A stretch of DNA of 64,000 bases, from NCBI GenBank assembly GCA_019038695.1, contig JAHOYZ010000007.1:186001-250000 (forward strand), given 5' to 3'. Under the pieces are notes generated by a model, which did not search any database, was not told the DNA's origin, and was given only the letters and a program-made list of their open reading frames with translations. Positions 1-64,000 of the stretch are shown in pieces. This DNA comes from Candidatus Zixiibacteriota bacterium. Its GTDB lineage: Bacteria; Zixibacteria; MSB-5A5; GN15; FEB-12. Within the stretch, counting starts at the first letter, position 1, and each line of letters starts with the position of its first letter. Both the position numbers and the translations under genes were made by a program.

Positions 1-378
1 GTGATTGTAACCGGCCGTTGTCGCTACCGCAGCGGCCTCGTAGGCCGCCTGTGCTGCATCGCTGTTGCCGCCTTCATTGGCTGCCCCGATCGCCAGGGTG
101 CGCAACTCGGTCAATTTGGATCGAAGTTGCCCGACACTCGATGACGCGTACTGGTAACGATTGATATTGGCTGAGACGTTCTCTATCTCCTGATTGAGAC
201 CAGCAATCTGCGAACGTAACTGTTCCGAAATAACCAAATCTGCCGGTCCGTCTGAAGCTCGATTGATCCTTATACCCGAAGACAGGCGTTCCAGTGACTG
301 AAACATCTTTGAGCGACTCTTGCTAATACCTTGAAAGAGACTCATCGCGCCCAGGTTTGTATTGATACTAAAAGCCAT
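1..378 (-). CDS. Flagellin, N-terminal part (runs off the window)
   Basis: Reading from the ATG at 378 towards base 1 gives 126 codons with no stop; the rest lies outside the window. The protein begins MAFSINTNLGAM and carries the typical flagellin N-terminal (D0/D1) pattern, with LSSGIRINRASDGPADL near residues 47-63 and ISEQLRSQIAGLN after it. This coiled-coil part packs into the filament core. The usual flagellin ASDDAAGLAI is here ASDGPADLVI, a variant. A GGGAG ribosome binding site lies 7 nt before the ATG, and a sigma-54-type promoter sits about 50 nt upstream. It could be another filament protein of the flagellin superfamily (FlgL), but the start and spacing fit flagellin best. It reads in the same direction as ftsZ but is separated from it by a terminator. 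Confidence 0.9.
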   Translation of the reverse strand, partial: MAFSINTNLGAMSLFQGISKSRSKMFQSLERLSSGIRINRASDGPADLVISEQLRSQIAGLNQEIENVSANINRYQYASSSVGQLRSKLTELRTLAIGAANEGGNSDAAQAAYEAAAVATTAGYNH

Positions 379-426
379 AGAACTCTCCCGCCCCAGCCAG
401 GGGCTATTTAGGTCAGGCATGAGTAG

Positions 427-443
427 AGCATCGTTGGTGCCAA
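427..443 (-). promoter_or_regulatory. Sigma-54 (-24/-12) promoter of the flagellin gene
   Basis: On the minus strand the sequence reads TTGGCACCAACGATGCT. It matches the sigma-54 consensus YTGGCACGNNNNTTGCW at the key GG (-24) and GC (-12) pairs, which are exactly 10 nt apart. Transcription would start near 416, leaving a leader of about 38 nt before the flagellin ATG. Sigma-54 control of flagellin genes is well known in several phyla. Confidence 0.7.
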
Positions 444-588
444 TCGAGCAAGAAACATAACTCCGGCATTGATAATGCATTACGCTGCGTGATAAATTGA
501 GCCCACGACTACTACTTGTCAATTCTATGGTATGATCCCCACACCCTGTTGCACTTGGCGGACAGTTCACCAAATAGATCCAGAACAT

Positions 589-622
589 AAAAAATGCCGC
601 CGGTAGGGTAGTTTACCCGGCG
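589..622 (-). terminator. Rho-independent terminator after ftsZ
   Basis: On the minus strand a six-pair GC stem (CGCCGG at 622-617 pairing with CCGGCG at 603-598) is followed by a spacer GCA and six T residues. It lies about 80 nt after the ftsZ stop and closes the division operon before the flagellin promoter. Confidence 0.8.
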
Positions 623-700
623 ACACTGTGGAGGAACCAAACAGCAGATTTCGTCTGCTTTATGGGTATTTGTATCTATTCATCAACTTCCAATTGGCTA

Positions 701-1960
701 TCAGGAATCCCCCAATCTACGGATGTAGGCTGGAATAGTCCGGTCGGTTTCGGTGAACAATGGAACTCGGCTGGGTCCGTTACCGTGGTTGCCATTACCG
801 TTGCCCGGTACTGTTTCCTCGGCTCCGACGAGAGCCACTTCCGGCTCGGCCTCGACGGGAGGTTGATCGACCGTAGTCTTTTGTTCCTGCCACACCTCGC
901 GTTCAGGGAAAAGCGACATCGGTTTGTTATTAACGGGCCGGGGAGTCTCTTCCTTTTTCGTTTCTTCGATACCAGCCTTTGCTCCGGTTTTTCCAAATCC
1001 GGTAGCGATTACAGTCACTCGCATCTGGTCATCCATTTCAGGATCGATAACCGCTCCGAAGATAATGTTTGCATCGTTGCCGGCAGCTTCATAAACCAGC
1101 GAAGTAGCTGTGTTAACATCAAAGAGCGTCATGTCCTCGCCACCGGTGACATTAATGAGCACACCCCTGGCCCCACTGATGGAAACATCGCCCAATAGCG
1201 GTGACGAGATTGCCTCCTGGGCAGCATCAATTGCTTTCTCTTCGCCCTGGCCATAACCGGTGCCCATGAGCGCATCGCCGCGCTCCAGCATAACGGTGCG
1301 GACATCGGCAAAGTCACAGTTAATCAACCCGGGGATGGTTATCAGGTCGGAGATGCCCTTGGTTGCCTGGTGCAGAATTTCATCGGCTGTGGCAAAGGCC
1401 TGAGTAAGCGTAGTCTTCTTGTCGACGATCTTGAGTAACCGCTCATTGGGAATGGTGATGAGAGTATCCACATGGACACGAAGCTCTTCGAGCCCTTGCT
1501 CGGCCCGCTTGATACGCTGGGCTCCCTCGAAACGGAACGGCGTCGTCACGATGGCAACAGTTAGCGCACCAGCCTTCCGTGCGTATTCCGCCATCACCGG
1601 GGCGGCACCGGTACCGGTTCCGCCACCCATGCCAGCGGTGATAAATACTAAATTGGGATTGCCGAGCACTTCGATGACCTGCTCACGGCTCTCCGTAAGA
1701 GCCGCCTTGCCAACCTCAGGATTGGCACCAGCCCCCAGTCCGCCTGTCAGACTGCTGCCAATCTGGACTTTCTTGTCAGCCCGGTTCTGGTCCAGCACCT
1801 GTGCATCGGTATTGACGACAATGAACTCGACGCCTTTAAGGCTGGCATCAATCATTCGGTTGATGGCGTTACCGCCACCTCCCCCAACTCCAACAACCTT
1901 GATGTTGGCGTAGCCGATGTAGTCATCGGAAAAGCTGAAAGAGTGCTTTTGATCAGTCAT
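701..1960 (-). CDS. ftsZ: Cell division GTPase FtsZ
   Basis: 419 residues. Tubulin-like GTPase that polymerises into the Z ring at midcell and recruits the divisome. The tubulin signature GGGTGTG is at 112-118. The glycine-rich loop VGVGGGGGNA (23-32) binds nucleotide, and the T7 synergy loop INCDFADV carries the catalytic Asp. After the GTPase and C-terminal subdomains (to about 325) comes a flexible linker of about 80 residues with GNGNGNHGNG near its end. It finishes in a conserved tail, IPAYIRRLGDS, of the type that binds FtsA. The ATG at 1960 has an AAGGAGG site 8 nt upstream. Last gene of the dcw operon, 31 nt after ftsA and followed by a terminator. Confidence 0.98.
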   Translation of the reverse strand: MTDQKHSFSFSDDYIGYANIKVVGVGGGGGNAINRMIDASLKGVEFIVVNTDAQVLDQNRADKKVQIGSSLTGGLGAGANPEVGKAALTESREQVIEVLGNPNLVFITAGMGGGTGTGAAPVMAEYARKAGALTVAIVTTPFRFEGAQRIKRAEQGLEELRVHVDTLITIPNERLLKIVDKKTTLTQAFATADEILHQATKGISDLITIPGLINCDFADVRTVMLERGDALMGTGYGQGEEKAIDAAQEAISSPLLGDVSISGARGVLINVTGGEDMTLFDVNTATSLVYEAAGNDANIIFGAVIDPEMDDQMRVTVIATGFGKTGAKAGIEETKKEETPRPVNNKPMSLFPEREVWQEQKTTVDQPPVEAEPEVALVGAEETVPGNGNGNHGNGPSRVPLFTETDRTIPAYIRRLGDS

Positions 1961-1991
1961 CTTGGTCCCTCCTTGGACATCTTATCTCAAA

Positions 1992-3215
1992 TCAAAATTT
2001 CTTTGTTATCCATTGCTCGAACTTCCGAAGCAAGCGTCGCATTCTTCCCGATCCTCCACCCTTCATTGGTTCGTTATTGAAACCATACAAAGCCAACCCA
2101 AGGGCAGTGGCATGGCTAATCGTGTTCAGGCTGTCGGGAATATGTTCGTAGTATTTGACCTCCCCCCGCTGGGCCGGCATATCCATCATTTGCTCCGCCA
2201 GCTCAACAGTCCCGGCCAGCAACGCCCCGCCACCGGAAAGGACCAGTCCTCCAGTCAACATCTCCCCCGCATTGGCTCGTTTGATTTCGCGCACGGCCAG
2301 CGACAGAATCTCTTCGACTCGCGGCTCGACAATGGATGCCAGCACATGCCGGGATATTTCGCGGGGTCCACGTCCTCCAGCCGATTCTACCATAACCATT
2401 TCTTCCGGATTGACCAGCGAAGCCAGCGCCGCTCCATAATTGATCTTAAGCTTCTCAGCCTGCTCAATTGTAGCTCGCAACCCAATGGCAACATCATTAG
2501 TGATGTTCTTACTCCCCAGGGGAATCACCGCTGTATGCCGGATAGCCCCGTCAAAGAATACTGAAATGCCGGTCAATTCGGCGCCGATATCAACGATCAC
2601 CACGCCATAGTCTATCTGCTCATCGGTGAGCAAGGTCTCTTCCAACGCCAACGACTCCAGCACGATATTATCGACATCAAGATGACACCGCTCGAAGGCG
2701 CGATAGATGTTACGAGCGGTGGCGATAGACGCGGTGACGAGATGCGCCTCCACCTCAAGGCGAACGCCCGACATCCCTATGGGGTCTTTGATTCCCCGTT
2801 GATCATCAACTGAGAACTCCTGGGGAATGACATGGATAATCTCACGATCAACAGGAATAGCAACGGACCGCGCCGCCTCCAAAGCCTTATCAACATCGGC
2901 CTGCGTAATCTCATTGTCAGTGCGGCTGACCGCAACCACGCCGTGGCTGTTAATGGAACGAATGTGCTCCCCGGCAATACCGACAGTCACCCTGTCGATC
3001 TCGGTCCCGGACACAAGCGCGGCATCTGCAACGGCCTTTTTAATCGAAGCCACGGTCTTGTCCATATCAACCACCACTCCACGGCGGACACCTTCAGAGG
3101 GATGGCTTCCGTGGCCGATCACATAGACTTTTCCATCAGCATCCATCTCCGCAACCAACACAACAATGTCGGATGTGCCCAAATCTACGGCGGCTGTGAT
3201 ATTTTCGATAGCCAT
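1992..3215 (-). CDS. ftsA: Cell division protein FtsA (actin-like membrane tether)
   Basis: 407 residues. FtsA binds the FtsZ tail and anchors the Z ring to the inner membrane. Phosphate-1 loop AVDLGTSDIVVLVAE lies at residues 9-23, followed by the 1C subdomain and the adenosine-side loop VLSGGGALLAG near the C-terminus. The protein ends in an amphipathic helix, MRRLLRKFEQWITKKF, expected to insert in the membrane. The phosphate-2 loop is unusual: where FtsA proteins normally have a GGGTTD-like stretch, this one reads DIGAELTGISVF. Whether this affects ATP binding cannot be judged from sequence. It starts 1 nt after the ftsQ stop. Confidence 0.96.
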   Translation of the reverse strand: MAIENITAAVDLGTSDIVVLVAEMDADGKVYVIGHGSHPSEGVRRGVVVDMDKTVASIKKAVADAALVSGTEIDRVTVGIAGEHIRSINSHGVVAVSRTDNEITQADVDKALEAARSVAIPVDREIIHVIPQEFSVDDQRGIKDPIGMSGVRLEVEAHLVTASIATARNIYRAFERCHLDVDNIVLESLALEETLLTDEQIDYGVVIVDIGAELTGISVFFDGAIRHTAVIPLGSKNITNDVAIGLRATIEQAEKLKINYGAALASLVNPEEMVMVESAGGRGPREISRHVLASIVEPRVEEILSLAVREIKRANAGEMLTGGLVLSGGGALLAGTVELAEQMMDMPAQRGEVKYYEHIPDSLNTISHATALGLALYGFNNEPMKGGGSGRMRRLLRKFEQWITKKF

Positions 3216-3216
3216 C

Positions 3217-3942
3217 CTACCGATCTCCCCGGGAACAAATGATCATATTGTCGTAGCGCAGATCGAAGCATTTCGCATCGTTAAGGTCTGCATCGTAGGA
3301 CATTATGAATTCAACAAAACGCTGCATATCATCGACCATGACCCGCGCTCGCACCTTCAAATGAAAGGATAGTCCAGAGACAACCAGGCGCAGGAAACCG
3401 GAATCCGAAAAATCAATTTCGTCAATCAGACGGTAAACGTCGATCCGCTCCCGGCGAAGCGTTTCAAGTTCGTCAATAACCACACTCACCCGCGCATCAG
3501 TACACGTCGAATAGAGACTCCCCGTTTCAACGCCGGTGAGAACCGGACGTTCCCAATCTGGTTCATATCCACTCAGGCGGATCAGGCGCCCCTCGATATT
3601 TAATCCAAACAACTTGCCGGATGACTGTCCAACAACAAAACAGACCGGTTCGAAGGCGTTGGTACGAATGTCCAGCTCATGCGGCAGGCGGTAGGCTATG
3701 TCAACCTTGAAGACGCCATCATTGTCCAGCAGAGCCTTCGCCAGACTATCTATCGGTTGACGGATTATAGGCTTCTCCCCATCAAGGGCAAACCGGCTAG
3801 CCCATTCTTCTACAGCCATCCCGTCAAGCGTTGCTCCCTGCAAACGGCAGGCATCGGTGAAATTCACTATTAAAATCATCGTTAGCCCGGCTACGAGCAC
3901 GGCAACACAAGATGCGATTGTTCTCTTCGACAAAATCATCAT
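3217..3942 (-). CDS. ftsQ: Cell division protein FtsQ/DivIB-like
   Basis: 241 residues from the ATG at 3942, which overlaps the murC stop in ATGA, as elsewhere in this operon. A short cytoplasmic end is followed by a membrane helix (about 8-26), then a periplasmic part of POTRA plus FtsQ beta-domain type. Recognisable pieces are RPVLTGV near the middle and the closing strand CFDLRYDNMIICSRG, which resembles the conserved LDLRYxN end of FtsQ. Partners are FtsL and FtsB. Sequence divergence is high as usual for this family; the call rests on those motifs and on its place between murC and ftsA. A longer reading from 4074 would overlap murC by over 130 nt and is unlikely. Confidence 0.88.
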   Translation of the reverse strand: MMILSKRTIASCVAVLVAGLTMILIVNFTDACRLQGATLDGMAVEEWASRFALDGEKPIIRQPIDSLAKALLDNDGVFKVDIAYRLPHELDIRTNAFEPVCFVVGQSSGKLFGLNIEGRLIRLSGYEPDWERPVLTGVETGSLYSTCTDARVSVVIDELETLRRERIDVYRLIDEIDFSDSGFLRLVVSGLSFHLKVRARVMVDDMQRFVEFIMSYDADLNDAKCFDLRYDNMIICSRGDR

Positions 3943-5312
3943 AAACTCTTGAGTCGTTTCACTATCTCGTCTTTGATGAGTGTGATCGATCCGGCACCCA
4001 TGATTATCACAATGTCCCCTGGTCGGGCTACTCCGGCTACGGCCTGGGCACCATTCTCCCTGGGACCTATACATTCAAAAGTACCGATCCCCCTGGTCAG
4101 AGCCTTGTCTGCAATTAGCTGCGACGTGACTCCCTCAATCGGTTTCTCGCGCGCCGGATAAATGTCGGCCAGTAGACAAATGTCAGCCAGCGCCAGCGTT
4201 TCGGCCAGTTCGTCGGCGAACTGACGCGTACGACTGAACAGATGCGGCTGGTAGACAACGATCAGTCGGCGGTCGTACACCTCCCGGGCAGCATTGAGCG
4301 TGGCCGCTATTTCTGTCGGGTGATGAGCGTAGTCATCAATTACCAGGATATCATTGATCTCGTCTATAATCTCAAAGCGGCGACTGACTCCTGTGAAGGT
4401 TCGCAATCCGTCGGCGATAGTCTCAAAGGGAATATCCAACTCGCGGGATACGGCCACCGCCGCCAGAGCATTAGCCACGTTATGCCGTCCCGGAATGCTC
4501 ATGATAATCTCGCCCAGCAGTTCCCCGTGAAAGTACACGGAAAAACTCACCCGTCCTGGTTGCAACTCGACATTAAGGCCACGATAGTCGGCGTCAACGC
4601 CAAAACCGAACGTCACATAAGGACGGGTTATCTGGTCTCGAAGTCGAGCCAGCCGTTTATCGTCAGCAGAAATAATGACTGAACCATAGAACGGTACGCG
4701 GTTCATATATGTCAGAAAGGAGTTTACGAGGTCGTCTATGCCGTCATAGCAATCAAGATGATCAGCTTCAAGATTGGTCACGACTGCGACCGTTGGGAAC
4801 ATCGACAAGAATGACCGGTCATATTCGTCTGCCTCAGCAACCAGATATTCACCACTGCCGAGAGCCGCACCAGTACCCAATTCAGCCACAACGCCACCGA
4901 CAATAATGGTTGGTTGCAAGCGACTCGATTGGAGAATCTTGCCTATCATTGATGTGGTAGTCGTCTTGCCATGCGTCCCGGCCACGCCGATTGAGAATTT
5001 GAGACGCATCAATTCGCCCAACATCTCAGCCCGCTTGATGACCGGAATACCGAGCCGTCGAGCTTCGATCACTTCCGGGTTATCCTCGCCGACTGCTGAT
5101 GAAATCACAACCACGTCGGTATCACCCAGGTTATCCGGACGGTGGGAGTTATGGACGTCGATACCGAGCGAGCCGAGATATGTTGTTATATCGCTGGGCA
5201 CAGAGTCGGAACCTCGAATCTCAAACCCGAGATTATGGAGTATCTCGGCAATCCCGGACATACCGGCTCCGCCGATCCCAACGAAGAACAATTTACGAAT
5301 CTTACCAAACAT
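3939..5312 (-). CDS. murC: UDP-N-acetylmuramate--L-alanine ligase MurC
   Basis: 457 residues from the ATG at 5312. Adds L-Ala to UDP-MurNAc using ATP, the first amino acid step of the peptidoglycan stem peptide, in the cytoplasm. UDP-binding loop VGIGGAGMSG is at 11-20, the ATP loop GTHGKTTTT at 112-120, and the central pattern IDDYAHHPTEI with the catalytic-region His pair follows. Start choice is open: a TTG at 5375 has a better ribosome site (AAAGGA, 6 nt) and would add 21 residues while overlapping murG by 26 nt. The ATG has AGGTG 10 nt upstream. Stop overlaps the ftsQ start. No murB follows it. Confidence 0.96.
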   Translation of the reverse strand: MFGKIRKLFFVGIGGAGMSGIAEILHNLGFEIRGSDSVPSDITTYLGSLGIDVHNSHRPDNLGDTDVVVISSAVGEDNPEVIEARRLGIPVIKRAEMLGELMRLKFSIGVAGTHGKTTTTSMIGKILQSSRLQPTIIVGGVVAELGTGAALGSGEYLVAEADEYDRSFLSMFPTVAVVTNLEADHLDCYDGIDDLVNSFLTYMNRVPFYGSVIISADDKRLARLRDQITRPYVTFGFGVDADYRGLNVELQPGRVSFSVYFHGELLGEIIMSIPGRHNVANALAAVAVSRELDIPFETIADGLRTFTGVSRRFEIIDEINDILVIDDYAHHPTEIAATLNAAREVYDRRLIVVYQPHLFSRTRQFADELAETLALADICLLADIYPAREKPIEGVTSQLIADKALTRGIGTFECIGPRENGAQAVAGVARPGDIVIIMGAGSITLIKDEIVKRLKSL

Positions 5313-5349
5313 CACTTTGTTACACCTGAACTCTTCCGCTTTCTGCGGG

Positions 5350-6513
5350 CTAACTAACTGAGTTGTGGCTTCCAATTACATCCTTTCGTGTCTGCGCAAT
5401 CAGGTCCATAATGTCATAGGCGATGACATCCACCGCCGAACGTGTTCTCTCACTCTCCTCGACGAGTCGCTCCCGCATCTCCCCAAACCGTTTCGAACCC
5501 ATCAGCGATACCGCCCGCTCCAGCAGATCGGCGCCGTCCAGTTCGTTCTCATCAATCATATCCGCCAATCCCCGACGAACAGCATCACGGGCATTTTTTC
5601 GTTGATGATCTCCGGCAGCAAATGGATACGGAATAAGAACCGATGGTAGCCGACACGCAGCCAACTCGGCCAGAGTAAGCGCTCCGGCTCGAGCCACCGC
5701 CAGATCGGCGGCCGCATAGACATTGCGCATGTCATGAGCAAAGGGGAAAAGGGTGCAGCCGTGTACCTTGCTGCCCACCTTGGCGGCGACATCCTTGTAA
5801 TCCCTCCTCCCCGTTTGCCACAACAATTGGTACCCATCGGGCATCGTGCTATCTTTCAGACTCTTCAATACCGCTTGATTGATTGACCTCGCCCCTTGAC
5901 TTCCACCCAGGATAAGAATTGTTTTCTTCGATGGATCGAGTCCGTACTCGGCACAGGCGCTATTACGATCCCCATCAAGCAGATCACGCCGCACCGGATT
6001 GCTGGTCACGAGAAGTTGTGCATTGGTGGACAGATATTCCTTTGCTCCGGCGAAACCCAGATAGATGCGGTGAGCACGACCGGCCAGTTGGCGGGTAGTA
6101 ACACCGGGGAATGAATTCTGTTCCTGCAAAACGGTGGGGATGCCTTTCCAAGCCGCGACCTTCAGAACCGGCCAGGATACATAGCCCCCTGTACCCACCA
6201 CAACATCGGGAACCATATGAGCCAGGAGTGATCGCGCCTTCAGCAGCGCACCGATCAATACAAACGGCACCAGCAGATTTTTCAACGTGAATGATCGCAC
6301 TAATCCGCGAACATTGATAAGATGCAGAGGAAAACCCAGTTTGTCGCGCATTCGATACTCGATTCCCCGGCGTGTGCCGACGAAGACGATCTCGGTTCCG
6401 GCGCTGTTAGCCATCAGTTCGCGGATGCGTCCGGCGATGGCCAGCGCGGGAAAAAGGTGTCCACCGGTACCACCACCGGCGAATATGATCCTGACCGGAC
6501 GAGTAAGGCTCAT
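5350..6513 (-). CDS. murG: Undecaprenyl-PP-MurNAc-pentapeptide GlcNAc transferase MurG
   Basis: 387 residues. GT28 glycosyltransferase that adds GlcNAc to lipid I to make lipid II on the inner face of the membrane. N-terminal glycine loop AGGGTGGHLFPALA sits at 12-25. The C-terminal donor domain has LGGSQGARSIN, ARAGALTLAELAA and PYPFAAGDHQRKNA, the patterns that hold UDP-GlcNAc. Its ATG overlaps the ftsW stop in ATGA, so the two are translationally coupled. Length is close to the family norm of about 360. Confidence 0.98.
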   Translation of the reverse strand: MSLTRPVRIIFAGGGTGGHLFPALAIAGRIRELMANSAGTEIVFVGTRRGIEYRMRDKLGFPLHLINVRGLVRSFTLKNLLVPFVLIGALLKARSLLAHMVPDVVVGTGGYVSWPVLKVAAWKGIPTVLQEQNSFPGVTTRQLAGRAHRIYLGFAGAKEYLSTNAQLLVTSNPVRRDLLDGDRNSACAEYGLDPSKKTILILGGSQGARSINQAVLKSLKDSTMPDGYQLLWQTGRRDYKDVAAKVGSKVHGCTLFPFAHDMRNVYAAADLAVARAGALTLAELAACRLPSVLIPYPFAAGDHQRKNARDAVRRGLADMIDENELDGADLLERAVSLMGSKRFGEMRERLVEESERTRSAVDVIAYDIMDLIAQTRKDVIGSHNSVS

Positions 6514-7622
6514 GATCTTACCCTCCGCGACAGGTTGAGCAACACTCCGATGGCCACGCTGGAAATCAACAGCGACGATCCGCCATAAGATACAAAGGGC
6601 AACGGTAGTCCGGTGACAGGCAATAGACTGGTCACAACACCAAGATTAACCGCGATGTTGACAAACAGGGACAGCGCCATACCGGCAGCCAACAGGTAGC
6701 CGAAACGATCCGGCTGCCCCAGAGCGATCTTGAATCCGCGTAGCAGCATGTACATCATCAACACCAGAAGAAGTACCAACCGCAAGAAACCAACTTCCTG
6801 TCCAACAGCCGCGAATATGAAATCCGTGTGCGGATAGGGCAGGAAAAAGAGCTTCTGACTGCCCTCACCCAGACCAGAACCGAACAGTCCTCCGGCACCC
6901 AAAGTAAGAGCAGCTTGCGTACCCTGGTAGCTGCCCTGGAGTGGATCGGCTAACGAGGCGATGTAGTCCATAACGCGCGCTTTCTTGTATCCAACCACGA
7001 AAACCAGAATGGCTGCCGCACCCACCATAGGCGTCGCTGCCATCAGGAGATGTTTAATTTTCGCCCCGGCCAGAAAGAACACGCCCACGGCAGTACCAAA
7101 TATCACTATGGTAGTACCAAGGTCAGGCTCCAGCAGAATCAGCAACAGCGCCACACCCATCAAGGGGCCGTATCTTAGAAGTAGCCCTCGCCAGTCGCCC
7201 ATGTTGCGATCGCGGTTGGAAAGTGAGAAGGCCAGGAAGTAGATCATTACAAACTTGAAGAACTCCGACGGCTGAATCGTGAGTGGGCCCAGGAACAGCC
7301 AGCGATGCGAACCATTTCGAGGCTCGGCGAGAAAGACGAGAGCCAATAATCCGAGCATAATGAAAAAGGCCGGGACCGACCAGGCAGCAAAACGCACCAG
7401 ATCGAGGCGAACGAGTACCCACATCGTACACAACGAAAGCAAAGCCCAGACAAACTGGTGCTGAAGGAAAAACAGGTGCGACCCAAAACGACTTTCAGCA
7501 ATCATTGACGAAGTCGAATAGACTGCGATCAAGCCAGCCACCAACATCAGCAGGTAGGCTATCAGCAGGCGTTCATCAATGTGCCCTTCAGACTTTTGGG
7601 CTCTGGTGGTTTTTCTTACCAT
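6510..7622 (-). CDS. ftsW: Peptidoglycan glycosyltransferase FtsW (SEDS family)
   Basis: 370 residues, about ten membrane helices. SEDS-family polymerase that builds septal glycan strands from lipid II with its partner transpeptidase FtsI. Family motifs include PYPHTDFIFAAVGQEVGFL near residues 264-282 and, close to the end, PFVSYGGSS. The position between murD and murG identifies it as FtsW rather than RodA. Its start overlaps the end of murD by 35 nt and has only a weak ribosome site, so expression may depend on coupling to murD. Confidence 0.95.
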   Translation of the reverse strand: MVRKTTRAQKSEGHIDERLLIAYLLMLVAGLIAVYSTSSMIAESRFGSHLFFLQHQFVWALLSLCTMWVLVRLDLVRFAAWSVPAFFIMLGLLALVFLAEPRNGSHRWLFLGPLTIQPSEFFKFVMIYFLAFSLSNRDRNMGDWRGLLLRYGPLMGVALLLILLEPDLGTTIVIFGTAVGVFFLAGAKIKHLLMAATPMVGAAAILVFVVGYKKARVMDYIASLADPLQGSYQGTQAALTLGAGGLFGSGLGEGSQKLFFLPYPHTDFIFAAVGQEVGFLRLVLLLVLMMYMLLRGFKIALGQPDRFGYLLAAGMALSLFVNIAVNLGVVTSLLPVTGLPLPFVSYGGSSLLISSVAIGVLLNLSRRVRS

Positions 7623-8979
7623 CTCTCAGTTCTCTGACGGCCTCTTTGAAAGCCAGGCCGCGTTGTTCAAAATTCTCAAACATATCAAAACTGGCACAGG
7701 CCGGCGACAGCAGCACTGTCTCTCCGGGGTAAGCCATGTCAAAACAGCGGTGTACGGCTTCCTGAATAGAGCCGGCGAACTGTACTGGGAATTCGCGCCC
7801 CAACTCCTGCATGATCTTCTCGCTGGCTTCACCAATGGCAATGATGCCCTTAATTTTGCCACGCCCATGTTTCACGAGTGGTTCATAGGACGCCCCTTTG
7901 TCGCGCCCACCAGCGATCAGGTACAATGGCGACGGGATAGACTGTAAAGCAAAGCGAACTGAATCCACGTTGGTAGCTTTGGAATCGTTGACAAAAGTAA
8001 TACCGGCGATATTGTCAACTCGCTCGAGTCTATGCTCCACCCCCGTGAAAGTAGATAGGGTCTGTTTCATGCTGTTCACATTCACACCCAACAACGATGT
8101 GGCCAGTGCGGCAGCGGCTGCATTCTGCAGATTGTGCGGACCGGGAATAAGAATATCGTTGCAGGCAATCACATCTTCCTCACTGCCATCGCGTCGCAGG
8201 TAGAGGGTGCCATTACGAACAAAAGTCGCCGTCGCTGCGGAGTCACTGGTCGAGAATAACAGCTTGTTGGCCGAGGTCGTAATAACATCCGGTTTGGTAT
8301 TGGCATCGTCCCGATTAAGAATAAGGTGGTCATCGGCTGTCTGGTTCTCGGTGATGCGATACTTGGCCTTTTTGTATTCCTCAAACCCGCCGTGACGGTC
8401 GAGGTGATCCTCGGTGAGGTTCAGGATCATCGCAATCTGCGGCTTGAAATCGGCAATGGTCTCAAGTTGGAAGTTAGAGACCTCGACCACGGCCACACCA
8501 TCAGGCGGAATGTCGGCGACAACTTCAGCAAAGGGCAGTCCGATGTTACCGCAGACATAGGTCTTCAACCCTGCTTCCTTGAATATCTCACCGATCAGAG
8601 TGGTGGTGGTGGTCTTGCCGTTGGAGCCGGTCACGGCTACGATCTTCCCTTGACACACCCAGAAAGCGAATTCGATTTCGGAGAATATCGGTAAGCCTTT
8701 TTTCTGAATGCGCCCGACAATCTCGCTGGTCAGCGGGATTCCCGGCGAGATGATTATATAGTCGCAATCGAGTAGATGATCGGTGTGGCCATCGGTTTCG
8801 AACGGGATTCCTGCCGTCTTTAGTTGCTGCAACTGATCAGCCAAATTGGAAGCACCACCAATGTCAGAGACAAACGGTCGGCCACCCAACTTCTGGGCCA
8901 GTAGCGCTGCCGCCACACCTGAACGGGCCATGCCGATAATGCCGATCTTGCGGCCTTTTATGCGTTCTTCAACGGTCAT
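7588..8979 (-). CDS. murD: UDP-N-acetylmuramoyl-L-alanine--D-glutamate ligase MurD
   Basis: 463 residues from the ATG at 8979, which overlaps the mraY stop in ATGA. Adds D-Glu to UDP-MurNAc-L-Ala. The N-terminal UDP-binding loop reads IGIIGMARSGVAAA, the ATP loop VTGSNGKTTTTT, and the Mur-ligase pattern NLTEDHLDRHG follows. Near the C-terminus are FVNDSKATN and IAGGRDKG, both characteristic of MurD. A longer reading from 9063 would run into mraY and has no ribosome site. Confidence 0.97.
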   Translation of the reverse strand: MTVEERIKGRKIGIIGMARSGVAAALLAQKLGGRPFVSDIGGASNLADQLQQLKTAGIPFETDGHTDHLLDCDYIIISPGIPLTSEIVGRIQKKGLPIFSEIEFAFWVCQGKIVAVTGSNGKTTTTTLIGEIFKEAGLKTYVCGNIGLPFAEVVADIPPDGVAVVEVSNFQLETIADFKPQIAMILNLTEDHLDRHGGFEEYKKAKYRITENQTADDHLILNRDDANTKPDVITTSANKLLFSTSDSAATATFVRNGTLYLRRDGSEEDVIACNDILIPGPHNLQNAAAAALATSLLGVNVNSMKQTLSTFTGVEHRLERVDNIAGITFVNDSKATNVDSVRFALQSIPSPLYLIAGGRDKGASYEPLVKHGRGKIKGIIAIGEASEKIMQELGREFPVQFAGSIQEAVHRCFDMAYPGETVLLSPACASFDMFENFEQRGLAFKEAVRELRDGKKNHQSPKV

Positions 8980-10064
8980 CGTACCTTCAAAGTTGCCAAC
9001 GTCACCAGGGCAAAGAGTGCCCCTACTATCCAGAAACGCACCACGACTTTCGACTCCGGCCAACCGAGCAGCTCGAAGTGATGGTGGATGGGCGCCATTT
9101 TGAATACTCGTTTTCCACCGCGATACTTGTATGACATAACCTGAATGATCACTGACAGCACTTCGATTACAAACACACCGCCGACGATCACCAGGAGTAA
9201 TTCCTTCTTGAGCATAATCGCAATCGCTCCCAACGCACCACCCAACGCCAGAGAGCCGGTGTCACCCATGAAGACCTCTGCCGGATGGCTGTTGAACCAG
9301 AGAAAGCCCAGGGCTGATCCGATAGCCGCTCCACAAAATATGGCCAGCTCCCCCGTTCCGGGCAGGTACTGGATTTGCAGATAGCTCGAATAGTCCAGAC
9401 GTCCGGTAACATAGGCGATGCCGCCAAAAGTCAGGAAACTCAATCCGCATAGCCCAATGGCCAACCCGTCAGCGCCGTCGGTAAGATTGACCGCGTTAGA
9501 GGAGCCGGTCAAAACGATCACGATAAACGGAATGTACAACGGTCCGAGAACAAGCAGGTAGTTCTTGAAAAACGGTATTCCAGTAGTGCCATCAAATAGT
9601 TGAGATGGCGCGGCCCAAGTCAGGAGCAAGCCAAACACTACCCCCAGTGTTACCTGTCCGATCAGTTTCTTGCGGGCCACCATGCCTTTGGGCTGACCTT
9701 TGATAGCTTTCAGGTAGTCATCGATGTACCCAATCAGACCCAGCCAGAACGTTACCAGAAGAGCCATCAGTACAAAGAAGTTCGACATGTCGGCCCAGAG
9801 CAAAGTCGGAATGATAATGCCGGCCAGGATGATCAGACCACCCATGGTGGGCGTGCCTTCTTTGGCAAGGTGAGACTTCGGGCCTTCGGCTCGAATCTTC
9901 TCGCGCACCTGCCTTTTCTTCAACATGTTGATGAAGAAAGGACCAAGAACCAGGCAGATAAAGATAGCTGTAACGGTGGCCCCGGCAGTGCGGAAGGTAA
10001 TGTACCTGAACAAATTGAGCCCGGATATCTGGTCGGCCAGAGGGTAGAGGAGGTAATACAACAT
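8976..10064 (-). CDS. mraY: Phospho-N-acetylmuramoyl-pentapeptide transferase MraY
   Basis: 362 residues with about ten membrane helices. Transfers phospho-MurNAc-pentapeptide to undecaprenyl phosphate to give lipid I. Conserved pieces: EGPKSHLAKEGTPTMGG (about 60-76), the Asp-rich IGYIDDYLKAIKG, NAVNLTDGADGLA in the middle, FMGDTGSLALGG, and the basic loop with PIHHHFELLGWPE near the C-terminus. The ATG shares its A with the murF stop (TGATG) and has a strong GAGGAGG site upstream. Confidence 0.98.
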   Translation of the reverse strand: MLYYLLYPLADQISGLNLFRYITFRTAGATVTAIFICLVLGPFFINMLKKRQVREKIRAEGPKSHLAKEGTPTMGGLIILAGIIIPTLLWADMSNFFVLMALLVTFWLGLIGYIDDYLKAIKGQPKGMVARKKLIGQVTLGVVFGLLLTWAAPSQLFDGTTGIPFFKNYLLVLGPLYIPFIVIVLTGSSNAVNLTDGADGLAIGLCGLSFLTFGGIAYVTGRLDYSSYLQIQYLPGTGELAIFCGAAIGSALGFLWFNSHPAEVFMGDTGSLALGGALGAIAIMLKKELLLVIVGGVFVIEVLSVIIQVMSYKYRGGKRVFKMAPIHHHFELLGWPESKVVVRFWIVGALFALVTLATLKVR

Positions 10065-11455
10065 CAGCTTACCTCCTCATCACGAAATTGATCGAGCACC
10101 ACTTCAAGACCAACTCCCCGCGATGCTTTGAGGTACACCAGATCGTTGGATTGCAGGTTTTCTTTAATAACTTCGGCACATTCCGTAGCAGAGTCAAAAT
10201 GCTGTATCTTGTTACTCTCGATACCAGCACCTCTGGCGGCATCGGCAATAGACACACTCAGAGGACCAACCAGAACAGCCAGATCAAATTCATACCCGGC
10301 CAACATCTCCCCTACTTCGCGATGATACTTAACCGCTTCAGGTCCAAGTTCGAGCATATCTCCCAAGATAAGCACTCGCCGTCCGGAACTTTTCGAAGCG
10401 AAGAACGCCTCCAGACCAGCTTGCATTGAGGGCGGGTTGGCATTGTAGCAATCGACGACGAAGTCTATTTCCCTCAGCGTCATCCGTTGGCCACGCATGG
10501 GGGCAGTACTTAGAGTGATATTCTCGGTGTCGATCTCATAAAAACTGTAGCCAAGCGTCCGGCAAATGGCGTACGCGACCAGAAGGTTGGAAACCTGGTG
10601 CCGACCCGGCAGTTGCAGATGGAAACGGTTGTTCTCAATGGTGACAAGCGTGGCTCCCGATTCCAGTGTCTCTACGTTGTCCGGATGAAAATCGGCCTGG
10701 GTATCGAAACCAAAGGTAATGAAGTTCTTTCTGAGTCGACGCGTTTCATGAACCAAAATCGGATCATCGGCATTGACAATCACAGGCACATCGTGGTCGG
10801 CCTTGTTCACAAGTTGGAGTTTGGCCCGAGCCACGTCTTCAACAGATGCCAGGGACTCAAGATGTGACGGGCCTACATTGGTAATGGCAATCAACTGCGG
10901 TCGGACGATTTCCGCGAGACGGGGCATTTCGGATTTGGTTGAGATGCCAAGTTCCAACACTGCGACGACCGCATCGGAGGGTACGCCGAAAAGCGCTAGG
11001 GGCACGCCAAACAAATTATTGAGATTACCGGGCGAACGATAGACGTTTGACTCGACAACCTGCAGCAGAAGGTAGGTCAATTCCTTGGAAGTGGTCTTGC
11101 CGTTGGAGCCGGTGATAGCAACGAACCGCGCCCGACTGGTAGCGCGATAATTAGACGCCAGCGAAAGCATTGCTTCGTGGCTGTTACCGACGGCCACAAC
11201 CGGAACACAGCCGGGTATTCTCTGCAAGCCGGAATAGTTTAACTCCGCCACTATTCCGCTGGCACCGCGATCAACAGCCGCAGTGATATAGTCATGTCCG
11301 TCATACCGGGGACCGCGCAGGGCCACGAATAGCTTTCCACCACAGTCTGCCCGACTGTCGATGGTAACACCGGAGAATGTATCGGACGCTCCTTCGGTGT
11401 TATAGAGTGTTCCGCCGGTGACGGCAGCCAGTCTGTCAAATCGTAATTCGATCAT
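10064..11455 (-). CDS. murF: UDP-N-acetylmuramoyl-tripeptide--D-Ala-D-Ala ligase MurF
   Basis: 463 residues. Adds the D-Ala-D-Ala dipeptide to complete the stem peptide. ATP loop ITGSNGKTTSKELT near residue 115, then ITNVGPSHLESL, a Mur-ligase central motif, and VVDCYNANPPSMQAGL, typical for MurF. The start overlaps the murE stop in ATGA. The gene making its dipeptide substrate, ddl, is not in this operon, although ddl often sits near ftsQ in other bacteria. Confidence 0.97.
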   Translation of the reverse strand: MIELRFDRLAAVTGGTLYNTEGASDTFSGVTIDSRADCGGKLFVALRGPRYDGHDYITAAVDRGASGIVAELNYSGLQRIPGCVPVVAVGNSHEAMLSLASNYRATSRARFVAITGSNGKTTSKELTYLLLQVVESNVYRSPGNLNNLFGVPLALFGVPSDAVVAVLELGISTKSEMPRLAEIVRPQLIAITNVGPSHLESLASVEDVARAKLQLVNKADHDVPVIVNADDPILVHETRRLRKNFITFGFDTQADFHPDNVETLESGATLVTIENNRFHLQLPGRHQVSNLLVAYAICRTLGYSFYEIDTENITLSTAPMRGQRMTLREIDFVVDCYNANPPSMQAGLEAFFASKSSGRRVLILGDMLELGPEAVKYHREVGEMLAGYEFDLAVLVGPLSVSIADAARGAGIESNKIQHFDSATECAEVIKENLQSNDLVYLKASRGVGLEVVLDQFRDEEVS

Positions 11456-12936
11456 GAACTTTCAAGTATCTCCTCGGGCTGGTAACCCATACTGCTCAGG
11501 ATGGCTCGCGCCTCAGCCGAATCATCAAAAGGAGTGCGTGTGCCCTTGATCTCCTGATAGTTTTCGCAACCTTTGCCAGCCAATAAAACGATATCACCCG
11601 GTTGCGCCTGTTCAAGAACAAGTTTGATAGCTTTCTTCCGGTCGAGACAGATTTCGTAGTTCTTCCCTTGCAGTCCGGGTTTGATGTCTTCGATAATGGC
11701 TGCCGGGTCTTCTCCGCGCGGGTTATCAGAAGTAACAACAGCGAAATCGGCACCAGTGGTAGCCGCTCTCCCCATCAGGGGGCGCTTGCCCTTGTCCCTG
11801 TCGCCACCACAACCGAACAGTATTAGCAGTCGCTCATCGGTCAGTTCTCTGACTGATTGACAAAGCCGTTCGAGGGCATCCGGTGTATGGGCGAAATCTA
11901 CTATCACGCCAAAAGGCTGGCCATGATTCACAAGGACAAACCGACCCGGAACCGGTTGAGCATCTTCCAGCCCGGCAATGACATTGTCAAGATCAACACC
12001 GCAGGCCAATCCCGCAGCGGCAGAACACAACGCATTGATCAGATTGAATCTTCCTGGCAATGGGAAAGAAACCGTCTGGGTTCCCATCGGGGTCACGAGA
12101 TTAAAAACAGTCCCATCCGGGTTGATTTCGTAGTTGGCACAATGGACATCAGCACTGGTGTTTTCGAGGGAATAGCTGATGTATGATGACGAGAAGTCAC
12201 CGAAGAAACTACGAAACTCCGGAACGTCCAGATTGATCACGGCATAGCTGAGGGGTCCCTCAAGCTTCTTCATCAGTTTCGCCTTCGTTTCCAGGTACTC
12301 TTCCATGGTCCCGTGGAAGTCGAGGTGATCACGAGATATGTTGGTATAGACAGCGACGCGGAAGTTTATTTGATCGACGCGGTGGAGCGACAGGGCATGT
12401 GACGATACTTCAATGACAGCATTGACGCAGTAATTCTTTTTCATCAGAAACAGTAACCGTTGCAGGTCGAGCGCTTCCGGAGTGGTTCGTTCTGCAGGAA
12501 AGGTCTCTTTACCAGTATCATAGACGGTCGAGCAGATCAGGCCGGCTGTCTTATTGCGCTTTTCGAGAATACGTTTGATAAGGTGACAGACGGTCGTCTT
12601 GCCATTGGTGCCGGTGACACCGATGGCCTTGATTTTTGAACCGGGATGACCGTAGAATACTGCCGCGACATGGGCCATTGCCTGCCGGATGTTCGGCACC
12701 CGAATATGGGTAGACGCCTGGTCGCACTCTTCACGTTCGCCCATGACAGCCACCGCACCCTGGTCCAGAGCTTGTTGAACATAATCATATCCATCCTGCT
12801 GGAACCCTTTCACCGCCAGGAAAAGGCCGTTCTCTTTAATAAGGCGCGAATCGTATTCTATGTGATCAATGTCGAGGTCAATATCTCCCTGAACCTCGAT
12901 TGATTCTAATCCTTGAATCAACTCCCTGAGTGTAAT
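11452..12936 (-). CDS. murE: UDP-MurNAc-L-Ala-D-Glu--meso-diaminopimelate ligase MurE
   Basis: About 494 residues. Adds the third stem-peptide residue. The ATP loop reads GVTGTNGKTTVCHLIK. The DNPR motif in VVTSDNPRGEDP is the meso-diaminopimelate selectivity motif, so the peptidoglycan is probably DAP type. Start is a puzzle. The family-typical N-terminus xLRELIxGLE is encoded only upstream of the first usable TTG (12921), and no ATG, GTG or TTG exists between the ftsI stop and that point. An ATT codon at 12936, 4 nt after a GGGAGG site, would give a normal N-terminus and is the start used here. The TTG at 12921 is the conservative alternative. Confidence 0.95.
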   Translation of the reverse strand: MTLRELIQGLESIEVQGDIDLDIDHIEYDSRLIKENGLFLAVKGFQQDGYDYVQQALDQGAVAVMGEREECDQASTHIRVPNIRQAMAHVAAVFYGHPGSKIKAIGVTGTNGKTTVCHLIKRILEKRNKTAGLICSTVYDTGKETFPAERTTPEALDLQRLLFLMKKNYCVNAVIEVSSHALSLHRVDQINFRVAVYTNISRDHLDFHGTMEEYLETKAKLMKKLEGPLSYAVINLDVPEFRSFFGDFSSSYISYSLENTSADVHCANYEINPDGTVFNLVTPMGTQTVSFPLPGRFNLINALCSAAAGLACGVDLDNVIAGLEDAQPVPGRFVLVNHGQPFGVIVDFAHTPDALERLCQSVRELTDERLLILFGCGGDRDKGKRPLMGRAATTGADFAVVTSDNPRGEDPAAIIEDIKPGLQGKNYEICLDRKKAIKLVLEQAQPGDIVLLAGKGCENYQEIKGTRTPFDDSAEARAILSSMGYQPEEILESS

Positions 12937-12945
12937 AACTCCTCC

Positions 12946-15024
12946 CTAACCTGTCCGGCACTCGAGCCGGCATTCTGTATGTTTTGAAACCTCATCCCCG
13001 GGCGGGATTGACTGTCTGAAGACTTGCCCACGTCCTGTTATCCTGCTGCTTATACCAATGAAATCCAGAAAAGCTGAGGCATGACGAATTGATAGACCGC
13101 GCAGGTCCGGCATCACACAGGCCGAGTCCGACATCGTCTCTACGGCGACCAACACCTTGTCATCGGCAAACACCAGTCGATCAGCCGGAGGATACTGCCA
13201 CACCACGACACCGCTATCGACATTCTGCCGCAACTCAAGGCTCTTAGACTCAACCATGGTGCTGGCTGTCGCCAGCGGCCGACCGATGAGGTCCGGCACC
13301 TCAACCGTGCGCCCTTCTGAGGTCGGTCCGGCGGCCAGAGTCTGGGTGGTGGAGGCAAATATGTCCGGGTTGATAATCATATAGTTCTCAGCAATGTGTT
13401 TGAACATGACACCGGAGGTATATCCTCCGTAGTGTATCGGCTTGGGTTCCTTAAGAACGACGATACCGGCAATTCTCGGTTGTTCATACGGGAAGAAGCC
13501 TGCAAAACTGGCCATGAACTTGTTCTTGAAATACCCCCGACCATCGGGACGAACGATTTCGGCCGTGCCGGTTTTACCGGCAATAGCGACGGCGGGCGAG
13601 TTTACCTTTTTGGCTGTTCCCCTTTCGACAACGCCGCGCAGAAATGCCCGCAGACTGTCGGAGGAAGCCTCTTTCATAACGCGCCTGGTAACCGTTCGCA
13701 CACATTGGTCGCTCAAACCACCATCTTCCGTCACACTGCATCTCTGTAACAATGGCTGAAGCAACTCCCCTCCGTTGGCGATAGCAGCGAAGGCCATCGC
13801 CATCTGGAGACTGTTGACAGCTATTGAGTGCCCCATCGCCAAAGCGGCCACAGTATAATCGGACCAGAGATCAGGACAGTGAACTCTTCCTCGTGTCTCG
13901 CCGCCAAGTCCGGTGTTAAGGCGCTGCCCGAACCCGAAATCCAGTGCCGCCTGATAGAGACCGTCACCGCCCAGCATGATCGCATATTTAGCTACGCCGA
14001 TGTTGCTGGATAGCTCCATGATCTCCCTGAAAGTCAGCCATTCGAGTTCTTTGTCGTCGTGGAGAATGCGACGACCAACTTTCCAGCGTCCCATCTCGCA
14101 GTAAGTCGTCTCGGCAAAATTGACCAGTCCTGCATCCAGCAATGTGGCCGCTGTGATAGCTTTGAAAATCGAGCCGGGTTCATATTGATCTGTGACTGTG
14201 CGCAGCTTCACCGGCCGGTGAGGATACTTTTCGGATGGATCATAGTGGGCCATAGCCAAGATTTCACCAGTATTGCAGTCGACGAAAACGGCTTGGCCGG
14301 AAACCGCGTTGTACTTCTCAACACCGCTTCGTAGCTCCTCCTCAAGAATCTCCTGCAAACGCCAGTCGATAGTCAGCACCAATGATTTTCCCAACACCGG
14401 CTTGATCATAGCGCTCTCTTTGACGCGATACAGATTTCGTTGTCCGTCGCGACGGATATCCGTTTTGCCTTCACAGCCCGACAGGACGGAATCGGCCGCC
14501 AACTCAAGACACGCCTGACCTCGATTGTCGATATCGGTGAAGCCCAATATCTGTTTTCCTATCAACCCCTGGGGATACTCACGCTGCGTTTCGGCCCTCA
14601 GGTATAGCCCCTTGGGAGCGGTCGTATCAATGTGATCAGCTAGTTCATCGCTGATTCGCCGTTTTATCCATCTGAATTTTCTGGGCTTCAGAGCGTATCT
14701 GGTATGGGCCGTACCCGATTTGAGATCGAACAGAGAATCAAGGTAACGCCCGACCCGCTTCATCTCCTGTCGGTCAGTTGCGTAGGCATACAACGATGAA
14801 CGAGTGATGTTGCTGGCTACAATTGTCCCTTTACGATCATAGATCATACCCCTTGGAGCCGGGATACTAATAGTCCCACTGGATTGTCGCTCGACGATCT
14901 TGCTGTACTGAGGATGAAGCACTATCTGCAAATGTGCCAATCTCAGGACCACAATGCCAAACACGAAACACACCACCACCATGATAAAGGAAAGACGAGC
15001 ACGCTCATTCCGGGTACGTTTCAT
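12946..15024 (-). CDS. ftsI: Division transpeptidase FtsI (class B PBP) with two PASTA domains
   Basis: 692 residues. Cross-links septal peptidoglycan in the periplasm together with FtsW. One membrane helix at about 12-33, then the PBP dimer domain, then the transpeptidase. The catalytic motifs are SIFK (Ser 285), SSN (339-341) and KTGT (484-487). Two PASTA repeats follow: 573-628, starting VEVPDLIGRP, and 637-690, starting VMPDLRGLS. PASTA tails are common in Firmicutes and Actinobacteria (SpoVD, PBP2x) and also occur in deep Gram-negative lineages. They are absent from E. coli FtsI. Start overlaps the ftsL stop in ATGA. Confidence 0.96.
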   Translation of the reverse strand: MKRTRNERARLSFIMVVVCFVFGIVVLRLAHLQIVLHPQYSKIVERQSSGTISIPAPRGMIYDRKGTIVASNITRSSLYAYATDRQEMKRVGRYLDSLFDLKSGTAHTRYALKPRKFRWIKRRISDELADHIDTTAPKGLYLRAETQREYPQGLIGKQILGFTDIDNRGQACLELAADSVLSGCEGKTDIRRDGQRNLYRVKESAMIKPVLGKSLVLTIDWRLQEILEEELRSGVEKYNAVSGQAVFVDCNTGEILAMAHYDPSEKYPHRPVKLRTVTDQYEPGSIFKAITAATLLDAGLVNFAETTYCEMGRWKVGRRILHDDKELEWLTFREIMELSSNIGVAKYAIMLGGDGLYQAALDFGFGQRLNTGLGGETRGRVHCPDLWSDYTVAALAMGHSIAVNSLQMAMAFAAIANGGELLQPLLQRCSVTEDGGLSDQCVRTVTRRVMKEASSDSLRAFLRGVVERGTAKKVNSPAVAIAGKTGTAEIVRPDGRGYFKNKFMASFAGFFPYEQPRIAGIVVLKEPKPIHYGGYTSGVMFKHIAENYMIINPDIFASTTQTLAAGPTSEGRTVEVPDLIGRPLATASTMVESKSLELRQNVDSGVVVWQYPPADRLVFADDKVLVAVETMSDSACVMPDLRGLSIRHASAFLDFIGISSRITGRGQVFRQSIPPGDEVSKHTECRLECRTG

Positions 15025-15518
15025 TTGTCCGCACCCTTTTCGGTTAGTGAATCAATGGTGGTCCGTGGTAGTTCACCGGCCGAGGCACTGGATCTGGTCA
15101 CGGAAGGAATGTGAGCCGCTACCCGTTTAACTGCTGCCAGAACAGTTGCCATTTCGTCGGATGGTTCAGGAGCATCGCGACGTTCCCCGACAAGGGTGTA
15201 CAATCGCTCGGCGGAGATCGTTTCCAGACCTAACGAATCAGAGGCATACTGCTCTATCCGTGCCGATGACGACAATGCTGTAATGTCCGAATGAACTTTC
15301 CGCGTGGCGTCAATCAGCGACGCATTCTCACTCCTGAGATGGGAAACATCAGCAACCAGATCAAGCACAACAACTCGTTGCCAAATATGAATACACGACG
15401 CTGCCAGCACGACCGTGATCAACAGCGAAAGTGAGAAATACTTATGGGATCGCAGACGGTTGAAAACTGATGATCGTATTTTGACTGTCTCGCTGAACCT
15501 GCGTATGCGTGTCTTCAT
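15021..15518 (-). CDS. ftsL: Cell division protein FtsL-like
   Basis: 165 residues, longer than the usual 100-120. A basic cytoplasmic end of about 28 residues is followed by a membrane helix (about 29-47) and a leucine-zipper-like coiled coil. The sequence IEQYASDSLGLETI resembles the end of the FtsL/DivIC domain. The last 55 residues are Pro/Glu/Ala-rich and look disordered. FtsL links FtsQ and FtsB with FtsWI. Assignment rests on topology and on its place between rsmH and ftsI; FtsL sequences are poorly conserved. The start overlaps the rsmH stop by 4 nt. Confidence 0.85.
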   Translation of the reverse strand: MKTRIRRFSETVKIRSSVFNRLRSHKYFSLSLLITVVLAASCIHIWQRVVVLDLVADVSHLRSENASLIDATRKVHSDITALSSSARIEQYASDSLGLETISAERLYTLVGERRDAPEPSDEMATVLAAVKRVAAHIPSVTRSSASAGELPRTTIDSLTEKGADK

Positions 15519-16441
15519 ACCGTCACCCTCTCAACGACGCGTAGCAGGGCCGACCGCGCTCGCGGGTTGTCGTCGATTTCCGACTCGCCGGGTCTTACCG
15601 GCCGACGGGTGATCGGCACCAGGCGCGGGGTGCGACCACACACACAGCCAGGCAGTTCAGGTGGGCAGTCACAGCCTTTGAACTCGCGCTGGAAGAACCA
15701 TTTAACGATACGGTCTTCGAGTGAATGATAAGCGATAACCGCCAATCGTCCGCCATCATTCAGCATATTTACAAGTTGCGGAAGAGTGCTCTGGAGAAGA
15801 TCAAGCTCCTCATTGACTGCAATGCGGAGCGCCTGGAACACCCGCATACACGCTTTTTTCTGGTGCGGCGGGGAGATTGTCTGTTCGATCAGACCGACCA
15901 ACGAAGAAGTGGAACTAAGTGACTTCTGTGAACGAGCCTTCACAATAGCCCGAGCCAAACGAACAGCCTGGGGTTGTTCTCCGTAGGAACGGAAAATTTT
16001 CGTCAGTTGTTTCTCGGAATATGATGCCAGCAGATCGGCTGCAGTCGATCCGCCATGCTGCGGATCAAACCGCATATCCAGCGGACCGTCCATTCGAAAG
16101 GAAAATCCGCGTTGCGGATCATCCAGCTGAACTGAGGAAAGACCCAGATCCATTAGAATCCCATCAAATGTCTGATCTTCGAAATTCTCTACCATCCGGA
16201 CGACATGGCCATACGAAGCACACTCAACTCGCACAGTCTGTGACAGGGTCGCCAATTTCTGCCGGGCCAGATTGACTGCCTCTGAGTCTTTGTCGAGGCC
16301 ATAGATTCGCGCCGTCGGCTCCAGCCGGGTGGCTAACGCCTCGGAGTGAGCTCCGGTTCCAACAGTAAGATCGAGATAGGCCCCGCGTGGGTCCGTAACA
16401 AGCAGGCTAACGACTTCACCGGCCATCACCGGCAGGTGCAT
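15515..16441 (-). CDS. rsmH: 16S rRNA (cytosine-1402 N4) methyltransferase RsmH
   Basis: 308 residues from the ATG at 16441, preceded by AGGAG overlapping the mraZ stop. Methylates N4 of C1402 in the decoding centre of 16S rRNA using SAM. N-terminus MHLPVMAGEVV is the family hallmark. The SAM-binding loop LDLTVGTGAHSEAL follows, then ILMDLGLSSVQLDDPQRGFSF and the late motif AYHSLEDRIVKWFF. A longer reading from 16555 would overlap mraZ by 110 nt and lacks a ribosome site. Confidence 0.97.
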   Translation of the reverse strand: MHLPVMAGEVVSLLVTDPRGAYLDLTVGTGAHSEALATRLEPTARIYGLDKDSEAVNLARQKLATLSQTVRVECASYGHVVRMVENFEDQTFDGILMDLGLSSVQLDDPQRGFSFRMDGPLDMRFDPQHGGSTAADLLASYSEKQLTKIFRSYGEQPQAVRLARAIVKARSQKSLSSTSSLVGLIEQTISPPHQKKACMRVFQALRIAVNEELDLLQSTLPQLVNMLNDGGRLAVIAYHSLEDRIVKWFFQREFKGCDCPPELPGCVCGRTPRLVPITRRPVRPGESEIDDNPRARSALLRVVERVTV

Positions 16442-16445
16442 TGGG

Positions 16446-16919
16446 TCACTCCTGCCGACCGTTGTCGGCGGCAAACAATCGTTCCGCAACCTCTTCCCAA
16501 CTGCCCTGGAACTGCTCGAGGTAATACTCAAATCGTTCCGGGTGCCAGATCTCAATCGATCGATTCACACCAATAACGATCAAATCCTTCTTTAGGTGAG
16601 CCTCTCCGGCCAACAGGGCCGGAATCAGGATTCTGCCGTTCTTGTCGGGTGAGACAGACGCCGCTGATGAATAGAAACGACGACTGAAATACCGAAAATC
16701 TTTCTGGGTAAAACTGAGCGAGGACAGTCGATCCTGAATGTTCTGCCACTCGTCCTCAGGATACAGACTCAAGCATCCCTCAAGACCCTTAGCGAGAATG
16801 AGGTTACCCTTCAGACAGGACTGGCCATCAGAATCCACAACACTGCGCAGACGAGCCGGTAAGGCAAACCTCCCTTTGCTGTCCATGGTCGTGTTATATT
16901 GGCCGTAAAACCCGCTCAT
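16446..16919 (-). CDS. mraZ: Transcriptional regulator MraZ
   Basis: 157 residues from the ATG at 16919, which has a GGGAG site 8 nt upstream. A GTG 15 nt earlier is a weaker option. MraZ is a ring-forming AbrB-fold protein that binds repeats in front of its own operon and represses it. Both half-domains are visible, each with the DxKGR/DKNGRIxIP core: MDSKGRFALPARLR and SPDKNGRILIPALL. First gene of the dcw operon, with candidate operator boxes immediately upstream. Confidence 0.96.
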   Translation of the reverse strand: MSGFYGQYNTTMDSKGRFALPARLRSVVDSDGQSCLKGNLILAKGLEGCLSLYPEDEWQNIQDRLSSLSFTQKDFRYFSRRFYSSAASVSPDKNGRILIPALLAGEAHLKKDLIVIGVNRSIEIWHPERFEYYLEQFQGSWEEVAERLFAADNGRQE

Positions 16920-16928
16920 CGAGGTTTC

Positions 16929-16953
16929 TCCCACAAATCGCCACTATTGCCTA
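16929..16953 (-). promoter_or_regulatory. Candidate MraZ operator (three 5-nt boxes)
   Basis: On the minus strand three boxes TAGGC, TGGCG and TGGGA are separated by exactly 5 nt each (10-nt period). MraZ in E. coli binds TGGGN repeats with 5-nt spacers. Only the third box matches the consensus fully; the first two are diverged. They lie in the leader, just downstream of the predicted transcription start. Confidence 0.5.
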
Positions 16954-16978
16954 ATAGGTCCTATTTTGACCCACACCT

Positions 16979-17008
16979 ATTAAATCACTTTTTGGTGGTC
17001 GCTGTCAA
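16979..17008 (-). promoter_or_regulatory. Sigma-70-type promoter of the dcw operon
   Basis: On the minus strand a perfect -35 TTGACA (17008-17003), an 18-nt spacer, and a -10 TTTAAT (16984-16979, 5 of 6 consensus bases). The predicted start is near 16972, about 53 nt before the mraZ ATG, with the candidate MraZ boxes in the leader. Confidence 0.75.
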
Positions 17009-17367
17009 GGGGTTTTTTAATTCTGATTGAGAAATCAAACTCTTCTAACTGGTGTCAACCCAACAAGTAATAAAGGTAGATTATTTTCCTCAGAGCTAAT
17101 CTGAAGTCCCCTAAAGAGACCCAACCCATGTTATTTTTGTTGATACCTGAAAAATGAAGCCAATCGCCCTCCAATAGAGTATTGAATCGATACCACAGCC
17201 AACACCCATAGTTTGCGCCGGCACTCCGAGTTGCCCACAAACACTGTCTCGTATATGGCTATTACTCAAGGAGTTCTAGGTTTCGGGTTTTTCTTTTCCC
17301 TGTGCCGGGTTCGGGTTACTGCTTTGCACTTACCCCTGTCAGTTCACGTTGGAACAGGGAGATATTT
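17009..17367. other. Divergent intergenic region mraZ / C25 protease
   Basis: 359 bases without a convincing gene, between the dcw promoter and the GTG of the protease gene. An AT-rich stretch (about 17010-17160) is followed by a G/T-rich part with repeated CGGGT steps (about 17280-17312). I found no clear promoter, RNA gene or repeat. Confidence 0.5.
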
Positions 17368-19668
17368 GTGTTACTCAAGGTGATTTACATATGCCTGGTC
17401 GTCATATTGACGGTGGCGTGCACCGCAGAATCAGTCACTTTTGACCTGAATGACGGCTTAGTAGAGGTTGATCTGCTCCAAAATGAGATCAAGTATGCTG
17501 ATTACGAGCTGACAGCCGTGGGCATCTCTCTTTGCTTGAGTAGCCGTACATATTTCGTAGAGTTGCAGTCGGATGAAAAGGCACAAGCCATTCACTGGCA
17601 AACCACACCATCCAGATTGATTGCGCGGCTTCAGAACACAGATCCCTGGGCTGATCTGCCAACAGCACTGGACAACAGTAAGACCCAACCGTCTTCGAGG
17701 ATTCAATTGGGAAGTACTCCGGTCTGGCTCGATGGATCGGTTTCGAAAGATGATCGTCGCTATGCACGTATCCTGGTCTTCCCGGTCACGGTCGACTCAG
17801 TCGGAGATTGCTATTTCGTGGATTCGATATCTATCCGCGTAGGAGATCGACTGTTGATGGAGGATCAGCTTTTGTCGCCTTCTGATCTTGCCGTGGAAGA
17901 GGAAAACAAAAGAATCGATCGTTGGCTGACTTCATCAGATAGCTCTCCCGTCTACGTCATCATCACCGATACTGTTCTTCTGGAGCCATGCGAACAATTG
18001 GCAGCTTATAAGAACAGTACTGGTTTCGCAACTGCGACGATAATGATTAAGGATATTCTCGCCACCTATGCCGGACGAGATGATGCTGAAAAACTGCGTG
18101 AATATCTGAAAGGGTTTCATGCTGTCGGTGGCCAATATGCTCTTCTGACCGGGGATGAGAGTCTGGTGCCAATACGCTATGCGTACCATCGATCTACAAC
18201 CATCGAGCCAGATTTATCCACCCTGAAGCAATGTGATTTGTACTTTGCTGATCTCACCGGCGACTGGAATACCGACGGCGACAATGTCTGGGGCGAACCA
18301 GTCAGCGACGAGCCGGACCTCGTCCCGGAGCTTCGTATTGGTCGGTTACCATTCAATACGGCTCAGGAGATGTCGGCCTACGTTGATAAACTTATCACCT
18401 ATGAGACCAACCCCGGTGACGGTCAATCTGAATATCTGGAACGAGCTTTCTTCTTCTCCTCCGATCAAATGCGCGACTACAGCGAAGGCGGACAACATAA
18501 TCGGATTGCACAGGCTTATCCCGACCAGTTTATAATTGATACTACCCACGGTGTGGAAGCGGCCAGCGGTAGTGATCTGAATCCGACCAACGTTCCGGCC
18601 AGTGAGTTGCACGATGATCTATCGGAGGGATTTGGTATCGTGAATATCATTGCCCATGGTTGCCATACTACTTTCGAAGTACGGACCTCCGGTTACAACA
18701 ATTTTCCCAAATCGTACTTTTATAGCGGGGAACCATCCGAAGAACACGGCAGTTTCGACAGCTTGACCCGCAATGATCGAACATCCTTCTACTACTCGCT
18801 CGCCTGCAACGGAGCCACCTTCGACAAGGATCAACCACCCCTGAATCTGTCGGGCTATCCACTCTGCTCACAACTTCTGGCATTGCCTAATGCGGGTGCG
18901 GTCGGATTGGTGGGCTACTCGCGCTCCGGCTGGGTGGGGACAAGCCATTACTTACAAAGGGCTTTCTTTGATTCCCTCTTTGCCCATCCTGACCGACCGG
19001 CTGTCGACGCCATGAATGCGTCCACAGCGAAGTATTATTATTATCGCGACCTCGTCTATAGTCAGAACTTCCTCGGTGATCCTACTCTTAGAATCTACAC
19101 GAGTATACCCACTTCGATTGACCTGATAATCCAACCCACGCAATCCGGGCTGGTTGCTACTGCAACCTCCGGTGCGATGCTCCTGGATAGTTGTCTGATG
19201 GTTCTCAGCATCGGTGGTACTTTTGTTGAAAGCGCCCTGACTGAACCCGACGGGCAGGTTGTCTTTTTGTCAAGTCTCAGCCTCGGATTACAATATACGA
19301 TTGCCGCTGTCAAGGCCGGTCATACTATAGCTCGCACCAGCTATTCGCCATTGATTACTACCGACATTGATGATGAAACTATCCTGCCGTCTGGGTTCGT
19401 CTTGGAGCAGAATTATCCCAATCCGTTCAACCCTTCAACCTCGATTGCGTTCGAGTTACCGAATCGGGCGGATGTAGATCTGTCCATTTTCAATGTTCTT
19501 GGTCAGAAAGTAGCTACTATCGCAGAGGGATCGATGTCGGCCGGACGTCATGCGGTGATATGGAATGCCATCGATCAATCCGGACAGGCGGTGGCTTCGG
19601 GGATGTACTTCTATCGCTTGTCCACCTGCGAGATCACTCGATCAAAGAAGATGTTGCTGGTACGTTAG
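17368..19668 (+). CDS. Gingipain-like C25 cysteine protease with C-terminal sorting domain
   Basis: 766 residues from a GTG at 17368, chosen because AGGGAG lies 6 nt upstream and it begins directly with a signal peptide (LLKVIYICLVVILTVACTA). Peptidase C25 core around 170-570: the presumed catalytic pair is His 430 in IIAHGCH and Cys 480 in SLACNGATFD. These residues correspond to the His/Cys dyad of gingipains. An Ig-like segment follows. The last ~95 residues (NYPNPFNPSTSIAFELP onward, ending KKMLLVR) form a FlgD-like/type IX sorting domain. The protein is probably exported to the surface. PorU, the type IX sortase, is also a C25-like protein, but at this length a secreted protease is more likely. 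It is convergent with the glycosyltransferase operon, 7 nt apart. Confidence 0.88.
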   Translation: MLLKVIYICLVVILTVACTAESVTFDLNDGLVEVDLLQNEIKYADYELTAVGISLCLSSRTYFVELQSDEKAQAIHWQTTPSRLIARLQNTDPWADLPTALDNSKTQPSSRIQLGSTPVWLDGSVSKDDRRYARILVFPVTVDSVGDCYFVDSISIRVGDRLLMEDQLLSPSDLAVEEENKRIDRWLTSSDSSPVYVIITDTVLLEPCEQLAAYKNSTGFATATIMIKDILATYAGRDDAEKLREYLKGFHAVGGQYALLTGDESLVPIRYAYHRSTTIEPDLSTLKQCDLYFADLTGDWNTDGDNVWGEPVSDEPDLVPELRIGRLPFNTAQEMSAYVDKLITYETNPGDGQSEYLERAFFFSSDQMRDYSEGGQHNRIAQAYPDQFIIDTTHGVEAASGSDLNPTNVPASELHDDLSEGFGIVNIIAHGCHTTFEVRTSGYNNFPKSYFYSGEPSEEHGSFDSLTRNDRTSFYYSLACNGATFDKDQPPLNLSGYPLCSQLLALPNAGAVGLVGYSRSGWVGTSHYLQRAFFDSLFAHPDRPAVDAMNASTAKYYYYRDLVYSQNFLGDPTLRIYTSIPTSIDLIIQPTQSGLVATATSGAMLLDSCLMVLSIGGTFVESALTEPDGQVVFLSSLSLGLQYTIAAVKAGHTIARTSYSPLITTDIDDETILPSGFVLEQNYPNPFNPSTSIAFELPNRADVDLSIFNVLGQKVATIAEGSMSAGRHAVIWNAIDQSGQAVASGMYFYRLSTCEITRSKKMLLVR

Positions 19669-19675
19669 CGCCCTG

Positions 19676-20920
19676 TTAAAGTTTATCGAGGACATCGGCA
19701 AATTTCATTGCCATTGAATCTGATGCATACGGTCGGGCATAGTCCGGCTCTAATCGAACGGCCGACTCGCCACGTCCCCACTGCAATATCTGATCAGCCA
19801 ACCAGGATACAGCCATATCTTCAGTATCGCCGAAGTAACAGAATCCGTTGCCGGACGGTGCCAGGAGTCGGGCGATCTCCCCCTGGGGCGGTACAGCAGC
19901 CAGAATTGGACGCCCCGAGGAAAGCATGGTATAAATCCGTCCAGTCGAAAAGCCCTTCTCTCGAACCGATGGAAGTCCAACGTACAACAAAGAAGTCTGC
20001 GATAACAACCCGATAGTCTCTGCTCGCTTCTGGAAGCCAAGCAGTTCAAACTTCTCCACCAGATCGAACTCCTCAAGCTGGGGCAACAGCCAGTCCTTAT
20101 CAAACAGCCCCACCTGGATCATTTTCACCAGTGCGAACAGTTCAGGGTGAGCTGTGCGTAAGGAGGACAATACGCGGAGGAGGGGTCGGACAGGATAGAT
20201 GTCATTGAGCGTTCCGAGCAGGCCGATAAAATAGTCTCCGGTCGTGGGAGGTAGCTTCCAAAGGCGAGCCAGATCACGGTCGAAGCTGTTGTAAATGATA
20301 TCGGTAGCGCCAACGTATTCCCCGATAGAGTCGTTGATGGCAGTAATGGCTACTGTCTCTTTCTTGATAGCGGTCAGCAGCTTCCGAGCCCGCCTGATTT
20401 TTCGTGGTTGCGAATCGTAGAAATCCTCGGCCCGATAGGCGGTCCAGTAGTCACGGAAATCGGCCACCCACGGAATCGAAAACTCGCGGGCCAGTTTTCG
20501 GGCAACGAGATGGCTGGACATCGGCGGTGAAGTTGATGCGATGGCGTGATATACACGGTTGTTCAATAGGTCTCGTCCCAACCCGATAGCAGAACGCACC
20601 CAACCGACTTTCGAATCGGGGAAAAAGCGATCAGAGGCCACTTTGCCACGCGCTATCGTCGAAGCTTTGACCTGTCTGATGCCAAGCAGATACATCAGTC
20701 GCTGAGGATCGTGAGAACCGGCTCGATAGACTCCACTGGTGTTAAGCTCAGAGAGTAGCTCCGGCTCGTAGGCGCGATAGACAACGGGCTTGACAGTCAA
20801 AACATGACAATCCCAACCACACTCCGGCAGGTGCTTAAACAGGGCCAACGGTCGGCTCACTCCAGCTCCACCCAGAGGTGGAAAATAGTAGCAGATCAGA
20901 AGAATACGACGGCGGCTCAT
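19676..20920 (-). CDS. Glycosyltransferase, GT4/GT-B type
   Basis: 414 residues. N-terminus RILLICYYFPPLGGAGVSR is the classic GT4 start that holds the acceptor side. A Rossmann-like donor domain follows, with GRIYTMLSSGRPILAAVP in the position of the nucleotide-sugar-binding helix. The usual EX7E pair is not conserved there (the stretch GFSTGRIYTM replaces it), so the donor cannot be predicted. Last gene of a five-gene operon; its ATG overlaps the preceding stop in ATGA. Likely acts at the cytoplasmic membrane on a surface glycan. Confidence 0.85.
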   Translation of the reverse strand: MSRRRILLICYYFPPLGGAGVSRPLALFKHLPECGWDCHVLTVKPVVYRAYEPELLSELNTSGVYRAGSHDPQRLMYLLGIRQVKASTIARGKVASDRFFPDSKVGWVRSAIGLGRDLLNNRVYHAIASTSPPMSSHLVARKLAREFSIPWVADFRDYWTAYRAEDFYDSQPRKIRRARKLLTAIKKETVAITAINDSIGEYVGATDIIYNSFDRDLARLWKLPPTTGDYFIGLLGTLNDIYPVRPLLRVLSSLRTAHPELFALVKMIQVGLFDKDWLLPQLEEFDLVEKFELLGFQKRAETIGLLSQTSLLYVGLPSVREKGFSTGRIYTMLSSGRPILAAVPPQGEIARLLAPSGNGFCYFGDTEDMAVSWLADQILQWGRGESAVRLEPDYARPYASDSMAMKFADVLDKL

Positions 20921-21993
20921 GATCGTGTCTCCAGAACCAGAGAACGCATCAACTCAACTTGGCGCACCATATTCTCCTCGAAGATTCCCCTGTTACACAC
21001 TTCTTCAAGGTTACGTTGCTTCATAGTCGTATGCGGATCGTTGTCGGAGATCAATTTCTTGATCACGTGTCGAAGTTCTTCCGGCTTTCCGAGATTGAAC
21101 AAATAGCCACTGTCCGGACTTAGCCACTCTCTCACACCGGGGATTTTGGCCGCCACCGGAATCAAGCCAAGCGCCATCGCTTCAATAAGGATGGTCGGCG
21201 AGGAGTCTGATATGGCGGCCGAGAGACAGACATCAAAACCGGCCATGAAGGGCACAAAGCCACATCTTGGCATTCTGTCATAGAATAGGACCCCAGCGTC
21301 GGATAGGGACGATAGCCTATTACGGAACTCACCAAGAAGTGATCCGGAAGCAGGGAATGTTATCTTTACTTTGCCTTCCCGGATCAATGGCTTCAGGGCA
21401 TCGATGATAAAGCTGTTGTTGTAGACGGGTTCTTGACCACGAGGGACAATTATCCGCAGCGGTCGGCCAAGGGCATAGTCTACCCGATGATGATCCAACG
21501 CCGCTCGTTCAACTCCCCAGCCGATGGTTTCGATACGTCTGGTTGGTGCCAAAGACGATGTTTCTTCCGCCAGGTAATCTGAGTCCGTCACGATACAGTC
21601 AGCGGTCAATAAGGCTCTTCGTACTTTTCGACGTCGCAGAGACGACATATGCGGCACAATGAGTACATCCGATCCCAGCACATGAAGCAGATAAGGAACC
21701 TCAGGATGGTGTCCCATGAGTGATGCAAGGAAACCGTAACCCGAAGCAAAATGGGCATTAATGATGTCGGGCTTAAAACGTTTCAGCAACGCTCTGGCCC
21801 GAAAAGCCGACATGATGTAATGCTGAGTGCGTACTTCCCCCCTTGGTCGCAGATGGAAATGCAGCATACGACCCCGCTCGACAGAGGCTACCAATACCCG
21901 ACAACCCAGCCGTCGCAACTCACCGGCGAAGCGTTCCGTATGGAACGAGCGGCTGTCGGCCAAAAGCAATATTTTCAACCTGTCCCGGCTCAC
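20917..21993 (-). CDS. Glycosyltransferase, GT4 family
   Basis: 358 residues. GT-B fold with N-terminal LKILLLADSRSFHTERFAGEL and the C-terminal donor motif DSSPTILIEAMALGLIPVA, which matches the EX7E-type nucleotide-sugar site. A sugar acceptor is not predictable. It overlaps both neighbours by 4 nt (ATGA), so it is co-translated with the FemAB-like protein upstream and the second glycosyltransferase downstream. The set looks like assembly of a surface glycan or glycolipid. Confidence 0.86.
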   Translation of the reverse strand: MSRDRLKILLLADSRSFHTERFAGELRRLGCRVLVASVERGRMLHFHLRPRGEVRTQHYIMSAFRARALLKRFKPDIINAHFASGYGFLASLMGHHPEVPYLLHVLGSDVLIVPHMSSLRRRKVRRALLTADCIVTDSDYLAEETSSLAPTRRIETIGWGVERAALDHHRVDYALGRPLRIIVPRGQEPVYNNSFIIDALKPLIREGKVKITFPASGSLLGEFRNRLSSLSDAGVLFYDRMPRCGFVPFMAGFDVCLSAAISDSSPTILIEAMALGLIPVAAKIPGVREWLSPDSGYLFNLGKPEELRHVIKKLISDNDPHTTMKQRNLEEVCNRGIFEENMVRQVELMRSLVLETRS

Positions 21994-22916
21994 AGAAAAC
22001 GCCCCAACCCTTTCTGTCGAATCAGGCAGTTATACTGATAAACCACTCCTCCCCATTTGGCCTTATAGGAAGCTACGCCCGGAACGTCCTCGGGCGATGC
22101 ACCCAGGTTCAGGTATTTCAAGTCGTGCCCGACAGCGTTCCGCGCGGCATAGTAGGGAATGTACTTAGATGGATGAAGGAAAGAATATGCCTCGTCAAAG
22201 TATGCCTGCCAGTGGAGCAACTGGTCGTCATTAACAATGAAGATGTTGGAAGACACGGGGTGACCTTCAAACTCACACCAGAACCATCGCACACGATCAT
22301 CACCTGCGGCCAGAACAGCCATCGCAGAGAAAAACTCCGGCGAGTACTTGCATTTCTGGCCAGTGCGTTGTTCGAATATACTAACAAGGTCAAGGAACCC
22401 GGACATGTGTGTATCGCCACTAAAGGGGATAACTTCAATCCCCTCTTTCTCAGCTTTGCGAATCTGCTGACGGAGCTTCTTGTCGGGCGGTTGCCAATCG
22501 GGATCGCTAATATCGACCAGACTGGTTTGGCACGGCTCATGTTTGAAACGATTGTCCGATGGCAAGTTTGACCTGAAGTCGTAGATGTGCGTCGTGGCAT
22601 AGTGGTAGTCGGCTATGGCGGCCAGCAGCAAACGACCCAGTTCCTGCTTGTTGTCTCCGTCTTTCGATGACAACACAAGACCTCCATAACAGCCATTGGG
22701 CATGGACATGAAACGCACCATAGGTCGCCGACCGTACTCAACTCCCGGCAGAAGGGCGACTATCTCACCGTCTTCTTCCGCTATCCATACGACCGGTGTT
22801 CCCCCGTGGGATTCCCAAACAAAGGCAAACCCCGGCGAAGTAAAAAATGGACCGTTCGTCAACAGCAGAGAATCTTCACCTGCCAATTGTTCCACCAGAG
22901 TGCGATAGACTTTCAT
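21990..22916 (-). CDS. FemAB/GNAT-like acyltransferase
   Basis: 308 residues. The fold of the GNAT_acetyltr_6/FemAB-like group is suggested by two GNAT halves. The first contains WIAEEDGEIVALLPG and a conserved glycine region (NGCYGGLVL). The second has KLRQQIRKAEKEGIEV, typical of the helix before the second GNAT unit, then WFWCEFEGHPVSSNIFIVND and WQAYFDEAYSFLHPSKYIPY. Relatives transfer acyl or aminoacyl groups to peptidoglycan or cell-surface sugars; the substrate here is unknown. Four-nt overlaps at both ends place it firmly in the operon. Confidence 0.75.
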   Translation of the reverse strand: MKVYRTLVEQLAGEDSLLLTNGPFFTSPGFAFVWESHGGTPVVWIAEEDGEIVALLPGVEYGRRPMVRFMSMPNGCYGGLVLSSKDGDNKQELGRLLLAAIADYHYATTHIYDFRSNLPSDNRFKHEPCQTSLVDISDPDWQPPDKKLRQQIRKAEKEGIEVIPFSGDTHMSGFLDLVSIFEQRTGQKCKYSPEFFSAMAVLAAGDDRVRWFWCEFEGHPVSSNIFIVNDDQLLHWQAYFDEAYSFLHPSKYIPYYAARNAVGHDLKYLNLGASPEDVPGVASYKAKWGGVVYQYNCLIRQKGLGRFL

Positions 22917-25141
22917 CGCTCTCGAACCACCAGAACCTTACCTTGAGCTATACCGCCATTGTCATCAGTAAGAATAAAGAGATAGACGCCGGAGGCCACT
23001 TTGCGTCCATCGTGATTGCGGCCGTCCCAGGAACTGTTGACCTGAAACTCGACTACCGCCTCACCGGCGACAGTGAAAAGGCATACTGTTCCCGGGCGAT
23101 TGTAGTTGAACTCAAGGCGGTCGTCATCGGAGCGAATAACGAACGGGTTGGGAACCGGAACAACCGAGTTCAGAACCGTTGTGCGGTGCCTGATCTGAGG
23201 CTCCAGGATAGAGAGACCAGCGTCCGTTGCGATATACAAATCGCCGGTCGTACCATCGAGTGCCAAGTCGGATATACCATTGGAGACAAGGTCGGAATTG
23301 ATAACCGTGTAGGCGACAACATAACCTGTCCCAGCCTCTCGGTAAGCCAGTCCAGAGCCGGTACCAATCCAGAGATTGCCACGTCCATCAAAGGTCAGGG
23401 CGGTGATGTCGGAACCAATCCCAACCGGCAGGTTTACGTCAACGAACTGTTCGGTACCAAAATCCCAGCGCGACAAGCCGAAGTTTGTACCGACCCAAGC
23501 GTCACCCGTGGGAGAATATGTGATGATATTAATGGTATTTGAAATCAAAGGAGAGTTTTCACGAGTATACTGAATACAATCCGCACTGATCGAGCCATCT
23601 GGTTCGTTCGACAAATCGCATAGATACACGCCGGAACCTTGGGTCCCAACTGCCAGTTGTTGAGGACTGCATCCCAGTCCGGTTACCAGGTTGTCGGTCA
23701 AACCCTCGGTTTCACCGAATGAGCCCCAGGCAGAGGGATCATCAAGACGGTCAAGCGGACAGAAGGCGACCGGGGCATTATTATAGGCCAGGAAACAACT
23801 GGCATAAATGCGGACACCGTCGGTTGCAACACCATTGACCACAGAGAAGTTGTGCCCGGCCGGGATACCCACACAGGTGGAGTTATTGTTGTCATATCTG
23901 GCCAGTGAATCTCCATCGAAACGCCAAAGCCCGTGACCTTTGGTTCCCCCCCACACGATGCCACTGGAGTCGGTGATGAGACTGGTGGTCAACTCGTGAG
24001 TACCGGTATTGGCATCTTCCCAGATTTCTCCGTTGAACCGAGCATATTTCGCAAACAGCTCAGGGCCATGTCCGATAATGATTTGCCCTTCGCCGTCAAT
24101 GGCCACCCTTGTCACAAAATCGCCAGGCAATCCGGTGTGCTGATATTCCTCCCAATTACCTGAACGGTCGGTATAGATGCCACCTCCGGTAACATTCACC
24201 CAACGCTCACCCCGCCAGGTAGTACCGGTTACCGGAAGAGAGGGCAGACCGACAGTCGAAAGAACTGTAGCCATACCCGAAACGACAACCCCCATTCCGG
24301 ATGAAAAGTACACAAACAGCGAATCATTCTCAGTCACGAGATCGTAGACACGTCGTCCGGCTGCTATCGAGGCCAAAGAAAACGAAGTATCGGAGTCACT
24401 GATGTCAAGCTGGAAGAGACCCTGTGATGTGCCAATATAGAGTTCGGAGTCGAAAGCAGCTACGGCCGTAATCGTATCGGACCCCAGTTCGGGATAATCT
24501 GAGACAGTAAAATGCGTCCAGGCTGACGGTGGAAACAATGAACCGGAACCGCTCTTGTCGGCTGCTACCAAGCCAAATGATGTAGCCACCCACACCTGGT
24601 CTCCATCGACAGCAACATCATAGACAGACGGAAATGAGTTGATAGTCGTCAGCGGGAAATGGCCCTCGATCTGCCCACCGTCGTTGATCTTCGAAAACAA
24701 AACCAAGCCGGTGTCGGTACCAACCCATAGATTGTCACCGTCGTCTTCAAGCGCGGTCAAAAGGAACAGATCGGCATCGGTCGGACGAAACAGAAACTGC
24801 TGTGGATCATCCGGTTCGAATTTGATCAACCTTCCGAAAGTGGCCAGCCAGGTTTGTCCATCGGCGTCTACCATTACGTCGGAGATGTCGATTGTACCGA
24901 GCCCATCGGTGTTAAGAAATTGTCGACCTGGTTGGTCAGGGTTGTCGATTATCAACAGCCCGCCCGAAGTAGCCGCGTAGAGGGCATCGTCGATTACCAA
25001 AAGCCGTCGTACATCCCTAAACGATGTAAGTGTTGTCCAGTCGCCGTCCGCCGCCGTCAGTCCTGTCGACAATAACATCAGCAGGAAAAGGCAGAGACTT
25101 AACGTCGCCAAATAATGGCCAATAGTTTTCGTGCTAACCAT
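22913..25141 (-). CDS. PorZ-like two-propeller secreted protein with C-terminal sorting domain
   Basis: 742 residues. Signal peptide (about 10-30), then repeated propeller blades with the WxGTxxGLxxxD pattern: WVGTDTGLVLFS, WVATSFGLVAAD, YIGTSQGLFQLD, WVGTNFGLSRWD, WIGTGSGLAYRE and YIATDAGLSILEP. The N-terminal start GDWTTLTSFRDVRRLLVI and the NTDGLGTIDISDVMVD pattern resemble the PorZ N-terminal propeller. The C-terminus (NPFVIRSDDDRLEF to KVLVVRER) is a FlgD/type IX-like beta domain. PorZ of Porphyromonas belongs to the outer-membrane attachment complex that links cargo to anionic LPS. Homology is inferred from pattern and architecture, not from alignment. A generic surface propeller protein is the alternative. 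Confidence 0.72.
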   Translation of the reverse strand: MVSTKTIGHYLATLSLCLFLLMLLSTGLTAADGDWTTLTSFRDVRRLLVIDDALYAATSGGLLIIDNPDQPGRQFLNTDGLGTIDISDVMVDADGQTWLATFGRLIKFEPDDPQQFLFRPTDADLFLLTALEDDGDNLWVGTDTGLVLFSKINDGGQIEGHFPLTTINSFPSVYDVAVDGDQVWVATSFGLVAADKSGSGSLFPPSAWTHFTVSDYPELGSDTITAVAAFDSELYIGTSQGLFQLDISDSDTSFSLASIAAGRRVYDLVTENDSLFVYFSSGMGVVVSGMATVLSTVGLPSLPVTGTTWRGERWVNVTGGGIYTDRSGNWEEYQHTGLPGDFVTRVAIDGEGQIIIGHGPELFAKYARFNGEIWEDANTGTHELTTSLITDSSGIVWGGTKGHGLWRFDGDSLARYDNNNSTCVGIPAGHNFSVVNGVATDGVRIYASCFLAYNNAPVAFCPLDRLDDPSAWGSFGETEGLTDNLVTGLGCSPQQLAVGTQGSGVYLCDLSNEPDGSISADCIQYTRENSPLISNTINIITYSPTGDAWVGTNFGLSRWDFGTEQFVDVNLPVGIGSDITALTFDGRGNLWIGTGSGLAYREAGTGYVVAYTVINSDLVSNGISDLALDGTTGDLYIATDAGLSILEPQIRHRTTVLNSVVPVPNPFVIRSDDDRLEFNYNRPGTVCLFTVAGEAVVEFQVNSSWDGRNHDGRKVASGVYLFILTDDNGGIAQGKVLVVRER

Positions 25142-26694
25142 AGGGTAATGAATATACAGCTTAGGACAGCTGTCAGCAAGAAAGAGAACCGACCCACAAC
25201 GTCCCCAAATCGTGTAAATACCGAGTAGCCATCCACGACACCCACACTACTGACAAGAGTCGCAACCTCGTACAGCTCCAGTTCGTCTCGGACCCGACCA
25301 TAGCGGTCAACTACATAGGTAAGGCCACTGTTGGCAACTCTGGCCATCCAACACCGATTTTCTACTGCCCTGGTGATGAACATACGAGAATGCTGGTGAA
25401 TACCCACCGACCTGCCAAACCATGTATCGTTGGTAATGCCCACCATGAAGTCAGCGCCATCAAGGATTGATTGTCGTACAAACTCCGGAAAAGTACACTC
25501 AAAGCATATCAATGCCCCATAGAGATGATCACCCAGCTCGAACAACCGGGCTGAATCACCGGGATAGAAATCCGACCACCAGCGTACGCCCCATTGGTCA
25601 ATAAACGTCAGGTAACTCTCAAGCGCACCTTTCTTCAGAAACGTAAGATGATCCTGGTAAGGAACATGTTCGGAAAACGGGACGAGCTTCATCTTGTCAT
25701 GCTGTCCAACTACCCGGCCGGTAGAGTCAAACTGGAAGCAGGCGTTGTGATAACGCGCCTGTCCACCTGATCTTGAGGCAGACAACGCTCCTACCAGATG
25801 CGGAGCTGATGTTGTGGCCGCAATTCCCCCTACTCGCTTAAGAGCTTTTTGATCGTGTGACAGATAGGATGGCGCGGAAGTTTCCGGCCAGATGTACAGA
25901 TCAATCGTAGTGTCGTCAACGGCACGGGCAAGCGAATCGTATAGACGATAGCTGTGCTCCTGATTTCCTTTCGCCCATTTGACTTCTATAGGCACCGATC
26001 CCTGCATCAGGGCGACATCAATTGTCCCAGGCACCGGATAGGGCGGGGTGACAACCCAGCCATAGGCGGTCAGACTACTCACGATGGCCAGCGATACGAA
26101 GACGGAAGTGAGCTTCCTCTCCGGTGACAAACATCGCCTGAGCAGTTGGCAGAGTAAAACGTTAACGCCTACAATCAGGAAGGTCAGACCATGAACTGAG
26201 ATTACAGATACTACTTGCAGGACATAAAGAAAGTACGCTTGCGTATAGCCCAGGTCCGACCACGGAAAAGCAAATTCCGAAAGCGTACGAAAATACTCCA
26301 TGCCCGTCCACAGGAATGGCATCGCCACAAATGCAAGAATGGGCCGTATGTGGTACAGACGATGGAACAGCATAAAGACAGCGGTATAGTAGAAGGCTAC
26401 GATCACGACTGCCGCCACCATACCCGGAGGAGTCACCATAGCTACCCAGTAGATTGAGAACAGGTTGAAAAAGAAGCTGAAGAAATACGCGGCGTTAAAG
26501 GCCTGACGACCTTTGAGACGAGCGACAATCATGATTGGTCTGGCCAGCGCCACCCATGCCAGGACTCCCCAGTAGCCGGGATAAAACGCCAGCGACAAGA
26601 GGAACGCCCAGATAATTAACTCCAGACGGCGTTTGCGCAGGTCAATGTCGGCCGGTAGGAAGAATCGGCCAATTTTTTTCAGTATGTTCGTCAG
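25099..26694 (-). CDS. lnt: Apolipoprotein N-acyltransferase Lnt
   Basis: 531 residues if a CTG at 26694 is the start. Inner-membrane enzyme that adds the third acyl chain to lipoproteins. A multi-helix membrane part is followed by a periplasmic nitrilase-like domain with Glu in IWPETSAPS (271), Lys in DKMKLVPFSEHV (336) and Cys in ALICFECTFPE (397). This matches the E. coli triad E267-K335-C387 closely. The only standard start, TTG at 26598, would cut off the first membrane helix (LELIIWAFLLSLAFYPGYW), which is present in frame. Upstream of the CTG there is AAGGA at 8 nt, and no ATG, GTG or TTG lies between it and the TTG. It overlaps the PorZ-like gene by 43 nt and leads the glycan operon. 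Confidence 0.92.
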   Translation of the reverse strand: MTNILKKIGRFFLPADIDLRKRRLELIIWAFLLSLAFYPGYWGVLAWVALARPIMIVARLKGRQAFNAAYFFSFFFNLFSIYWVAMVTPPGMVAAVVIVAFYYTAVFMLFHRLYHIRPILAFVAMPFLWTGMEYFRTLSEFAFPWSDLGYTQAYFLYVLQVVSVISVHGLTFLIVGVNVLLCQLLRRCLSPERKLTSVFVSLAIVSSLTAYGWVVTPPYPVPGTIDVALMQGSVPIEVKWAKGNQEHSYRLYDSLARAVDDTTIDLYIWPETSAPSYLSHDQKALKRVGGIAATTSAPHLVGALSASRSGGQARYHNACFQFDSTGRVVGQHDKMKLVPFSEHVPYQDHLTFLKKGALESYLTFIDQWGVRWWSDFYPGDSARLFELGDHLYGALICFECTFPEFVRQSILDGADFMVGITNDTWFGRSVGIHQHSRMFITRAVENRCWMARVANSGLTYVVDRYGRVRDELELYEVATLVSSVGVVDGYSVFTRFGDVVGRFSFLLTAVLSCIFITLWLARKLLAIIWRR

Positions 26695-26715
26695 TTGTCG
26701 TATCCTTTTCAGGCC

Positions 26716-26789
26716 GTCATACTGAGCAGAGTCGAAGTACGGCGGTCTTATTCAATGCTTGGTCACCCTTCGACTCCGCTCAGGGTGAC
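26716..26789. repeat. Inverted repeat, CTGAGCGGAGTCGAAG type
   Basis: The 22-nt arm at 26716-26737 (GTCATACTGAGCAGAGTCGA and onward) is the reverse complement, with 3 mismatches, of 26768-26789 (CTTCGACTCCGCTCAGGGTG and onward). The arms enclose about 30 nt. The right arm core recurs at 32454-32470. It is intergenic, upstream of lnt. Confidence 0.75.
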
Positions 26790-26797
26790 AATAGTAA

Positions 26798-26819
26798 GTC
26801 AGGTTGCTTGCAACCTGAC
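26798..26819. repeat. Perfect palindrome, 9-bp stem, 4-nt loop
   Basis: GTCAGGTTG, loop CTTG, CAACCTGAC. It is one of four structured modules placed side by side between lnt and the kinase genes. Confidence 0.75.
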
Positions 26820-26831
26820 GCAGGCTTCTGG

Positions 26832-26851
26832 ATTCCTGCGTTCGCAGGAAT
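26832..26851. repeat. Perfect palindrome, 9-bp stem, 2-nt loop
   Basis: ATTCCTGCG, TT, CGCAGGAAT. Adjacent to the other palindromic modules and preceding a TGACA step that also ends the repeat at 26786-26790. Confidence 0.75.
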
Positions 26852-26861
26852 GACAAGTGTC

Positions 26862-26935
26862 GTAGGGTGGAACCCTTTAGCGGTTCCGCCAGGCATCGCC
26901 TGTTTTCCGGCAGGAGCGCAGGGCTCCTGCCCTAC
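26862..26935. repeat. Multi-arm inverted repeat (cloverleaf-like)
   Basis: Outer arms GTAGGG (26862-26867) and CCCTAC (26930-26935) enclose two or three internal stems: GGAACC/GGTTCC (26870-26888), AGGC/GCCT (26891-26901) and GGCAGGAGC/GCTCCTGCC (26909-26931; its last two bases compete with the outer arm). It does not read as a tRNA: there is no acceptor or anticodon arm of the right size. Confidence 0.65.
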
Positions 26936-26987
26936 AAGACTACTTACAAGATTGAACAGTCCGGAACAAGTATTTTGATGCGTGTAC

Positions 26988-29618
26988 TTATTGTTCGGTT
27001 TGGTCGGAGTACTTCTCGATCAGCGCCTGGAAGCGCGGGTGGTCGCGGAGTGGATCCCATCGAGGGTGCAGACGAATTCCACCAACCTGGATCCGTGAAG
27101 GATGGCTCAGTAGATAATCCAACAAATCAATAGACTTGTCATACTCACCAACCCAAGCGTAGACCACCGCCAGGGAGACAAGTCTTTCTGAACCCGCGAC
27201 CTCGTCTTTGGAGACAGGCATAAGTCTGGTAGCCAATTCTGCATGTTCAACGGCCCTGAGATTCTGACCGAGGCCGACATAAACCTCCGCCAGGGGGCTG
27301 TGGAAATCAGCTACGTCAGGACTGGCCTCTACCTGCGCCTCCCAAATGACCCTGGCCGAATCGAAATAGACACGGCTTTGGTTGGTGTCGCCGAGATAAC
27401 GATAGATTTCCCCCCGCTGCTGGTAGTAAACGGCTGAGTCGCTCAGGTTTCTGCAGTCCGTCGAACTTCGTCGCGCAAGGGCCGACTCGTAGCGGCGCAT
27501 ATAGATGTCAGCCGACTCCTGAAGAACCCCGGCCATCTTCTCGGTCGTGGATTCTTCGTACCTCTCTATTGCCTTCATAATGTATAGACTGTCACCACTA
27601 CCTAAGCCGGGCAGAGCCACATTCCAGAAGAGAAGCCCCCTGTTAGTAGGTTCGAACTCAAGTCCTTTCAGAACCACGATCTGTGCTTCGTCAAGTCGGT
27701 GCATCATAAAGAGGGTATGGATCAGCCCGGCAGCAATGTTCATCGACAGCGGGTCGAGCATGAGTGCTTTCTGTAGATAATCAGCGGCGATATCCCACTC
27801 TCCCATACGCCGATAGACATAACCAGTCATGGTTAGCAGATCGCTGTTGTTCGGTTGGCTCCGGGCCGCCAATTCGAATTGCTCGAGGGCCGATTCGTAA
27901 TCACGGCTGATGTAATAATGGTAGGTCCCCATAGCGATGTAACCGTCCGGTTTCGACTTGGCCAACTCAAGGGCTTTCTCGGCAGCCTCCTTTGCCTGCG
28001 CCTTGCACTCATCGGTCCGCCGGTAAGCGTTGATGTACTCAACCCCATACATGCGCACTAACCAGGAGTAAGCAGGATAAAAGGTGCTGTCGAGACTGGT
28101 CGTTTTCTCAAGCAAATGAATCACGCTGTCCAAAGAAGCGTGATTTCCTTCATTCCAGTGATCCTTAGCACGTAAGAAATAGTCGTAAGCGACAAGATTC
28201 TCAGTCGGTTGGACTGTCAGAAGCTGCTTCTCCGACTCCAGCAACGTTACGTCAAGAGCATCGGCGATACGCGTGGCGATTTCCGCCTGGACAACGAATA
28301 CCTGGGTAAGAGCCCGTTCAAAAGTATCGGCCCAGACATGGGAATCATCGGAAGCGCGTATGAGCTGCGGGATGATTCGTACGCGGTCAACATCGCCCGA
28401 CTTGTCCCAACGGATTGTCCCCTCCAACACATAATCGACCTTTAGCTCTTTGGCTATCTGCTTGAGAGGTTTGCCGGAGTCCTTATAATGGACGGCACTT
28501 GTTCTGGAAATAACCCGCAGTCCGCTTAGGCCCGCCAGCCGCGCCGTGATCTCATCGGTAATGCCGGCGGCGAAGTATTCGTCTTCGTCGGTGCCAAGAT
28601 TCTCAAAGGGGAGCACGACCAGGGACTTCTTTTTGTCACCTGAGGAGACTTCTTGCCTTGGGTACAGAGCATAGCCTGCCATTATCAAGCAGACAATCAC
28701 CGCGCCGACGACCACAAAACGGTTCCACCAGTCCACGGGAGGTTTGCCGGCAACCGATGGCTCATCGCGGGTCAATGTCTTTAGATCGGAGATCAGACCA
28801 ACCGCACTTTGATAACGTAGAGTGGGGTCTTTCTCAAGTAGTTTGGAAACGATACGCTGCAGCTCACCCGACACACCGCTTTTGTACCGCGATAGCGGCT
28901 CATGTACTTCGTTGAGTACGGCGTTCATCGTGGCCGCTTCGTTATCGGCTGCAAACGGTAATCGGCCCGCTATCATCTCATACAACACGACACCAAGGGA
29001 GAACAGGTCCGACCGGTGATCGACTTCCTTCACTTTGATCTGCTCCGGTGACATGTAGCCAACAGTGCCAAGGGTGGAGCCGGTCTTGGTCAGTTTATCA
29101 GTCCCTTGAATCGTTGCCAGACCAAAATCAACAAGCTTCGGGCGGCCGTCGGCATCAATAACAATATTCGAGGGTTTGATATCACGATGCGTGATCCCCG
29201 CCTCGTGCGCTTTGGCTAATCCTTCGCAGATTTGTAATACGAGATTGATGATGTCATCAAGACCCGGTTGGTAGTCCCTGATCACATCTTTAAGTGATTG
29301 TCCTTCGACATGCTCCATGGCGAAGAACGGCCGAGCATTATGTTCGGCGACTTCATAGATATGCACAATATTCGGATGGTTGAGTTTGGCGGCGGCCTGA
29401 GCTTCGCGTTTGAAACGTTCACGGCATTCATCGTCTTGGCACAGATGCGGGGGCAGGAACTTCAGCGCGACCTTGCGTTTGAGCTTCGTATCCTCCGCCA
29501 GGTACACTTCACCCATACCACCGGCGCCAATCTTCTCGATGATCCGGTAGTGCGACACCATCGTGTCCCTGGTCAGGATCACATGGGTCTGAGTACGGTC
29601 GTCATTATGCTCTGTCAT
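26988..29618 (-). CDS. Ser/Thr protein kinase with TolB-like and TPR domains (copy 1)
   Basis: 876 residues. Hanks-type kinase domain about 24-285: glycine loop GAGGMGEVY (31-39), Lys 53 in ALKFL, HRDIKPSN (144-151), DFG (164-166) and a GTVGYMSPEQ activation-loop end. One membrane helix (about 301-317) leads to a domain starting LVVLPFENLGTDEDEYFA and including VDYVLEGTIRW. This TolB/adenylate-cyclase-associated region is common in such kinases. A tail of about 400 residues follows, with TPR-like helical pairs such as AIGTYHYYISRDYESALEQF-type units. Substrates and ligand are unknown. Its ATG overlaps the stop of copy 2 in ATGA. Residues 100-211 are encoded by DNA identical to copy 2. Confidence 0.93.
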   Translation of the reverse strand: MTEHNDDRTQTHVILTRDTMVSHYRIIEKIGAGGMGEVYLAEDTKLKRKVALKFLPPHLCQDDECRERFKREAQAAAKLNHPNIVHIYEVAEHNARPFFAMEHVEGQSLKDVIRDYQPGLDDIINLVLQICEGLAKAHEAGITHRDIKPSNIVIDADGRPKLVDFGLATIQGTDKLTKTGSTLGTVGYMSPEQIKVKEVDHRSDLFSLGVVLYEMIAGRLPFAADNEAATMNAVLNEVHEPLSRYKSGVSGELQRIVSKLLEKDPTLRYQSAVGLISDLKTLTRDEPSVAGKPPVDWWNRFVVVGAVIVCLIMAGYALYPRQEVSSGDKKKSLVVLPFENLGTDEDEYFAAGITDEITARLAGLSGLRVISRTSAVHYKDSGKPLKQIAKELKVDYVLEGTIRWDKSGDVDRVRIIPQLIRASDDSHVWADTFERALTQVFVVQAEIATRIADALDVTLLESEKQLLTVQPTENLVAYDYFLRAKDHWNEGNHASLDSVIHLLEKTTSLDSTFYPAYSWLVRMYGVEYINAYRRTDECKAQAKEAAEKALELAKSKPDGYIAMGTYHYYISRDYESALEQFELAARSQPNNSDLLTMTGYVYRRMGEWDIAADYLQKALMLDPLSMNIAAGLIHTLFMMHRLDEAQIVVLKGLEFEPTNRGLLFWNVALPGLGSGDSLYIMKAIERYEESTTEKMAGVLQESADIYMRRYESALARRSSTDCRNLSDSAVYYQQRGEIYRYLGDTNQSRVYFDSARVIWEAQVEASPDVADFHSPLAEVYVGLGQNLRAVEHAELATRLMPVSKDEVAGSERLVSLAVVYAWVGEYDKSIDLLDYLLSHPSRIQVGGIRLHPRWDPLRDHPRFQALIEKYSDQTEQ
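28986..29321 (-). repeat. 336-nt block identical to 31595-31930
   Basis: A base-by-base reading shows identity with 31595-31930 (offset 2609), including all third codon positions. Just outside either end synonymous differences reappear at once. The block covers kinase residues about 100-211. Tandem genes otherwise diverged strongly, so the identity points to recent gene conversion. Confidence 0.85.
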
Positions 29619-32233
29619 TTCGTATCATACTTTTCTATCAGCGCCTGGAAGCGTGGGTGGTCGCGGAGGGGGTCCCATATGGGATTGAGACGCAGAGTCG
29701 CAACTGATTCAAGATTGAAGGGGATACTCATGACATGCTCTAATAGGTCAATCGCTAAATCATATTCTCCCGACATCACATATACAACGGCAAGTTCCTT
29801 CTCCTGACGAGTACCCAACAGGGCATCCTTAGATATTGGGTATTTCTCCACCGCAAGTTGACCGAATCTGATTGCTTCTTCCTTACGACCTAATCCTGCG
29901 TATGTTAGTCCTAATGACATATAGTATCCAAAAAAACCACTGAATTCCTGTTCGTGTGACTCCAAGAAAACACGTGATGAATCGAAGGCAGCATATGCAA
30001 GTTCGTCTTCACCCATGAACCTGTAAATAGAGCCTTTCCATAGGTCAACAGACATGAATGAACTTCCAGCAAGAACGTATTGTTTGGTTCCTAAATCAAA
30101 ATACTTGAAAGTTGCATCATAATCTCTTTCGAACATAAGCAGATATACCCAAGGCAACGCGAGTGCTTCCTGATGTGGTGCGTTGGATATGGTTTGGTGA
30201 GCCGAAGGAAGATCACCCATCAATATAAGTGTCATCATCTTGATATAGTGATACATCGAAATGTCAGGGCGAATTGAAATGGCTTTGTCTATGTAGTTAA
30301 TAGCCTTCTGATAATTACGTAACCATTGATGAATAACAGCAACCTGTATGGCTGCATCATCATCTCTGGGATTCAGTTGGAAAGCTTTCTCAAGGTTGAC
30401 TTGTGCCTCTTCGAAACGCCCTAATCGCCGCCAGATAAACGCTTCCGCCTGAAGGATTCTTGGATCATTCGGCAATCTTTTCTCTGCAATTGCAAATTCT
30501 TTTAATGCCTTATCGTATTCCCGATACCCATGATAATAGTAGTAGCCAAGAGCCAGATGCGCTTCCGGTAGGCCTGGTTGCAACGCCAGAGCCTTATCCA
30601 CCGCTTCCTTAGCAAGTTGAAGACGTTCCTCCGTATGATCGTACTGGTAGTGATACATCTCAGAGTGAGTTTTCGAAAGGGCTGCATAAGCAAGAGCGAA
30701 GCTCGGGTCCAATTCGATTGCTCGCTCATACATCTGCACTGCGAGCGAATCTGCATCATACCTTTTTCCCGCAAGATACGCATGATAAGCATCAGCGTTT
30801 TCAGTAGGTTGTTCGGCCAGGGCATCACGTTCTGGTTCGAGCAGCGTAATATCAAGTTTTTCCGCTATTGATGTAGCAATGCCGGCCTGGACCGCAAAAA
30901 TCTGCGTCATTACGCGCTCATAGGTTTCAGTCCAGATGTGGCTGTCATCTGAGACCCGAATTAACTGTGGAATGATGCGCACACGGTCGGTATCACCACT
31001 CTTGTCCCAGAGAATCGTTCCTTCAAGAATATAGCTCACACCAAGTTCGGCACCAATTTGCTTAAGCGTCTTGTCGGTTTTTTTGTATTTCATAGCGCTT
31101 GTGCGGGAGATGACCCCTAACCCGCCAATCTTGGCTATGCGCGATGTGATCGCATCAGTGATGCCGTCTGCGAAGTTCTCATCATCCGGATTGCCCAGGT
31201 TTTCGAAGGGCAGCACGGCCAACATGATTCTCTCCGACTGGACCTGAGTTGCCTTCTCTTCTGTCATCGGAAGCAACCAGTACCCAGCCATGATAAGACA
31301 CACAATGACAGCACCGACAACCACGAAACGGTTCCACCAGTCCACGGGAGGTTTGCTTGCAACTGATGGCTCATCGCGGGTTAATGTCTTGAGGTCGGAG
31401 ATCAGACCAACCGCACTTTGATAACGTAGAGTGGGGTCTTTCTCCAGTAGTTTGGATACGATACGCTGAAGTTCGCCAGAGACACCACTTTTGTACCGCG
31501 ATAGCGGCTCCGGTACTTCGTTGAGTACGGCGTTCATCGTGGCCGCTTCGTTATCGGCCGCAAACGGCAACCGTCCCGCGATCATTTCATACAGCACGAC
31601 ACCAAGGGAGAACAGGTCCGACCGGTGATCGACTTCCTTCACTTTGATCTGCTCCGGTGACATGTAGCCAACAGTGCCAAGGGTGGAGCCGGTCTTGGTC
31701 AGTTTATCAGTCCCTTGAATCGTTGCCAGACCAAAATCAACAAGCTTCGGGCGGCCGTCGGCATCAATAACAATATTCGAGGGTTTGATATCACGATGCG
31801 TGATCCCCGCCTCGTGCGCTTTGGCTAATCCTTCGCAGATTTGTAATACGAGATTGATGATGTCATCAAGACCCGGTTGGTAGTCCCTGATCACATCTTT
31901 AAGTGATTGTCCTTCGACATGCTCCATGGCAAAGAATGGTCGTCCGCTATGTTCGGCGACTTCGTGGATGGTGACGATGTTAGGATGGTTCAATTTCGCT
32001 GCTGCCTGGGCTTCGCGTTTGAAACGTTCGCGACAATCTTCATCCTGACACAGATGCGGAGGAAGGAACTTGAGGGCGACCTTGCGTTTGAGCTTCGTAT
32101 CCTCCGCCAGATAGACCTCACCCATACCACCGGCGCCGATCTTCTCAATGATACGATAGTGTGACACCATCGTGCCTTTGGTCAGGATCACGTGGGACTG
32201 GGTCTTGTCGTCATCTGAGTCATTAGTAACCAT
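29615..32233 (-). CDS. Ser/Thr protein kinase with TolB-like and TPR domains (copy 2)
   Basis: 872 residues, same architecture as copy 1: glycine loop GAGGMGEVY (33-41), Lys 55, HRDIKPSN (146-153), DFG (166-168), membrane helix about 303-320, TolB-like region starting LAVLPFENLGNPDDENFADG, and TPR tail ending at the same DPLRDHPRFQALIEKY motif. The kinase half is nearly identical to copy 1, while the TolB and TPR halves have diverged widely. The TPR half is also more AT-rich than its surroundings (around 29.8-30.9 kb). It is the first gene of the pair. Confidence 0.93.
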   Translation of the reverse strand: MVTNDSDDDKTQSHVILTKGTMVSHYRIIEKIGAGGMGEVYLAEDTKLKRKVALKFLPPHLCQDEDCRERFKREAQAAAKLNHPNIVTIHEVAEHSGRPFFAMEHVEGQSLKDVIRDYQPGLDDIINLVLQICEGLAKAHEAGITHRDIKPSNIVIDADGRPKLVDFGLATIQGTDKLTKTGSTLGTVGYMSPEQIKVKEVDHRSDLFSLGVVLYEMIAGRLPFAADNEAATMNAVLNEVPEPLSRYKSGVSGELQRIVSKLLEKDPTLRYQSAVGLISDLKTLTRDEPSVASKPPVDWWNRFVVVGAVIVCLIMAGYWLLPMTEEKATQVQSERIMLAVLPFENLGNPDDENFADGITDAITSRIAKIGGLGVISRTSAMKYKKTDKTLKQIGAELGVSYILEGTILWDKSGDTDRVRIIPQLIRVSDDSHIWTETYERVMTQIFAVQAGIATSIAEKLDITLLEPERDALAEQPTENADAYHAYLAGKRYDADSLAVQMYERAIELDPSFALAYAALSKTHSEMYHYQYDHTEERLQLAKEAVDKALALQPGLPEAHLALGYYYYHGYREYDKALKEFAIAEKRLPNDPRILQAEAFIWRRLGRFEEAQVNLEKAFQLNPRDDDAAIQVAVIHQWLRNYQKAINYIDKAISIRPDISMYHYIKMMTLILMGDLPSAHQTISNAPHQEALALPWVYLLMFERDYDATFKYFDLGTKQYVLAGSSFMSVDLWKGSIYRFMGEDELAYAAFDSSRVFLESHEQEFSGFFGYYMSLGLTYAGLGRKEEAIRFGQLAVEKYPISKDALLGTRQEKELAVVYVMSGEYDLAIDLLEHVMSIPFNLESVATLRLNPIWDPLRDHPRFQALIEKYDTK
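31595..31930 (-). repeat. 336-nt block identical to 28986-29321
   Basis: Partner of the block in kinase copy 1, coding for residues about 102-213 of copy 2, from the segment before HRD to just past the activation loop. Confidence 0.85.
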
Positions 32234-32414
32234 TGGTCGCCTGCTATGTCCCTCTCATGTCCGTATGATCGGTTCATCTGACAAGGACTAAGTTAAGTAC
32301 GTCGACCTATCATGTAAACATAAAGTTGGGGGCGTAGGGGTGATGCACGACAGCACCGCCTAAGAGACCGGCTTAAAATTACGGAACCCACAGCAAGCTG
32401 TGTGGCACCCATCC

Positions 32415-32463
32415 GGAGTCGAAGCGCAAAGATGTGCGCCTTGTGTGGTCGCCCTTCGACTCC
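32415..32463. repeat. Inverted repeat GGAGTCGAAG ... CTTCGACTCC
   Basis: Perfect 10-bp arms at 32415-32424 and 32454-32463 with a 29-nt loop. The arms are the same core as in the inverted repeat at 26716-26789, so this is a second copy of the same repeat family. Confidence 0.75.
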
Positions 32464-32525
32464 GCTCAGGACGACGTAGCAACATGGAACCTATTCATAC
32501 GGAGCGCAGGGCTCAAGCAATGCCT

Positions 32526-32549
32526 GTCGAAACTGAAGACAGTTTCGAC
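32526..32549. repeat. Perfect stem-loop GTCGAAACTG / CAGTTTCGAC
   Basis: 10-bp perfect stem with loop AAGA, 31 nt downstream of the apgM stop on the minus strand. It has no T-run, so it is not a standard terminator, but it could still act as a transcript end. Confidence 0.7.
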
Positions 32550-32579
32550 CTACTCGAACGACAATACAGATTATGATCC

Positions 32580-33815
32580 TTATGCGCCGACCAGGTGCAA
32601 TTTGCCCAGGAGGTTCTGGACTTGCGGCATAACGTCCAGACCAACCATATGCCCCAGCCCGCCGGAAGCGCAGGCGCGTTCGTTGAAGGCGGTCACATCG
32701 TCAACTCTGATGCTCTCTCCCCCACCGCCGTAGAACATGATCGGGACCGGATCGGCACAATGGGCTTTCATCTCAGAGGCGGTCGAATGATCAGCAGTCA
32801 CAACCAATAAAGTCTCCGGTGACAAATCGGTCAGGAGCACAGCGGCAGCATCAATCTTCTCAATGAAGTCGCGCTTTGCTTCCCAGTTGCCGTCCTCGGA
32901 CAGGGAGTCGGCCGCCTTCACATGAACAAAAACGAAATCGAACTCTTCGAGTTTTTCAAGGGCGGCTCGGAATTTGTTCTCGACATTTGCGTCGGGCAGT
33001 CCGGTCGCACCCGGTACGTCAATGATGTCCATACCGAGAAACGCCGCTACACCCTTGTAGAGTCCCCCTCCCGCAATACAACAGGCGGATAGATCGAACT
33101 TCTCTTTGAAGGATGCCAGTTCTTTGTACTGACCTCCTCCGCGAACCAGGAGGAAATTGGCCGGGAGTTTTCCGTCCTTCACACGCTTAGCATTGAACGG
33201 ATGATTTTTAAGCACTTCGTGGGCTTTCCCCAGGAACTTATTAAGTACATCGGCAGTGTGTTTGGCCTCGGGTGTGTCGTCGGTAGCAGTTACAGTACGA
33301 ACAGGAACATCGGGTACATGCGGATCAGCATCAACGATTGCCCCCGACAAACCTTTCCCCCGCATGATGACACCCGCTCGGTGAGCGGTGCCAGGCTTGA
33401 CAATGAACTTCACGCTATCTACTTCCATGCCGTCAATCGCTTCTGTCAGTGGGCCGACTTCGAGAATGCGTCCGGCGCGACGGTCTTTGATGGTCAGGTT
33501 TCCATCGACGGTTCCGAAATTGCCACGCAGAGCCACATCGCCATCCTCACACTTCAGCCCCAGACCGGCGACCTCGATAGGGCCACGACCGGAATAACAT
33601 TGATCGATGGGATAGCCAAAGATTGTCAGATGGGCCGTGTCGCTTCCGGGCGTTTTTCCACGTCCCAGGGTGTGCATCAGACCGCATTCTGCGCCTGTAG
33701 CCAGCTTATCAAGATTTGGCGTTTTGGCCGCCTCCAGGGGGGTCATGTTGTTCAGCCCCTTCACCGGACGGTCGCCCAATCCATCACAGATTACAAATAT
33801 TACTTTCTTCAACAT
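32580..33815 (-). CDS. apgM: Cofactor-independent phosphoglycerate mutase, archaeal type
   Basis: 411 residues. Interconverts 3- and 2-phosphoglycerate in glycolysis/gluconeogenesis; metal-dependent, alkaline-phosphatase superfamily. The N-terminus VIFVICDGLGDRP holds the first metal-binding Asp. RGKTPGSDTAHLTIFGY carries the nucleophile Ser region, GRGPIEVAGLG the ApgM signature, and TADHSTAS the late metal site. About 410 residues is normal for ApgM and shorter than GpmI (about 510). It follows purM by 72 nt on the same strand. Diverged relatives (phosphonopyruvate decarboxylase-like) are unlikely. Confidence 0.93.
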   Translation of the reverse strand: MLKKVIFVICDGLGDRPVKGLNNMTPLEAAKTPNLDKLATGAECGLMHTLGRGKTPGSDTAHLTIFGYPIDQCYSGRGPIEVAGLGLKCEDGDVALRGNFGTVDGNLTIKDRRAGRILEVGPLTEAIDGMEVDSVKFIVKPGTAHRAGVIMRGKGLSGAIVDADPHVPDVPVRTVTATDDTPEAKHTADVLNKFLGKAHEVLKNHPFNAKRVKDGKLPANFLLVRGGGQYKELASFKEKFDLSACCIAGGGLYKGVAAFLGMDIIDVPGATGLPDANVENKFRAALEKLEEFDFVFVHVKAADSLSEDGNWEAKRDFIEKIDAAAVLLTDLSPETLLVVTADHSTASEMKAHCADPVPIMFYGGGGESIRVDDVTAFNERACASGGLGHMVGLDVMPQVQNLLGKLHLVGA

Positions 33816-33887
33816 CCGTGTTCAGTCTCCATCAAGGATTACAGATAATCACTCGCTACAATCCGCAAAGTGTCGGCTATCGGTCTA

Positions 33888-34940
33888 CTAATCCGTCAGT
33901 TTCACGATGCGATTACCGTTGACAATTCGGCCAATTCGATAGACCGTCTCACCCATACCTGTTAGGTCGGCCGCAATTGCATCTGCCTTACTTTCTTCAA
34001 CTACCAGGACAAACCCGATTCCCATATTGAAGGCGGAATAGATGTCATCCGGGTCGATATTTCCACGCTCCTTCAGGAAATCAAAGATCGGTGGAACAGG
34101 CCATGACTGCTTATTGATTTCGGCATCACAGTTGTCGGGCAGCACACGGTTGAGGTTGCCGGCTATTCCTCCGCCGGTGATATGCGCCAGACCTTTGATG
34201 GGGTGTTTGTCCATTAATTTGTGAATCACAGAAGCGTAACAAATATGAACTTTCATCAGAGCATCGGCAATAGTCGTACCCAGTTCTTCGACATGATCAT
34301 CAGGCTTGAGTCCCGCGATCTCAAAAGCCACTTTGCGCGCCATTGTGTAGCCGTTGGTGTGCAGTCCATTGGATGGTAACCCAAGACAGACATCGCCGGG
34401 CGTAATCGACTTACCGTCGATGATCTTTCTCTCATCGACCATACCGACAATGAAGCCAACCAGATCGTATTCACCATGCTTATACAAGCCGGGTAGCTCG
34501 GCTGTCTCGCCTCCCAGCAAAGCCGTACCAGTACTCACACAGCCACGACTGACGCCGCTTACAAGTTCGGCCATTGCCTCCGGCTCCAGATGTCCAACGC
34601 CGATGTAGTCCAGGAAAAACAGCGGTCGGGCACCCTGTACAAGGATATCGTTGACACAATGATTGACCAGATCTTCGCCGACCGTGTTATGGATGCTGGT
34701 CATGAAGGCCAGCTTCAGCTTGGTTCCGACCGAATCAGTAGAGGCCACCAGAACCGGTTTCTTCAAGCCGGAGATATCTGGTTTGAAAAGCCCTCCAAAA
34801 GCACCGATGTCGGACAAAACTTGCGGATTGAAGGTAGCGCGTGCAAGCGTCTTGATACGCTCCACCGCCTCATCTCCGGCGGCAATATTGACCCCGCTCT
34901 CGGCATAGGTCAAACCCTGTTTGTTTTCCGATTTGTTCAT
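33888..34940 (-). CDS. purM: Phosphoribosylformylglycinamidine cyclo-ligase PurM (AIR synthetase)
   Basis: 350 residues from the ATG at 34940; a TTG 9 nt upstream is the alternative, and neither has a good ribosome site. Closes the imidazole ring in purine synthesis using ATP. The N-terminal YAESGVNIAAGDEAVERIK and the family signature LLGGETAELPGLY are clear, with ITGGGIAGNLNRVLP near the C-terminus. No other purine gene is in the window. It lies upstream of apgM on the same strand with a 72-nt gap. Confidence 0.96.
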   Translation of the reverse strand: MNKSENKQGLTYAESGVNIAAGDEAVERIKTLARATFNPQVLSDIGAFGGLFKPDISGLKKPVLVASTDSVGTKLKLAFMTSIHNTVGEDLVNHCVNDILVQGARPLFFLDYIGVGHLEPEAMAELVSGVSRGCVSTGTALLGGETAELPGLYKHGEYDLVGFIVGMVDERKIIDGKSITPGDVCLGLPSNGLHTNGYTMARKVAFEIAGLKPDDHVEELGTTIADALMKVHICYASVIHKLMDKHPIKGLAHITGGGIAGNLNRVLPDNCDAEINKQSWPVPPIFDFLKERGNIDPDDIYSAFNMGIGFVLVVEESKADAIAADLTGMGETVYRIGRIVNGNRIVKLTD

Positions 34941-35000
34941 GGGAGACAAGAAACATCAGGTAGCAAGAAATGTCAACTAACACCAATCCCAAGACAACGC

Positions 35001-35032
35001 AAAAGAAGCCAACCCCTCAATGGGTCAGCCTC
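35001..35032 (-). terminator. Rho-independent terminator after the fibronectin-like gene
   Basis: On the minus strand a 10-pair stem (with G-T pairs) AGGCTGACCC / GGGTTGGCTT with loop ATTGA or ATTGAG, followed by CTTTT. It lies about 35 nt after the stop at 35067. Confidence 0.6.
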
Positions 35033-35066
35033 CCAGAAAGTATAACACAATCGACACTACAGATGA

Positions 35067-36134
35067 CTAACGGACAATATCGATTCGAACAGCAGCTTCT
35101 TCTGGCAGTGAATATTTGATCGGTATGATGTCGCCAGTCTGATAAAGATACGGAACACTCGGAACCGTTACTGGAGTGTCACAGATAGATCCGACATGCT
35201 CGGCATCATCGGCAATCTCAAAGGGGTGACCAAGATCATCAAAAGAGTTCGAGACCATATGAAACGCATAGATACCCTCAGGTACCTGCACATCGAGATC
35301 ATCGGTCTGGTCCCAACAGATCGTGTAGAATCCCGGAGCTTGGATAGCATCCACAACAGTACCTACAACTGCCGAATAGGTAGTAGTGAAAGTCCCCTCG
35401 GAAAGGGCGAATCCACAGTTGTCACTCGATATGGCCCAAACCAGCCATTCGTATTCGTGAATTGATTCGAGACTGTCTCCAATGCCAACCAGATAAGTAG
35501 TGCCAGACGTGATTTTGAATCCACAAGTAATATCGAAACACCTGTGCATCCATAATGGGTAGTATTCGTCGGCCTCTCTCAGAAAGACAAAATACGAAGC
35601 AGCACTAGCTTTGGCATCCCAACCCAGCGTTGGTACCCGATCAACACTGACAGCCCCATCCTCTGGTGTGATATTGGCAACACTGCTATCGCGACTAATT
35701 GTATTGGGAATGCAGGAGACAGTATCGGAAGGATCACTGACGCTGTCAGTGCCAACCGAAACAACATAATACTTATGGAGTTGGGCAGAAGCCGTGTCAT
35801 AGGAGGTATCTGCAAAAGATAGTGCTAACGGGTAATCTTGACCTATGGGGCCAAATGACGTTGCTGTGATAGTGGACTCGTTGATCTTCTCAAACAAGTT
35901 GCCATTCACACTTCGATAAACGTCGTATCCGGTCGGACTAGTACCTGTATCGGGAGCAACCCACATAAGAAGCATACTAATGTCCTCATCAACATCAGCA
36001 GGGACACCAAACAAGCCTCCCGGGGGAGCAGGAACGGGAGCAGGGGGAGGAGGAGAAATAATCGGATGGCCTTCATCGCAAGTACACCAGACCAAAGCAA
36101 TAACCAACAACAACCCGGGCAGTAGTAACTTCAC
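35067..36134 (-). CDS. Secreted protein with fibronectin-like domain, function unknown
   Basis: 355 residues from a GTG at 36134, chosen for AGGA 7 nt upstream. A signal sequence ends LVIALVWCTCDEG; Cys at the junction makes a lipoprotein possible, though Trp before it is unusual for a lipobox. A Pro-rich stretch (PPPPAPVPAPPGG) precedes a fibronectin type III-like domain (about 40-145: MLLMWVAPDTGTSPTGYDVYR). A second Ig-like region follows. The very end (IPIKYSLPEEAAVRIDIVR) looks like a FlgD-like sorting domain cut short after its first strands. I do not recognise a function; a surface or envelope structural role is likely. Confidence 0.7.
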   Translation of the reverse strand: MKLLLPGLLLVIALVWCTCDEGHPIISPPPPAPVPAPPGGLFGVPADVDEDISMLLMWVAPDTGTSPTGYDVYRSVNGNLFEKINESTITATSFGPIGQDYPLALSFADTSYDTASAQLHKYYVVSVGTDSVSDPSDTVSCIPNTISRDSSVANITPEDGAVSVDRVPTLGWDAKASAASYFVFLREADEYYPLWMHRCFDITCGFKITSGTTYLVGIGDSLESIHEYEWLVWAISSDNCGFALSEGTFTTTYSAVVGTVVDAIQAPGFYTICWDQTDDLDVQVPEGIYAFHMVSNSFDDLGHPFEIADDAEHVGSICDTPVTVPSVPYLYQTGDIIPIKYSLPEEAAVRIDIVR

Positions 36135-36325
36135 GGAATATTCCTCTCTTCCCGCGTGGGGCAAAGCTCTGAGTCAGACAATTTTCACAATCAAGAATAT
36201 CTTCACCCTGAGTTGGCGTCAACAACAACTACCGAAGACAGAGACCAAGCCAGCACCTCACATCCTGATCGGCGATTTCAGCAGGATACAGGTATGTCGA
36301 GAACGAAATATCAGAAGTCTGGCGA

Positions 36326-37654
36326 TCACGAGTATGGCCGGTAGTTTTGGTCTCGATCCTGGTACTTGTTCTCGTACCCTCCTTCAGGCTTGAGCTGGTC
36401 CAGCCAGTAAGCTTGGTCATCGCGTAGGCAAATGAACATCCGCTGGTTATCGCGCTCGTTCCTGGCCTGGTGATATTTGAGATAGATTCGCCGATAATCG
36501 ACCCCCACAATCTCGACCTTCCCTGATTCATGCGACATGACATACCTGATGCGTTTGGCCAGACCGGAGCAGCGTTGCTTGGCCTTTTCAATGGCACGGA
36601 ACGCCTTAACAATGGGTACTTCGTAGGCGATATTCCCTGCTGTAGGACGCCCCTGAAAGACGTAATACTGTGACACGCCCATGTGTGACAGTTCATTCCA
36701 CAGCTCCGACATCACTTCCGGTCGGTCGGAGATACCTCGGATAATGGGATTCTGGTTAAGGCAGATAACGCCGCTGTCGATCACGAGTCGAATTGCTTCA
36801 CGGGCTTCAGGGGTCAACTCCCGTGGGTGATCGAAGTGGCACATCAGGTAGATACGCCGATCGGGCAAAGAGTATTTTTTGAACATCGCCAGCAGGGAGT
36901 CATCATTGAGTATCCTGAACGGATTGAAAGCAGGCATCTTGGTGCCAATACGGATAACCCGAATATGATCAATCCGACGCAGGGCACTAACGATTTTCTC
37001 AAGTTTTGCTGTGCCGAGTATAAGCGGATCCCCTCCACTCAGCAACACATTGTCCACCTCGGGATGTTGACGGATGTACTCCAGTCCAGGGCTCAAGTCG
37101 TGCCAAGCCTCATTGTTGCCGTCCATGAAGAGACGCTTGCGAAAGCAATAACGGCAGAAGGAATTGCATGAATCTGTAACCAGCAACAGGACCGTGGAAC
37201 GATACTTGTGCTGGACCCCCTTCTGAACCGTTATACGACCCTCACGCGAAGCATCCAGTTCACCCCAGAATTCCATCTCTCGTTCGTGAGGAATCACCAG
37301 TCGCCGAATGGGATCATCCGGGTCCGACCAGTCGATTAACCTCAGATAGTAGTCATTGGCCCGAAAGGCATATCTCCTCATCACCGTGCGGAGCTTGTCT
37401 TTCTCACGGTCGGTCAGTGGTGTTTTGTTAAGGTTGAGTACTGACCGGGGTCTTCCTCTCCGCGATACCCCATCTCTATATGTCACACGCATGGCTAAGC
37501 CTCCATTCTCAGGGATCGCTCTGTACGGCTGAGGGCAGTTTGCCTCCTTGGCGACGCCAGCAAGCCGGTTATTTAATAATGCCAAGTCATTGATTGAATC
37601 AATTATCCGGCAAGCGTCCCGTAGTGAATCCCTCTCCACAATCGGGAAATGCAA
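36326..37654 (-). CDS. KamA-family radical SAM aminomutase (lysine 2,3-aminomutase-like)
   Basis: 442 residues. The radical SAM cluster motif CNSFCRYC uses Cys 163, 167 and 170. Other family patterns are YRSTVLLLVTDSCNSFCRYC, DNVLLSGGDPLIL (SAM-binding glycine region), RIGTKMPAFNP and NQNPIIRGISD. The segment SHESGKVEIVG aligns with the PLP-lysine loop of lysine 2,3-aminomutase, but the usual PGGGGK is reduced to ESGK. The Lys is kept, so PLP binding is plausible. Length is nearer KamA (about 420) than EpmB (about 340). The substrate, lysine or another beta-amino-acid precursor, is not settled by sequence. Confidence 0.86.
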   Translation of the reverse strand: MHFPIVERDSLRDACRIIDSINDLALLNNRLAGVAKEANCPQPYRAIPENGGLAMRVTYRDGVSRRGRPRSVLNLNKTPLTDREKDKLRTVMRRYAFRANDYYLRLIDWSDPDDPIRRLVIPHEREMEFWGELDASREGRITVQKGVQHKYRSTVLLLVTDSCNSFCRYCFRKRLFMDGNNEAWHDLSPGLEYIRQHPEVDNVLLSGGDPLILGTAKLEKIVSALRRIDHIRVIRIGTKMPAFNPFRILNDDSLLAMFKKYSLPDRRIYLMCHFDHPRELTPEAREAIRLVIDSGVICLNQNPIIRGISDRPEVMSELWNELSHMGVSQYYVFQGRPTAGNIAYEVPIVKAFRAIEKAKQRCSGLAKRIRYVMSHESGKVEIVGVDYRRIYLKYHQARNERDNQRMFICLRDDQAYWLDQLKPEGGYENKYQDRDQNYRPYS

Positions 37655-37678
37655 AGCGATCTACCGTGTGTGTATTCA

Positions 37679-37707
37679 AATATAGCATATAGCTGCCTCG
37701 AAGGCAA
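37679..37707 (-). promoter_or_regulatory. Sigma-70-type promoter of the KamA-family gene
   Basis: On the minus strand -35 TTGCCT (37707-37702, 4 of 6), 17-nt spacer, -10 TATATT (37684-37679, 5 of 6). Predicted start about 37672, with an 18-nt leader before the ATG at 37654. Confidence 0.55.
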
Positions 37708-37893
37708 GCTTGCCCAATAGATTTTGACTGTAATTACCCTGAAATAAACCTGTAGCACGTCTTCTAATGCACAGTATTACAACACGTTACCGATAATATC
37801 GCAGGATAACCTGTTTTGGGTGTCGAGTCATCAAAATGGAGCCAGCGTAGTAGTTTCAGGCATCGGAGGTGGATAGGAGATGAAATCACGCAG

Positions 37894-37926
37894 AAAAAAG
37901 GCCGTGATGATTACCATCACGGCCTT
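37894..37926 (-). terminator. Rho-independent terminator of the TonB receptor/PorV operon
   Basis: On the minus strand AAGGCCGTGATG, loop GTAAT, CATCACGGCCTT, then a T-run: a perfect 12-pair stem followed by six T in total. It lies 20 nt after the PorV-like stop at 37946. One of the clearest terminators in the window. Confidence 0.92.
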
Positions 37927-37945
37927 GTGAGTATTGGCTCTATGA

Positions 37946-38953
37946 TCAAAACGTAAATCCAACCGAGAATCTCTGGGAGTTCTGAAGACGACCCAGATCC
38001 TGCCAGGAATAATCGACAAATAGTCTGGTACCACTGGAAACAGCCGTTTTGAGTCCAGCTCCGGCAGACAGGCCTTCCTCATCGTAGTTGAACTTGTAGC
38101 CACCACGCACGAAGAACTTCTCGGCGTATGAATACTCGGCTCCCAGTGAACTCTGTTGTAGATTATCGTTGGGGTGTTTCAATTCCCCAGCCAGAGTAAC
38201 AATCGACTTGGGTCCCATCTCGAAATCGTAAGCCATACCAACACGGAAAACCATCGGCAGCTCGTATGGTCTCGTCTTAACCTGAGCATCGACGCCGTGA
38301 TTGGAACCTTCTCCTTCCCGTTCATCGTAGGAAACATCCAGATCGGGGCCATCAAATTTCATTTCCGGACCCATGTTGCTGATGGACATACCTAAGCGAA
38401 GGGAGCGATACCCGGTATATAGCAGGGTACCGAAATCGAAGGCCATACCTCTGGCGTTTTCATTGTGAATACGCTCACCAATAAACTTCACCGTACCTCC
38501 AAATGCAAACCGGTTGGTCAACTGGCGGGCATACGAAAGCCCAATGGCGTAAGAGGTGGCGGTGAAGAAATCTCCGGTCCCATTCTGTTGCTCAAAGGTC
38601 GTAATCTCCTGATCACCCATCGATAGCACGGTGGCCGACACAGCAAAAGTGCCTACATCCTCGAAATACCGTGCCAGAGCGAAATAGTTGAGATTGACAT
38701 CAAGCACCCAGTTGATATTAGTGAAGCCCACAGTGGCATTTTCCACCTCGGACAAACCGGCTGGATTCCAGTAGGCAGCATAGATATCATCCGCAACCGC
38801 TACCGAAGCGTCACCCATAGCTTGATACCGAGGACCGACTCCCATCTTGAGAAACTGGGCGCCGGTCGAACCTACTTTGGCGAAATCGGCCAGGGCACTG
38901 CCGGCCACCAGAAGCAGGAGTATGGCGAGAGTTGTAATAATATTCTTCATCAT
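37946..38953 (-). CDS. PorV/PorQ-family outer-membrane protein
   Basis: 335 residues. Signal peptide to about 22 (LLLLVAGSALA), then the family's conserved start, FLKMGVGPRYQAMGDASVAVADDIYAAYWNPAGL (read in pieces at about 34-67), then a predicted 14-strand barrel with alternating patterns. It ends in a C-terminal aromatic residue (FSVGFTF), as in outer-membrane barrels. PorV and PorQ act in the type IX attachment complex, where PorV shuttles cargo. Here the gene follows a large protein with a C-terminal sorting domain by 9 nt, a likely cargo partner. The AAAGGAGG site favours the second Met (38950) slightly. Confidence 0.87.
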   Translation of the reverse strand: MMKNIITTLAILLLLVAGSALADFAKVGSTGAQFLKMGVGPRYQAMGDASVAVADDIYAAYWNPAGLSEVENATVGFTNINWVLDVNLNYFALARYFEDVGTFAVSATVLSMGDQEITTFEQQNGTGDFFTATSYAIGLSYARQLTNRFAFGGTVKFIGERIHNENARGMAFDFGTLLYTGYRSLRLGMSISNMGPEMKFDGPDLDVSYDEREGEGSNHGVDAQVKTRPYELPMVFRVGMAYDFEMGPKSIVTLAGELKHPNDNLQQSSLGAEYSYAEKFFVRGGYKFNYDEEGLSAGAGLKTAVSSGTRLFVDYSWQDLGRLQNSQRFSVGFTF

Positions 38954-38962
38954 CCACCTCCT

Positions 38963-41695
38963 TTACTTGATGATGGCGAAGCGGCCCAGGTGTTCACCGT
39001 AGGTCGATTCGACATGGAATAAATAGACACCGGAAACCACCAATTGGCCGTTTCGGGACTGAAGATCCCAGCGCGTGGAACCTGTCCCATCGGTATGATT
39101 TAGAGTTTGCACCAGATCTCCTGCCAGTGTGTAAATGCGGATAGCGCATTCGCCTGGCAGGCCATTGAAATAGATTGCCGATTCATCTTCAGCCGTCTCC
39201 ACCATAGATGAGTAGCGGCCCAAATATGGATTAGGTACGACCTTGATATCCGCCAATTCATTTATCGCTGCAGCAGTGTTGATACCGTCCGCCTTAAAGG
39301 TGAACCGATCGTCGGGGCCGTTTAGCGGAGCGCCTTCAATGGAGAGAACATCTCCATCCTGTGGAGAGGGCAATGTTTCGTCCAAACCGAACATCCACCC
39401 GTAGTAATTGGGGAAAGCAAACTCGGTCACCGAAGTTGTCCCGTCATAGGGATAGTCAACGATGGTGAGTAAGTCCCATGGATCCCAGACCCAGTTCTCA
39501 TCAAAGTCGTAGACGGCCAACGAGACTTGCTGGTTGGTAGTCATGTTCCAGACTTCAAAAGGCACCATGAACTCGAAATCGGTGGCGTAAAATCCATCCA
39601 GCACCCAGGTGGCGCGGGTGGAGTCGCTGGTATATCGCAATTCATAGTCTGCTCTGTATTGAGCGTTGGCGAAAGCATCATCGTTTGAGCCAGTAAATTG
39701 AGGGATAGCAGCGCCGTAGAAGTAGGCCATCACCATTGTCGTGTCGGCTCCGGTAAAGGCAGTCTGTCCATGGGTTTCAGGTACGCGGTCCCCATCGGTA
39801 ACCACCACCCGCAACCCCTGGATCACCTCGTACTCGCCGGGGTCGGTATTGACACGATCCTGATAGGCCAACACGGTGTCCCCGGTAGTCTCGTTGATCA
39901 GATGCCAATAGGAACGTTCCGGTGTGTCCTCAAACACTATGGCATAGTCAGCTCCCTGCAAGAGGTCGCTGTCAAAAACAATAGGAAACACCTCACCTTC
40001 CGACGGCTCCTGCAAACCATCGTAATCGTGAGTTACCGTCCCGGCGGCATCAAAATACCCGGCCGGATCATCGACTGGTGTAGCGGTCGCCACGTTGGTG
40101 GCCTGGCCCGCAACACCGAAACCTGACTGCAGAGGATCTACACCGAGAGTCGTATCGCCACCATCGAATGCGACCAGACAATACCAGTACTCAACTCCGT
40201 TGTGGAGACCGGTGTCAATATACGAATGGGGGATCGGATCTCCCGGACTTGTGACGGTGTACAAGGCCAGCGGATCATAGTCAATCGTGAGGCAATCATT
40301 GCCGGTCTGATAATTGACTACGCCCCAGGTTCTACCCTGGTTATCGCTGCGATAGAGTTTGTAGCCTACGAAGTCCTGCTCTCCGGACATCGGGTCAATA
40401 GCCACTTCTGCGGAATCATTCCAATCAATATAGACTTTGCCATTGGCACCACTAACAGTCAGAACCGGCGTTGTCGGCGGCTCCGGCCCGGCATACTTGC
40501 TTTCGTAGAGGTCCTGTGCCATAGCAGCGTTGGCCTGGAATTCTTCCAGATCAGCCCCGGCCACAATAGCAAAAGCCACCCGAACAGTCTTGCCGGCGTC
40601 TAAGTCGATACCTCGCGTACATTGAATGTAATACTGATCGGTTGGCGGCAGAGGGGCATTGAATTGAGTACCATCGATCAATTCAAACCTGCCGGCATCA
40701 TCGGTCGGCAGCAAATCCCACTCTCCGGTACGGAACGAGGTCATACCAATATCGTCAGGAGTCTCCAGTAGTTTCGTTCCGAAAAAGCCTGGCTTCACCG
40801 TTGGTCCCCAGCCGGGATCAAATGCACCTACGTCGTAGGTCCAGGCCAGGTTTTCATCGGCATCATAGCCCACCACATCCATCAGCCGGCCATTACCACC
40901 CTGACCATCGTCACCACCCACATCAATATCGGTGTATAGACCAAAGGCGAAGTTGGCGTAATCAACAGCAGAAGTATTGGTAATGTCGAGAATGACGAAC
41001 ATGAAGTCTTCATTGTAACAGTAGCTCCACTGATAGCAGGTGTGGGCAACTTCGATACCCATCAACGGGTCACCGCCAGCTATATCACCAAATCGGAAAT
41101 GAGAATCCTGCATCGAAGTGGGTCCGCCAGGGGAATAACTCGTTGATAAGGTGCTGTAGACCTCATTGTATTCCCACTCGGCCACTTCCGAATTCCAGAC
41201 TCTCCAACCGCGAGCCGCACGGCCTTCACCGATACCCGTAGTATCATCAGGGTCGTAGTTGTAGTAACGGGTCGTATCGGTTGACAGGAGAATCTTGTAC
41301 GGATTATCTGTAAAAGACGCTTCCGGCAGAGCTTGAAAGTCGTCATTGGTGTTAGCCACTAGCGTATCGCCGTCTGGAGTAATGGTACCCATCCAGTATT
41401 TGATCTCGGCTAGATACGAATGGCCCGAGTTGCGAGGCCATTCCCCGGAAGGTAGACCGTAATGAGAATACCCTCCGATACGACCGAAGTTGTCGATGGT
41501 GGTCATCACGTTGGCAACATTGTGGGTGGCGTAGTCCATTGTGGAAGGTTGTGGAGATAGACTTAAGTCACCTCCCGGCCCCCCCGCCAGTCGGTTTTCC
41601 GGATCTGCACCGCTCGCCACGACTGCCTGTGAAAGGACCATGAGGCCCGCCACCAGGAAAATCATTGAAACGCGTTTGTACGTATTCATAGTCAT
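38963..41695 (-). CDS. Large exported protein with fibronectin-like region and C-terminal sorting domain
   Basis: 910 residues; a second ATG at 41689 has better spacing to GGAG. Signal peptide to about 30. The N-terminal half (about 55-400) has no family I recognise: it is rich in aromatic and Asp residues (DNFGRIGGYSHYGLPSGEW, GLYTDIDVGGDDGQGGNG). A fibronectin type III-like unit follows at about 415-530 (GKVYIDWNDSAEVAIDP, YKLYRSDNQGRTW). The C-terminus, VVPNPYLGRYSSMVE to HLGRFAIIK, is a FlgD-like/type IX sorting domain. It sits between the TonB receptor (10 nt upstream) and the PorV-like gene. Role unknown; likely surface exposed. Confidence 0.78.
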   Translation of the reverse strand: MTMNTYKRVSMIFLVAGLMVLSQAVVASGADPENRLAGGPGGDLSLSPQPSTMDYATHNVANVMTTIDNFGRIGGYSHYGLPSGEWPRNSGHSYLAEIKYWMGTITPDGDTLVANTNDDFQALPEASFTDNPYKILLSTDTTRYYNYDPDDTTGIGEGRAARGWRVWNSEVAEWEYNEVYSTLSTSYSPGGPTSMQDSHFRFGDIAGGDPLMGIEVAHTCYQWSYCYNEDFMFVILDITNTSAVDYANFAFGLYTDIDVGGDDGQGGNGRLMDVVGYDADENLAWTYDVGAFDPGWGPTVKPGFFGTKLLETPDDIGMTSFRTGEWDLLPTDDAGRFELIDGTQFNAPLPPTDQYYIQCTRGIDLDAGKTVRVAFAIVAGADLEEFQANAAMAQDLYESKYAGPEPPTTPVLTVSGANGKVYIDWNDSAEVAIDPMSGEQDFVGYKLYRSDNQGRTWGVVNYQTGNDCLTIDYDPLALYTVTSPGDPIPHSYIDTGLHNGVEYWYCLVAFDGGDTTLGVDPLQSGFGVAGQATNVATATPVDDPAGYFDAAGTVTHDYDGLQEPSEGEVFPIVFDSDLLQGADYAIVFEDTPERSYWHLINETTGDTVLAYQDRVNTDPGEYEVIQGLRVVVTDGDRVPETHGQTAFTGADTTMVMAYFYGAAIPQFTGSNDDAFANAQYRADYELRYTSDSTRATWVLDGFYATDFEFMVPFEVWNMTTNQQVSLAVYDFDENWVWDPWDLLTIVDYPYDGTTSVTEFAFPNYYGWMFGLDETLPSPQDGDVLSIEGAPLNGPDDRFTFKADGINTAAAINELADIKVVPNPYLGRYSSMVETAEDESAIYFNGLPGECAIRIYTLAGDLVQTLNHTDGTGSTRWDLQSRNGQLVVSGVYLFHVESTYGEHLGRFAIIK

Positions 41696-41705
41696 TAGCT
41701 CCGGC

Positions 41706-44375
41706 CTAGAAGTTTAGTTCTAACCCGGTCCTGATTGTCCGGGGAGATGAATAGTTTTGGGGATCATTATCGTACAGGTCATCATAGTGGTCTACCTCCT
41801 GTTGATCCAGAGCCAGACCGCCCTGGGTGTCCCAGCCGTCGTTGTTTGCAAGACCGGTACGGGAGTAGACGTTTATAACATTGCGTCGATTGAAGAGGTT
41901 GTCGACCTCAACAAACATGGTCAGTTTCAAATCCCCCGTCCGGAAACCGAAATCCTTGTTGAAGCGCATATCGACCGAATACGAGGCCGGTAGACGACCC
42001 TCGTTGCGTTCACCCAGACGATTACCCGCACCGTCGGTCGGAGTGTAAGGAAGACCCGAACCGTAGTAACCAACGAAAGTCAAACCCCAGGCACTGGGCA
42101 GTTTCAAGCCCAGCAGGTTGGCCTGCCAGTCCTGAGGCGCCCGATAGCTCACCACAGCGCTGGCCGTGTGTCGTTGATCGAAATCAAGCGGGAACTCCGA
42201 AATCGGTGCCAGAGTGTCAACACTGGCCGACAGGTAGGTGTAATATGGTTCGGTGGCATCAGAGCCGTTGCCACGGGCTATCATATAGCTGTATGATATG
42301 GAGCCGCTGAGATTGCTGTTGGTCGGCAGCTTCTCAATAGCCAGATCAATGCCCTTGGCAGAACCATAGTCATCATTGTCGAAATATGTTACCGGACTTC
42401 CGGCTATCTTATATGACGATCGGGTGGTAACCAAGTCCTGGAAGTCCTTGTAGAAGGCGGTAACATTGATACGGTAGTTATTGCCAATCATGTGATCCAG
42501 ACCCAACTCATAACCAACGGTCTGCTCCGGTTCCAGGTCCGGATTACCGAGCAAGGGAAGACCCGTTTCGATATCACCCTGCAGGTTCGTGTACATATAG
42601 TAGAACTGCGGTGTTTGGTAATAAAGTCCGTAGTTGAAGTGCATGACCGATTTCTGGGAGATCGGGAATGATACACCCAATCTAGGAGACACTCGACCCT
42701 GGGATTCTGCATTCTTATAAATAGGTTGGTCACCGGTTGGGGTCGCGTTGTACGAAATGTCGGCATCACGATAATCGTAGCGCAAACCTACATTAACAAT
42801 AAAGTAGTCGTATTCCATTTTGTTTTGGATATAGACCGAAGCATAAGTTGGCCCGCAATCGAATTTTTCGCCATAGGGATTGTCATTAAGGAACTGCTTG
42901 GCATCCCATTTGACGTTGTACTTGCGATATTCAAAACCGGTCTTGATCTGGTTCCACTTGTTGATCTGGTTTACTGCGCTCAGGCTGAAAGCATCATAGT
43001 TCGACTGGCGATATCCATATATTGGCCTGAAATCGTCACCTGACGTGAAACCAACAATCTCCTGCGGATTGGTCCAATCGATATCATTACCGTAGTTGTT
43101 TTCGTGGACAGTGCCATTGTATACTCCGTCTTCGTCGACCGAATAACCTGGCCACCGATCCCAATACAGATCAAACAAATGCTCTGGAGCGATCTTGGTG
43201 GAGGTTGAGAAGCGGTTCACTGAGGCCGATAGAACCGTGCGCTCGCTGAAGGCGTAGTCGCCGGTGAGGCCAATCAGGTATGCTTTTCTTTCAATCTTCG
43301 GGAGACCGTCCAGATTAAAGTCGTAGGAGACGCCGTTGACATCGCGGTGATCATAGGACTCACCAGTGATGAAGTTGTAAGACAGGTTTGTCTTAAGTCT
43401 CATCCGGCTAGCCGGCTGCATATTCAATTTTGCCGTTCCGGTGTATGCCTGGCGACTGCTGTGCGGCAAGTATGAGGGATTTTGCAGGTATTCTCCAGCC
43501 GTGAAGAACGTCCAGCGCTGCGGATCCAATCCTGGAATCGGTCCCGACAGGTCAATCGATGCAGACCGATACCCGAGCCGCTCAAGACCACCAATTTTGC
43601 CATTGGTGACATCGTAGGGGTGAGTAGCTCCTTCGAATACCCGAATGCCACCATGATATGTATGCGTTCCGTGCTGGCTCACGGAGTTAACAATGCCGGA
43701 AAGGGCATCACCGTATTCGGCACTATACCCACCGGCGGTCAGAGAGAGTTCCTCCAGTGACCCCGTAATGATGTGCATCCCCTCATCGGCCACAAACGGA
43801 TCCTGGATATTGAATCCGTCGAACAGATAAGTTACCTGCCCTGCTCGACCACCCCGGACATGAAGATCGCTTCCGCCATCAACAACTACACCGGGGTAGT
43901 TCGACAAGATGGACTGAACGCTGATCATATTCGGTAGATCCTTGATCCGATCGGCCGTGAACGTAACTCTCGAAACCGTGAGGTCTCTCTGAATAATTGG
44001 GTTCTCAGCCCTAACTATTACAGCCTGGCTCAATTCGACCGGTGACGGGTCCAACTCGAAATCGACCGGTGTTGTGAGGTCGACCAGTACTCTGACATCC
44101 GTCTTGATCACCGGCTCGTAGCCCATCACCTCAATCGAGAGGTTGTGCTTACCACTTGGAAGGTTAATGATGAAGTACTCTCCATCAATATCTGTAAGTG
44201 TTCCAAGGTTGGTACCTACAACCGTTACTATAGCCCCGACAACAGGTTCACCCGTAGTGACATCAAGAACTTGTCCTGATATCTTCCCGCTAACACCTCC
44301 CAAGGCGCCTGTTGCCAACAATAACACCAGCAAACCACTGTATAACAATGGTGCCGGACTTATGCTGATACGCAA
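41706..44375 (-). CDS. TonB-dependent receptor with carboxypeptidase-like N-terminal domain
   Basis: 889 residues from a TTG at 44375 preceded by AGGAGG at 7 nt. Signal peptide to about 27, then a carboxypeptidase-regulatory-like domain (about 28-115: GKISGQVLDVTTGEPVVGAIV) of SusC-type receptors, plug domain (about 120-240: DLPNMISVQSILSNYPGVVV, LHVRGGRAGQVTYLFDG) and a 22-stranded barrel ending RTGLELNF with terminal Phe. No SusD-like partner is present. Instead the next genes are a sorting-domain protein and a PorV-like protein, an arrangement seen in FCB-group genomes. The imported substrate cannot be predicted. Confidence 0.92.
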   Translation of the reverse strand: MRISISPAPLLYSGLLVLLLATGALGGVSGKISGQVLDVTTGEPVVGAIVTVVGTNLGTLTDIDGEYFIINLPSGKHNLSIEVMGYEPVIKTDVRVLVDLTTPVDFELDPSPVELSQAVIVRAENPIIQRDLTVSRVTFTADRIKDLPNMISVQSILSNYPGVVVDGGSDLHVRGGRAGQVTYLFDGFNIQDPFVADEGMHIITGSLEELSLTAGGYSAEYGDALSGIVNSVSQHGTHTYHGGIRVFEGATHPYDVTNGKIGGLERLGYRSASIDLSGPIPGLDPQRWTFFTAGEYLQNPSYLPHSSRQAYTGTAKLNMQPASRMRLKTNLSYNFITGESYDHRDVNGVSYDFNLDGLPKIERKAYLIGLTGDYAFSERTVLSASVNRFSTSTKIAPEHLFDLYWDRWPGYSVDEDGVYNGTVHENNYGNDIDWTNPQEIVGFTSGDDFRPIYGYRQSNYDAFSLSAVNQINKWNQIKTGFEYRKYNVKWDAKQFLNDNPYGEKFDCGPTYASVYIQNKMEYDYFIVNVGLRYDYRDADISYNATPTGDQPIYKNAESQGRVSPRLGVSFPISQKSVMHFNYGLYYQTPQFYYMYTNLQGDIETGLPLLGNPDLEPEQTVGYELGLDHMIGNNYRINVTAFYKDFQDLVTTRSSYKIAGSPVTYFDNDDYGSAKGIDLAIEKLPTNSNLSGSISYSYMIARGNGSDATEPYYTYLSASVDTLAPISEFPLDFDQRHTASAVVSYRAPQDWQANLLGLKLPSAWGLTFVGYYGSGLPYTPTDGAGNRLGERNEGRLPASYSVDMRFNKDFGFRTGDLKLTMFVEVDNLFNRRNVINVYSRTGLANNDGWDTQGGLALDQQEVDHYDDLYDNDPQNYSSPRTIRTGLELNF

Positions 44376-44867
44376 GGCACTACCTCCTTAGCATATTGTT
44401 CACACATACTCAATTCTCTTACTTTCATATGTAATGCTTCCGTTCGCGGAGAATCACATTTCGTCCCTTCCGCGTTTGAGAGCTTCTCCAGAGTTATCGG
44501 CCACATGTGTCGCGAGCCTTAGCATCTAAGAACGACGAATTCATCAATAATTGGTGAGCAGATATCGAAACTCTGGCAGTTTATCGAAAAAGTGACGTTT
44601 CTGCCATTGCGAGGAGAACGTGGAGTTCTAAAGTTACACACAATATCATCACTTAGGAGGTAGTCTTGTGTCGCCTCAGTAGTGGTCAGAGATAAGCTCC
44701 AATTCTCTGTAAATGCTACAGATTATCGTGCCTTTTAACGTCTTCAGATCAAGTTTCGGCAACACAGACCGATAGTTATGAATAATATGTGAACCAGAGC
44801 TATCGGCAGGAGTCACCTACCGACAGCGTGAAGCATCTTTGAACGAATAGGAAATCTTGCTGGCACG
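44376..44867. other. Divergent intergenic region, TonB receptor / signalling operon
   Basis: 492 bases without a gene. Present are the AAGGAGG site of the receptor gene (44384-44390 on the minus strand), an inverted repeat CGCGGA/TCCGCG (44445-44450, 44469-44474), and CCGATAG/CTATCGG arms around 44770-44806. No clear promoter could be identified for either direction. Confidence 0.5.
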
Positions 44868-45827
44868 ATGATCGACCAAACTCGATACATCCTTATCTGG
44901 CTAATTGCGACTGTTCTCGGTCTGTCCGGAATCGTCGAATCAGCCCGGGCTGAAACACCTATCGCGGTGTTGATGAGCGACTCGCTGACATCCACCAAGC
45001 GAACGCTTCATGGTGCCCGTAAGATGATCGTGCGCACTCACCCGGACGCTATCCTTCACACCTTCTATCTAACCCAGGCGGCTGACGACAACAAGTTGGT
45101 CATCGACTCCCTTAGATCATTATCACCGAAACTGGTACTGACTATTGGAAGCCCCGCGACCAGTTTGGCCAAGCAGAAGATAGAGGATATTCCGATTGTT
45201 TTTGCGGGCGTACTCTACCCAGTGCTATCAGGTTTCGTAGAATCGGTAGGTCGACCAGGAGGAAATATCACCGGGGCATCGCTGGATATTCCAGTTCAAA
45301 TACAATTCAAGTATTTCAAGCAGATCGTTCCCGAATTGCGCAAGGTTGGAGTTCTGTACACCGAGGCAACCGCCAGTCTTATTCGTCCGGCCACGGTGGT
45401 AGCACAAAACATGGGGCTGACGCTAACTCCAGTACTGATCTCCAATGACAAGGAGATTCCATCAGCGCTGGACTCTCTGGCAGGAATAGTTGAAGGCATC
45501 TGGTCGGTAGCAGATCCGGAACTTTTTGACCCCAAATCAACCAGGTACATTCTCCTCAACACGCTGCGTAAAGGGATACCCTTTATGGGGTTTTCACAGT
45601 ATGTCGTGGAGTCGGGTGCTCTTTTCGCCCTTGATTTTGATCACAAAGCGGTCGGCCACCAGGCAGGAGAAATCGCATCCAGAGTTTTGGCAGGAGAAGC
45701 GGCAGGAAAAATCAAGGTCTCGATCGTTGACGTCATCTGGTTCCATTATAATGAGAGAACGGCTCATCATATAAATATCGAGATCCCAGAAGATCTGGTG
45801 GCCATAGCGAAGGAGGTATATCGATGA
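44868..45827 (+). CDS. ABC-type periplasmic substrate-binding protein (TrpX-like family)
   Basis: 319 residues. Signal peptide (about 7-28, ending ESARA), then two Rossmann-like lobes of the ABC_sub_bind family. Clues are KLVLTIGSPATSLAKQKIEDIPIVFAGVLYP (read in parts, about 83-113), GRPGGNITGASLDIP and KVGVLYTEATASL. Relatives bind aromatic amino acids or other small molecules. No permease or ATPase gene is next to it; instead its stop overlaps the kinase start (ATGA). It is therefore probably a sensory subunit that presents a ligand to the kinase. The start lacks a clear ribosome site. Confidence 0.87.
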   Translation: MIDQTRYILIWLIATVLGLSGIVESARAETPIAVLMSDSLTSTKRTLHGARKMIVRTHPDAILHTFYLTQAADDNKLVIDSLRSLSPKLVLTIGSPATSLAKQKIEDIPIVFAGVLYPVLSGFVESVGRPGGNITGASLDIPVQIQFKYFKQIVPELRKVGVLYTEATASLIRPATVVAQNMGLTLTPVLISNDKEIPSALDSLAGIVEGIWSVADPELFDPKSTRYILLNTLRKGIPFMGFSQYVVESGALFALDFDHKAVGHQAGEIASRVLAGEAAGKIKVSIVDVIWFHYNERTAHHINIEIPEDLVAIAKEVYR

Positions 45828-47509
45828 GTATCTTCGAACGCCTCCATAGCATCCGTCTACAAACAAAATTTGTTCTGTCTGTCTCGACGATGCTGATCGC
45901 GAGCATGGTCGTTACCAGCGGCTTCATGATTCAGCGACAGGCTGAAGGTTTCCACCGGGAACTTACGACCAGCGGCGAGACAATGATTCGTATCCTAGCC
46001 GTCAACGCCGAGAGTGGAGTTATCTTCGAGTCGAAGTATGAACTCGACGAACTTGTGGATGTTCTGCATGGCTTCGAGGCGTTTAAGTATGCCTCTGTCC
46101 ATAACCTTGATGGGACGATACTTACCAGTTTGGGAGTCTGGGATGATAGTCCGTCAACTGAGCTAAAAATGTATTCCTTAAATAGGTCAGATCCAGCGGA
46201 TGGTCATCTTTACCTCACTCTTGAGAACGGGAGTGAATATGTCGAATTGTGGGCACCAGTGGTCTCGCGCAAAGAATCACTAAGTCGCGAAACGCTCGGG
46301 GTCACAGCCGGTTTCAACCCGTCAACCGGGTACCAGGCATCGACAGAAGTGATCGGTTCAATCAGGCTGATATTGTCACTGCAGTCGGTGAATGAGGCAA
46401 TTTCCTCAGCCCGTAATACTGCCATCATGACAACTCTCATGGTACTGATACTAGCCATTCTCATGCTGACCTTCCTGATAAGGGTCATTACAAAACCAGT
46501 AAGCATGCTGGTTGAAGTGACGGACAAAGTTGCGCACGGTGACCTTTCACAAACTGTAAATATCAATCAGAAGGATGAAATAGGTCATCTGGCCAATACC
46601 TTCAATAAGATGATTGAGTCTCTGCGACAGTCACGGAATGAGATTGAGGAATACAACCGCAACCTCGAGGAGAAGATAATCGACCGTACTATAGCTCTCG
46701 AGGAAGCTCAGTCTCAACTAATCCAGTCAGAGAAAATGGGTGCCATCGGCCAACTGGCTGCTGGTGTAGCGCACGAGCTCAATAATCCTCTCGGGGGGAT
46801 ACTGGGTTATGCACAGTTTGCACTGGAGAAGATGCATAAGAGTACCAAAGAGCATGGACCTCGCAAGGAGATCGAGGGTTACGTTCGCTATATTACATAC
46901 ATCGAAACACAAGCACGACGTTGCAAGGCGATCGTCCAAAATCTATTGCGCTTCTCTCGCTCCTCTCATGCGGCTGATGTCGAGGATATCAACCCGAATC
47001 AGGTAGTTGATGATACAGTTACTTTCGTGGAACATCAACTCCACATGAATCAGATCACGTTGAAGCGCGACCTGACTTCCAAACTGCCTATGATTCAGGC
47101 TAACGGCGGTCAGCTTCAGCAAGTTCTCACTAACTTGATAATCAACGCCATGCATGCCTCCGCACCGGATACTGAAATAACGGTCGCTACCAATTTCAGT
47201 CCGGCAGTAGGTGAATTCGGCGGCACGGTGGAGATGAAGGTGATCGACCAGGGACATGGGATTCCGCCGGAAACTCTGAAAAAGATTTTTGAGCCGTTCT
47301 TCACTACCAAGGAAGTCGGCAAGGGTACTGGTTTGGGTTTATCGCTCAGCTATGGCATTATCGCCGACCACGGCGGTGAGATAAGGGTCGATTCTGTGGT
47401 GGGCGAAGGAACAACATTTACCGTAATCCTACCGGTTCAGAGAAGCATTGTCGATACCGATAAGACAACTGGGAAGATATTTACATCTGTAGGTACTGAA
47501 GAAATCTAG
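45824..47509 (+). CDS. Membrane sensor histidine kinase
   Basis: 561 residues. Membrane helix 1 (about 16-37), periplasmic sensor of about 160 residues, helix 2 (about 201-222), HAMP (223-275: [20 protein letters not shown]), coiled coil, and a HisKA domain with His 317 in [12 protein letters not shown]. The HATPase has N-box [11 protein letters not shown]1 [10 protein letters not shown]-box FEPFFTTK and G2 [11 protein letters not shown]. The sensor starts right after a helix, like CHASE8-type modules. It is coupled to the periplasmic binding protein upstream and followed 9 nt later by a response regulator. The ligand is unknown. Confidence 0.93.
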
Positions 47510-47518
47510 GTATTCTGA

Positions 47519-47896
47519 ATGGAACGCTCAGACAAACAATCGATACTGGTGGTTGACGACGAGGAGATAATCCGGTCGTTTCTCTCTGAAGTTCTTAGCG
47601 ACGATTATGATGTCAGCCTGGCAGAGGATGGCGACAAAGCCATCGAGAAAATCAAAGAGTACCGCTACGACCTGATCATCACCGACTTAAAGATGCCGCG
47701 TATCTCTGGTGAAGAAGTGGTCAAGTTCGCCAGCGATACTGACCCAAACTATAAGATAATTGTCATCTCGGGTTTTTCGAGTCTGCACACAGTTAGCCAG
47801 TCGATCAACAATGGAGCGTGTGCGTTCCTGTCCAAGCCGTTTTCCATAAAGGAACTTATGCAGACGGTTGCGACCACTATGGAAGAGAAGGACTAA
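47519..47896 (+). CDS. Single-domain response regulator
   Basis: 125 residues, receiver domain only. Acidic pair Asp-Asp-Glu in VVDDEE (12-16), phospho-acceptor Asp 56 in IITDLKMP, Ser 83 in VISGFS, Lys 105 in FLSKPF. With no output domain it can act as a phosphorelay link or bind a target protein directly. It lies between the coupled kinase and a second stand-alone receiver, with a 9-nt gap on one side and a 3-nt gap on the other. Confidence 0.93.
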   Translation: MERSDKQSILVVDDEEIIRSFLSEVLSDDYDVSLAEDGDKAIEKIKEYRYDLIITDLKMPRISGEEVVKFASDTDPNYKIIVISGFSSLHTVSQSINNGACAFLSKPFSIKELMQTVATTMEEKD

Positions 47897-47899
47897 CCA

Positions 47900-48268
47900 A
47901 TGGCACACATTTTAGTCATTGACGATTCTGAAGTTATTCGCAGTCTCCTCAGAGAGTACTTGTCCGAAATCGGGCACAAAGTTGATATTGCTACTGATGG
48001 TCGCCAGGGTCAGACGATGGCTCTGGAGAGAGATTACGACGCTGTCTTTTGTGATGTACATATGCCACGTCTGAATGGGTACGAAGTTTTCCGTAGTGTA
48101 GTAGCCGTCAAACCGACGGTTCGATTCGTGATGACCGATTCCTTACCCGACGAACTGGCTGATAAGGCTCTCGAGCATGGTGCTCACGCCTGCTTGACCA
48201 AACCCTTTGATCTGGACCAGGTGGGTGAGACAATGAGACAGTTATTGGAAGAAACGAAGAAAACATGA
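47900..48268 (+). CDS. Single-domain response regulator
   Basis: 122 residues. Receiver with Asp 8/Asp 9 (VIDDSE), phospho-acceptor Asp 52 (FCDVHMP), and Lys 101 (CLTKPF). The Thr/Ser position reads VMTDS. It has no output domain. It is not closely similar to the receiver upstream, so the two are not recent duplicates. Its TGA overlaps the ATG of the hybrid kinase. Confidence 0.93.
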   Translation: MAHILVIDDSEVIRSLLREYLSEIGHKVDIATDGRQGQTMALERDYDAVFCDVHMPRLNGYEVFRSVVAVKPTVRFVMTDSLPDELADKALEHGAHACLTKPFDLDQVGETMRQLLEETKKT

Positions 48269-49953
48269 GCGAACCCTCGAAAGGATCAATACGCATCATC
48301 GCTGTCGACGATGAGAGTATTGTGTTATCGCTAATCAGCGATGCCCTTGAAGATGAGGGTTATCTTATTCGCACCGCTGAGAGCGCGGCCGAGGCTCTCA
48401 ATATGCTGGCCTCAGAGCCGGCCGATCTGGTTATTACCGATATCCGTATGCCTCATATGAATGGTATCGAGATGGTAAAGCAGATTCGAGAAAATCATCC
48501 CCGTACCGGTGTCATTTTCATGACCGGGTATGCCAATCTCAATAGTGCCAAGGATGCCATCAAACACGGGGCTTTTGACTATATCATGAAGCCCTTCGAA
48601 CTACTCGAAATCCGCCAGGCCGTCCGCAAAGCGGCAGATAAGATTCACGAGGACTCAGCCGCCAAGACATCCGGTGAGCGGTTGGAGCGCCTGTCTGATC
48701 TCAACAAGATGCTTCATACGGCTGGAGATCACAATTCGATTAGCACAGTGTCACTGCACTTCGCCATGTTGCAATGTGGTACCGACCGCGGGACAGTGCT
48801 TTACTGGGACCGACAAAATTCACAGTTCAGATGTACGACCATTATCGGTGATCAGATCGATAGTCAGACGTTCGATGACACTGATCTGGCGGAGTCGATC
48901 AATAACTGCCCGACTACCGTATTTTGCGAACCGATGGTGGCTTCAATACCCGAGGAGCATCCACTTTTTCAGATTGCACTGGAACCCATCGACGTGCGCC
49001 TAACTCTTCCTCCCTGGTTTGAGACAAATGATAAAATGCTCGTAGTCCCCATTCGCCGTGGGGAGTCGCTGTATGGAGCGATCACGACGCCGGTGACAAA
49101 GAGTTCTCCTACGGTCGGTGGAACCGATATCAATCTTTTGAATATGGCCGCCAATCAACTAGCTCTGTCGCTTGAGAACCTGTTCCTGCTGGAGGAGACT
49201 CAGACTGCCTATGCGCATTTGAAGGAACTTCAGGACCAGACAATCTCCCTGGAGAAGATGGCTACGCGAGGCGAAATGTCGGCTGAAATCGGTCACGAAC
49301 TCAACAACTTTCTGGGTGTCGTGGTGGGCAATTTCTCCCTCCTGGAAGCTTTGCTGATCAAGAAATCCTACGACAATGTGGACCGGCACCTAAAAACCAT
49401 CTTTGACCAGATCGAGAGGATGAAGCGTTTCACCACCAATCTCATGGATCTATCCATCACCGCTTCCCAGAAAGAGATTGTGGACTTTCAGGACCTCCTG
49501 AGCGAAGTCATCGATTTTCTAAAACCACAGAAGAGATTCAGCGATGTCTCCATTGATCTCGTCGTCACAGAGACTAACATTCCTTTCGAAGCCGATCCAA
49601 CTCACATTCAACAACTACTTTACAATATCTTCAATAATGCCGCTGATGCCACACAGGGTTGTGAATTGCGTCAGATCTCAGTCAAGGTAAACCTCGATCC
49701 TGACAACCAGCACTTTAAGCTCATTATCTCCGACACCGGCATCGGCATTGAGCCCGAGCGGTTGGCCAGAATGTTCAATGAACGGTTTACTACCAAAAAG
49801 GGCGGTCATGGATTTGGTCTGATGGTATGCAAACGTATTGTCGATGGTCATTCCGGCCAGCTTGAAGTTGACTCGATCCCTGGAGAGGGAACAACTTTCC
49901 GTATCCGCTTCCCTCTGGCATCTGGAATCACTGCCGCAGCGTGTCCTTGTTGA
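48265..49953 (+). CDS. Receiver-GAF-like-histidine kinase hybrid
   Basis: 562 residues, no membrane segment. N-terminal receiver: AVDDES (13-18), Asp 59 in VITDIRMP, Lys in IMKPFE. A middle region (about 145-315) resembles a GAF domain (LYGAITTPVTK, LLNMAANQLALSLENL). The kinase has His 344 in EIGHELNNFLG, N-box NIFNNAADATQ, G1 ISDTGIGIEPE, and a shortened F/G2 region FTTKKGGHGFGLMVCKRI. Having both receiver and kinase in one soluble protein suits a relay step below the membrane kinase. The C-terminus ends TAAACPC, with two Cys in the last three residues. Convergent to the NtrC-type gene. Confidence 0.92.
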   Translation: MSEPSKGSIRIIAVDDESIVLSLISDALEDEGYLIRTAESAAEALNMLASEPADLVITDIRMPHMNGIEMVKQIRENHPRTGVIFMTGYANLNSAKDAIKHGAFDYIMKPFELLEIRQAVRKAADKIHEDSAAKTSGERLERLSDLNKMLHTAGDHNSISTVSLHFAMLQCGTDRGTVLYWDRQNSQFRCTTIIGDQIDSQTFDDTDLAESINNCPTTVFCEPMVASIPEEHPLFQIALEPIDVRLTLPPWFETNDKMLVVPIRRGESLYGAITTPVTKSSPTVGGTDINLLNMAANQLALSLENLFLLEETQTAYAHLKELQDQTISLEKMATRGEMSAEIGHELNNFLGVVVGNFSLLEALLIKKSYDNVDRHLKTIFDQIERMKRFTTNLMDLSITASQKEIVDFQDLLSEVIDFLKPQKRFSDVSIDLVVTETNIPFEADPTHIQQLLYNIFNNAADATQGCELRQISVKVNLDPDNQHFKLIISDTGIGIEPERLARMFNERFTTKKGGHGFGLMVCKRIVDGHSGQLEVDSIPGEGTTFRIRFPLASGITAAACPC

Positions 49954-49954
49954 T

Positions 49955-50005
49955 CCAACCCTGTTGTTTTCTAAACTCAGAGTCCGGTTTAATATACAGG
50001 GTTGG
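49955..50005. terminator. Inverted repeat between convergent operons, possible two-way terminator
   Basis: Perfect 10-bp arms CCAACCCTGT (49955-49964) and ACAGGGTTGG (49996-50005) with a 31-nt loop. The left side begins right after the hybrid kinase stop. It has no strong T-run, so this is a candidate only. Confidence 0.45.
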
Positions 50006-50027
50006 TTTGGCCAATCGAGTCGGGTTG

Positions 50028-51380
50028 TTAGGACAGGGTGATATCAAGGTCCTTGATAAGTTTGCGCAAATTGGAGGGATCGACACCGAGTTCCCGAGCC
50101 GAGGAACTGATATTCCGGCTATTGCGATCCAAAACCTGGATTAAGGTCGTTCGCTTGAAATCGCGGGTCCGCTCAGACAACGTTCCTTCCGAGTGACTGG
50201 AGCCGACACTTGGGTTCAGGTAGTCGGATACCTCCTTATGAGTGATATAGTATGAAGGGGAAAGATCAATCAGCGATTCGACCATCTCCCTCAACTCCCG
50301 GACATTACCCGGCCAGTCAAACTCAATCACAAAATCGCGCGCAGATGGTTCAAATACTTTCAGGCTGCAGTCGGTCTTTGCACAGTATCGCTCCACAAAA
50401 TAGTCAAGCAACTCAGGTATGTCCTCACGGCGGTCCTTCAGGGGAGGCAACTCGATCACCACTCCCTTCAGTCGATAGTACAGATCCTTCCTGAATCGAC
50501 CCTCCTCCACCGCCCTGTCTAGATCGTGATGAGTGGCGCAAATCAGGCGCACATCTACTTTTACAACTTCCGGGGAGCCGATTCGATGCATATCTCCGGT
50601 CTCAATGACGCGGAGAATTTTGCCCTGGGTCGTCATGTCCAAGTCGCCGATCTCATCTAAAAACAGGGTGCCACCATGCGCATACTCGAACATCCCTTGA
50701 CGATCGGCAACAGCCCCGGTAAAGGAACCGCGCAGATGCCCAAAGAGTTCAGACTCCACCAGATCCGACGATTTGTGATCGCAGCTGAAAATGGCCAGCT
50801 GTTTGTCAGCCAGAAGACTCCTCTTGTGAATGGCTTGCGCGACCAACTCCTTGCCTGTGCCAGTAGGACCAAGGATCATCACTTTGGATCCGGTCGGACC
50901 AATTTTTTCGATGGTCTGGAAGACTTTCAACATAATGGACGATGAGCCCACCATATCATATTGGGAGCGGGCCAACTGAATCAGATCCATTCGATTGGCT
51001 TTGAGTTGATGGAAAGCAACTGCGTTTTTCACCGCCCGCTGAAGTCGAACGGGGCGTTCATTCTTACCCACATAATCGAACGGGCGATAATCCTGCTCAA
51101 TTTCATCTTCGCTGTAGTCACCTGGATAACCGGTATGAAAGATAATGGGGAGATTGGGAACAATATCCTTCAACCGAGAGGCAGTCGCGAGACCATCCAT
51201 CTGAGCCATGCGAATATCAAGTACGACAGCGTCAAAGTGCTGATCGTCCAGCAGAGTCGAAATCGCCTCCGGTCCGGAGGAAGCCAGGCTAACCTCGAAC
51301 TCATCTGAGAACGACTCAGACATAGCCTCAAGAACAGCGGGGTCATCATCGACAATTAAGATTTTGCCAAGCTTATTCAT
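50028..51380 (-). CDS. NtrC-family sigma-54-dependent response regulator
   Basis: 450 residues. Receiver (about 5-120) with Asp 55 in VVLDIRMA and Lys 106 in a diverged VGKNERP segment. The AAA+ domain (about 142-375) has Walker A GPTGTGKE (171-178), the sigma-54 contact loop GSFTGA (218-223; the common form is GAFTGA), Walker B GTLFLDEIGD (237-246) and a sensor region with FDWPGNVRELREMVE. A Fis-type helix-turn-helix follows (about 424-446). It activates sigma-54 promoters, possibly including the flagellin and pilin candidates here, though neither is shown to be a target. It starts 14 nt after the large PAS kinase, which is probably its cognate kinase. Confidence 0.93.
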   Translation of the reverse strand: MNKLGKILIVDDDPAVLEAMSESFSDEFEVSLASSGPEAISTLLDDQHFDAVVLDIRMAQMDGLATASRLKDIVPNLPIIFHTGYPGDYSEDEIEQDYRPFDYVGKNERPVRLQRAVKNAVAFHQLKANRMDLIQLARSQYDMVGSSSIMLKVFQTIEKIGPTGSKVMILGPTGTGKELVAQAIHKRSLLADKQLAIFSCDHKSSDLVESELFGHLRGSFTGAVADRQGMFEYAHGGTLFLDEIGDLDMTTQGKILRVIETGDMHRIGSPEVVKVDVRLICATHHDLDRAVEEGRFRKDLYYRLKGVVIELPPLKDRREDIPELLDYFVERYCAKTDCSLKVFEPSARDFVIEFDWPGNVRELREMVESLIDLSPSYYITHKEVSDYLNPSVGSSHSEGTLSERTRDFKRTTLIQVLDRNSRNISSSARELGVDPSNLRKLIKDLDITLS

Positions 51381-51394
51381 TGATATCCAGCACG

Positions 51395-54300
51395 TTACGC
51401 GGTGTTATCTATGAACCGTGTAAGTAGTATAACGAATTCCGTTCCAGTGTCAAGACTGGATCGAACGGTGATCTCTCCGCCGTATAGAGTGACTATTTTC
51501 TTGACGATGGCCAAACCCAGTCCGGTTCCGGTTCGAGGCTTGGTACTGAAAAACGCATCAAAGACTTTCGGGAGGTTCTCGTCAGGAATACCGGTTCCCG
51601 TATCTGTGATCCTGATCCGCATTCTCTCGTCATCCACTACCTCACCCGCAATGTTAAGGCGAGGCTGGTCAGCATCAGCCAACGCATCCAGGGCATTATT
51701 TATCAGATTGTTAAACACACTGTGGGCGTGTTCCTCACTACAAACACAGGACAGGTCATCAGGCAGATCGACCGATAGTTCGACGCCGATCTCCTCGATA
51801 CGAAAACGCAGGTCATCGATGATATTCTGCACCACGGACATGATATTAACCGATTCCTGCTTCTTACGGTTTTCCAAGCGGGCATATTCGGTGACCAATT
51901 CTGTCATACTGATGGCCCGCTCAACCGCGCTGGAGGTCATTCGTAGTAGTCTGGATTGCTTGTCTTTGTGATTCGTCGGTGCCCCTTTGATCTCGGTTTG
52001 AAGTTTCTCCAGGGCTACCATGGCCGGATAAAGAGAATTGTATATTTCGTGGGACACTCCTCCGGCGATCTCTCTAATCTGGTTGTACCGTACTTGCTCT
52101 GCCCGTCGAATCTCTTCCTCGGCTCGTTTGCGGTCGGTGATGTCGAGATGAATTCCGACCATTCTAACTGGTTCGTCGTTGCTATCCCGTTCGGTTACCT
52201 GACCACAATTGAGAACCCATTTCCACTCACCGCTTTTCGTTCTCATCCTGTGCTCTACTTCAAAAGCCGGTGTCTCCCCGGCAAAGTGCACATACGCAGC
52301 CCTTCTCAGAGCCGCCCTATCGTCCGGATGGACGAGCTCTCTGAAGGACTGAACGTCGCCGTCGATCTCCTCCAAGGTGTAGCCAAGCATTTCAGCCCAT
52401 TCGTTATTGCGAATGACTGCACGCGTTTTTAGATTAAGATCCCACAATCCAAGGCTGGCACCATGTAAAGCCATATCCAGACGCGTCTCGCTCTCTCGCA
52501 ATGCATCTTCGGCACGGTTGCGCTCGGTGATGTCGATAAGCGTGCTTTGCATACCTATGACTGACCCGTCAGCATCGGTCAAGGGCAACGAATTGTTCAA
52601 AACGGTGATGACTCGCCCGTCCTTTCGGACCAGTTGATGTTCATAGTTAACAATACGCTCACCGGAGTTAAGCTGGGCGTGAGCATCTATTACCAATGTT
52701 GGGTCTGCGTCAACATCGGGAATGCTCATACTCAGCAGCTCGCTCCTGGAATAGCCCAGAAGTTCAAGGCCGGCTTGGTTTGAGTCTATGAAGTTCTTGT
52801 CAAAATCAAAGATGTAAACGGCAGCAACAGATTCATCGAATATCCCTCGATATTTCTCTTCACTCGCCCACAGCGCTTCCTCGGCCCGTTTGCGTTCGGT
52901 AATATCAAGCACAGCACCAAACGCGCCGGTGTAGTTGCCATCATCGTCAAACTGGGGAGCCACCGAAACCATGATTGTCTTTGTGATTCCCTTAGCGGTA
53001 TTAATCCGAAGTTCATACGATGATGAAACTCCTGTCCGGCGCATAGCTGTCTGGTCTGTCAGAATTATACTCTGCTCGTCAGAAAGATAATCGGTGACTT
53101 GTCTCCCAACAAGGTCGTCAACGGAGTCCTCATCGAAAATGTCAGCCATAGCCGGGTTGCAGAACTGAATAATCTCGTTCTCATCAACCTGAGCCAAACC
53201 TTCCACGACCGAGTTGAAGAGTTCGCGGTAGCGTACCTGTGACGCTTCAAGTCGATCACTTGCCTCTTTGCGTTCGGTCATATCTACAGCGACACCTCTG
53301 AGCCCAACCGTTTTGCCGTTGCGTACAATCGGATTGGTATATGTTAGAACGGGGAAAGTGTTGCCGTCCTTTCTCAGAGCGATGTATTCGTGGCCATCCG
53401 GAAGTTCGCCCCGCAGACGTTTCTGCATGTTAACCAGGAGTCTCTCGATCTCCTCGGGCATGAAAAGCTGCCGTACGTTAACCCCGGCCTCGACATCACT
53501 CTGGTCGTAACCATAAGATTCCAGTGCGCTACGATTAGCAAAGGTCACCTGACCGTGCGAGTTGAGTTCATAGACTGCCTGAGGCAGCAAATCGACCATT
53601 TCGCGGAATCTTTCCTCTGATGCTTCGAGAGCTTCCAGGGCGTGTTTTTGTGCCGTGATGTCGCGGGCAATGCCAACTATAGCTATTGGTTTGCCATCCT
53701 CATCCGAGATTAGCGAACAGGTCATGAAAGTGGGAAAGGTGGTACCATCCTTGCGGACATGCCCGATCTCTCCTTCGTAAGTCCCATCGCGAAACACATG
53801 TTCATTAAACGGAATAACTTCATCCACATTCTGCTGCGGTGTATGAAAAATGGAGAGGTGTTTACCGATCAATTCGTCCTGGCTGTAACCGTGGGCGCAT
53901 GCCCAGGAGACATTAACGAACTGGATATGGCCGTCCAGGTTGGCTATGGCGACTTCATCCATAGTCTGTTCAACCGCCTGACCCAGAAGATGCAATTGAG
54001 TCTCAGCTTCACGCCATTCGGTGATGTCTCGTACGATACCACTGATTGCTACGACATTTCCTTCTGCATCCCTTATCGGTGCCTGGATAGTGTGAAAGAG
54101 ATGTGCTTCTTCGTTAATTGGCAAGATACGGATAGCAGTTGCTACTTCACCACTAAATGCAATGTTGTCTATCTCCCTTATTGTGGAAGCAGATTCTGGA
54201 TCAAAGAGTTCCTCTGGAGTGTGTCCCAGTAGCTCCGAGGCTGAACATCCAAAAAGGCGTTCCATGGCGGGGTTGACATATGTATAGCGGTGATCCATAT

Positions 54301-56794
54301 CTTTGCAGAAAATACAGTCTTGAGCCGAATTGGCGATGGAACGGTATCGCTCCTCACTCTCCCTCAGAGCTTCGTCGGCCTCCCTGCGGTCAGTAATATC
54401 ACGAACAACAACGGTGAAACCGGTCAACTCATGGTCCACACCAAAACGTGGGGATATCTTTGCATCAAACCACCGTTCCTTACCGCTGATTTCCAAGGGA
54501 TAATCGATCTCTTGTACTTCGTTCGTGTTGGATACCGCCTCAAGAGCACTCTCGAAGCTGTTTGCAACATCTGCCGGCAGTATCTCCTTGTAAGATTTCC
54601 CCAGAAAAACTTCGGGGGGCGCATACAAACCACTAGCCTTCTCAGGCTGATGGTATTCCACAAAAACACCCTCCTTATCAATCACGAATACCAGATCGTC
54701 CATTGAAGACAAGATTGATTCAAATCGGGATACGCTGTGCTGCAGTTCTTTTTCCAGCACCTTGAGATCGGTGATATCATGAGCTATGACCAGTGCTGAG
54801 ACCACTCGACCAGAGTCATCACGGAAGGGTTGCAGATTAGTAGCATACCATCGCCACTGATCAGAAACCCACGTCAGTACATCAGTATTTGTCCCCTGTG
54901 CGAAGTCGATAACCCTTCGAACGCCTTCAACTTGCCGGTCAGCTACTTCCTTGGGGAAGACATCCCACATTGTTTTGCCCACCAGTTCATCGGGTGTCAG
55001 CCCCTTGGCTCTGGCAGCCAGTTCGTTTGCGAAAAGAAAATGACCAGTACGGTCAATAAGGGCAACTGTGGCCCCGGCATTTTCAACGAGAAGACGATAC
55101 TTCTCTTCGCTGGACCGAAGCTCCGCATTCAGAACCGACAACTCCGCCGTCCGTTCATCGACCCGGCGTTCCAACTTCTCCCGCGCCCCATCGACAGTAT
55201 CCTTCTGGGCTGAGATCAGCCTGTTCTTGCGCTTTATCCTGAACCAGGACATAACAAGCAGGATAATGACAACGGCCGTCGGCAACAATGCAACCATGGC
55301 CAATAATCCGGGACGGCGCAGAAAGACTGTGCTCCATTGTCTCTGCTCCAGCTCAAGAACATAGTGAACCAGCCCCCTATCTACGGAAAGCACCAGACTA
55401 AGTCTTCCCTCGGAGTGCTCCCTCATTCCGACAGATGATTCCCGTACCTGCGGCACTGCCTCAAGATGAAGCTGAGCCAAAAGATTCAGATTCCGGTCCA
55501 GAAGGAGCAGATTGTTATCACGGTTTGACAGCAGGATCTGGTGACGACCATTACCGAGGATATCGTCAACCGTCCAGAATTCGGCCTGCGAAGTCAACCT
55601 GGTTCTGCATTTGACGACGAATTTCTGATCATATACTACCAGCTGCTTATCGGAAAACAGCGTTAGAATCTCCGGTCTACCATCGTTGTCCACATCCGCC
55701 AGAGAACAGCTGTACATGATCGACTGCGGGATGTCTGCAACGCTGTCTATCAATTCCCCGGTTGTTGACAGAACCAGAAACGACTGGACAGGCTTCTCTG
55801 GGCTGTCTGTGTTCGGGGCAGTAGGCTCCGACAGGCGAGGAACAACGATCTCCGGCAAACCGTCACCATCGATATCTATAACCACCGGAAGTGCGCGGTC
55901 GAAAACGCCCCCAACCTCGTGTTGCCACATCAGCTCACCACTTCGATTAACTCCTACGACGTAAGCATGTTGGTCGTCCATTGTCGGCGACTCGGCGGCA
56001 TTCCCCTTTGATGTCAGACCAAACACAATCAAGGGGTCTTTCCCCATTCCATTTGGTTCCACGTAAACATTGGACCGAGAGATTATACCGGCATATGGCA
56101 CGCGCCAGAGAATTTCCTCACCAAGCGCATCAACACATAGTAGCTCGCGTGGATACAGATCATAACCGACATCAACCCCCACCAATAACTCAGCCAAGCC
56201 GTCTTTATCTATATCACAATGACCACAAATGATCCCCCGACCATCCCAATATCCGTTTCCGTTGCGGTCGTCTCCCACAACAAGCAGGAGGTGAGCTTTC
56301 CTCCCCTGCCGAGGGCTATAAATATCAAGCCACAGGGAATCGAGGTGAACGTAAATAAAAGCTACTTCGCACAACCCATCACCGTCCAAATCGAACGAAT
56401 AGTCATACGAGATACTGGCTGCTTTCACGTTGTAATGACTGATGGCTTTTCGTTTTGCAAAATCGTCATAGAACACGATCGCCGTGATGGTATCGTCGGG
56501 CTTCCAGTTGTTCTGAATGTGGTAGTTGATTGAGGAAGAGCCTGAGCAGTCGGCCAGGTGAACAATCTTGCTTCTGATCGACTCTCCCCTGCTTGATAGG
56601 TCAGATAATTTAGAACTGATAACAAAACGCCATGGGAGCAGGAGAGGATCGACGTCCGTATTATCCAGAAAAGTGTATTCCTCCTCTTCACTCGGCATAC
56701 AGGCGAGTGCAAGAGCCAACAGACACAAAGAGAGGATCACAATAATCCACGAAGAATAATAGCCGACAGAACGGCGACGTGATTCGTTCCGCAT
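51395..56794 (-). CDS. Giant sensor kinase: FG-GAP propeller sensor, eight PAS domains, histidine kinase
   Basis: 1799 residues. An N-terminal signal/anchor (about 14-32, ending LALALAC, possibly a lipobox) leads to a periplasmic region (33-492). This region has FG-GAP-like calcium motifs: FDLDGDGLCEVAF, CDIDKDGLAELLV, IDIDGDGLPEIVV and VDNDGRPEILTL, plus a weaker fifth. A second helix lies at about 493-518, then a coiled coil. Eight PAS units follow, each closed by a D-I/M-T motif (HDITDLK, RDITDRR, RDITEWR, RDITAQK, VDMTERK, LDITERK, IDITERN, LDITDRK). HisKA has His in GGVSHEIYNSLYP, and the HATPase has NNLINNALDALAD, TDTGTGIPDE and TGTGLGLAIVKK. It is encoded 14 nt before the NtrC-type gene. 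The signal sensed is unknown. Confidence 0.93.
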   Translation of the reverse strand: MRNESRRRSVGYYSSWIIVILSLCLLALALACMPSEEEEYTFLDNTDVDPLLLPWRFVISSKLSDLSSRGESIRSKIVHLADCSGSSSINYHIQNNWKPDDTITAIVFYDDFAKRKAISHYNVKAASISYDYSFDLDGDGLCEVAFIYVHLDSLWLDIYSPRQGRKAHLLLVVGDDRNGNGYWDGRGIICGHCDIDKDGLAELLVGVDVGYDLYPRELLCVDALGEEILWRVPYAGIISRSNVYVEPNGMGKDPLIVFGLTSKGNAAESPTMDDQHAYVVGVNRSGELMWQHEVGGVFDRALPVVIDIDGDGLPEIVVPRLSEPTAPNTDSPEKPVQSFLVLSTTGELIDSVADIPQSIMYSCSLADVDNDGRPEILTLFSDKQLVVYDQKFVVKCRTRLTSQAEFWTVDDILGNGRHQILLSNRDNNLLLLDRNLNLLAQLHLEAVPQVRESSVGMREHSEGRLSLVLSVDRGLVHYVLELEQRQWSTVFLRRPGLLAMVALLPTAVVIILLVMSWFRIKRKNRLISAQKDTVDGAREKLERRVDERTAELSVLNAELRSSEEKYRLLVENAGATVALIDRTGHFLFANELAARAKGLTPDELVGKTMWDVFPKEVADRQVEGVRRVIDFAQGTNTDVLTWVSDQWRWYATNLQPFRDDSGRVVSALVIAHDITDLKVLEKELQHSVSRFESILSSMDDLVFVIDKEGVFVEYHQPEKASGLYAPPEVFLGKSYKEILPADVANSFESALEAVSNTNEVQEIDYPLEISGKERWFDAKISPRFGVDHELTGFTVVVRDITDRREADEALRESEERYRSIANSAQDCIFCKDMDHRYTYVNPAMERLFGCSASELLGHTPEELFDPESASTIREIDNIAFSGEVATAIRILPINEEAHLFHTIQAPIRDAEGNVVAISGIVRDITEWREAETQLHLLGQAVEQTMDEVAIANLDGHIQFVNVSWACAHGYSQDELIGKHLSIFHTPQQNVDEVIPFNEHVFRDGTYEGEIGHVRKDGTTFPTFMTCSLISDEDGKPIAIVGIARDITAQKHALEALEASEERFREMVDLLPQAVYELNSHGQVTFANRSALESYGYDQSDVEAGVNVRQLFMPEEIERLLVNMQKRLRGELPDGHEYIALRKDGNTFPVLTYTNPIVRNGKTVGLRGVAVDMTERKEASDRLEASQVRYRELFNSVVEGLAQVDENEIIQFCNPAMADIFDEDSVDDLVGRQVTDYLSDEQSIILTDQTAMRRTGVSSSYELRINTAKGITKTIMVSVAPQFDDDGNYTGAFGAVLDITERKRAEEALWASEEKYRGIFDESVAAVYIFDFDKNFIDSNQAGLELLGYSRSELLSMSIPDVDADPTLVIDAHAQLNSGERIVNYEHQLVRKDGRVITVLNNSLPLTDADGSVIGMQSTLIDITERNRAEDALRESETRLDMALHGASLGLWDLNLKTRAVIRNNEWAEMLGYTLEEIDGDVQSFRELVHPDDRAALRRAAYVHFAGETPAFEVEHRMRTKSGEWKWVLNCGQVTERDSNDEPVRMVGIHLDITDRKRAEEEIRRAEQVRYNQIREIAGGVSHEIYNSLYPAMVALEKLQTEIKGAPTNHKDKQSRLLRMTSSAVERAISMTELVTEYARLENRKKQESVNIMSVVQNIIDDLRFRIEEIGVELSVDLPDDLSCVCSEEHAHSVFNNLINNALDALADADQPRLNIAGEVVDDERMRIRITDTGTGIPDENLPKVFDAFFSTKPRTGTGLGLAIVKKIVTLYGGEITVRSSLDTGTEFVILLTRFIDNTA

Positions 56795-56877
56795 ACCTTA
56801 AGATACACATAATCAGGCAATATTCAAAGAAGTTAGACGCAACGGGGATGGTGAGGGATAAATTGGAATGGGTGCGT

Positions 56878-56897
56878 CCTTGCTTAAACAAGCAAGG
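56878..56897. repeat. Perfect palindrome CCTTGCTT / AAGCAAGG
   Basis: 8-bp arms with loop AAAC. It lies about 85 nt upstream of the giant kinase start and next to a longer inverted repeat. Confidence 0.7.
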
Positions 56898-56904
56898 AGA
56901 AAGC

Positions 56905-56947
56905 CCTGTCTGTTTGGGCTTGAGCACACGGGAGGGATACAGACAGG
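56905..56947. repeat. Inverted repeat CCTGTCTGT / ACAGACAGG
   Basis: Perfect 9-bp arms (56905-56913, 56939-56947) with a 25-nt loop. Imperfect pairing continues outward, and the loop itself has a GCCC/GGGC pairing option. Confidence 0.7.
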
Positions 56948-57118
56948 ACTTCTTGGGGGTCTTAGTATTTTCAAGTAAAATAGGTATTTTCTGAAATTTG
57001 TCAAGGCGGTTCGTCCTGTTTACAGTGGATTATTGACTCCACATCTATCCGCTCTGACATCGTAATACTCATCAGTAAATCATGGTCATTGGGACCCTTT
57101 TTCGAAGCGGTTACCCCC

Positions 57119-57147
57119 TTGACAAAATTGCTTAATGGAGCTATTTT
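57119..57147 (+). promoter_or_regulatory. Sigma-70-type promoter of the FG-GAP/dockerin-like gene
   Basis: -35 TTGACA (57119-57124, perfect), 17-nt spacer, -10 TATTTT (57142-57147, 4 of 6). Predicted start near 57154, leaving about 117 nt of leader. Confidence 0.6.
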
Positions 57148-57270
57148 GCTTACTAGTCAGTTAAAAGTAGCAATACCGCATTTTGTAATGTGCTATTTTA
57201 TCTTTTGATACTGACCACTTTTCGATTGTGTTGCAAATCAATCCAGAACCTCCGATATTAGGAGAGAAGT

Positions 57271-59670
57271 ATGTGCCCGAAATACAAGGTAGTTGCACGA
57301 TTGGCAATTGTACTGATTCTGAATCTTTTGTGTTCCGTATCTACAATTGAGGCCGAGCCGATAATCGCTGACCATGTGGCGGTCACTCAGTTTGATAATA
57401 TTCCCACTGACACGATTGTCGCCATAGGATCCAACTTCAATATCTACTACGTACATACATCTCACGGCAGCCAAATAGTGACCGGTATTGACATGGTGGA
57501 GATCGAAGATCCAACATACGATCCTCCTCCTTTCTACAGACCCGGTGATGACCTCGGACATAATGGTGACACTTCCTGGGTACCGAGTACTCGTGTCTAT
57601 CTTAACAACCACGCCGAATGCAATATGGCTATGTTCTCCTGGTGTGGGGGATGTTCGGACAATACCGTCGAAGGGATCAACATCTATCTGAATAAGATGG
57701 ATGAACTCGAAGCGGATTATCCTTCGGTGCAGTTTATATATATGACGGGGCACCTTGACGGAACCGGGACAGGCGGTAACTTGTACGCATGCAACAACCA
57801 GATCAGAGACTACTGCACAACCAACGACAAAGTGTTGTTTGACTTTGCCGACATAGAAAGTTGGGACCCTGACGGCAATTACTATCCCGACGAAACCGAC
57901 GCCTGTAACTGGTGCAATGATTGGTGCGCTACTCACACATGTCCCAGCTGCGGCAGTTGTGCCCACTCACATTGTTTCAATTGTTATCTCAAAGGGAAAG
58001 CATGGTGGTGGATGATGGCCCGTGTTTCCGGGTGGTCGCCATCGCAAGACCCTATCCCTCATATAGTTACAACATTACCTACAGTCAACGAGCTTAATGT
58101 ATCCAAGAACTCTGACATTACGGTGACGTTCGATCATGACATGGACGCTGCCACCATAGGCAGCCCTTCCTTTGTGGTCGCAGGTCAATTCACCGGCCTG
58201 CATAACGGTTCCTATAGCTTTGCAGGACCGCCTGCGAACCGGGCGACGTTTGTCCCGGCCGTGCCGTTTGCCGTAGGTGAGATTGTGACGGTTGTTATAA
58301 CCACCGGAATCGAATCCAATGAGAACATCCCCCTCGACAGCAGCTACACCTGGTCGTTTACGGTTGAGGTGGAGGCCGGCACCGGCCTCTTTAGTCCCGG
58401 CGCAAATCACAGCGTGGTAGAGTATCCGCTGGCCATGATTGCGGCCGATCTCGACGGAGATAACTATGTCGATCTCGCCGTGGTCGGTTCCGGTAATGTT
58501 TCGGTCTTGATGAACGGCGGCGACGGTTCCTTTTACGATGAGGTTGTCTATCCGGTGGGTCAGTGGCCCTTCGGGATATGCGCTGCTGATTTCGATTTGG
58601 ATGGTCACATCGACCTGGCCACGGTCAACGAAACCACCGAGCTGCAGGTCTATGTCTCGATCCTGATGAACAATAGTGACGGCACTTTCGCCTCGTTCAT
58701 GAATTATGTGGCCGGGACGACAGGCGGCCAGCCGGTCTCGATCGCGGCCGCCGATCTCAATGGCGACGGCTATCCTGACCTGGCCACGGCCAACAATGGG
58801 GACAACACTGTGTCAGTGCTGTCGGGCGTCGGTGATGGTAGTTTCTCTATTTTTACCGAGTATGCTGTTGGCCCGGGACCAGGCGTTATACGAGCCGCCG
58901 ATATTGATAACGATGCTGATATTGATCTGATGGTTGGCAACATCTACACCAACAGTTTTTCCGTTTTGCTCAACAATCGTTATGGCACTTTCGCTCCGCA
59001 CACAACCTACGCTTGCTACGATCATCCGCGCTCAATCGTAGTAGCCGATTTCGACGGCGATTCGTATCTTGATATCGCCACCGCCAGCGAAGACGGAGAG
59101 TACATGGGTTTCCTTTCGGTTGTCCCTAATCTGGGCGATGGCACCTTTGGCTCCTTCGCGAGCAAATACCTGGGGTACAGTATGGGCCTGTCGATATGTG
59201 CTGCTGATCTTGACAACGAGGGCACTCTTGATCTGGCCGTGACGTTGGACTACGACGGGCTCGACATCCTCTTAAACAACGGGTATGGATCGTTTGGAAC
59301 CTATACCGATTACACCGTCGGCTCCCACCCGGCAGCGTTGATTGCGGCCGACCTGGATGGTGACGGTGATATCGATCTGGCCACAGCTAATCAGTACGAC
59401 GCCAATGTGACGGTGTTGTACAATCAGAATCCTGCTTGCTGTGAAAATCGCGGAAACGTGGATCATAACAATGGTACTGGTGAACCAATCGACATTGCCG
59501 ATTTGACATACCTTGTGAGTTACCTCTTTAGATCCGGTCCCCCTCCTCCCTGTGAAGAGGAAGGCAACATTGACGGAATAATCGATACTGGCGGACCGAT
59601 AGATATCGCTGACTTGACGTACCTTGTGGCGTACCTCTTCACAGGCGGTGCTACACCGCCTGCGTGTTAG
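57271..59670 (+). CDS. Secreted Cys-rich/Ig-like/FG-GAP protein with dockerin-like tail
   Basis: 799 residues. Signal peptide to about 29. Residues 30-250 form a domain I do not recognise, with YYVHTSHGSQIVTGIDM and FIYMTGHLDGTGTG. It then has a Cys-rich stretch of about 28 residues (CNWCNDWCATHTC, CPSCGSCAHSHCFNC). Its HTSHGS motif recalls SGNH-type hydrolases, which is weak evidence only. An Ig-like Big_5 domain follows (about 262-370: SKNSDITVTFDHDMD), then about seven FG-GAP/VCBS repeats (LDGDNYVDLAVVG, LNGDGYPDLATAN, FDGDSYLDIATAS, LDGDGDIDLATAN). The C-terminus has two dockerin-like units built on PIDIADLTYLV. Probably surface-attached or released. Confidence 0.82.
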   Translation: MCPKYKVVARLAIVLILNLLCSVSTIEAEPIIADHVAVTQFDNIPTDTIVAIGSNFNIYYVHTSHGSQIVTGIDMVEIEDPTYDPPPFYRPGDDLGHNGDTSWVPSTRVYLNNHAECNMAMFSWCGGCSDNTVEGINIYLNKMDELEADYPSVQFIYMTGHLDGTGTGGNLYACNNQIRDYCTTNDKVLFDFADIESWDPDGNYYPDETDACNWCNDWCATHTCPSCGSCAHSHCFNCYLKGKAWWWMMARVSGWSPSQDPIPHIVTTLPTVNELNVSKNSDITVTFDHDMDAATIGSPSFVVAGQFTGLHNGSYSFAGPPANRATFVPAVPFAVGEIVTVVITTGIESNENIPLDSSYTWSFTVEVEAGTGLFSPGANHSVVEYPLAMIAADLDGDNYVDLAVVGSGNVSVLMNGGDGSFYDEVVYPVGQWPFGICAADFDLDGHIDLATVNETTELQVYVSILMNNSDGTFASFMNYVAGTTGGQPVSIAAADLNGDGYPDLATANNGDNTVSVLSGVGDGSFSIFTEYAVGPGPGVIRAADIDNDADIDLMVGNIYTNSFSVLLNNRYGTFAPHTTYACYDHPRSIVVADFDGDSYLDIATASEDGEYMGFLSVVPNLGDGTFGSFASKYLGYSMGLSICAADLDNEGTLDLAVTLDYDGLDILLNNGYGSFGTYTDYTVGSHPAALIAADLDGDGDIDLATANQYDANVTVLYNQNPACCENRGNVDHNNGTGEPIDIADLTYLVSYLFRSGPPPPCEEEGNIDGIIDTGGPIDIADLTYLVAYLFTGGATPPAC

Positions 59671-59700
59671 CGGATAGCTCAACCGCCGAGTGAGTACCAG

Positions 59701-59729
59701 TTGCGTAAGAACGTACAATTGCCTATACT
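59701..59729 (+). promoter_or_regulatory. Sigma-70-type promoter of the ABC-F gene
   Basis: -35 TTGCGT (59701-59706, 3 of 6), 17-nt spacer, -10 TATACT (59724-59729, 5 of 6). The predicted start near 59736 lies just before a three-codon ORF. Confidence 0.5.
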
Positions 59730-59735
59730 GTCGAC

Positions 59736-59892
59736 TTAACCAAGGAGAACCGGTGAACGACTAAGCTCCTACAGCCGCGTTGCGGCATAACCTGCACGGC
59801 GACAAAACATCGCCACTCCAATCTTATCGTTTGGAACGCCTGCCCGAGGGTACGCATTGATACGACCCGAGCAGGCAAAGCCGGGAGCTATT
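59736..59892 (+). promoter_or_regulatory. Structured leader with a three-codon ORF, upstream of ABC-F
   Basis: A strong AAGGAG (59742-59747) precedes GTG-AAC-GAC-TAA (59753-59764). Three stem-loops follow: GCCGC/GCGGC (59774-59786), GGCGA/TCGCC (59798-59814), and GCCTGC/GCAGGC with inner GGGT/ACCC (59838-59876). The last ends 5 nt before the GGGAG site of the ABC-F gene. ABC-F resistance genes in Firmicutes are often controlled by ribosome-mediated attenuation on short leader ORFs. No intrinsic terminator with a T-run is visible, so a translational switch is also possible. Confidence 0.45.
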
Positions 59893-61431
59893 ATGTCTTC
59901 AAGACCACTGGTAAATATTAAGAATCTCTCCGTTTCGTTTCTCGAAAAAGTCATTATTGACAAGCTGTCCTTTTCAATAGGTCGGGGTGAAGTAGTAGCG
60001 TTGATCGGCGCCAACGGTTGCGGCAAGACGACCCTGTTGGAACTTGTCAGTCATACTTATGCGCAGAACCGTGACTACCTGAATCAATTCGAACTGCGAG
60101 TCAAAGGCGATCTGAACCTGGCGACAGGAATCGGATTGAGTTACCTGCCACAAATGGTGAAAAGTGACATCCCTGAGATTGATTACTCTCTCGCTGCAAT
60201 GTTTGAACGTCTGGCTGAGTCATTTGGACTGCATCAGAGATCATCCGACGGCGACACCCTCTCAGACGGACAGATACAGAAAGAGGCAATTGTGGTGGCA
60301 CTAGTGTCCGACGCCGACCTGCTGCTTCTGGACGAGCCGACCAACTATCTCGACATAGCCGGTATTACCGCCTTTGAAGAACAGATTAAACTGCTGCGGC
60401 GGCGCGGTCGGGGGATACTACTAGTCTCGCATGATCGAACGCTTATCAACAACCTGGCCAACCGTACAATCTACATGGCTCGCAATGGTATTTTCCAAAC
60501 TGAGGGTGGATTCTCCGATGCCTGGTCGCTGGCGGGGATGGATTTTAACTCCAAACTGAAACAGGCGCGGGTGATTCGCACTAAGATCGGTCGCCTTCAG
60601 AACGAAGTGCGACGCAAAATGAACTGGGCGGAGCAGAAGGAAAAGACGAAGACGGGATCCAAAAAGGATAAGGGGCATATCAGTCGCTTGGCCGCCAAAC
60701 TGGCGGCCCGTGCGCGCGCGGCAAGCCTGAAAGCTAGAAAAGAGATTGATCAACTCAAGAAGACCAAACCGATTATCCCTAAGAAACTGGTGCTGAGACT
60801 GCCGGAATACGAAGTTCGAAACCGCGAAGTGTTTTCACTTGCTGACGTGTCATTCTCCTATGGGGAAGCTCAGTCAGAAAACGGCGGGAACCTTCTTGAA
60901 GCAATCGATCTGGCAGCCACGACCAGCGACAAGTTGTGTTTGATGGGCACCAACGGAGCGGGCAAATCAACTTTGCTGTCCTTGATAATGGGACGACTGA
61001 AACCACTGTGTGGTACACGACGAATTAACGACGCCATCAAGCTGCGTCATCTTCCACAGGGACTAACCGGATTCTTTGATCAACCGACCCTGCTTGACAA
61101 CTTCCGCGATACCGGTAGCGATGAAACAACCGTGCGTTATCATCTGGGCGCGGCGTTGCTAAGAGGTGAGAAAGTCAACGAGCCGGTAACGAATTTTTCC
61201 TATGGTGAACTAGTACGCGCGGCGATTGTTAAGTGCATATTGCAGAAGGCGGAATTTCTGTTACTGGATGAACCAACTTCACATCTGGATATCGAATCGA
61301 TAGAAGTATTGGAACAACTTTTGATAGACTTCCCGGGAGGGTTTGTGATAATCAGCCATGACCGTTCATTTGTGGAGAACGTCTCGGACAAGTTGTATAC
61401 GCTCGATGGAGGGAGATTGAGGTTGGTGTGA
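59893..61431 (+). CDS. ABC-F family ATPase (ribosome-associated)
   Basis: 512 residues from the ATG at 59893, which has GGGAG 5 nt upstream; an earlier in-frame start at 59857 lies inside the leader hairpin. Two ABC domains, no membrane helices. First: Walker A GANGCGKTT, signature LSDGQIQKE (LSGGQ is usual), Walker B LLLLDEPTNYLDIAG. Second: GTNGAGKST, signature FSYGELVRA, LLLDEPTSHLDIES. The linker of about 80 residues is Lys/Arg-rich (RRKMNWAEQKEKTKTGSKKD). ABC-F proteins act on the ribosomal exit site in translation regulation or antibiotic protection. Subfamily is not clear; the diverged signatures are notable. Confidence 0.9.
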   Translation: MSSRPLVNIKNLSVSFLEKVIIDKLSFSIGRGEVVALIGANGCGKTTLLELVSHTYAQNRDYLNQFELRVKGDLNLATGIGLSYLPQMVKSDIPEIDYSLAAMFERLAESFGLHQRSSDGDTLSDGQIQKEAIVVALVSDADLLLLDEPTNYLDIAGITAFEEQIKLLRRRGRGILLVSHDRTLINNLANRTIYMARNGIFQTEGGFSDAWSLAGMDFNSKLKQARVIRTKIGRLQNEVRRKMNWAEQKEKTKTGSKKDKGHISRLAAKLAARARAASLKARKEIDQLKKTKPIIPKKLVLRLPEYEVRNREVFSLADVSFSYGEAQSENGGNLLEAIDLAATTSDKLCLMGTNGAGKSTLLSLIMGRLKPLCGTRRINDAIKLRHLPQGLTGFFDQPTLLDNFRDTGSDETTVRYHLGAALLRGEKVNEPVTNFSYGELVRAAIVKCILQKAEFLLLDEPTSHLDIESIEVLEQLLIDFPGGFVIISHDRSFVENVSDKLYTLDGGRLRLV

Positions 61432-61544
61432 GAGGAGAACATCAACCCAACTACACTTCCCCAGCCGTCATGTTTCAACTCTGCTCAACGTGACATTGAA
61501 AAACAGTATTATTCTGTTAGCAAACAATCTGACTTTTTTGCAAC

Positions 61545-61574
61545 TTGACAACAATGGTATATGTTATATATAAT
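61545..61574 (+). promoter_or_regulatory. Near-perfect sigma-70 promoter of fabL
   Basis: -35 TTGACA (61545-61550) and -10 TATAAT (61569-61574), both fully consensus, with an 18-nt spacer. Predicted start near 61581, about 50 nt before the ATG. This is the strongest sigma-70 match in the window. Confidence 0.85.
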
Positions 61575-61630
61575 ATGGAGATTAGCTATCCACTTAGTCT
61601 TATTTGAAAACGAAAGAGGAAGGAAATTGT

Positions 61631-62377
61631 ATGGAGCTAAAAGGCAAGGTAGCTTTTGTTTCGGGCGCCACACGGGGGATCGGATTGTCTATTGCTGAGA
61701 AGTTGGCCCAAAGGGGAGCCAGCATATTCGGCACATATTTTCGCAGTCGCAAAGATGCGCAGGCAATGGAGGAGAAGATTCGCGGCTACGGTGTAGAGTG
61801 CATTGCATACCGAGCCAATATGGGCAACCACGAACAGGTGCCGGGGATATTCGAGGCCATCGGGAAGCAATTCGGTAAGCTGGATATCATGGTATCCAAC
61901 GCCGCCCTGGGGGTTTATTCCGACATGATGAACATCGACCGCAAGGCCTGGGAGTTGTCCATGCACACCAACGCTCGGGCTTTTCTACAATGCATCCAAA
62001 TGGGAACGCCGATGATGCCTGAGGACAGCCGCATTGTAGCCTTGTCTTCGCTCGGATCCATGAGATACATTCCTGGCTACGCAGCTATTGGCGTATCCAA
62101 GGCAGCCGTTGAAAACATGGTACGCTACACTGCAGTTGAGATGGCTGAAAAGAAGATCAGCGTTAATTGTGTCTCCGGTGGATTCATTGATACGAGCGCT
62201 CTTAAGGTGTTTCCAAACTTCGAAGAGATGAAAAAGCGGGTTATCGAACGCACACCTTACAGACGCATTGGCCGCCCGGAAGAAGTGGCTGATGTCGTTG
62301 TTTTTCTCTGTGGACCGGGAGCAAGCTGGGTAACAGGCCAGACAATTATTGTGGATGGGGGCTATTCGCTGGTGTAG
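61631..62377 (+). CDS. fabL: Enoyl-[ACP] reductase, FabL type (SDR family)
   Basis: 248 residues from the ATG at 61631, which has AGGAAGG 7 nt upstream. Short-chain dehydrogenase with cofactor loop SGATRGIG (11-18), [11 protein letters not shown], and the FabL-type centre [23 protein letters not shown] (read in parts) with Tyr-x6-Lys. The C-terminal [20 protein letters not shown] and [13 protein letters not shown] closely recall B. subtilis FabL. FabL reduces enoyl-ACP with NADPH in fatty acid synthesis. No other fatty acid gene is near. Assignment to FabL rather than FabG rests on the SSLGS and SGGxxDTxALKxFPN patterns, compared from memory. Confidence 0.82.
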
Positions 62378-62689
62378 GACTTCACCAAGTCGCGCAGAGA
62401 GCAATTGCCACTGGTGTTTGTCCACACCAGAGACGTTCAACCCATCTGCTGCCACGTCTATTCAATCCATCCAGCCTTTCGCGAATCAGGGGTTAGTGTA
62501 GTCTAAGCCCCATACTCTGTTGACTGTCCGGCTCGTTTCAGACACCCCTGAAATCATACATGAGCTACGCAACCATTTGGTTAAATCATTGTCGTTCCAT
62601 TAGATAAGTACACGAGAATCAGCCCTTAAAGATTTGCGCATGGGTGGCACGAGATTTACAGTTATCCGGTCAAACGAGAGGAAAGGACT
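62378..62689. other. Intergenic region fabL / pilin operon
   Basis: 312 bases without a gene. Stem-loops CTGGTGT/ACACCAG (62411-62430, 34 nt after the fabL stop, no T-run) and TTTCAG/CTGAAA (62536-62553), then the sigma-54-like site at 62645-62660. The ribosome site of the first pilin gene is GAGAGGAAAGG (62676-62686). Confidence 0.5.
62645..62660 (+). promoter_or_regulatory. Sigma-54-like promoter of the minor-pilin operon
   Basis: TGGCACGAGATTTACA matches TGGCACGNNNNTTGCW at all seven -24 positions and at four of five -12 positions (TTACA for TTGCA). Predicted start near 62671, leaving about 19 nt before the ATG. Pilin genes are often sigma-54-dependent. The -12 mismatch lowers confidence. 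Confidence 0.5.
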
Positions 62690-63055
62690 ATGAAAATAAG
62701 ACATTTAAAGATTCAAGACGGGTTCACTCTACTCGAAGTGTTGATCTCCATGGTTATTCTCGGAATCGCGATACTGGTACTGCTGAACATGGCCATGGTG
62801 GCGGTTACCGGTAATGATTGGTCAAACCAAGCCACAACCGCGACCCAGGCTATTCAGCAAAAAATGGAGCAGCTCCGCAGTACAGCCAACCCGGTTAGCG
62901 GAATGGAAACTGTCGATGGTGTGAATCTATACTGGACCATTTCGAAGCCACAGAACCACTTGCGTAAAGTCTATCTATCAGCAATGTGGGAGGACATGAC
63001 CTCGGAATACAAGTACACTAATGTAACGGCCTTCATCAAGACCGATTCCATATAG
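62690..63055 (+). CDS. Type IV pilus minor pilin, PilV-like
   Basis: 121 residues. The prepilin peptidase site is DGFTLLEVL after an 11-residue basic leader, with cleavage after Gly and Glu at +5. A hydrophobic helix follows (LISMVILGIAILVLLNMAM). The globular part is short. Membrane-embedded pilin-like proteins of this size start pilus or pseudopilus assembly at the tip. It stands first in the operon, before PilW-like and PilX-like genes, 9 nt before the next gene. It could equally be a pseudopilin of a type II-like system. Confidence 0.85.
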   Translation: MKIRHLKIQDGFTLLEVLISMVILGIAILVLLNMAMVAVTGNDWSNQATTATQAIQQKMEQLRSTANPVSGMETVDGVNLYWTISKPQNHLRKVYLSAMWEDMTSEYKYTNVTAFIKTDSI

Positions 63056-63064
63056 AGGGACGAG

Positions 63065-63898
63065 ATGAAAAAACGAAATAACAGAATCGCGAATCAGCGC
63101 GGGACCTCGTTCCTCGAGGTTATGGTGGCACTGGCCATTATGGGTGTCATAACAGCAGCGATATTCAAGCTATACATAACCTCCCACAAGAATTACATGG
63201 CTCAGAATGAGGTGATCAACGTACAGCAAAGTGCTCGGGCGTCAATCGACGTACTAACTCGTCAAATTCGTATGGCGGGCTACGGTTTGCCGCTTGGTGT
63301 TCCAGCCATTACGTCGTCAAACACTAATCCTGACACAATCGCAATCTGCTACCGCAACAACGACTGCGATACATACCTCGCTGCTGCTATGCCCCAGCCT
63401 TCAGCCGAGTTGAAATGTGCAACTGATGTGTCCTGTTTCTCTGATGGCCAGTGGGTGTATATCTTTGAGCCAGATTCAGGAGGCGGCGAGTGGTTTGAAA
63501 TAACACATGTTCAGGCAGCAGCCAAGCACTTACAACACAATACCATGTCGTTGTCCAAGAAGTATGGCAAGGACGCCATTCTTATGTCCATGGTCTCAAT
63601 CAAGTTCTATGTGGACAACACCACAGATCCGGATCATCCGTATCTCATGATCGAGTTGCCGGGACAGGGACCGCAGATTTTCGCCGACAACATCATTGAT
63701 CTGCAATTTCAGTATCGGATGAAAAACGGTGTGGTGATGGATTCGATTATTGTCCCGGATGATGTTCGCGAGGTTCAACTAAGCCTTACCGGACGCTCAA
63801 TGTACGAGGATACCGACGTGGCTGACCTGGGCGAAGGGGATGGTTTCCGAAGACGTACATTTTCAACATCGGTATTTTTACGCAATGTTGGCATCTAA
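63065..63898 (+). CDS. Type IV pilus minor pilin, PilW-like
   Basis: 277 residues. Leader with RGTSFLEVMVALAIMGV, a prepilin site (G then TSFLE, with Glu at +5), then the helix. The globular part contains QQSARASIDVLTRQIRMAGYGLPLG, a pattern typical of PilW, and a C-terminal region with DNIIDLQFQYRMKNG and VQLSLTGRSMYED. Residues 85-140 have four Cys (YRNNDCDTYL, LKCATDVSCF) that could form disulphides. Part of the minor-pilin cluster. Confidence 0.85.
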   Translation: MKKRNNRIANQRGTSFLEVMVALAIMGVITAAIFKLYITSHKNYMAQNEVINVQQSARASIDVLTRQIRMAGYGLPLGVPAITSSNTNPDTIAICYRNNDCDTYLAAAMPQPSAELKCATDVSCFSDGQWVYIFEPDSGGGEWFEITHVQAAAKHLQHNTMSLSKKYGKDAILMSMVSIKFYVDNTTDPDHPYLMIELPGQGPQIFADNIIDLQFQYRMKNGVVMDSIIVPDDVREVQLSLTGRSMYEDTDVADLGEGDGFRRRTFSTSVFLRNVGI

Positions 63899-63913
63899 CA
63901 TTAAGGCAGGCAT

Positions 63914-64000
63914 ATGATGAAAAGAAGTTTGATTAGATCACAGCGCGGTTTCGCCACCTTGATAGCCCTCATTATGGTAATCATGCTAACTCTCCTGGGG
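63914..64000 (+). CDS. PilX-like minor pilin assembly protein, N-terminal fragment
   Basis: 29 codons before the window edge: MMKRSLIRSQRGFATLIALI and then a hydrophobic stretch. PilX-type N-terminus with a short basic leader, QRGFATLIAL and a membrane helix. AGGCAGG sits 3 nt before the first ATG (63914); a second ATG follows at 63917. Assigned from position and leader type. Confidence 0.75.
   Translation, partial: MMKRSLIRSQRGFATLIALIMVIMLTLLG

Follow-up and report, generated by a model that had tools for sequence, protein, structure and literature searches.

A very large histidine kinase of Candidatus Zixiibacteriota with a predicted eight-bladed propeller sensor and apparent assembly from exchanged parts

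Architecture of the kinase, its sensor and its partner

The window, by which we mean the whole stretch of 64,000 nucleotides of Candidatus Zixiibacteriota DNA that was analysed, contains a sensor histidine kinase gene that encodes 1799 amino acids in a single uninterrupted frame (51395..56794, minus strand). The order from N- to C-terminus is export signal, beta-propeller, membrane helix, eight PAS domains and histidine kinase; all features of the kinase given below are likewise on the minus strand. An earlier, sequence-only reading had described the anatomy as propeller, calcium loops, single helix, eight PAS domains, kinase and NtrC-type regulator, and it was right: the frame, Pfam and NCBIfam agree on a kinase of 1799 residues with eight PAS domains. 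In our view, this very large bacterial protein serves in signalling and probably senses an extracellular cue by means of a calcium-stabilised eight-bladed propeller.

Hydropathy analysis delimits an N-terminal hydrophobic export signal with a terminal Cys (aa 1-32, 56699..56794) and places two hydrophobic segments on either side of the sensor (aa 14-32 and approximately 493-520). The lipobox is marginal in this protein (ALAC) and clear in many relatives (LLAGC, FGGC). Behind the sensor, the model helix and hydropathy together define a short helix, the membrane helix and the start of a coiled coil (aa 487-539, 55178..55336). Two hydrophobic segments bracketing the sensor and one long helix in the model are what is expected from the earlier description of a propeller joined to the PAS units via one helix. 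Two inverted repeats that can form hairpins (13 nt at 92% and 9 nt perfect) lie in what is probably the 5' leader of the gene (56877-56951); an Rfam search of the window, these hairpins included, returned no family.

The structure prediction for the propeller that the sequence-only reading had suggested was carried out with AlphaFold2. On the basis of a seven-row alignment of the window protein and related loci, which yielded a model of moderate confidence (pLDDT 78.6, pTM 0.75), the sensor is predicted to be all-beta, its 32 strands leading into one long helix, and the model and its fold matches both indicate an exported beta-propeller (aa 55-484, 55343..56632). If each blade is taken to have four strands and the first strand to complete the last blade, the propeller has eight blades. 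The sensor is therefore not integrin-like in blade number, since the integrin alpha propeller has seven, and of the earlier description the FG-GAP propeller stands, while the term integrin-like is loose. FG-GAP (PF01839) was detected by Pfam with 23.3 bits, above the curated cut-off of 22.1, and FG-GAP_3 (PF13517) with 23.9 bits, below its cut-off of 26.9; a relative, L022, reaches 31.2 bits with the latter. The top fold matches in the PDB, obtained with Foldseek and VIA-align, were propellers, with BamB as best structural match (Z 24.5, rmsd 3.9 over 320 residues, 12% identity) and designed eight-bladed propellers including Cake8 among the other close folds. In sequence-profile comparisons, the nearest solved chains were designed Bagel/Cake propellers and PL11 lyases (Bagel8 5e-24, PL11 2e-4). 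A propeller fold with calcium loops in the A-B hairpins, as predicted here, characterises the FG-GAP/VCBS propellers.

The kinase core (aa 1557-1799, 51398..52126) consists of a DHp domain, with His1582 in the motif HEIYN, and a HATPase_c domain (7.6e-24 in Pfam). The N-box, DTGTG and GTGLG are intact as well, and although the HEIYN motif is intact, HisKA scored 14.4 bits, below its cut-off of 26.9. An NtrC-type regulator of 450 aa, which had been recognised beside the kinase before and is borne out by Pfam and its translation, starts 14 bp downstream of the kinase gene (50028..51380, minus strand) and comprises a receiver, a sigma-54 AAA+ domain with a GSFTGA loop and a weak Fis-type HTH. Response_reg and Sigma54_activat matched strongly; HTH_8 was weak (E 0.09) and is clear in the regulators of relatives. 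Operon structure and co-inheritance suggest that kinase and regulator form a putative two-component pair. The genome encodes sigma-54 and has about 17 strong matches to NtrC-type activators, and a strict scan of the window for -24/-12 sigma-54 promoters found no site. Convergent with the regulator gene lies a compact signalling operon (44868-49953, plus strand) for an ABC substrate-binding protein, a HAMP kinase, two lone receivers and a receiver-kinase hybrid.

Divergent from the kinase gene, a protein of 799 aa with six FG-GAP_3 stretches and a Big_5 domain is encoded (57271-59670, plus strand), which might possibly be a target or partner of the kinase; no counterpart was seen beside the kinase of a congener. 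Further along the window, two consecutive genes carry pilin-type N-terminal methylation motifs (62690-63898, plus strand).

Calcium loops, the presumed ligand face and proposed signalling

The sensor contains five matches to the pattern [DN]x[DN]x[DN]Gxx[DE], compared with a mean of 0.012 in 20,000 shuffled sequences, none of which reached five. Four of these calcium-type loops are located in A-B inter-strand hairpins: DLDGDGLCE in blade 2 (aa 135-143, 56366..56392), DIDKDGLAE in blade 3 (aa 194-202, 56189..56215), DIDGDGLPE in blade 5 (aa 307-315, 55850..55876) and DVDNDGRPE in blade 6 (aa 367-375, 55670..55696), with conservation in 14, 14, 13 and 9 of 14 relatives, respectively. The fifth, DRNGNGYWD, connects blade 2 to blade 3 (aa 176-184, 56243..56269) and is located on the presumed ligand face. 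The Asp-rich calcium loops described in the sequence-only reading thus reappear far above the shuffled background and, as far as the hairpin loops are concerned, are kept among relatives. Because those of blades 2, 3 and 5 are present in 13-14 of 14 relatives, calcium is probably structural and may hold the propeller blades together.

The A-B loops of a propeller lie opposite its usual ligand face, which is formed by the D-A and B-C loops. On this face, as assigned by strand topology, mean loop conservation is higher in blades 1-4 than in blades 5-8 (Mann-Whitney p 0.009, in a comparison chosen after the alignment had been seen). The loops of blades 1-4 include W-D-G, GYDLYPR in the B-C loop of blade 3 (aa 210-216, 56147..56167) and SKGNAA...MDDQ in the B-C loop of blade 4 (aa 262-275, 55970..56011); the latter two lie in a presumed ligand-face patch identified by conservation. 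GYDLYPR is nearly invariant among the type-A sensors, and it is recognisable as GRDLxPR in many of the second, type-B sensors; the related motifs DS, GxDxTGxGxW and GRDLxPR are kept in these much more distant proteins. Outside the calcium loops, the residues with the highest conservation belong to the opposite-face loops of blades 1-4 and are likely to represent a putative ligand site, and we infer that this site is common to sensor types A and B.

Taken as a whole, the explanation that we consider best, and more likely than not, is that the kinase is the sensor half of a Zixiibacteriota two-component system. Calcium would hold the blades of the propeller together, and a periplasmic ligand, which may be a small molecule, a glycan or a partner protein, would bind to the conserved opposite-face loops of blades 1-4. 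Surface contact, glycans and calcium, the stimuli proposed in the sequence-only reading, are candidates. Binding would shift the single membrane helix of the dimer, and the shift would travel through the PAS array as a coiled-coil movement. Each PAS module could add a cytoplasmic input such as redox state, a metabolite or a gas, permitting or blocking the signal. The kinase would then set the phosphorylation of the neighbouring regulator via His1582, leading to activation of sigma-54 promoters.

Alternatively, the propeller could be a protein-docking platform similar to BamB that reads the state of the envelope or a partner lipoprotein and has no soluble ligand. The BamB chains are the best structural matches (Z 23-24.5), and many relatives carry a lipobox. 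However, the identity to BamB is as low as 11-12%, many other, unrelated propellers follow within 1-2 Z units, and the compact conserved loop patch fits a ligand equally well, so that we judge docking to be unlikely, if still deserving of attention. Calcium itself might be the signal, with its binding to the DxDxDG loops folding or locking the propeller and thereby switching the kinase. Such a role would be compatible with the large excess of calcium-type loops over chance, five in all, and with the position of the loop at aa 176-184 on the presumed ligand face. However, near-universal hairpin loops in blades 2, 3 and 5 are the pattern of structural sites, and similar FG-GAP repeats abound outside this kinase in the same genome, which has 134 FG-GAP_3 matches; a signalling role of calcium seems improbable to us. 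On contigs 25 and 30 of this genome, frames of 2283 and 2118 aa are packed with FG-GAP_3 repeats.

A main sensory role of the PAS array, with a vestigial or merely anchoring propeller, would suit the number of eight PAS domains and their rapid turnover between species. It is nevertheless a poor candidate, because relatives without PAS domains keep the same sensor, kinase type and regulator, and because the sensor motifs stay conserved while the PAS content turns over. Since this sensor or kinase type does without the array in the PAS-less relatives, the array in the preferred ligand-driven scheme is probably a modulator of the signal rather than its primary switch.

Family distribution, PAS modules and mixed ancestry

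The sequence-only reading implied that the architecture is rare, which did not hold. Among 132 genomes of the phylum Zixiibacteriota, 67 were matched by a sensor query and 58 by a sensor profile at 1e-10, and FG-GAP_3 is abundant in the genome itself. A pattern scan of genome contigs built from the window protein alone found no relative; a scan with two short patterns from a six-row alignment retrieved six loci, all from Candidatus Zixiibacteriota or GN15. No 16S gene was detected in the genome that carries the window. Many family members have 740-800 aa, with the same sensor fused directly to a kinase without any PAS domain, and are often followed by the same regulator. A second group comprises kinases of 1,200-2,100 aa with 4-8 PAS domains and a distant type-B sensor, some of them with an additional GAF domain. 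The search for the combination of FG-GAP, PAS and kinase that had been proposed earlier thus gave a divided answer: the sensor-kinase is widespread, but its close relatives mostly lack the PAS array. Next to the kinases of relatives, no conserved target beyond the regulator was found, and secreted peptidases occurred inconsistently in some neighbourhoods. Judged by these profile matches, the sensor family is common across an uncultured phylum, and the generic FG-GAP is the only named model for it here. In the literature searched, neither FG-GAP propeller kinases nor comparable kinases from Zixibacteria are described.

Pfam and, independently, the sensory_box model of NCBIfam each detected eight PAS units, which are spaced by 122-130 aa and all end in a D-I/M-T motif. 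Module comparison with the congener kinase, which has five PAS domains, gave counterparts for PAS 2 (54383..54745; 74% to congener PAS 2), PAS 4 (53645..54010; 59-60% to congener PAS 1), PAS 5 (53267..53629; 56% to congener PAS 3) and PAS 6 (52889..53251; 70% to congener PAS 5). Four congener units therefore match units 4, 2, 5 and 6 in that order, from which it follows that units 2 and 4 have been exchanged. The remaining congener unit has no counterpart in the window protein and, conversely, four units of the window protein have none in the congener kinase: PAS 1 (54761..55120), which is 56% identical to a module of L075, PAS 3 (54011..54367), PAS 7 (52517..52873), for which no close relative was found, and PAS 8 (52127..52501), with a best relative at 37%. 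PAS 4 and PAS 6 additionally match, at 49% and 48% (47-49% over the comparisons made), PAS 4 and PAS 1, respectively, of L055, a kinase of 1558 aa from the same genome (contig 12, 4975-9651 of this locus) that has about nine PAS modules and no propeller. Throughout the family, clustered modules recur at differing positions, with the order kept in 308 and reversed in 33 comparisons, which are not independent of each other. By these module comparisons, the PAS modules are shuffled and drawn from a set common to the kinases of the phylum.

The phylogenies of the individual parts differ. In the kinase tree, the window protein and its congener fall within a 12-row clade of PAS-array kinases (support 99/94), and in the regulator tree they group with the PAS-array locus L077 (100/99). 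In the sensor tree, the two share a 13-row clade with 11 PAS-less rows (100/100), which is well separated from the type-B sensors. Forced agreement was rejected by AU tests for the kinase (p 0.0022 and 0.00027), the sensor (p 0.0025) and the regulator (p 5e-8), with unrooted trees and with groups that were chosen after the trees had been seen. Raw identities point in the same direction: between L063 and the window protein, they amount to 50% for the kinase and 73% for the AAA domain of the regulator, but only 25% for the sensor. We consider it very unlikely that long branches or the alignment of distant sensors created the conflict, because, even though sensor types A and B share about 25% identity and long branches lead to two of the sensor rows, support is 98-100 on either side, every AU test rejects agreement, kinase and regulator agree independently and the L063 identities repeat the pattern.

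As the trees conflict and the AU tests reject agreement, sensor and kinase-regulator pair derive from different lineages. By phylogenetic evidence, the window protein is a chimera with a sensor of the PAS-less type and a kinase and regulator of the PAS-array lineage, and it seems to be the product of an exchange of ready-made parts. Another type-A sensor, L027, is followed by at least two PAS domains before the contig ends, and the combination of type-A sensor and PAS domains may therefore have arisen more than once. A single lineage for all PAS-array kinases was considered and rejected, as fewer than two changes do not account for the kinase tree. What these comparisons add to the earlier description is evolutionary, namely a sensor swap and PAS module shuffling within a phylum-wide family of propeller kinases. 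For a wider claim we see the arguments in even balance: that this is an undescribed, phylum-wide family of eight-bladed sensors with one conserved ligand site across two deep types, and that propeller sensors, PAS modules and kinase-regulator pairs have repeatedly recombined into very large kinases, with the window protein as a clear case of such a swap.

Significance and comparison with known systems

The family constitutes a natural experiment in the rewiring of signalling, in which the same type of sensor occurs with zero, five or eight PAS domains from a shared set, and in which kinase and regulator travel together. The evolutionary swaps reveal the junctions where one propeller, PAS unit or kinase can take the place of another, and this is testable in laboratory chimeras. 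The sensor family may report a signal that is important to an uncultured phylum.

FG-GAP/VCBS propellers such as the PL11 rhamnogalacturonan lyases and the Bagel/Cake designs have the repeat signature and the calcium-type loops in common with the window sensor; these comparison proteins are lyases, surface proteins or designs, whereas the window propeller is the sensor of a kinase. BamB, the best structural match, is likewise an exported propeller but has no kinase, and it is not known to have FG-GAP calcium loops. On the side of the kinase and regulator, the best-scoring named families in NCBIfam belong to NtrB/NtrC-like, AtoS/AtoC and ZraS/ZraR systems (AtoS for the kinase, ZraR and NtrC for the regulator). 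However, the scores for AtoS, ZraR and NtrC are far below the equivalog cut-offs, and the sensor domain has no match to those systems.

The hybrid two-component systems (HTCS) of Bacteroidetes similarly combine a large periplasmic beta-propeller sensor with a membrane anchor and a histidine kinase. HTCS have two seven-bladed Reg_prop propellers plus a YYY domain, and the phosphorelay domains are contained in one chain (PMC3243724). In contrast, the window kinase has a single eight-bladed FG-GAP propeller, a PAS array, a separate gene for an NtrC-type regulator and no YYY domain; Pfam gave no match to Reg_prop or Y_Y_Y in this protein. Multi-PAS histidine kinases have tandem sensory-box PAS domains in front of a HisKA kinase, as is the case for the eight PAS domains of the window kinase. 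Different from these kinases, its array sits between a propeller and the kinase, and relatives of the kinase also exist free of PAS domains.

Follow-up and report, generated by a model that had tools for sequence, protein, structure and literature searches.

The stretch of DNA analyzed here (the window, 64,000 nucleotides long and part of a 3.28-Mb genome of Candidatus Zixiibacteriota) contains a gene for a 512-residue ABC-F protein, preceded by a leader that includes an open reading frame of only three codons. The features of the leader and of the beginning of the gene, with the evidence by which each was assigned, are the following:

59701-59729, + strand: possible promoter, TTGCGT (weak -35), 17-nt spacer, TATACT (-10); read from the sequence
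59742-59747, + strand: Shine-Dalgarno sequence (SD) AAGGAG of the mini-ORF; read from the sequence and counted by the mini-ORF rule
59744-59755, + strand: 5' strand of the predicted outer helix; MFE
59753-59764, + strand: mini-ORF GTG AAC GAC TAA (fMet-Asn-Asp-stop); read from the sequence
59764-59770, + strand: candidate anti-Shine-Dalgarno sequence (anti-SD) AGCTCCT, overlapping the final base of the stop codon; MFE, detector and swap tests
59774-59786, + strand: internal hairpin 1 (GCCGC-GTT-GCGGC); MFE, not conserved
59798-59814, + strand: internal hairpin 2 (GGCGA...TCGCC); MFE, not conserved
59817-59835, + strand: small hairpin of the window leader
59838-59876, + strand: internal hairpin 3 (GCCTGC...GCAGGC); MFE, not conserved
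59883-59889, + strand: ABC-F SD GGGAGCT, predicted to be masked by the anti-SD; MFE and detector
59893-61431, + strand: ABC-F gene, 512 aa; ORF list, family models and relatives
59906-59912, + strand: coding segment CACTGGT (codons 5-7, PLV), able to pair with the start region of the mini-ORF; MFE and swap test

The start codon of the ABC-F gene is taken as the ATG at 59893, with GGGAG 5 nt ahead of it; the ORF list also offers a TTG at 59857, which was set aside because the relatives align from the methionine of this ATG. Judged by eye, the same part of the window also holds a histidine kinase-like protein of 1799 residues containing numerous PAS-like repeats and, at its N-terminus, a repeat domain (51395-56794, - strand), a secreted-looking repeat protein of 799 residues directly upstream of the leader, whose C-terminus carries a dockerin-like double repeat (IDIADLTYLV..YLF; 57271-59670, + strand), and two proteins resembling type IV pilins, their N-termini being prepilin-like (62690-63898, + strand).

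An earlier note on this DNA had pointed to a strong ribosome site and a minimal ORF (V-N-D-stop) ahead of the ABC-F gene, and both were confirmed, AAGGAG (59742-59747) being placed 5 nt ahead of the GTG-AAC-GAC-TAA frame at 59753-59764. The -10/-35 pair described there held in part: the -10 hexamer TATACT (59724-59729), which ends 23 nt before the start of the mini-ORF, stands, but the -35 hexamer TTGCGT (59701-59706) is weak. A strict promoter scan of the window leader, requiring at least four of six matches per hexamer, found no promoter, and this pair was missed because TTGCGT matches in three positions of six.

The MFE fold of the window leader, at -63.1 kcal/mol, is more stable than its shuffles, which average -47.2 (z -3.91), and none of the 200 shuffles folded as well. 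In this fold AGCTCCT (59764-59770) pairs with GGGAGCT (59883-59889) through six standard pairs and one G-T pair, enclosing all four hairpins; according to the model, the SD of the ABC-F gene is closed off by a strand that overlaps and follows the stop codon of the mini-ORF, a point absent from the earlier note. The outer helix joins the SD and start codon of the mini-ORF to codons 5-7 of the ABC-F gene and to some bases within its codons 11-13, its inner seven base pairs (59749-59755) being formed with 59906-59912 and its outer five with 59925-59929, and the mini-ORF's own SD is thus paired as well. The three stem-loops reported previously are present, accompanied by a fourth small one, but they differ among the 14 leaders folded and are not the conserved element. 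The total duplex energy between upstream and start regions, a measure that is weak per leader, is unremarkable in the window (z -0.51) and lies below z -2 in two of 19 leaders; as a group, the leaders differ from the controls (p 0.0005). Scans of the window gave no Rfam match at gathering scores and no tRNA or tmRNA, and a scan of its leader for terminator-like sites found none, in agreement with the previous statement that a T-run terminator is absent; among 15 leaders one has such a site.

That the gene product is an ABC-F protein is certain from its sequence: two ABC domains reside on one chain (PF00005 in two stretches), whole-length ABC-F models match, and no membrane family of transporters is found among its 20 Pfam matches. 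It is likely, though no more than that, to be of the antibiotic-resistance type. Among curated models the best is NF000355 for ribosomal-protection-like ABC-F proteins, whose 323 bits remain below the cut-off of 380, and this model also accepts the Uup- and EttA-like proteins of the same genome (L002 and L003) above cut-off. A profile search of solved structures places 8buu first (241 bits, listed as ExpZ), a structure deposited with the VmlR2 paper according to the excerpt of that source, followed by Uup (226 bits), and in a structural search with the single sequence YheS is the best match. In a tree, nine family members sit on a long stem apart from twelve comparison proteins (ten of these were scanned; L031 and L032 are ECF-transporter ATPases). 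The family occurs in 20 of 132 genomes of Candidatus Zixiibacteriota (E up to 1e-100) with one match each, and is thus accessory and single-copy; a profile search at E up to 1e-75 over 129 genomes of the phylum recovers the same 20. Outside the phylum, no family match was obtained at E 1e-70 in 15 genomes that had been reached by way of named loci, and the best outside matches were at E 3e-60 in 149 genomes of one phylum and at 8e-74 in 201 of another. Among the genomes searched, the family was found by sequence similarity in this phylum only. A scan of a genome collection, which retrieved one Zixibacteria relative, carries little weight for the distribution. In a genome of the same genus (G011, contig C91; L011/L028) the ABC-F match starts at residue 165 and abuts an unrelated upstream gene; the missing N-terminal part was searched for in G011 and not found, and the loss of the start may be either a real truncation or an assembly join.

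For comparison of the leaders, the upstream DNA of 19 family members, the window's included, was used, with L011 left out as truncated. Four of them (L020, L021, L022, and L024) were excluded from the counts on 15 leaders, because a long upstream ORF ending 32-74 nt before the gene leaves no room for a leader. When the window leader DNA was used as query over 129 genomes, the sole match was this leader itself, and conservation is therefore one of architecture only. The rules for the leaders were drawn up after the leaders had been inspected. By the mini-ORF rule (a start codon ATG, GTG, or TTG with an SD 4-9 nt ahead of it, no more than two codons after the start, and a position 90-210 nt upstream of the gene), a mini-ORF of up to three codons with SD is present in nine of 15 leaders, against nine of 159 control genes from the window's contig and 123 of 3000 shuffles. 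An ATG followed directly by a stop codon and preceded by an SD is present in five of 15 leaders (L013, L016, L017, L018, and L023), in none of the 159 controls and in 14 of 3000 shuffles; when any start codon is allowed, the counts are 5/15 and 2/159, and when the SD is not required for ATG-stop, they are 6/15 and 13/159. The four excluded relatives have no mini-ORF by the rule, and their inclusion changes the counts to 9/19 and, for ATG-stop, 5/19. Six leaders fail the rule (L012, L014, L015, L019, L025, and L026); inspection by eye found ATG-AGG-TAA in L012, ATG-TAA in L025, and in L019 a seven-codon ORF that contains its anti-SD. The peptides encoded are M-N-D in the window, M-R in L009, M-R-K in L010, and M-R-I in L027 (TTG-AGA-ATA), and L017 has two overlapping frames, M-N-M or ATG-stop. 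In L013 and L016, a longer frame starting upstream in the same phase is possible. The clade of the window protein (L001, L009, L010, L017, and L027; support 100/100) is uniform in this respect: each of the five members combines a mini-ORF of up to three codons with an anti-SD that fits its own SD. Conservation of the mini-ORF among relatives, which the earlier note had put forward as a check, is thus seen in kind and place (nine of 15 leaders), and the sequence itself is not kept.

Longer leader ORFs were also noticed. About 200 nt upstream of the ABC-F gene, L015 shows by eye a possible 11-codon ORF (TTG GTT TGG CGG ...) instead of a mini-ORF, near a promoter-like TTTACA-17-TATACT and a hairpin GTAAGGTGGT/ACCACCTTAC. 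L128, L136, and L137, from the phylum of G142, share a different and longer leader ORF (GGAGTTA[CT]ACCA ATG [AG]AAAT[CT]A...) about 70 nt upstream of the ABC-F start, and GATGATC within that of L128 and L136 is complementary to GATCATC beside the ribosome site of the gene.

Promoter-like sequences accompany the mini-ORFs. A sigma-70-like pair with at least nine of 12 matches, at most 80 nt upstream of the mini-ORF, is present in nine of 14 leaders, against 19 of 160 control genes and 193 of 1400 shuffles, and in those nine leaders the -10 element ends 20-31 nt before the mini-ORF. The window is outside the nine, its TTGCGT/TATACT pair matching in eight of 12 positions; for the window, the promoter comparison picked another pair with the same 8/12 score.

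Long-range pairing between mini-ORF and gene was studied in two ways. A detector combining a mini-ORF with a helix of at least six base pairs to the SD of the gene responds in six of 19 leaders (seven if up to six codons are allowed), in two of 159 genes of the same contig and in 15 of 1900 leader shuffles. It did not respond at any of 17 loci from outside the phylum (one locus having no candidate start and five further matches no locus), nor at any of 79 loci from the genome-collection scan, of which one had no candidate start and many encode ABC transporters, not ABC-F proteins. The helices between mini-ORF and SD are genome-specific yet matched: AGCTCCT/GGGAGCT, ACTTCCAAA/TTTGGGAGT, ACACCTC/GAGGTGT, CATGTAAGCTTC/GGAGCTTACATG, and AACTCCCAT/ATGGGAGTT. 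The second approach, a swap test, is an alignment-free test for covariation in which each mini-ORF arm is paired with the start region of every genome (20,000 permutations). With 14 leaders (L026 was excluded, as no mini-ORF was found, and the mini-ORFs of L012, L014, L015, L019, and L025 were chosen by eye), native pairs are better than swapped ones, whether the SD region is considered (p 0.00015), the first codons (p 0.00005), or the two together (p 0.00005). The leader's own pair is the best of its row for the SD in five of 14 (L001, L013, L016, L017, and L027) and for the first codons in another five (L010, L012, L014, L023, and L025), and this split suggests masking by two routes, through the SD or through the first codons. 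At the SD, the own pairs of L014, L015, and L025 are weaker than the row mean, and at the first codons the same holds for L001 and L027; for the window, the coding-sequence pairing taken alone has -11.5 against a row mean of -12.6, such pairing being supported over the 14 leaders and not for the window singly. With the nine leaders chosen by rule, the SD-region test gives p 0.0002 at the mini-ORF, 0.0014 at 15 nt upstream, and values above 0.12 at eight other offsets between -90 and +45, and by this sequence comparison the SD-region signal is confined to the mini-ORF and the 15 nt ahead of it. The corresponding values for the start region as a whole are 0.0006 at the mini-ORF, 0.0002 at -15, 0.006 at +15, 0.049 at +45, and 0.059 at -30, with the remaining five offsets all above 0.12. 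Structure prediction across relatives, also proposed previously, has a divided outcome: to judge from these comparisons, what the leaders conserve is a long-range pairing of the mini-ORF strand with the region where ABC-F translation starts, and not the internal hairpins, which differ among leaders.

The effect of a ribosome on this pairing was computed by imposing a ribosome footprint that spans -14 to +15 relative to the start of the mini-ORF and calculating the cost of opening the ABC-F start region in 13 leaders (L015 and L026 were left out). A footprint on the mini-ORF start is predicted to make opening cheaper by 3.9 kcal/mol on average, and one placed at least 30 nt downstream by 0.4 (Wilcoxon p 0.0017). 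Relief in the window is modest, 2.7 kcal/mol at the start codon and 5.3 at +24, and a cruder measure of accessibility does not change there (0.32 to 0.31); the calculation predicts no relief in three of the 13 leaders (L013, L014, and L018). Only in L017 is the start codon itself the best position, the optimum lying 6-60 nt downstream of the start elsewhere, and therefore a ribosome at the stop codon or just past it would serve equally or better. At the level of prediction and comparison only, the leader RNA thus holds the SD of the ABC-F gene in a pairing from which a ribosome bound at the uORF would free it.

Taken as a whole, the leader is probably a translation attenuator, in which a ribosome held by a drug on the mini-ORF would free the start site of the ABC-F gene; the transcription start, the stalling, the inducing drugs, and the resistance function are putative parts of this reading, which was weighed slightly lower because the best relief usually lies downstream of the start codon. 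It draws on the mini-ORF, its complementarity to the gene, conservation in kind, the specificity of native pairs, and the predicted relief, all of them results of computation. The previous description as an attenuator-like leader of the kind known from ABC-F genes of Firmicutes is supported in this sense (mini-ORF in nine of 15 leaders), and control at translation, which it had considered, appears most likely, with a conserved pairing that targets the gene's SD and start region and with one leader of 15 showing a terminator-like site. Without drug, ribosomes on the mini-ORF would terminate after one to three codons and depart, the strand around or just after the mini-ORF would then pair with the SD and/or the first codons of the ABC-F gene, and the gene would scarcely be translated. 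A drug that holds ribosomes at start codons, of the pleuromutilin, lincosamide, streptogramin A, or tetracycline type, would park a ribosome on the mini-ORF, and its footprint, extending about 16 nt beyond the start codon, would cover most of the anti-SD. The ABC-F start site would then open and a ribosome-protection-like ABC-F protein would be made. A ribosome stuck on the tiny frame would, in short, probably turn the ABC-F gene on. With a start-stop ORF, such a drug would have to act by preventing either release or the first event at the A site.

Such a reading has precedents, described here as far as the excerpts of the respective papers go. The vmlR leader of Bacillus subtilis, like that of the window, has a three-codon uORF (MIN) with its own SD and a sequestered SD of the gene, and is induced by lincomycin and retapamulin, two drugs that arrest ribosomes at initiation; a 30S toeprint is located 16 nt 3' of the A in the start codon of the uORF, and a working uORF variant from another Bacillus is MRK, the same as in L010 (PMC9226507). 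With this geometry, the footprint in the window would reach about 59769 and cover most of 59764-59770. The vmlR leader differs in employing an intrinsic terminator/antiterminator and NusG pausing, whereas the window has no terminator and one of 15 leaders has a terminator-like site, and in masking the SD by a separate hairpin, SL-4, whereas in Candidatus Zixiibacteriota this would be done by a strand at the mini-ORF itself (PMC9226507). The cplR leader of Clostridioides difficile has a uORF (MRI; consensus MR[I/M]) and an anti-SD element, and L027 likewise encodes M-R-I; when the polyU is mutated, translational attenuation alone still represses (PMC10201436). In contrast to the window, where no terminator was seen, and to the five leaders with ATG-stop, the SD of cplR lies inside a terminator hairpin, and phylum and protein family are different as well (PMC10201436). 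For both vmlR and cplR, induction by lincomycin and retapamulin depends on the uORF, probably through stalling at the start codon of three-codon uORFs (PMC9226507, PMC10201436, PMC12121999). In Streptomyces, the leaders of are5sc and tiaA resemble that of the window in placing a short uORF, which reads MLV in are5sc, ahead of an ABC-F gene; drugs of the lincosamide, streptogramin A, and pleuromutilin classes cause stalling at its start codon, but these leaders are modelled as transcription attenuation (PMC12421871). In Escherichia coli, toiL-topAI shares with the present proposal the release of an SD by a ribosome stalled at a uORF start, in this case by tetracycline and retapamulin, and the long-range pairing between uORF and SD; it differs in its longer uORF (at least seven codons), in several stall sites, and in being a toxin-antitoxin operon (PMC12121999).

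In a more far-reaching form, which we put forward tentatively, the sensor is at its limit: an ATG-stop ORF without elongation codon would read only whether the initiating ribosome clears the start codon, independent of any leader peptide, while the masking strand would pair with the SD or the first codons and no terminator would take part. An attenuator of similar build might respond to another signal, namely stress of initiation or termination (slow start-stop release, low release factor, starvation, or cold), with the ABC-F protein as a housekeeping-like translation factor. In start-stop ORFs initiation is indeed followed by release and not by peptide bond formation, and the protein is not clearly a resistance ABC-F, given its score below the NF000355 cut-off and YheS as best structural match of the single sequence. 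However, the patchy single-copy spread over 20 of 132 genomes speaks against housekeeping, the profile's best structure is 8buu, though with Uup close behind, and the uORF peptides M-R-I and M-R-K are identical to that of cplR and to that of a vmlR variant; this alternative seems rather unlikely.

Transcription attenuation, or Rho-dependent termination coupled to translation of the mini-ORF, with SD pairing in a secondary role, would agree with the literature, in whose excerpts known ABC-F leaders chiefly figure as transcription attenuators, vmlR and cplR having SD masking in addition, and a Gram-negative uORF with presumed Rho control is on record. We consider it improbable, as an intrinsic-terminator-like site is present in L023 alone among 15 leaders, the window having none, compared with 15 of 160 control genes, which does not amount to a terminator of the vmlR/cplR type, and the conserved pairing targets the SD and the start region. 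Very improbable is a merely structured 5' UTR, constitutive or tuned by protein or temperature, with an untranslated mini-ORF: a masked SD would by itself give low expression and the mini-ORF's own SD is paired in the MFE fold of the window, but SD-bearing mini-ORFs are strongly enriched in the leaders and the pairing is anchored on them. Chance is scarcely credible, for although short ORFs and complementary hexamers are frequent, SD complements recur by chance and the rules followed inspection of the leaders, it is made unlikely by the mini-ORF counts and the nine-leader swap test as well as by the detector (6/19 leaders against 2/159 controls and 15/1900 shuffles) and the swap tests in general.

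For the preferred reading, a translation attenuator, the claim that a version in this group would be new agrees with the literature, as no ABC-F leader of this kind from Candidatus Zixiibacteriota was found among the best-ranked matches in the open-licence literature. Within the same scope, no start-stop ORF was found as a bacterial drug sensor: reports on AUG-stop mainly concern plants or other eukaryotes, and the excerpt of PMC9841429 treats start-stop overlaps in E. coli initiation, but in a different sense. As far as the partial sources go, ribosome-mediated control of ABC-F genes is on record for Gram-positives (Bacillus, Listeria, staphylococci, streptococci, clostridia, and Streptomyces). 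Candidatus Zixiibacteriota has an envelope of the Gram-negative type, and the leaders described here would extend such control from Gram-positives to a distant uncultured phylum. Their architecture suggests that the peptide sequence is dispensable and that a start-stop ORF may suffice as sensor of drugs trapping ribosomes at start codons. From such a sensor one would gain a minimal rule for designing inducible translation switches and a clue to the natural antibiotics encountered by these bacteria.
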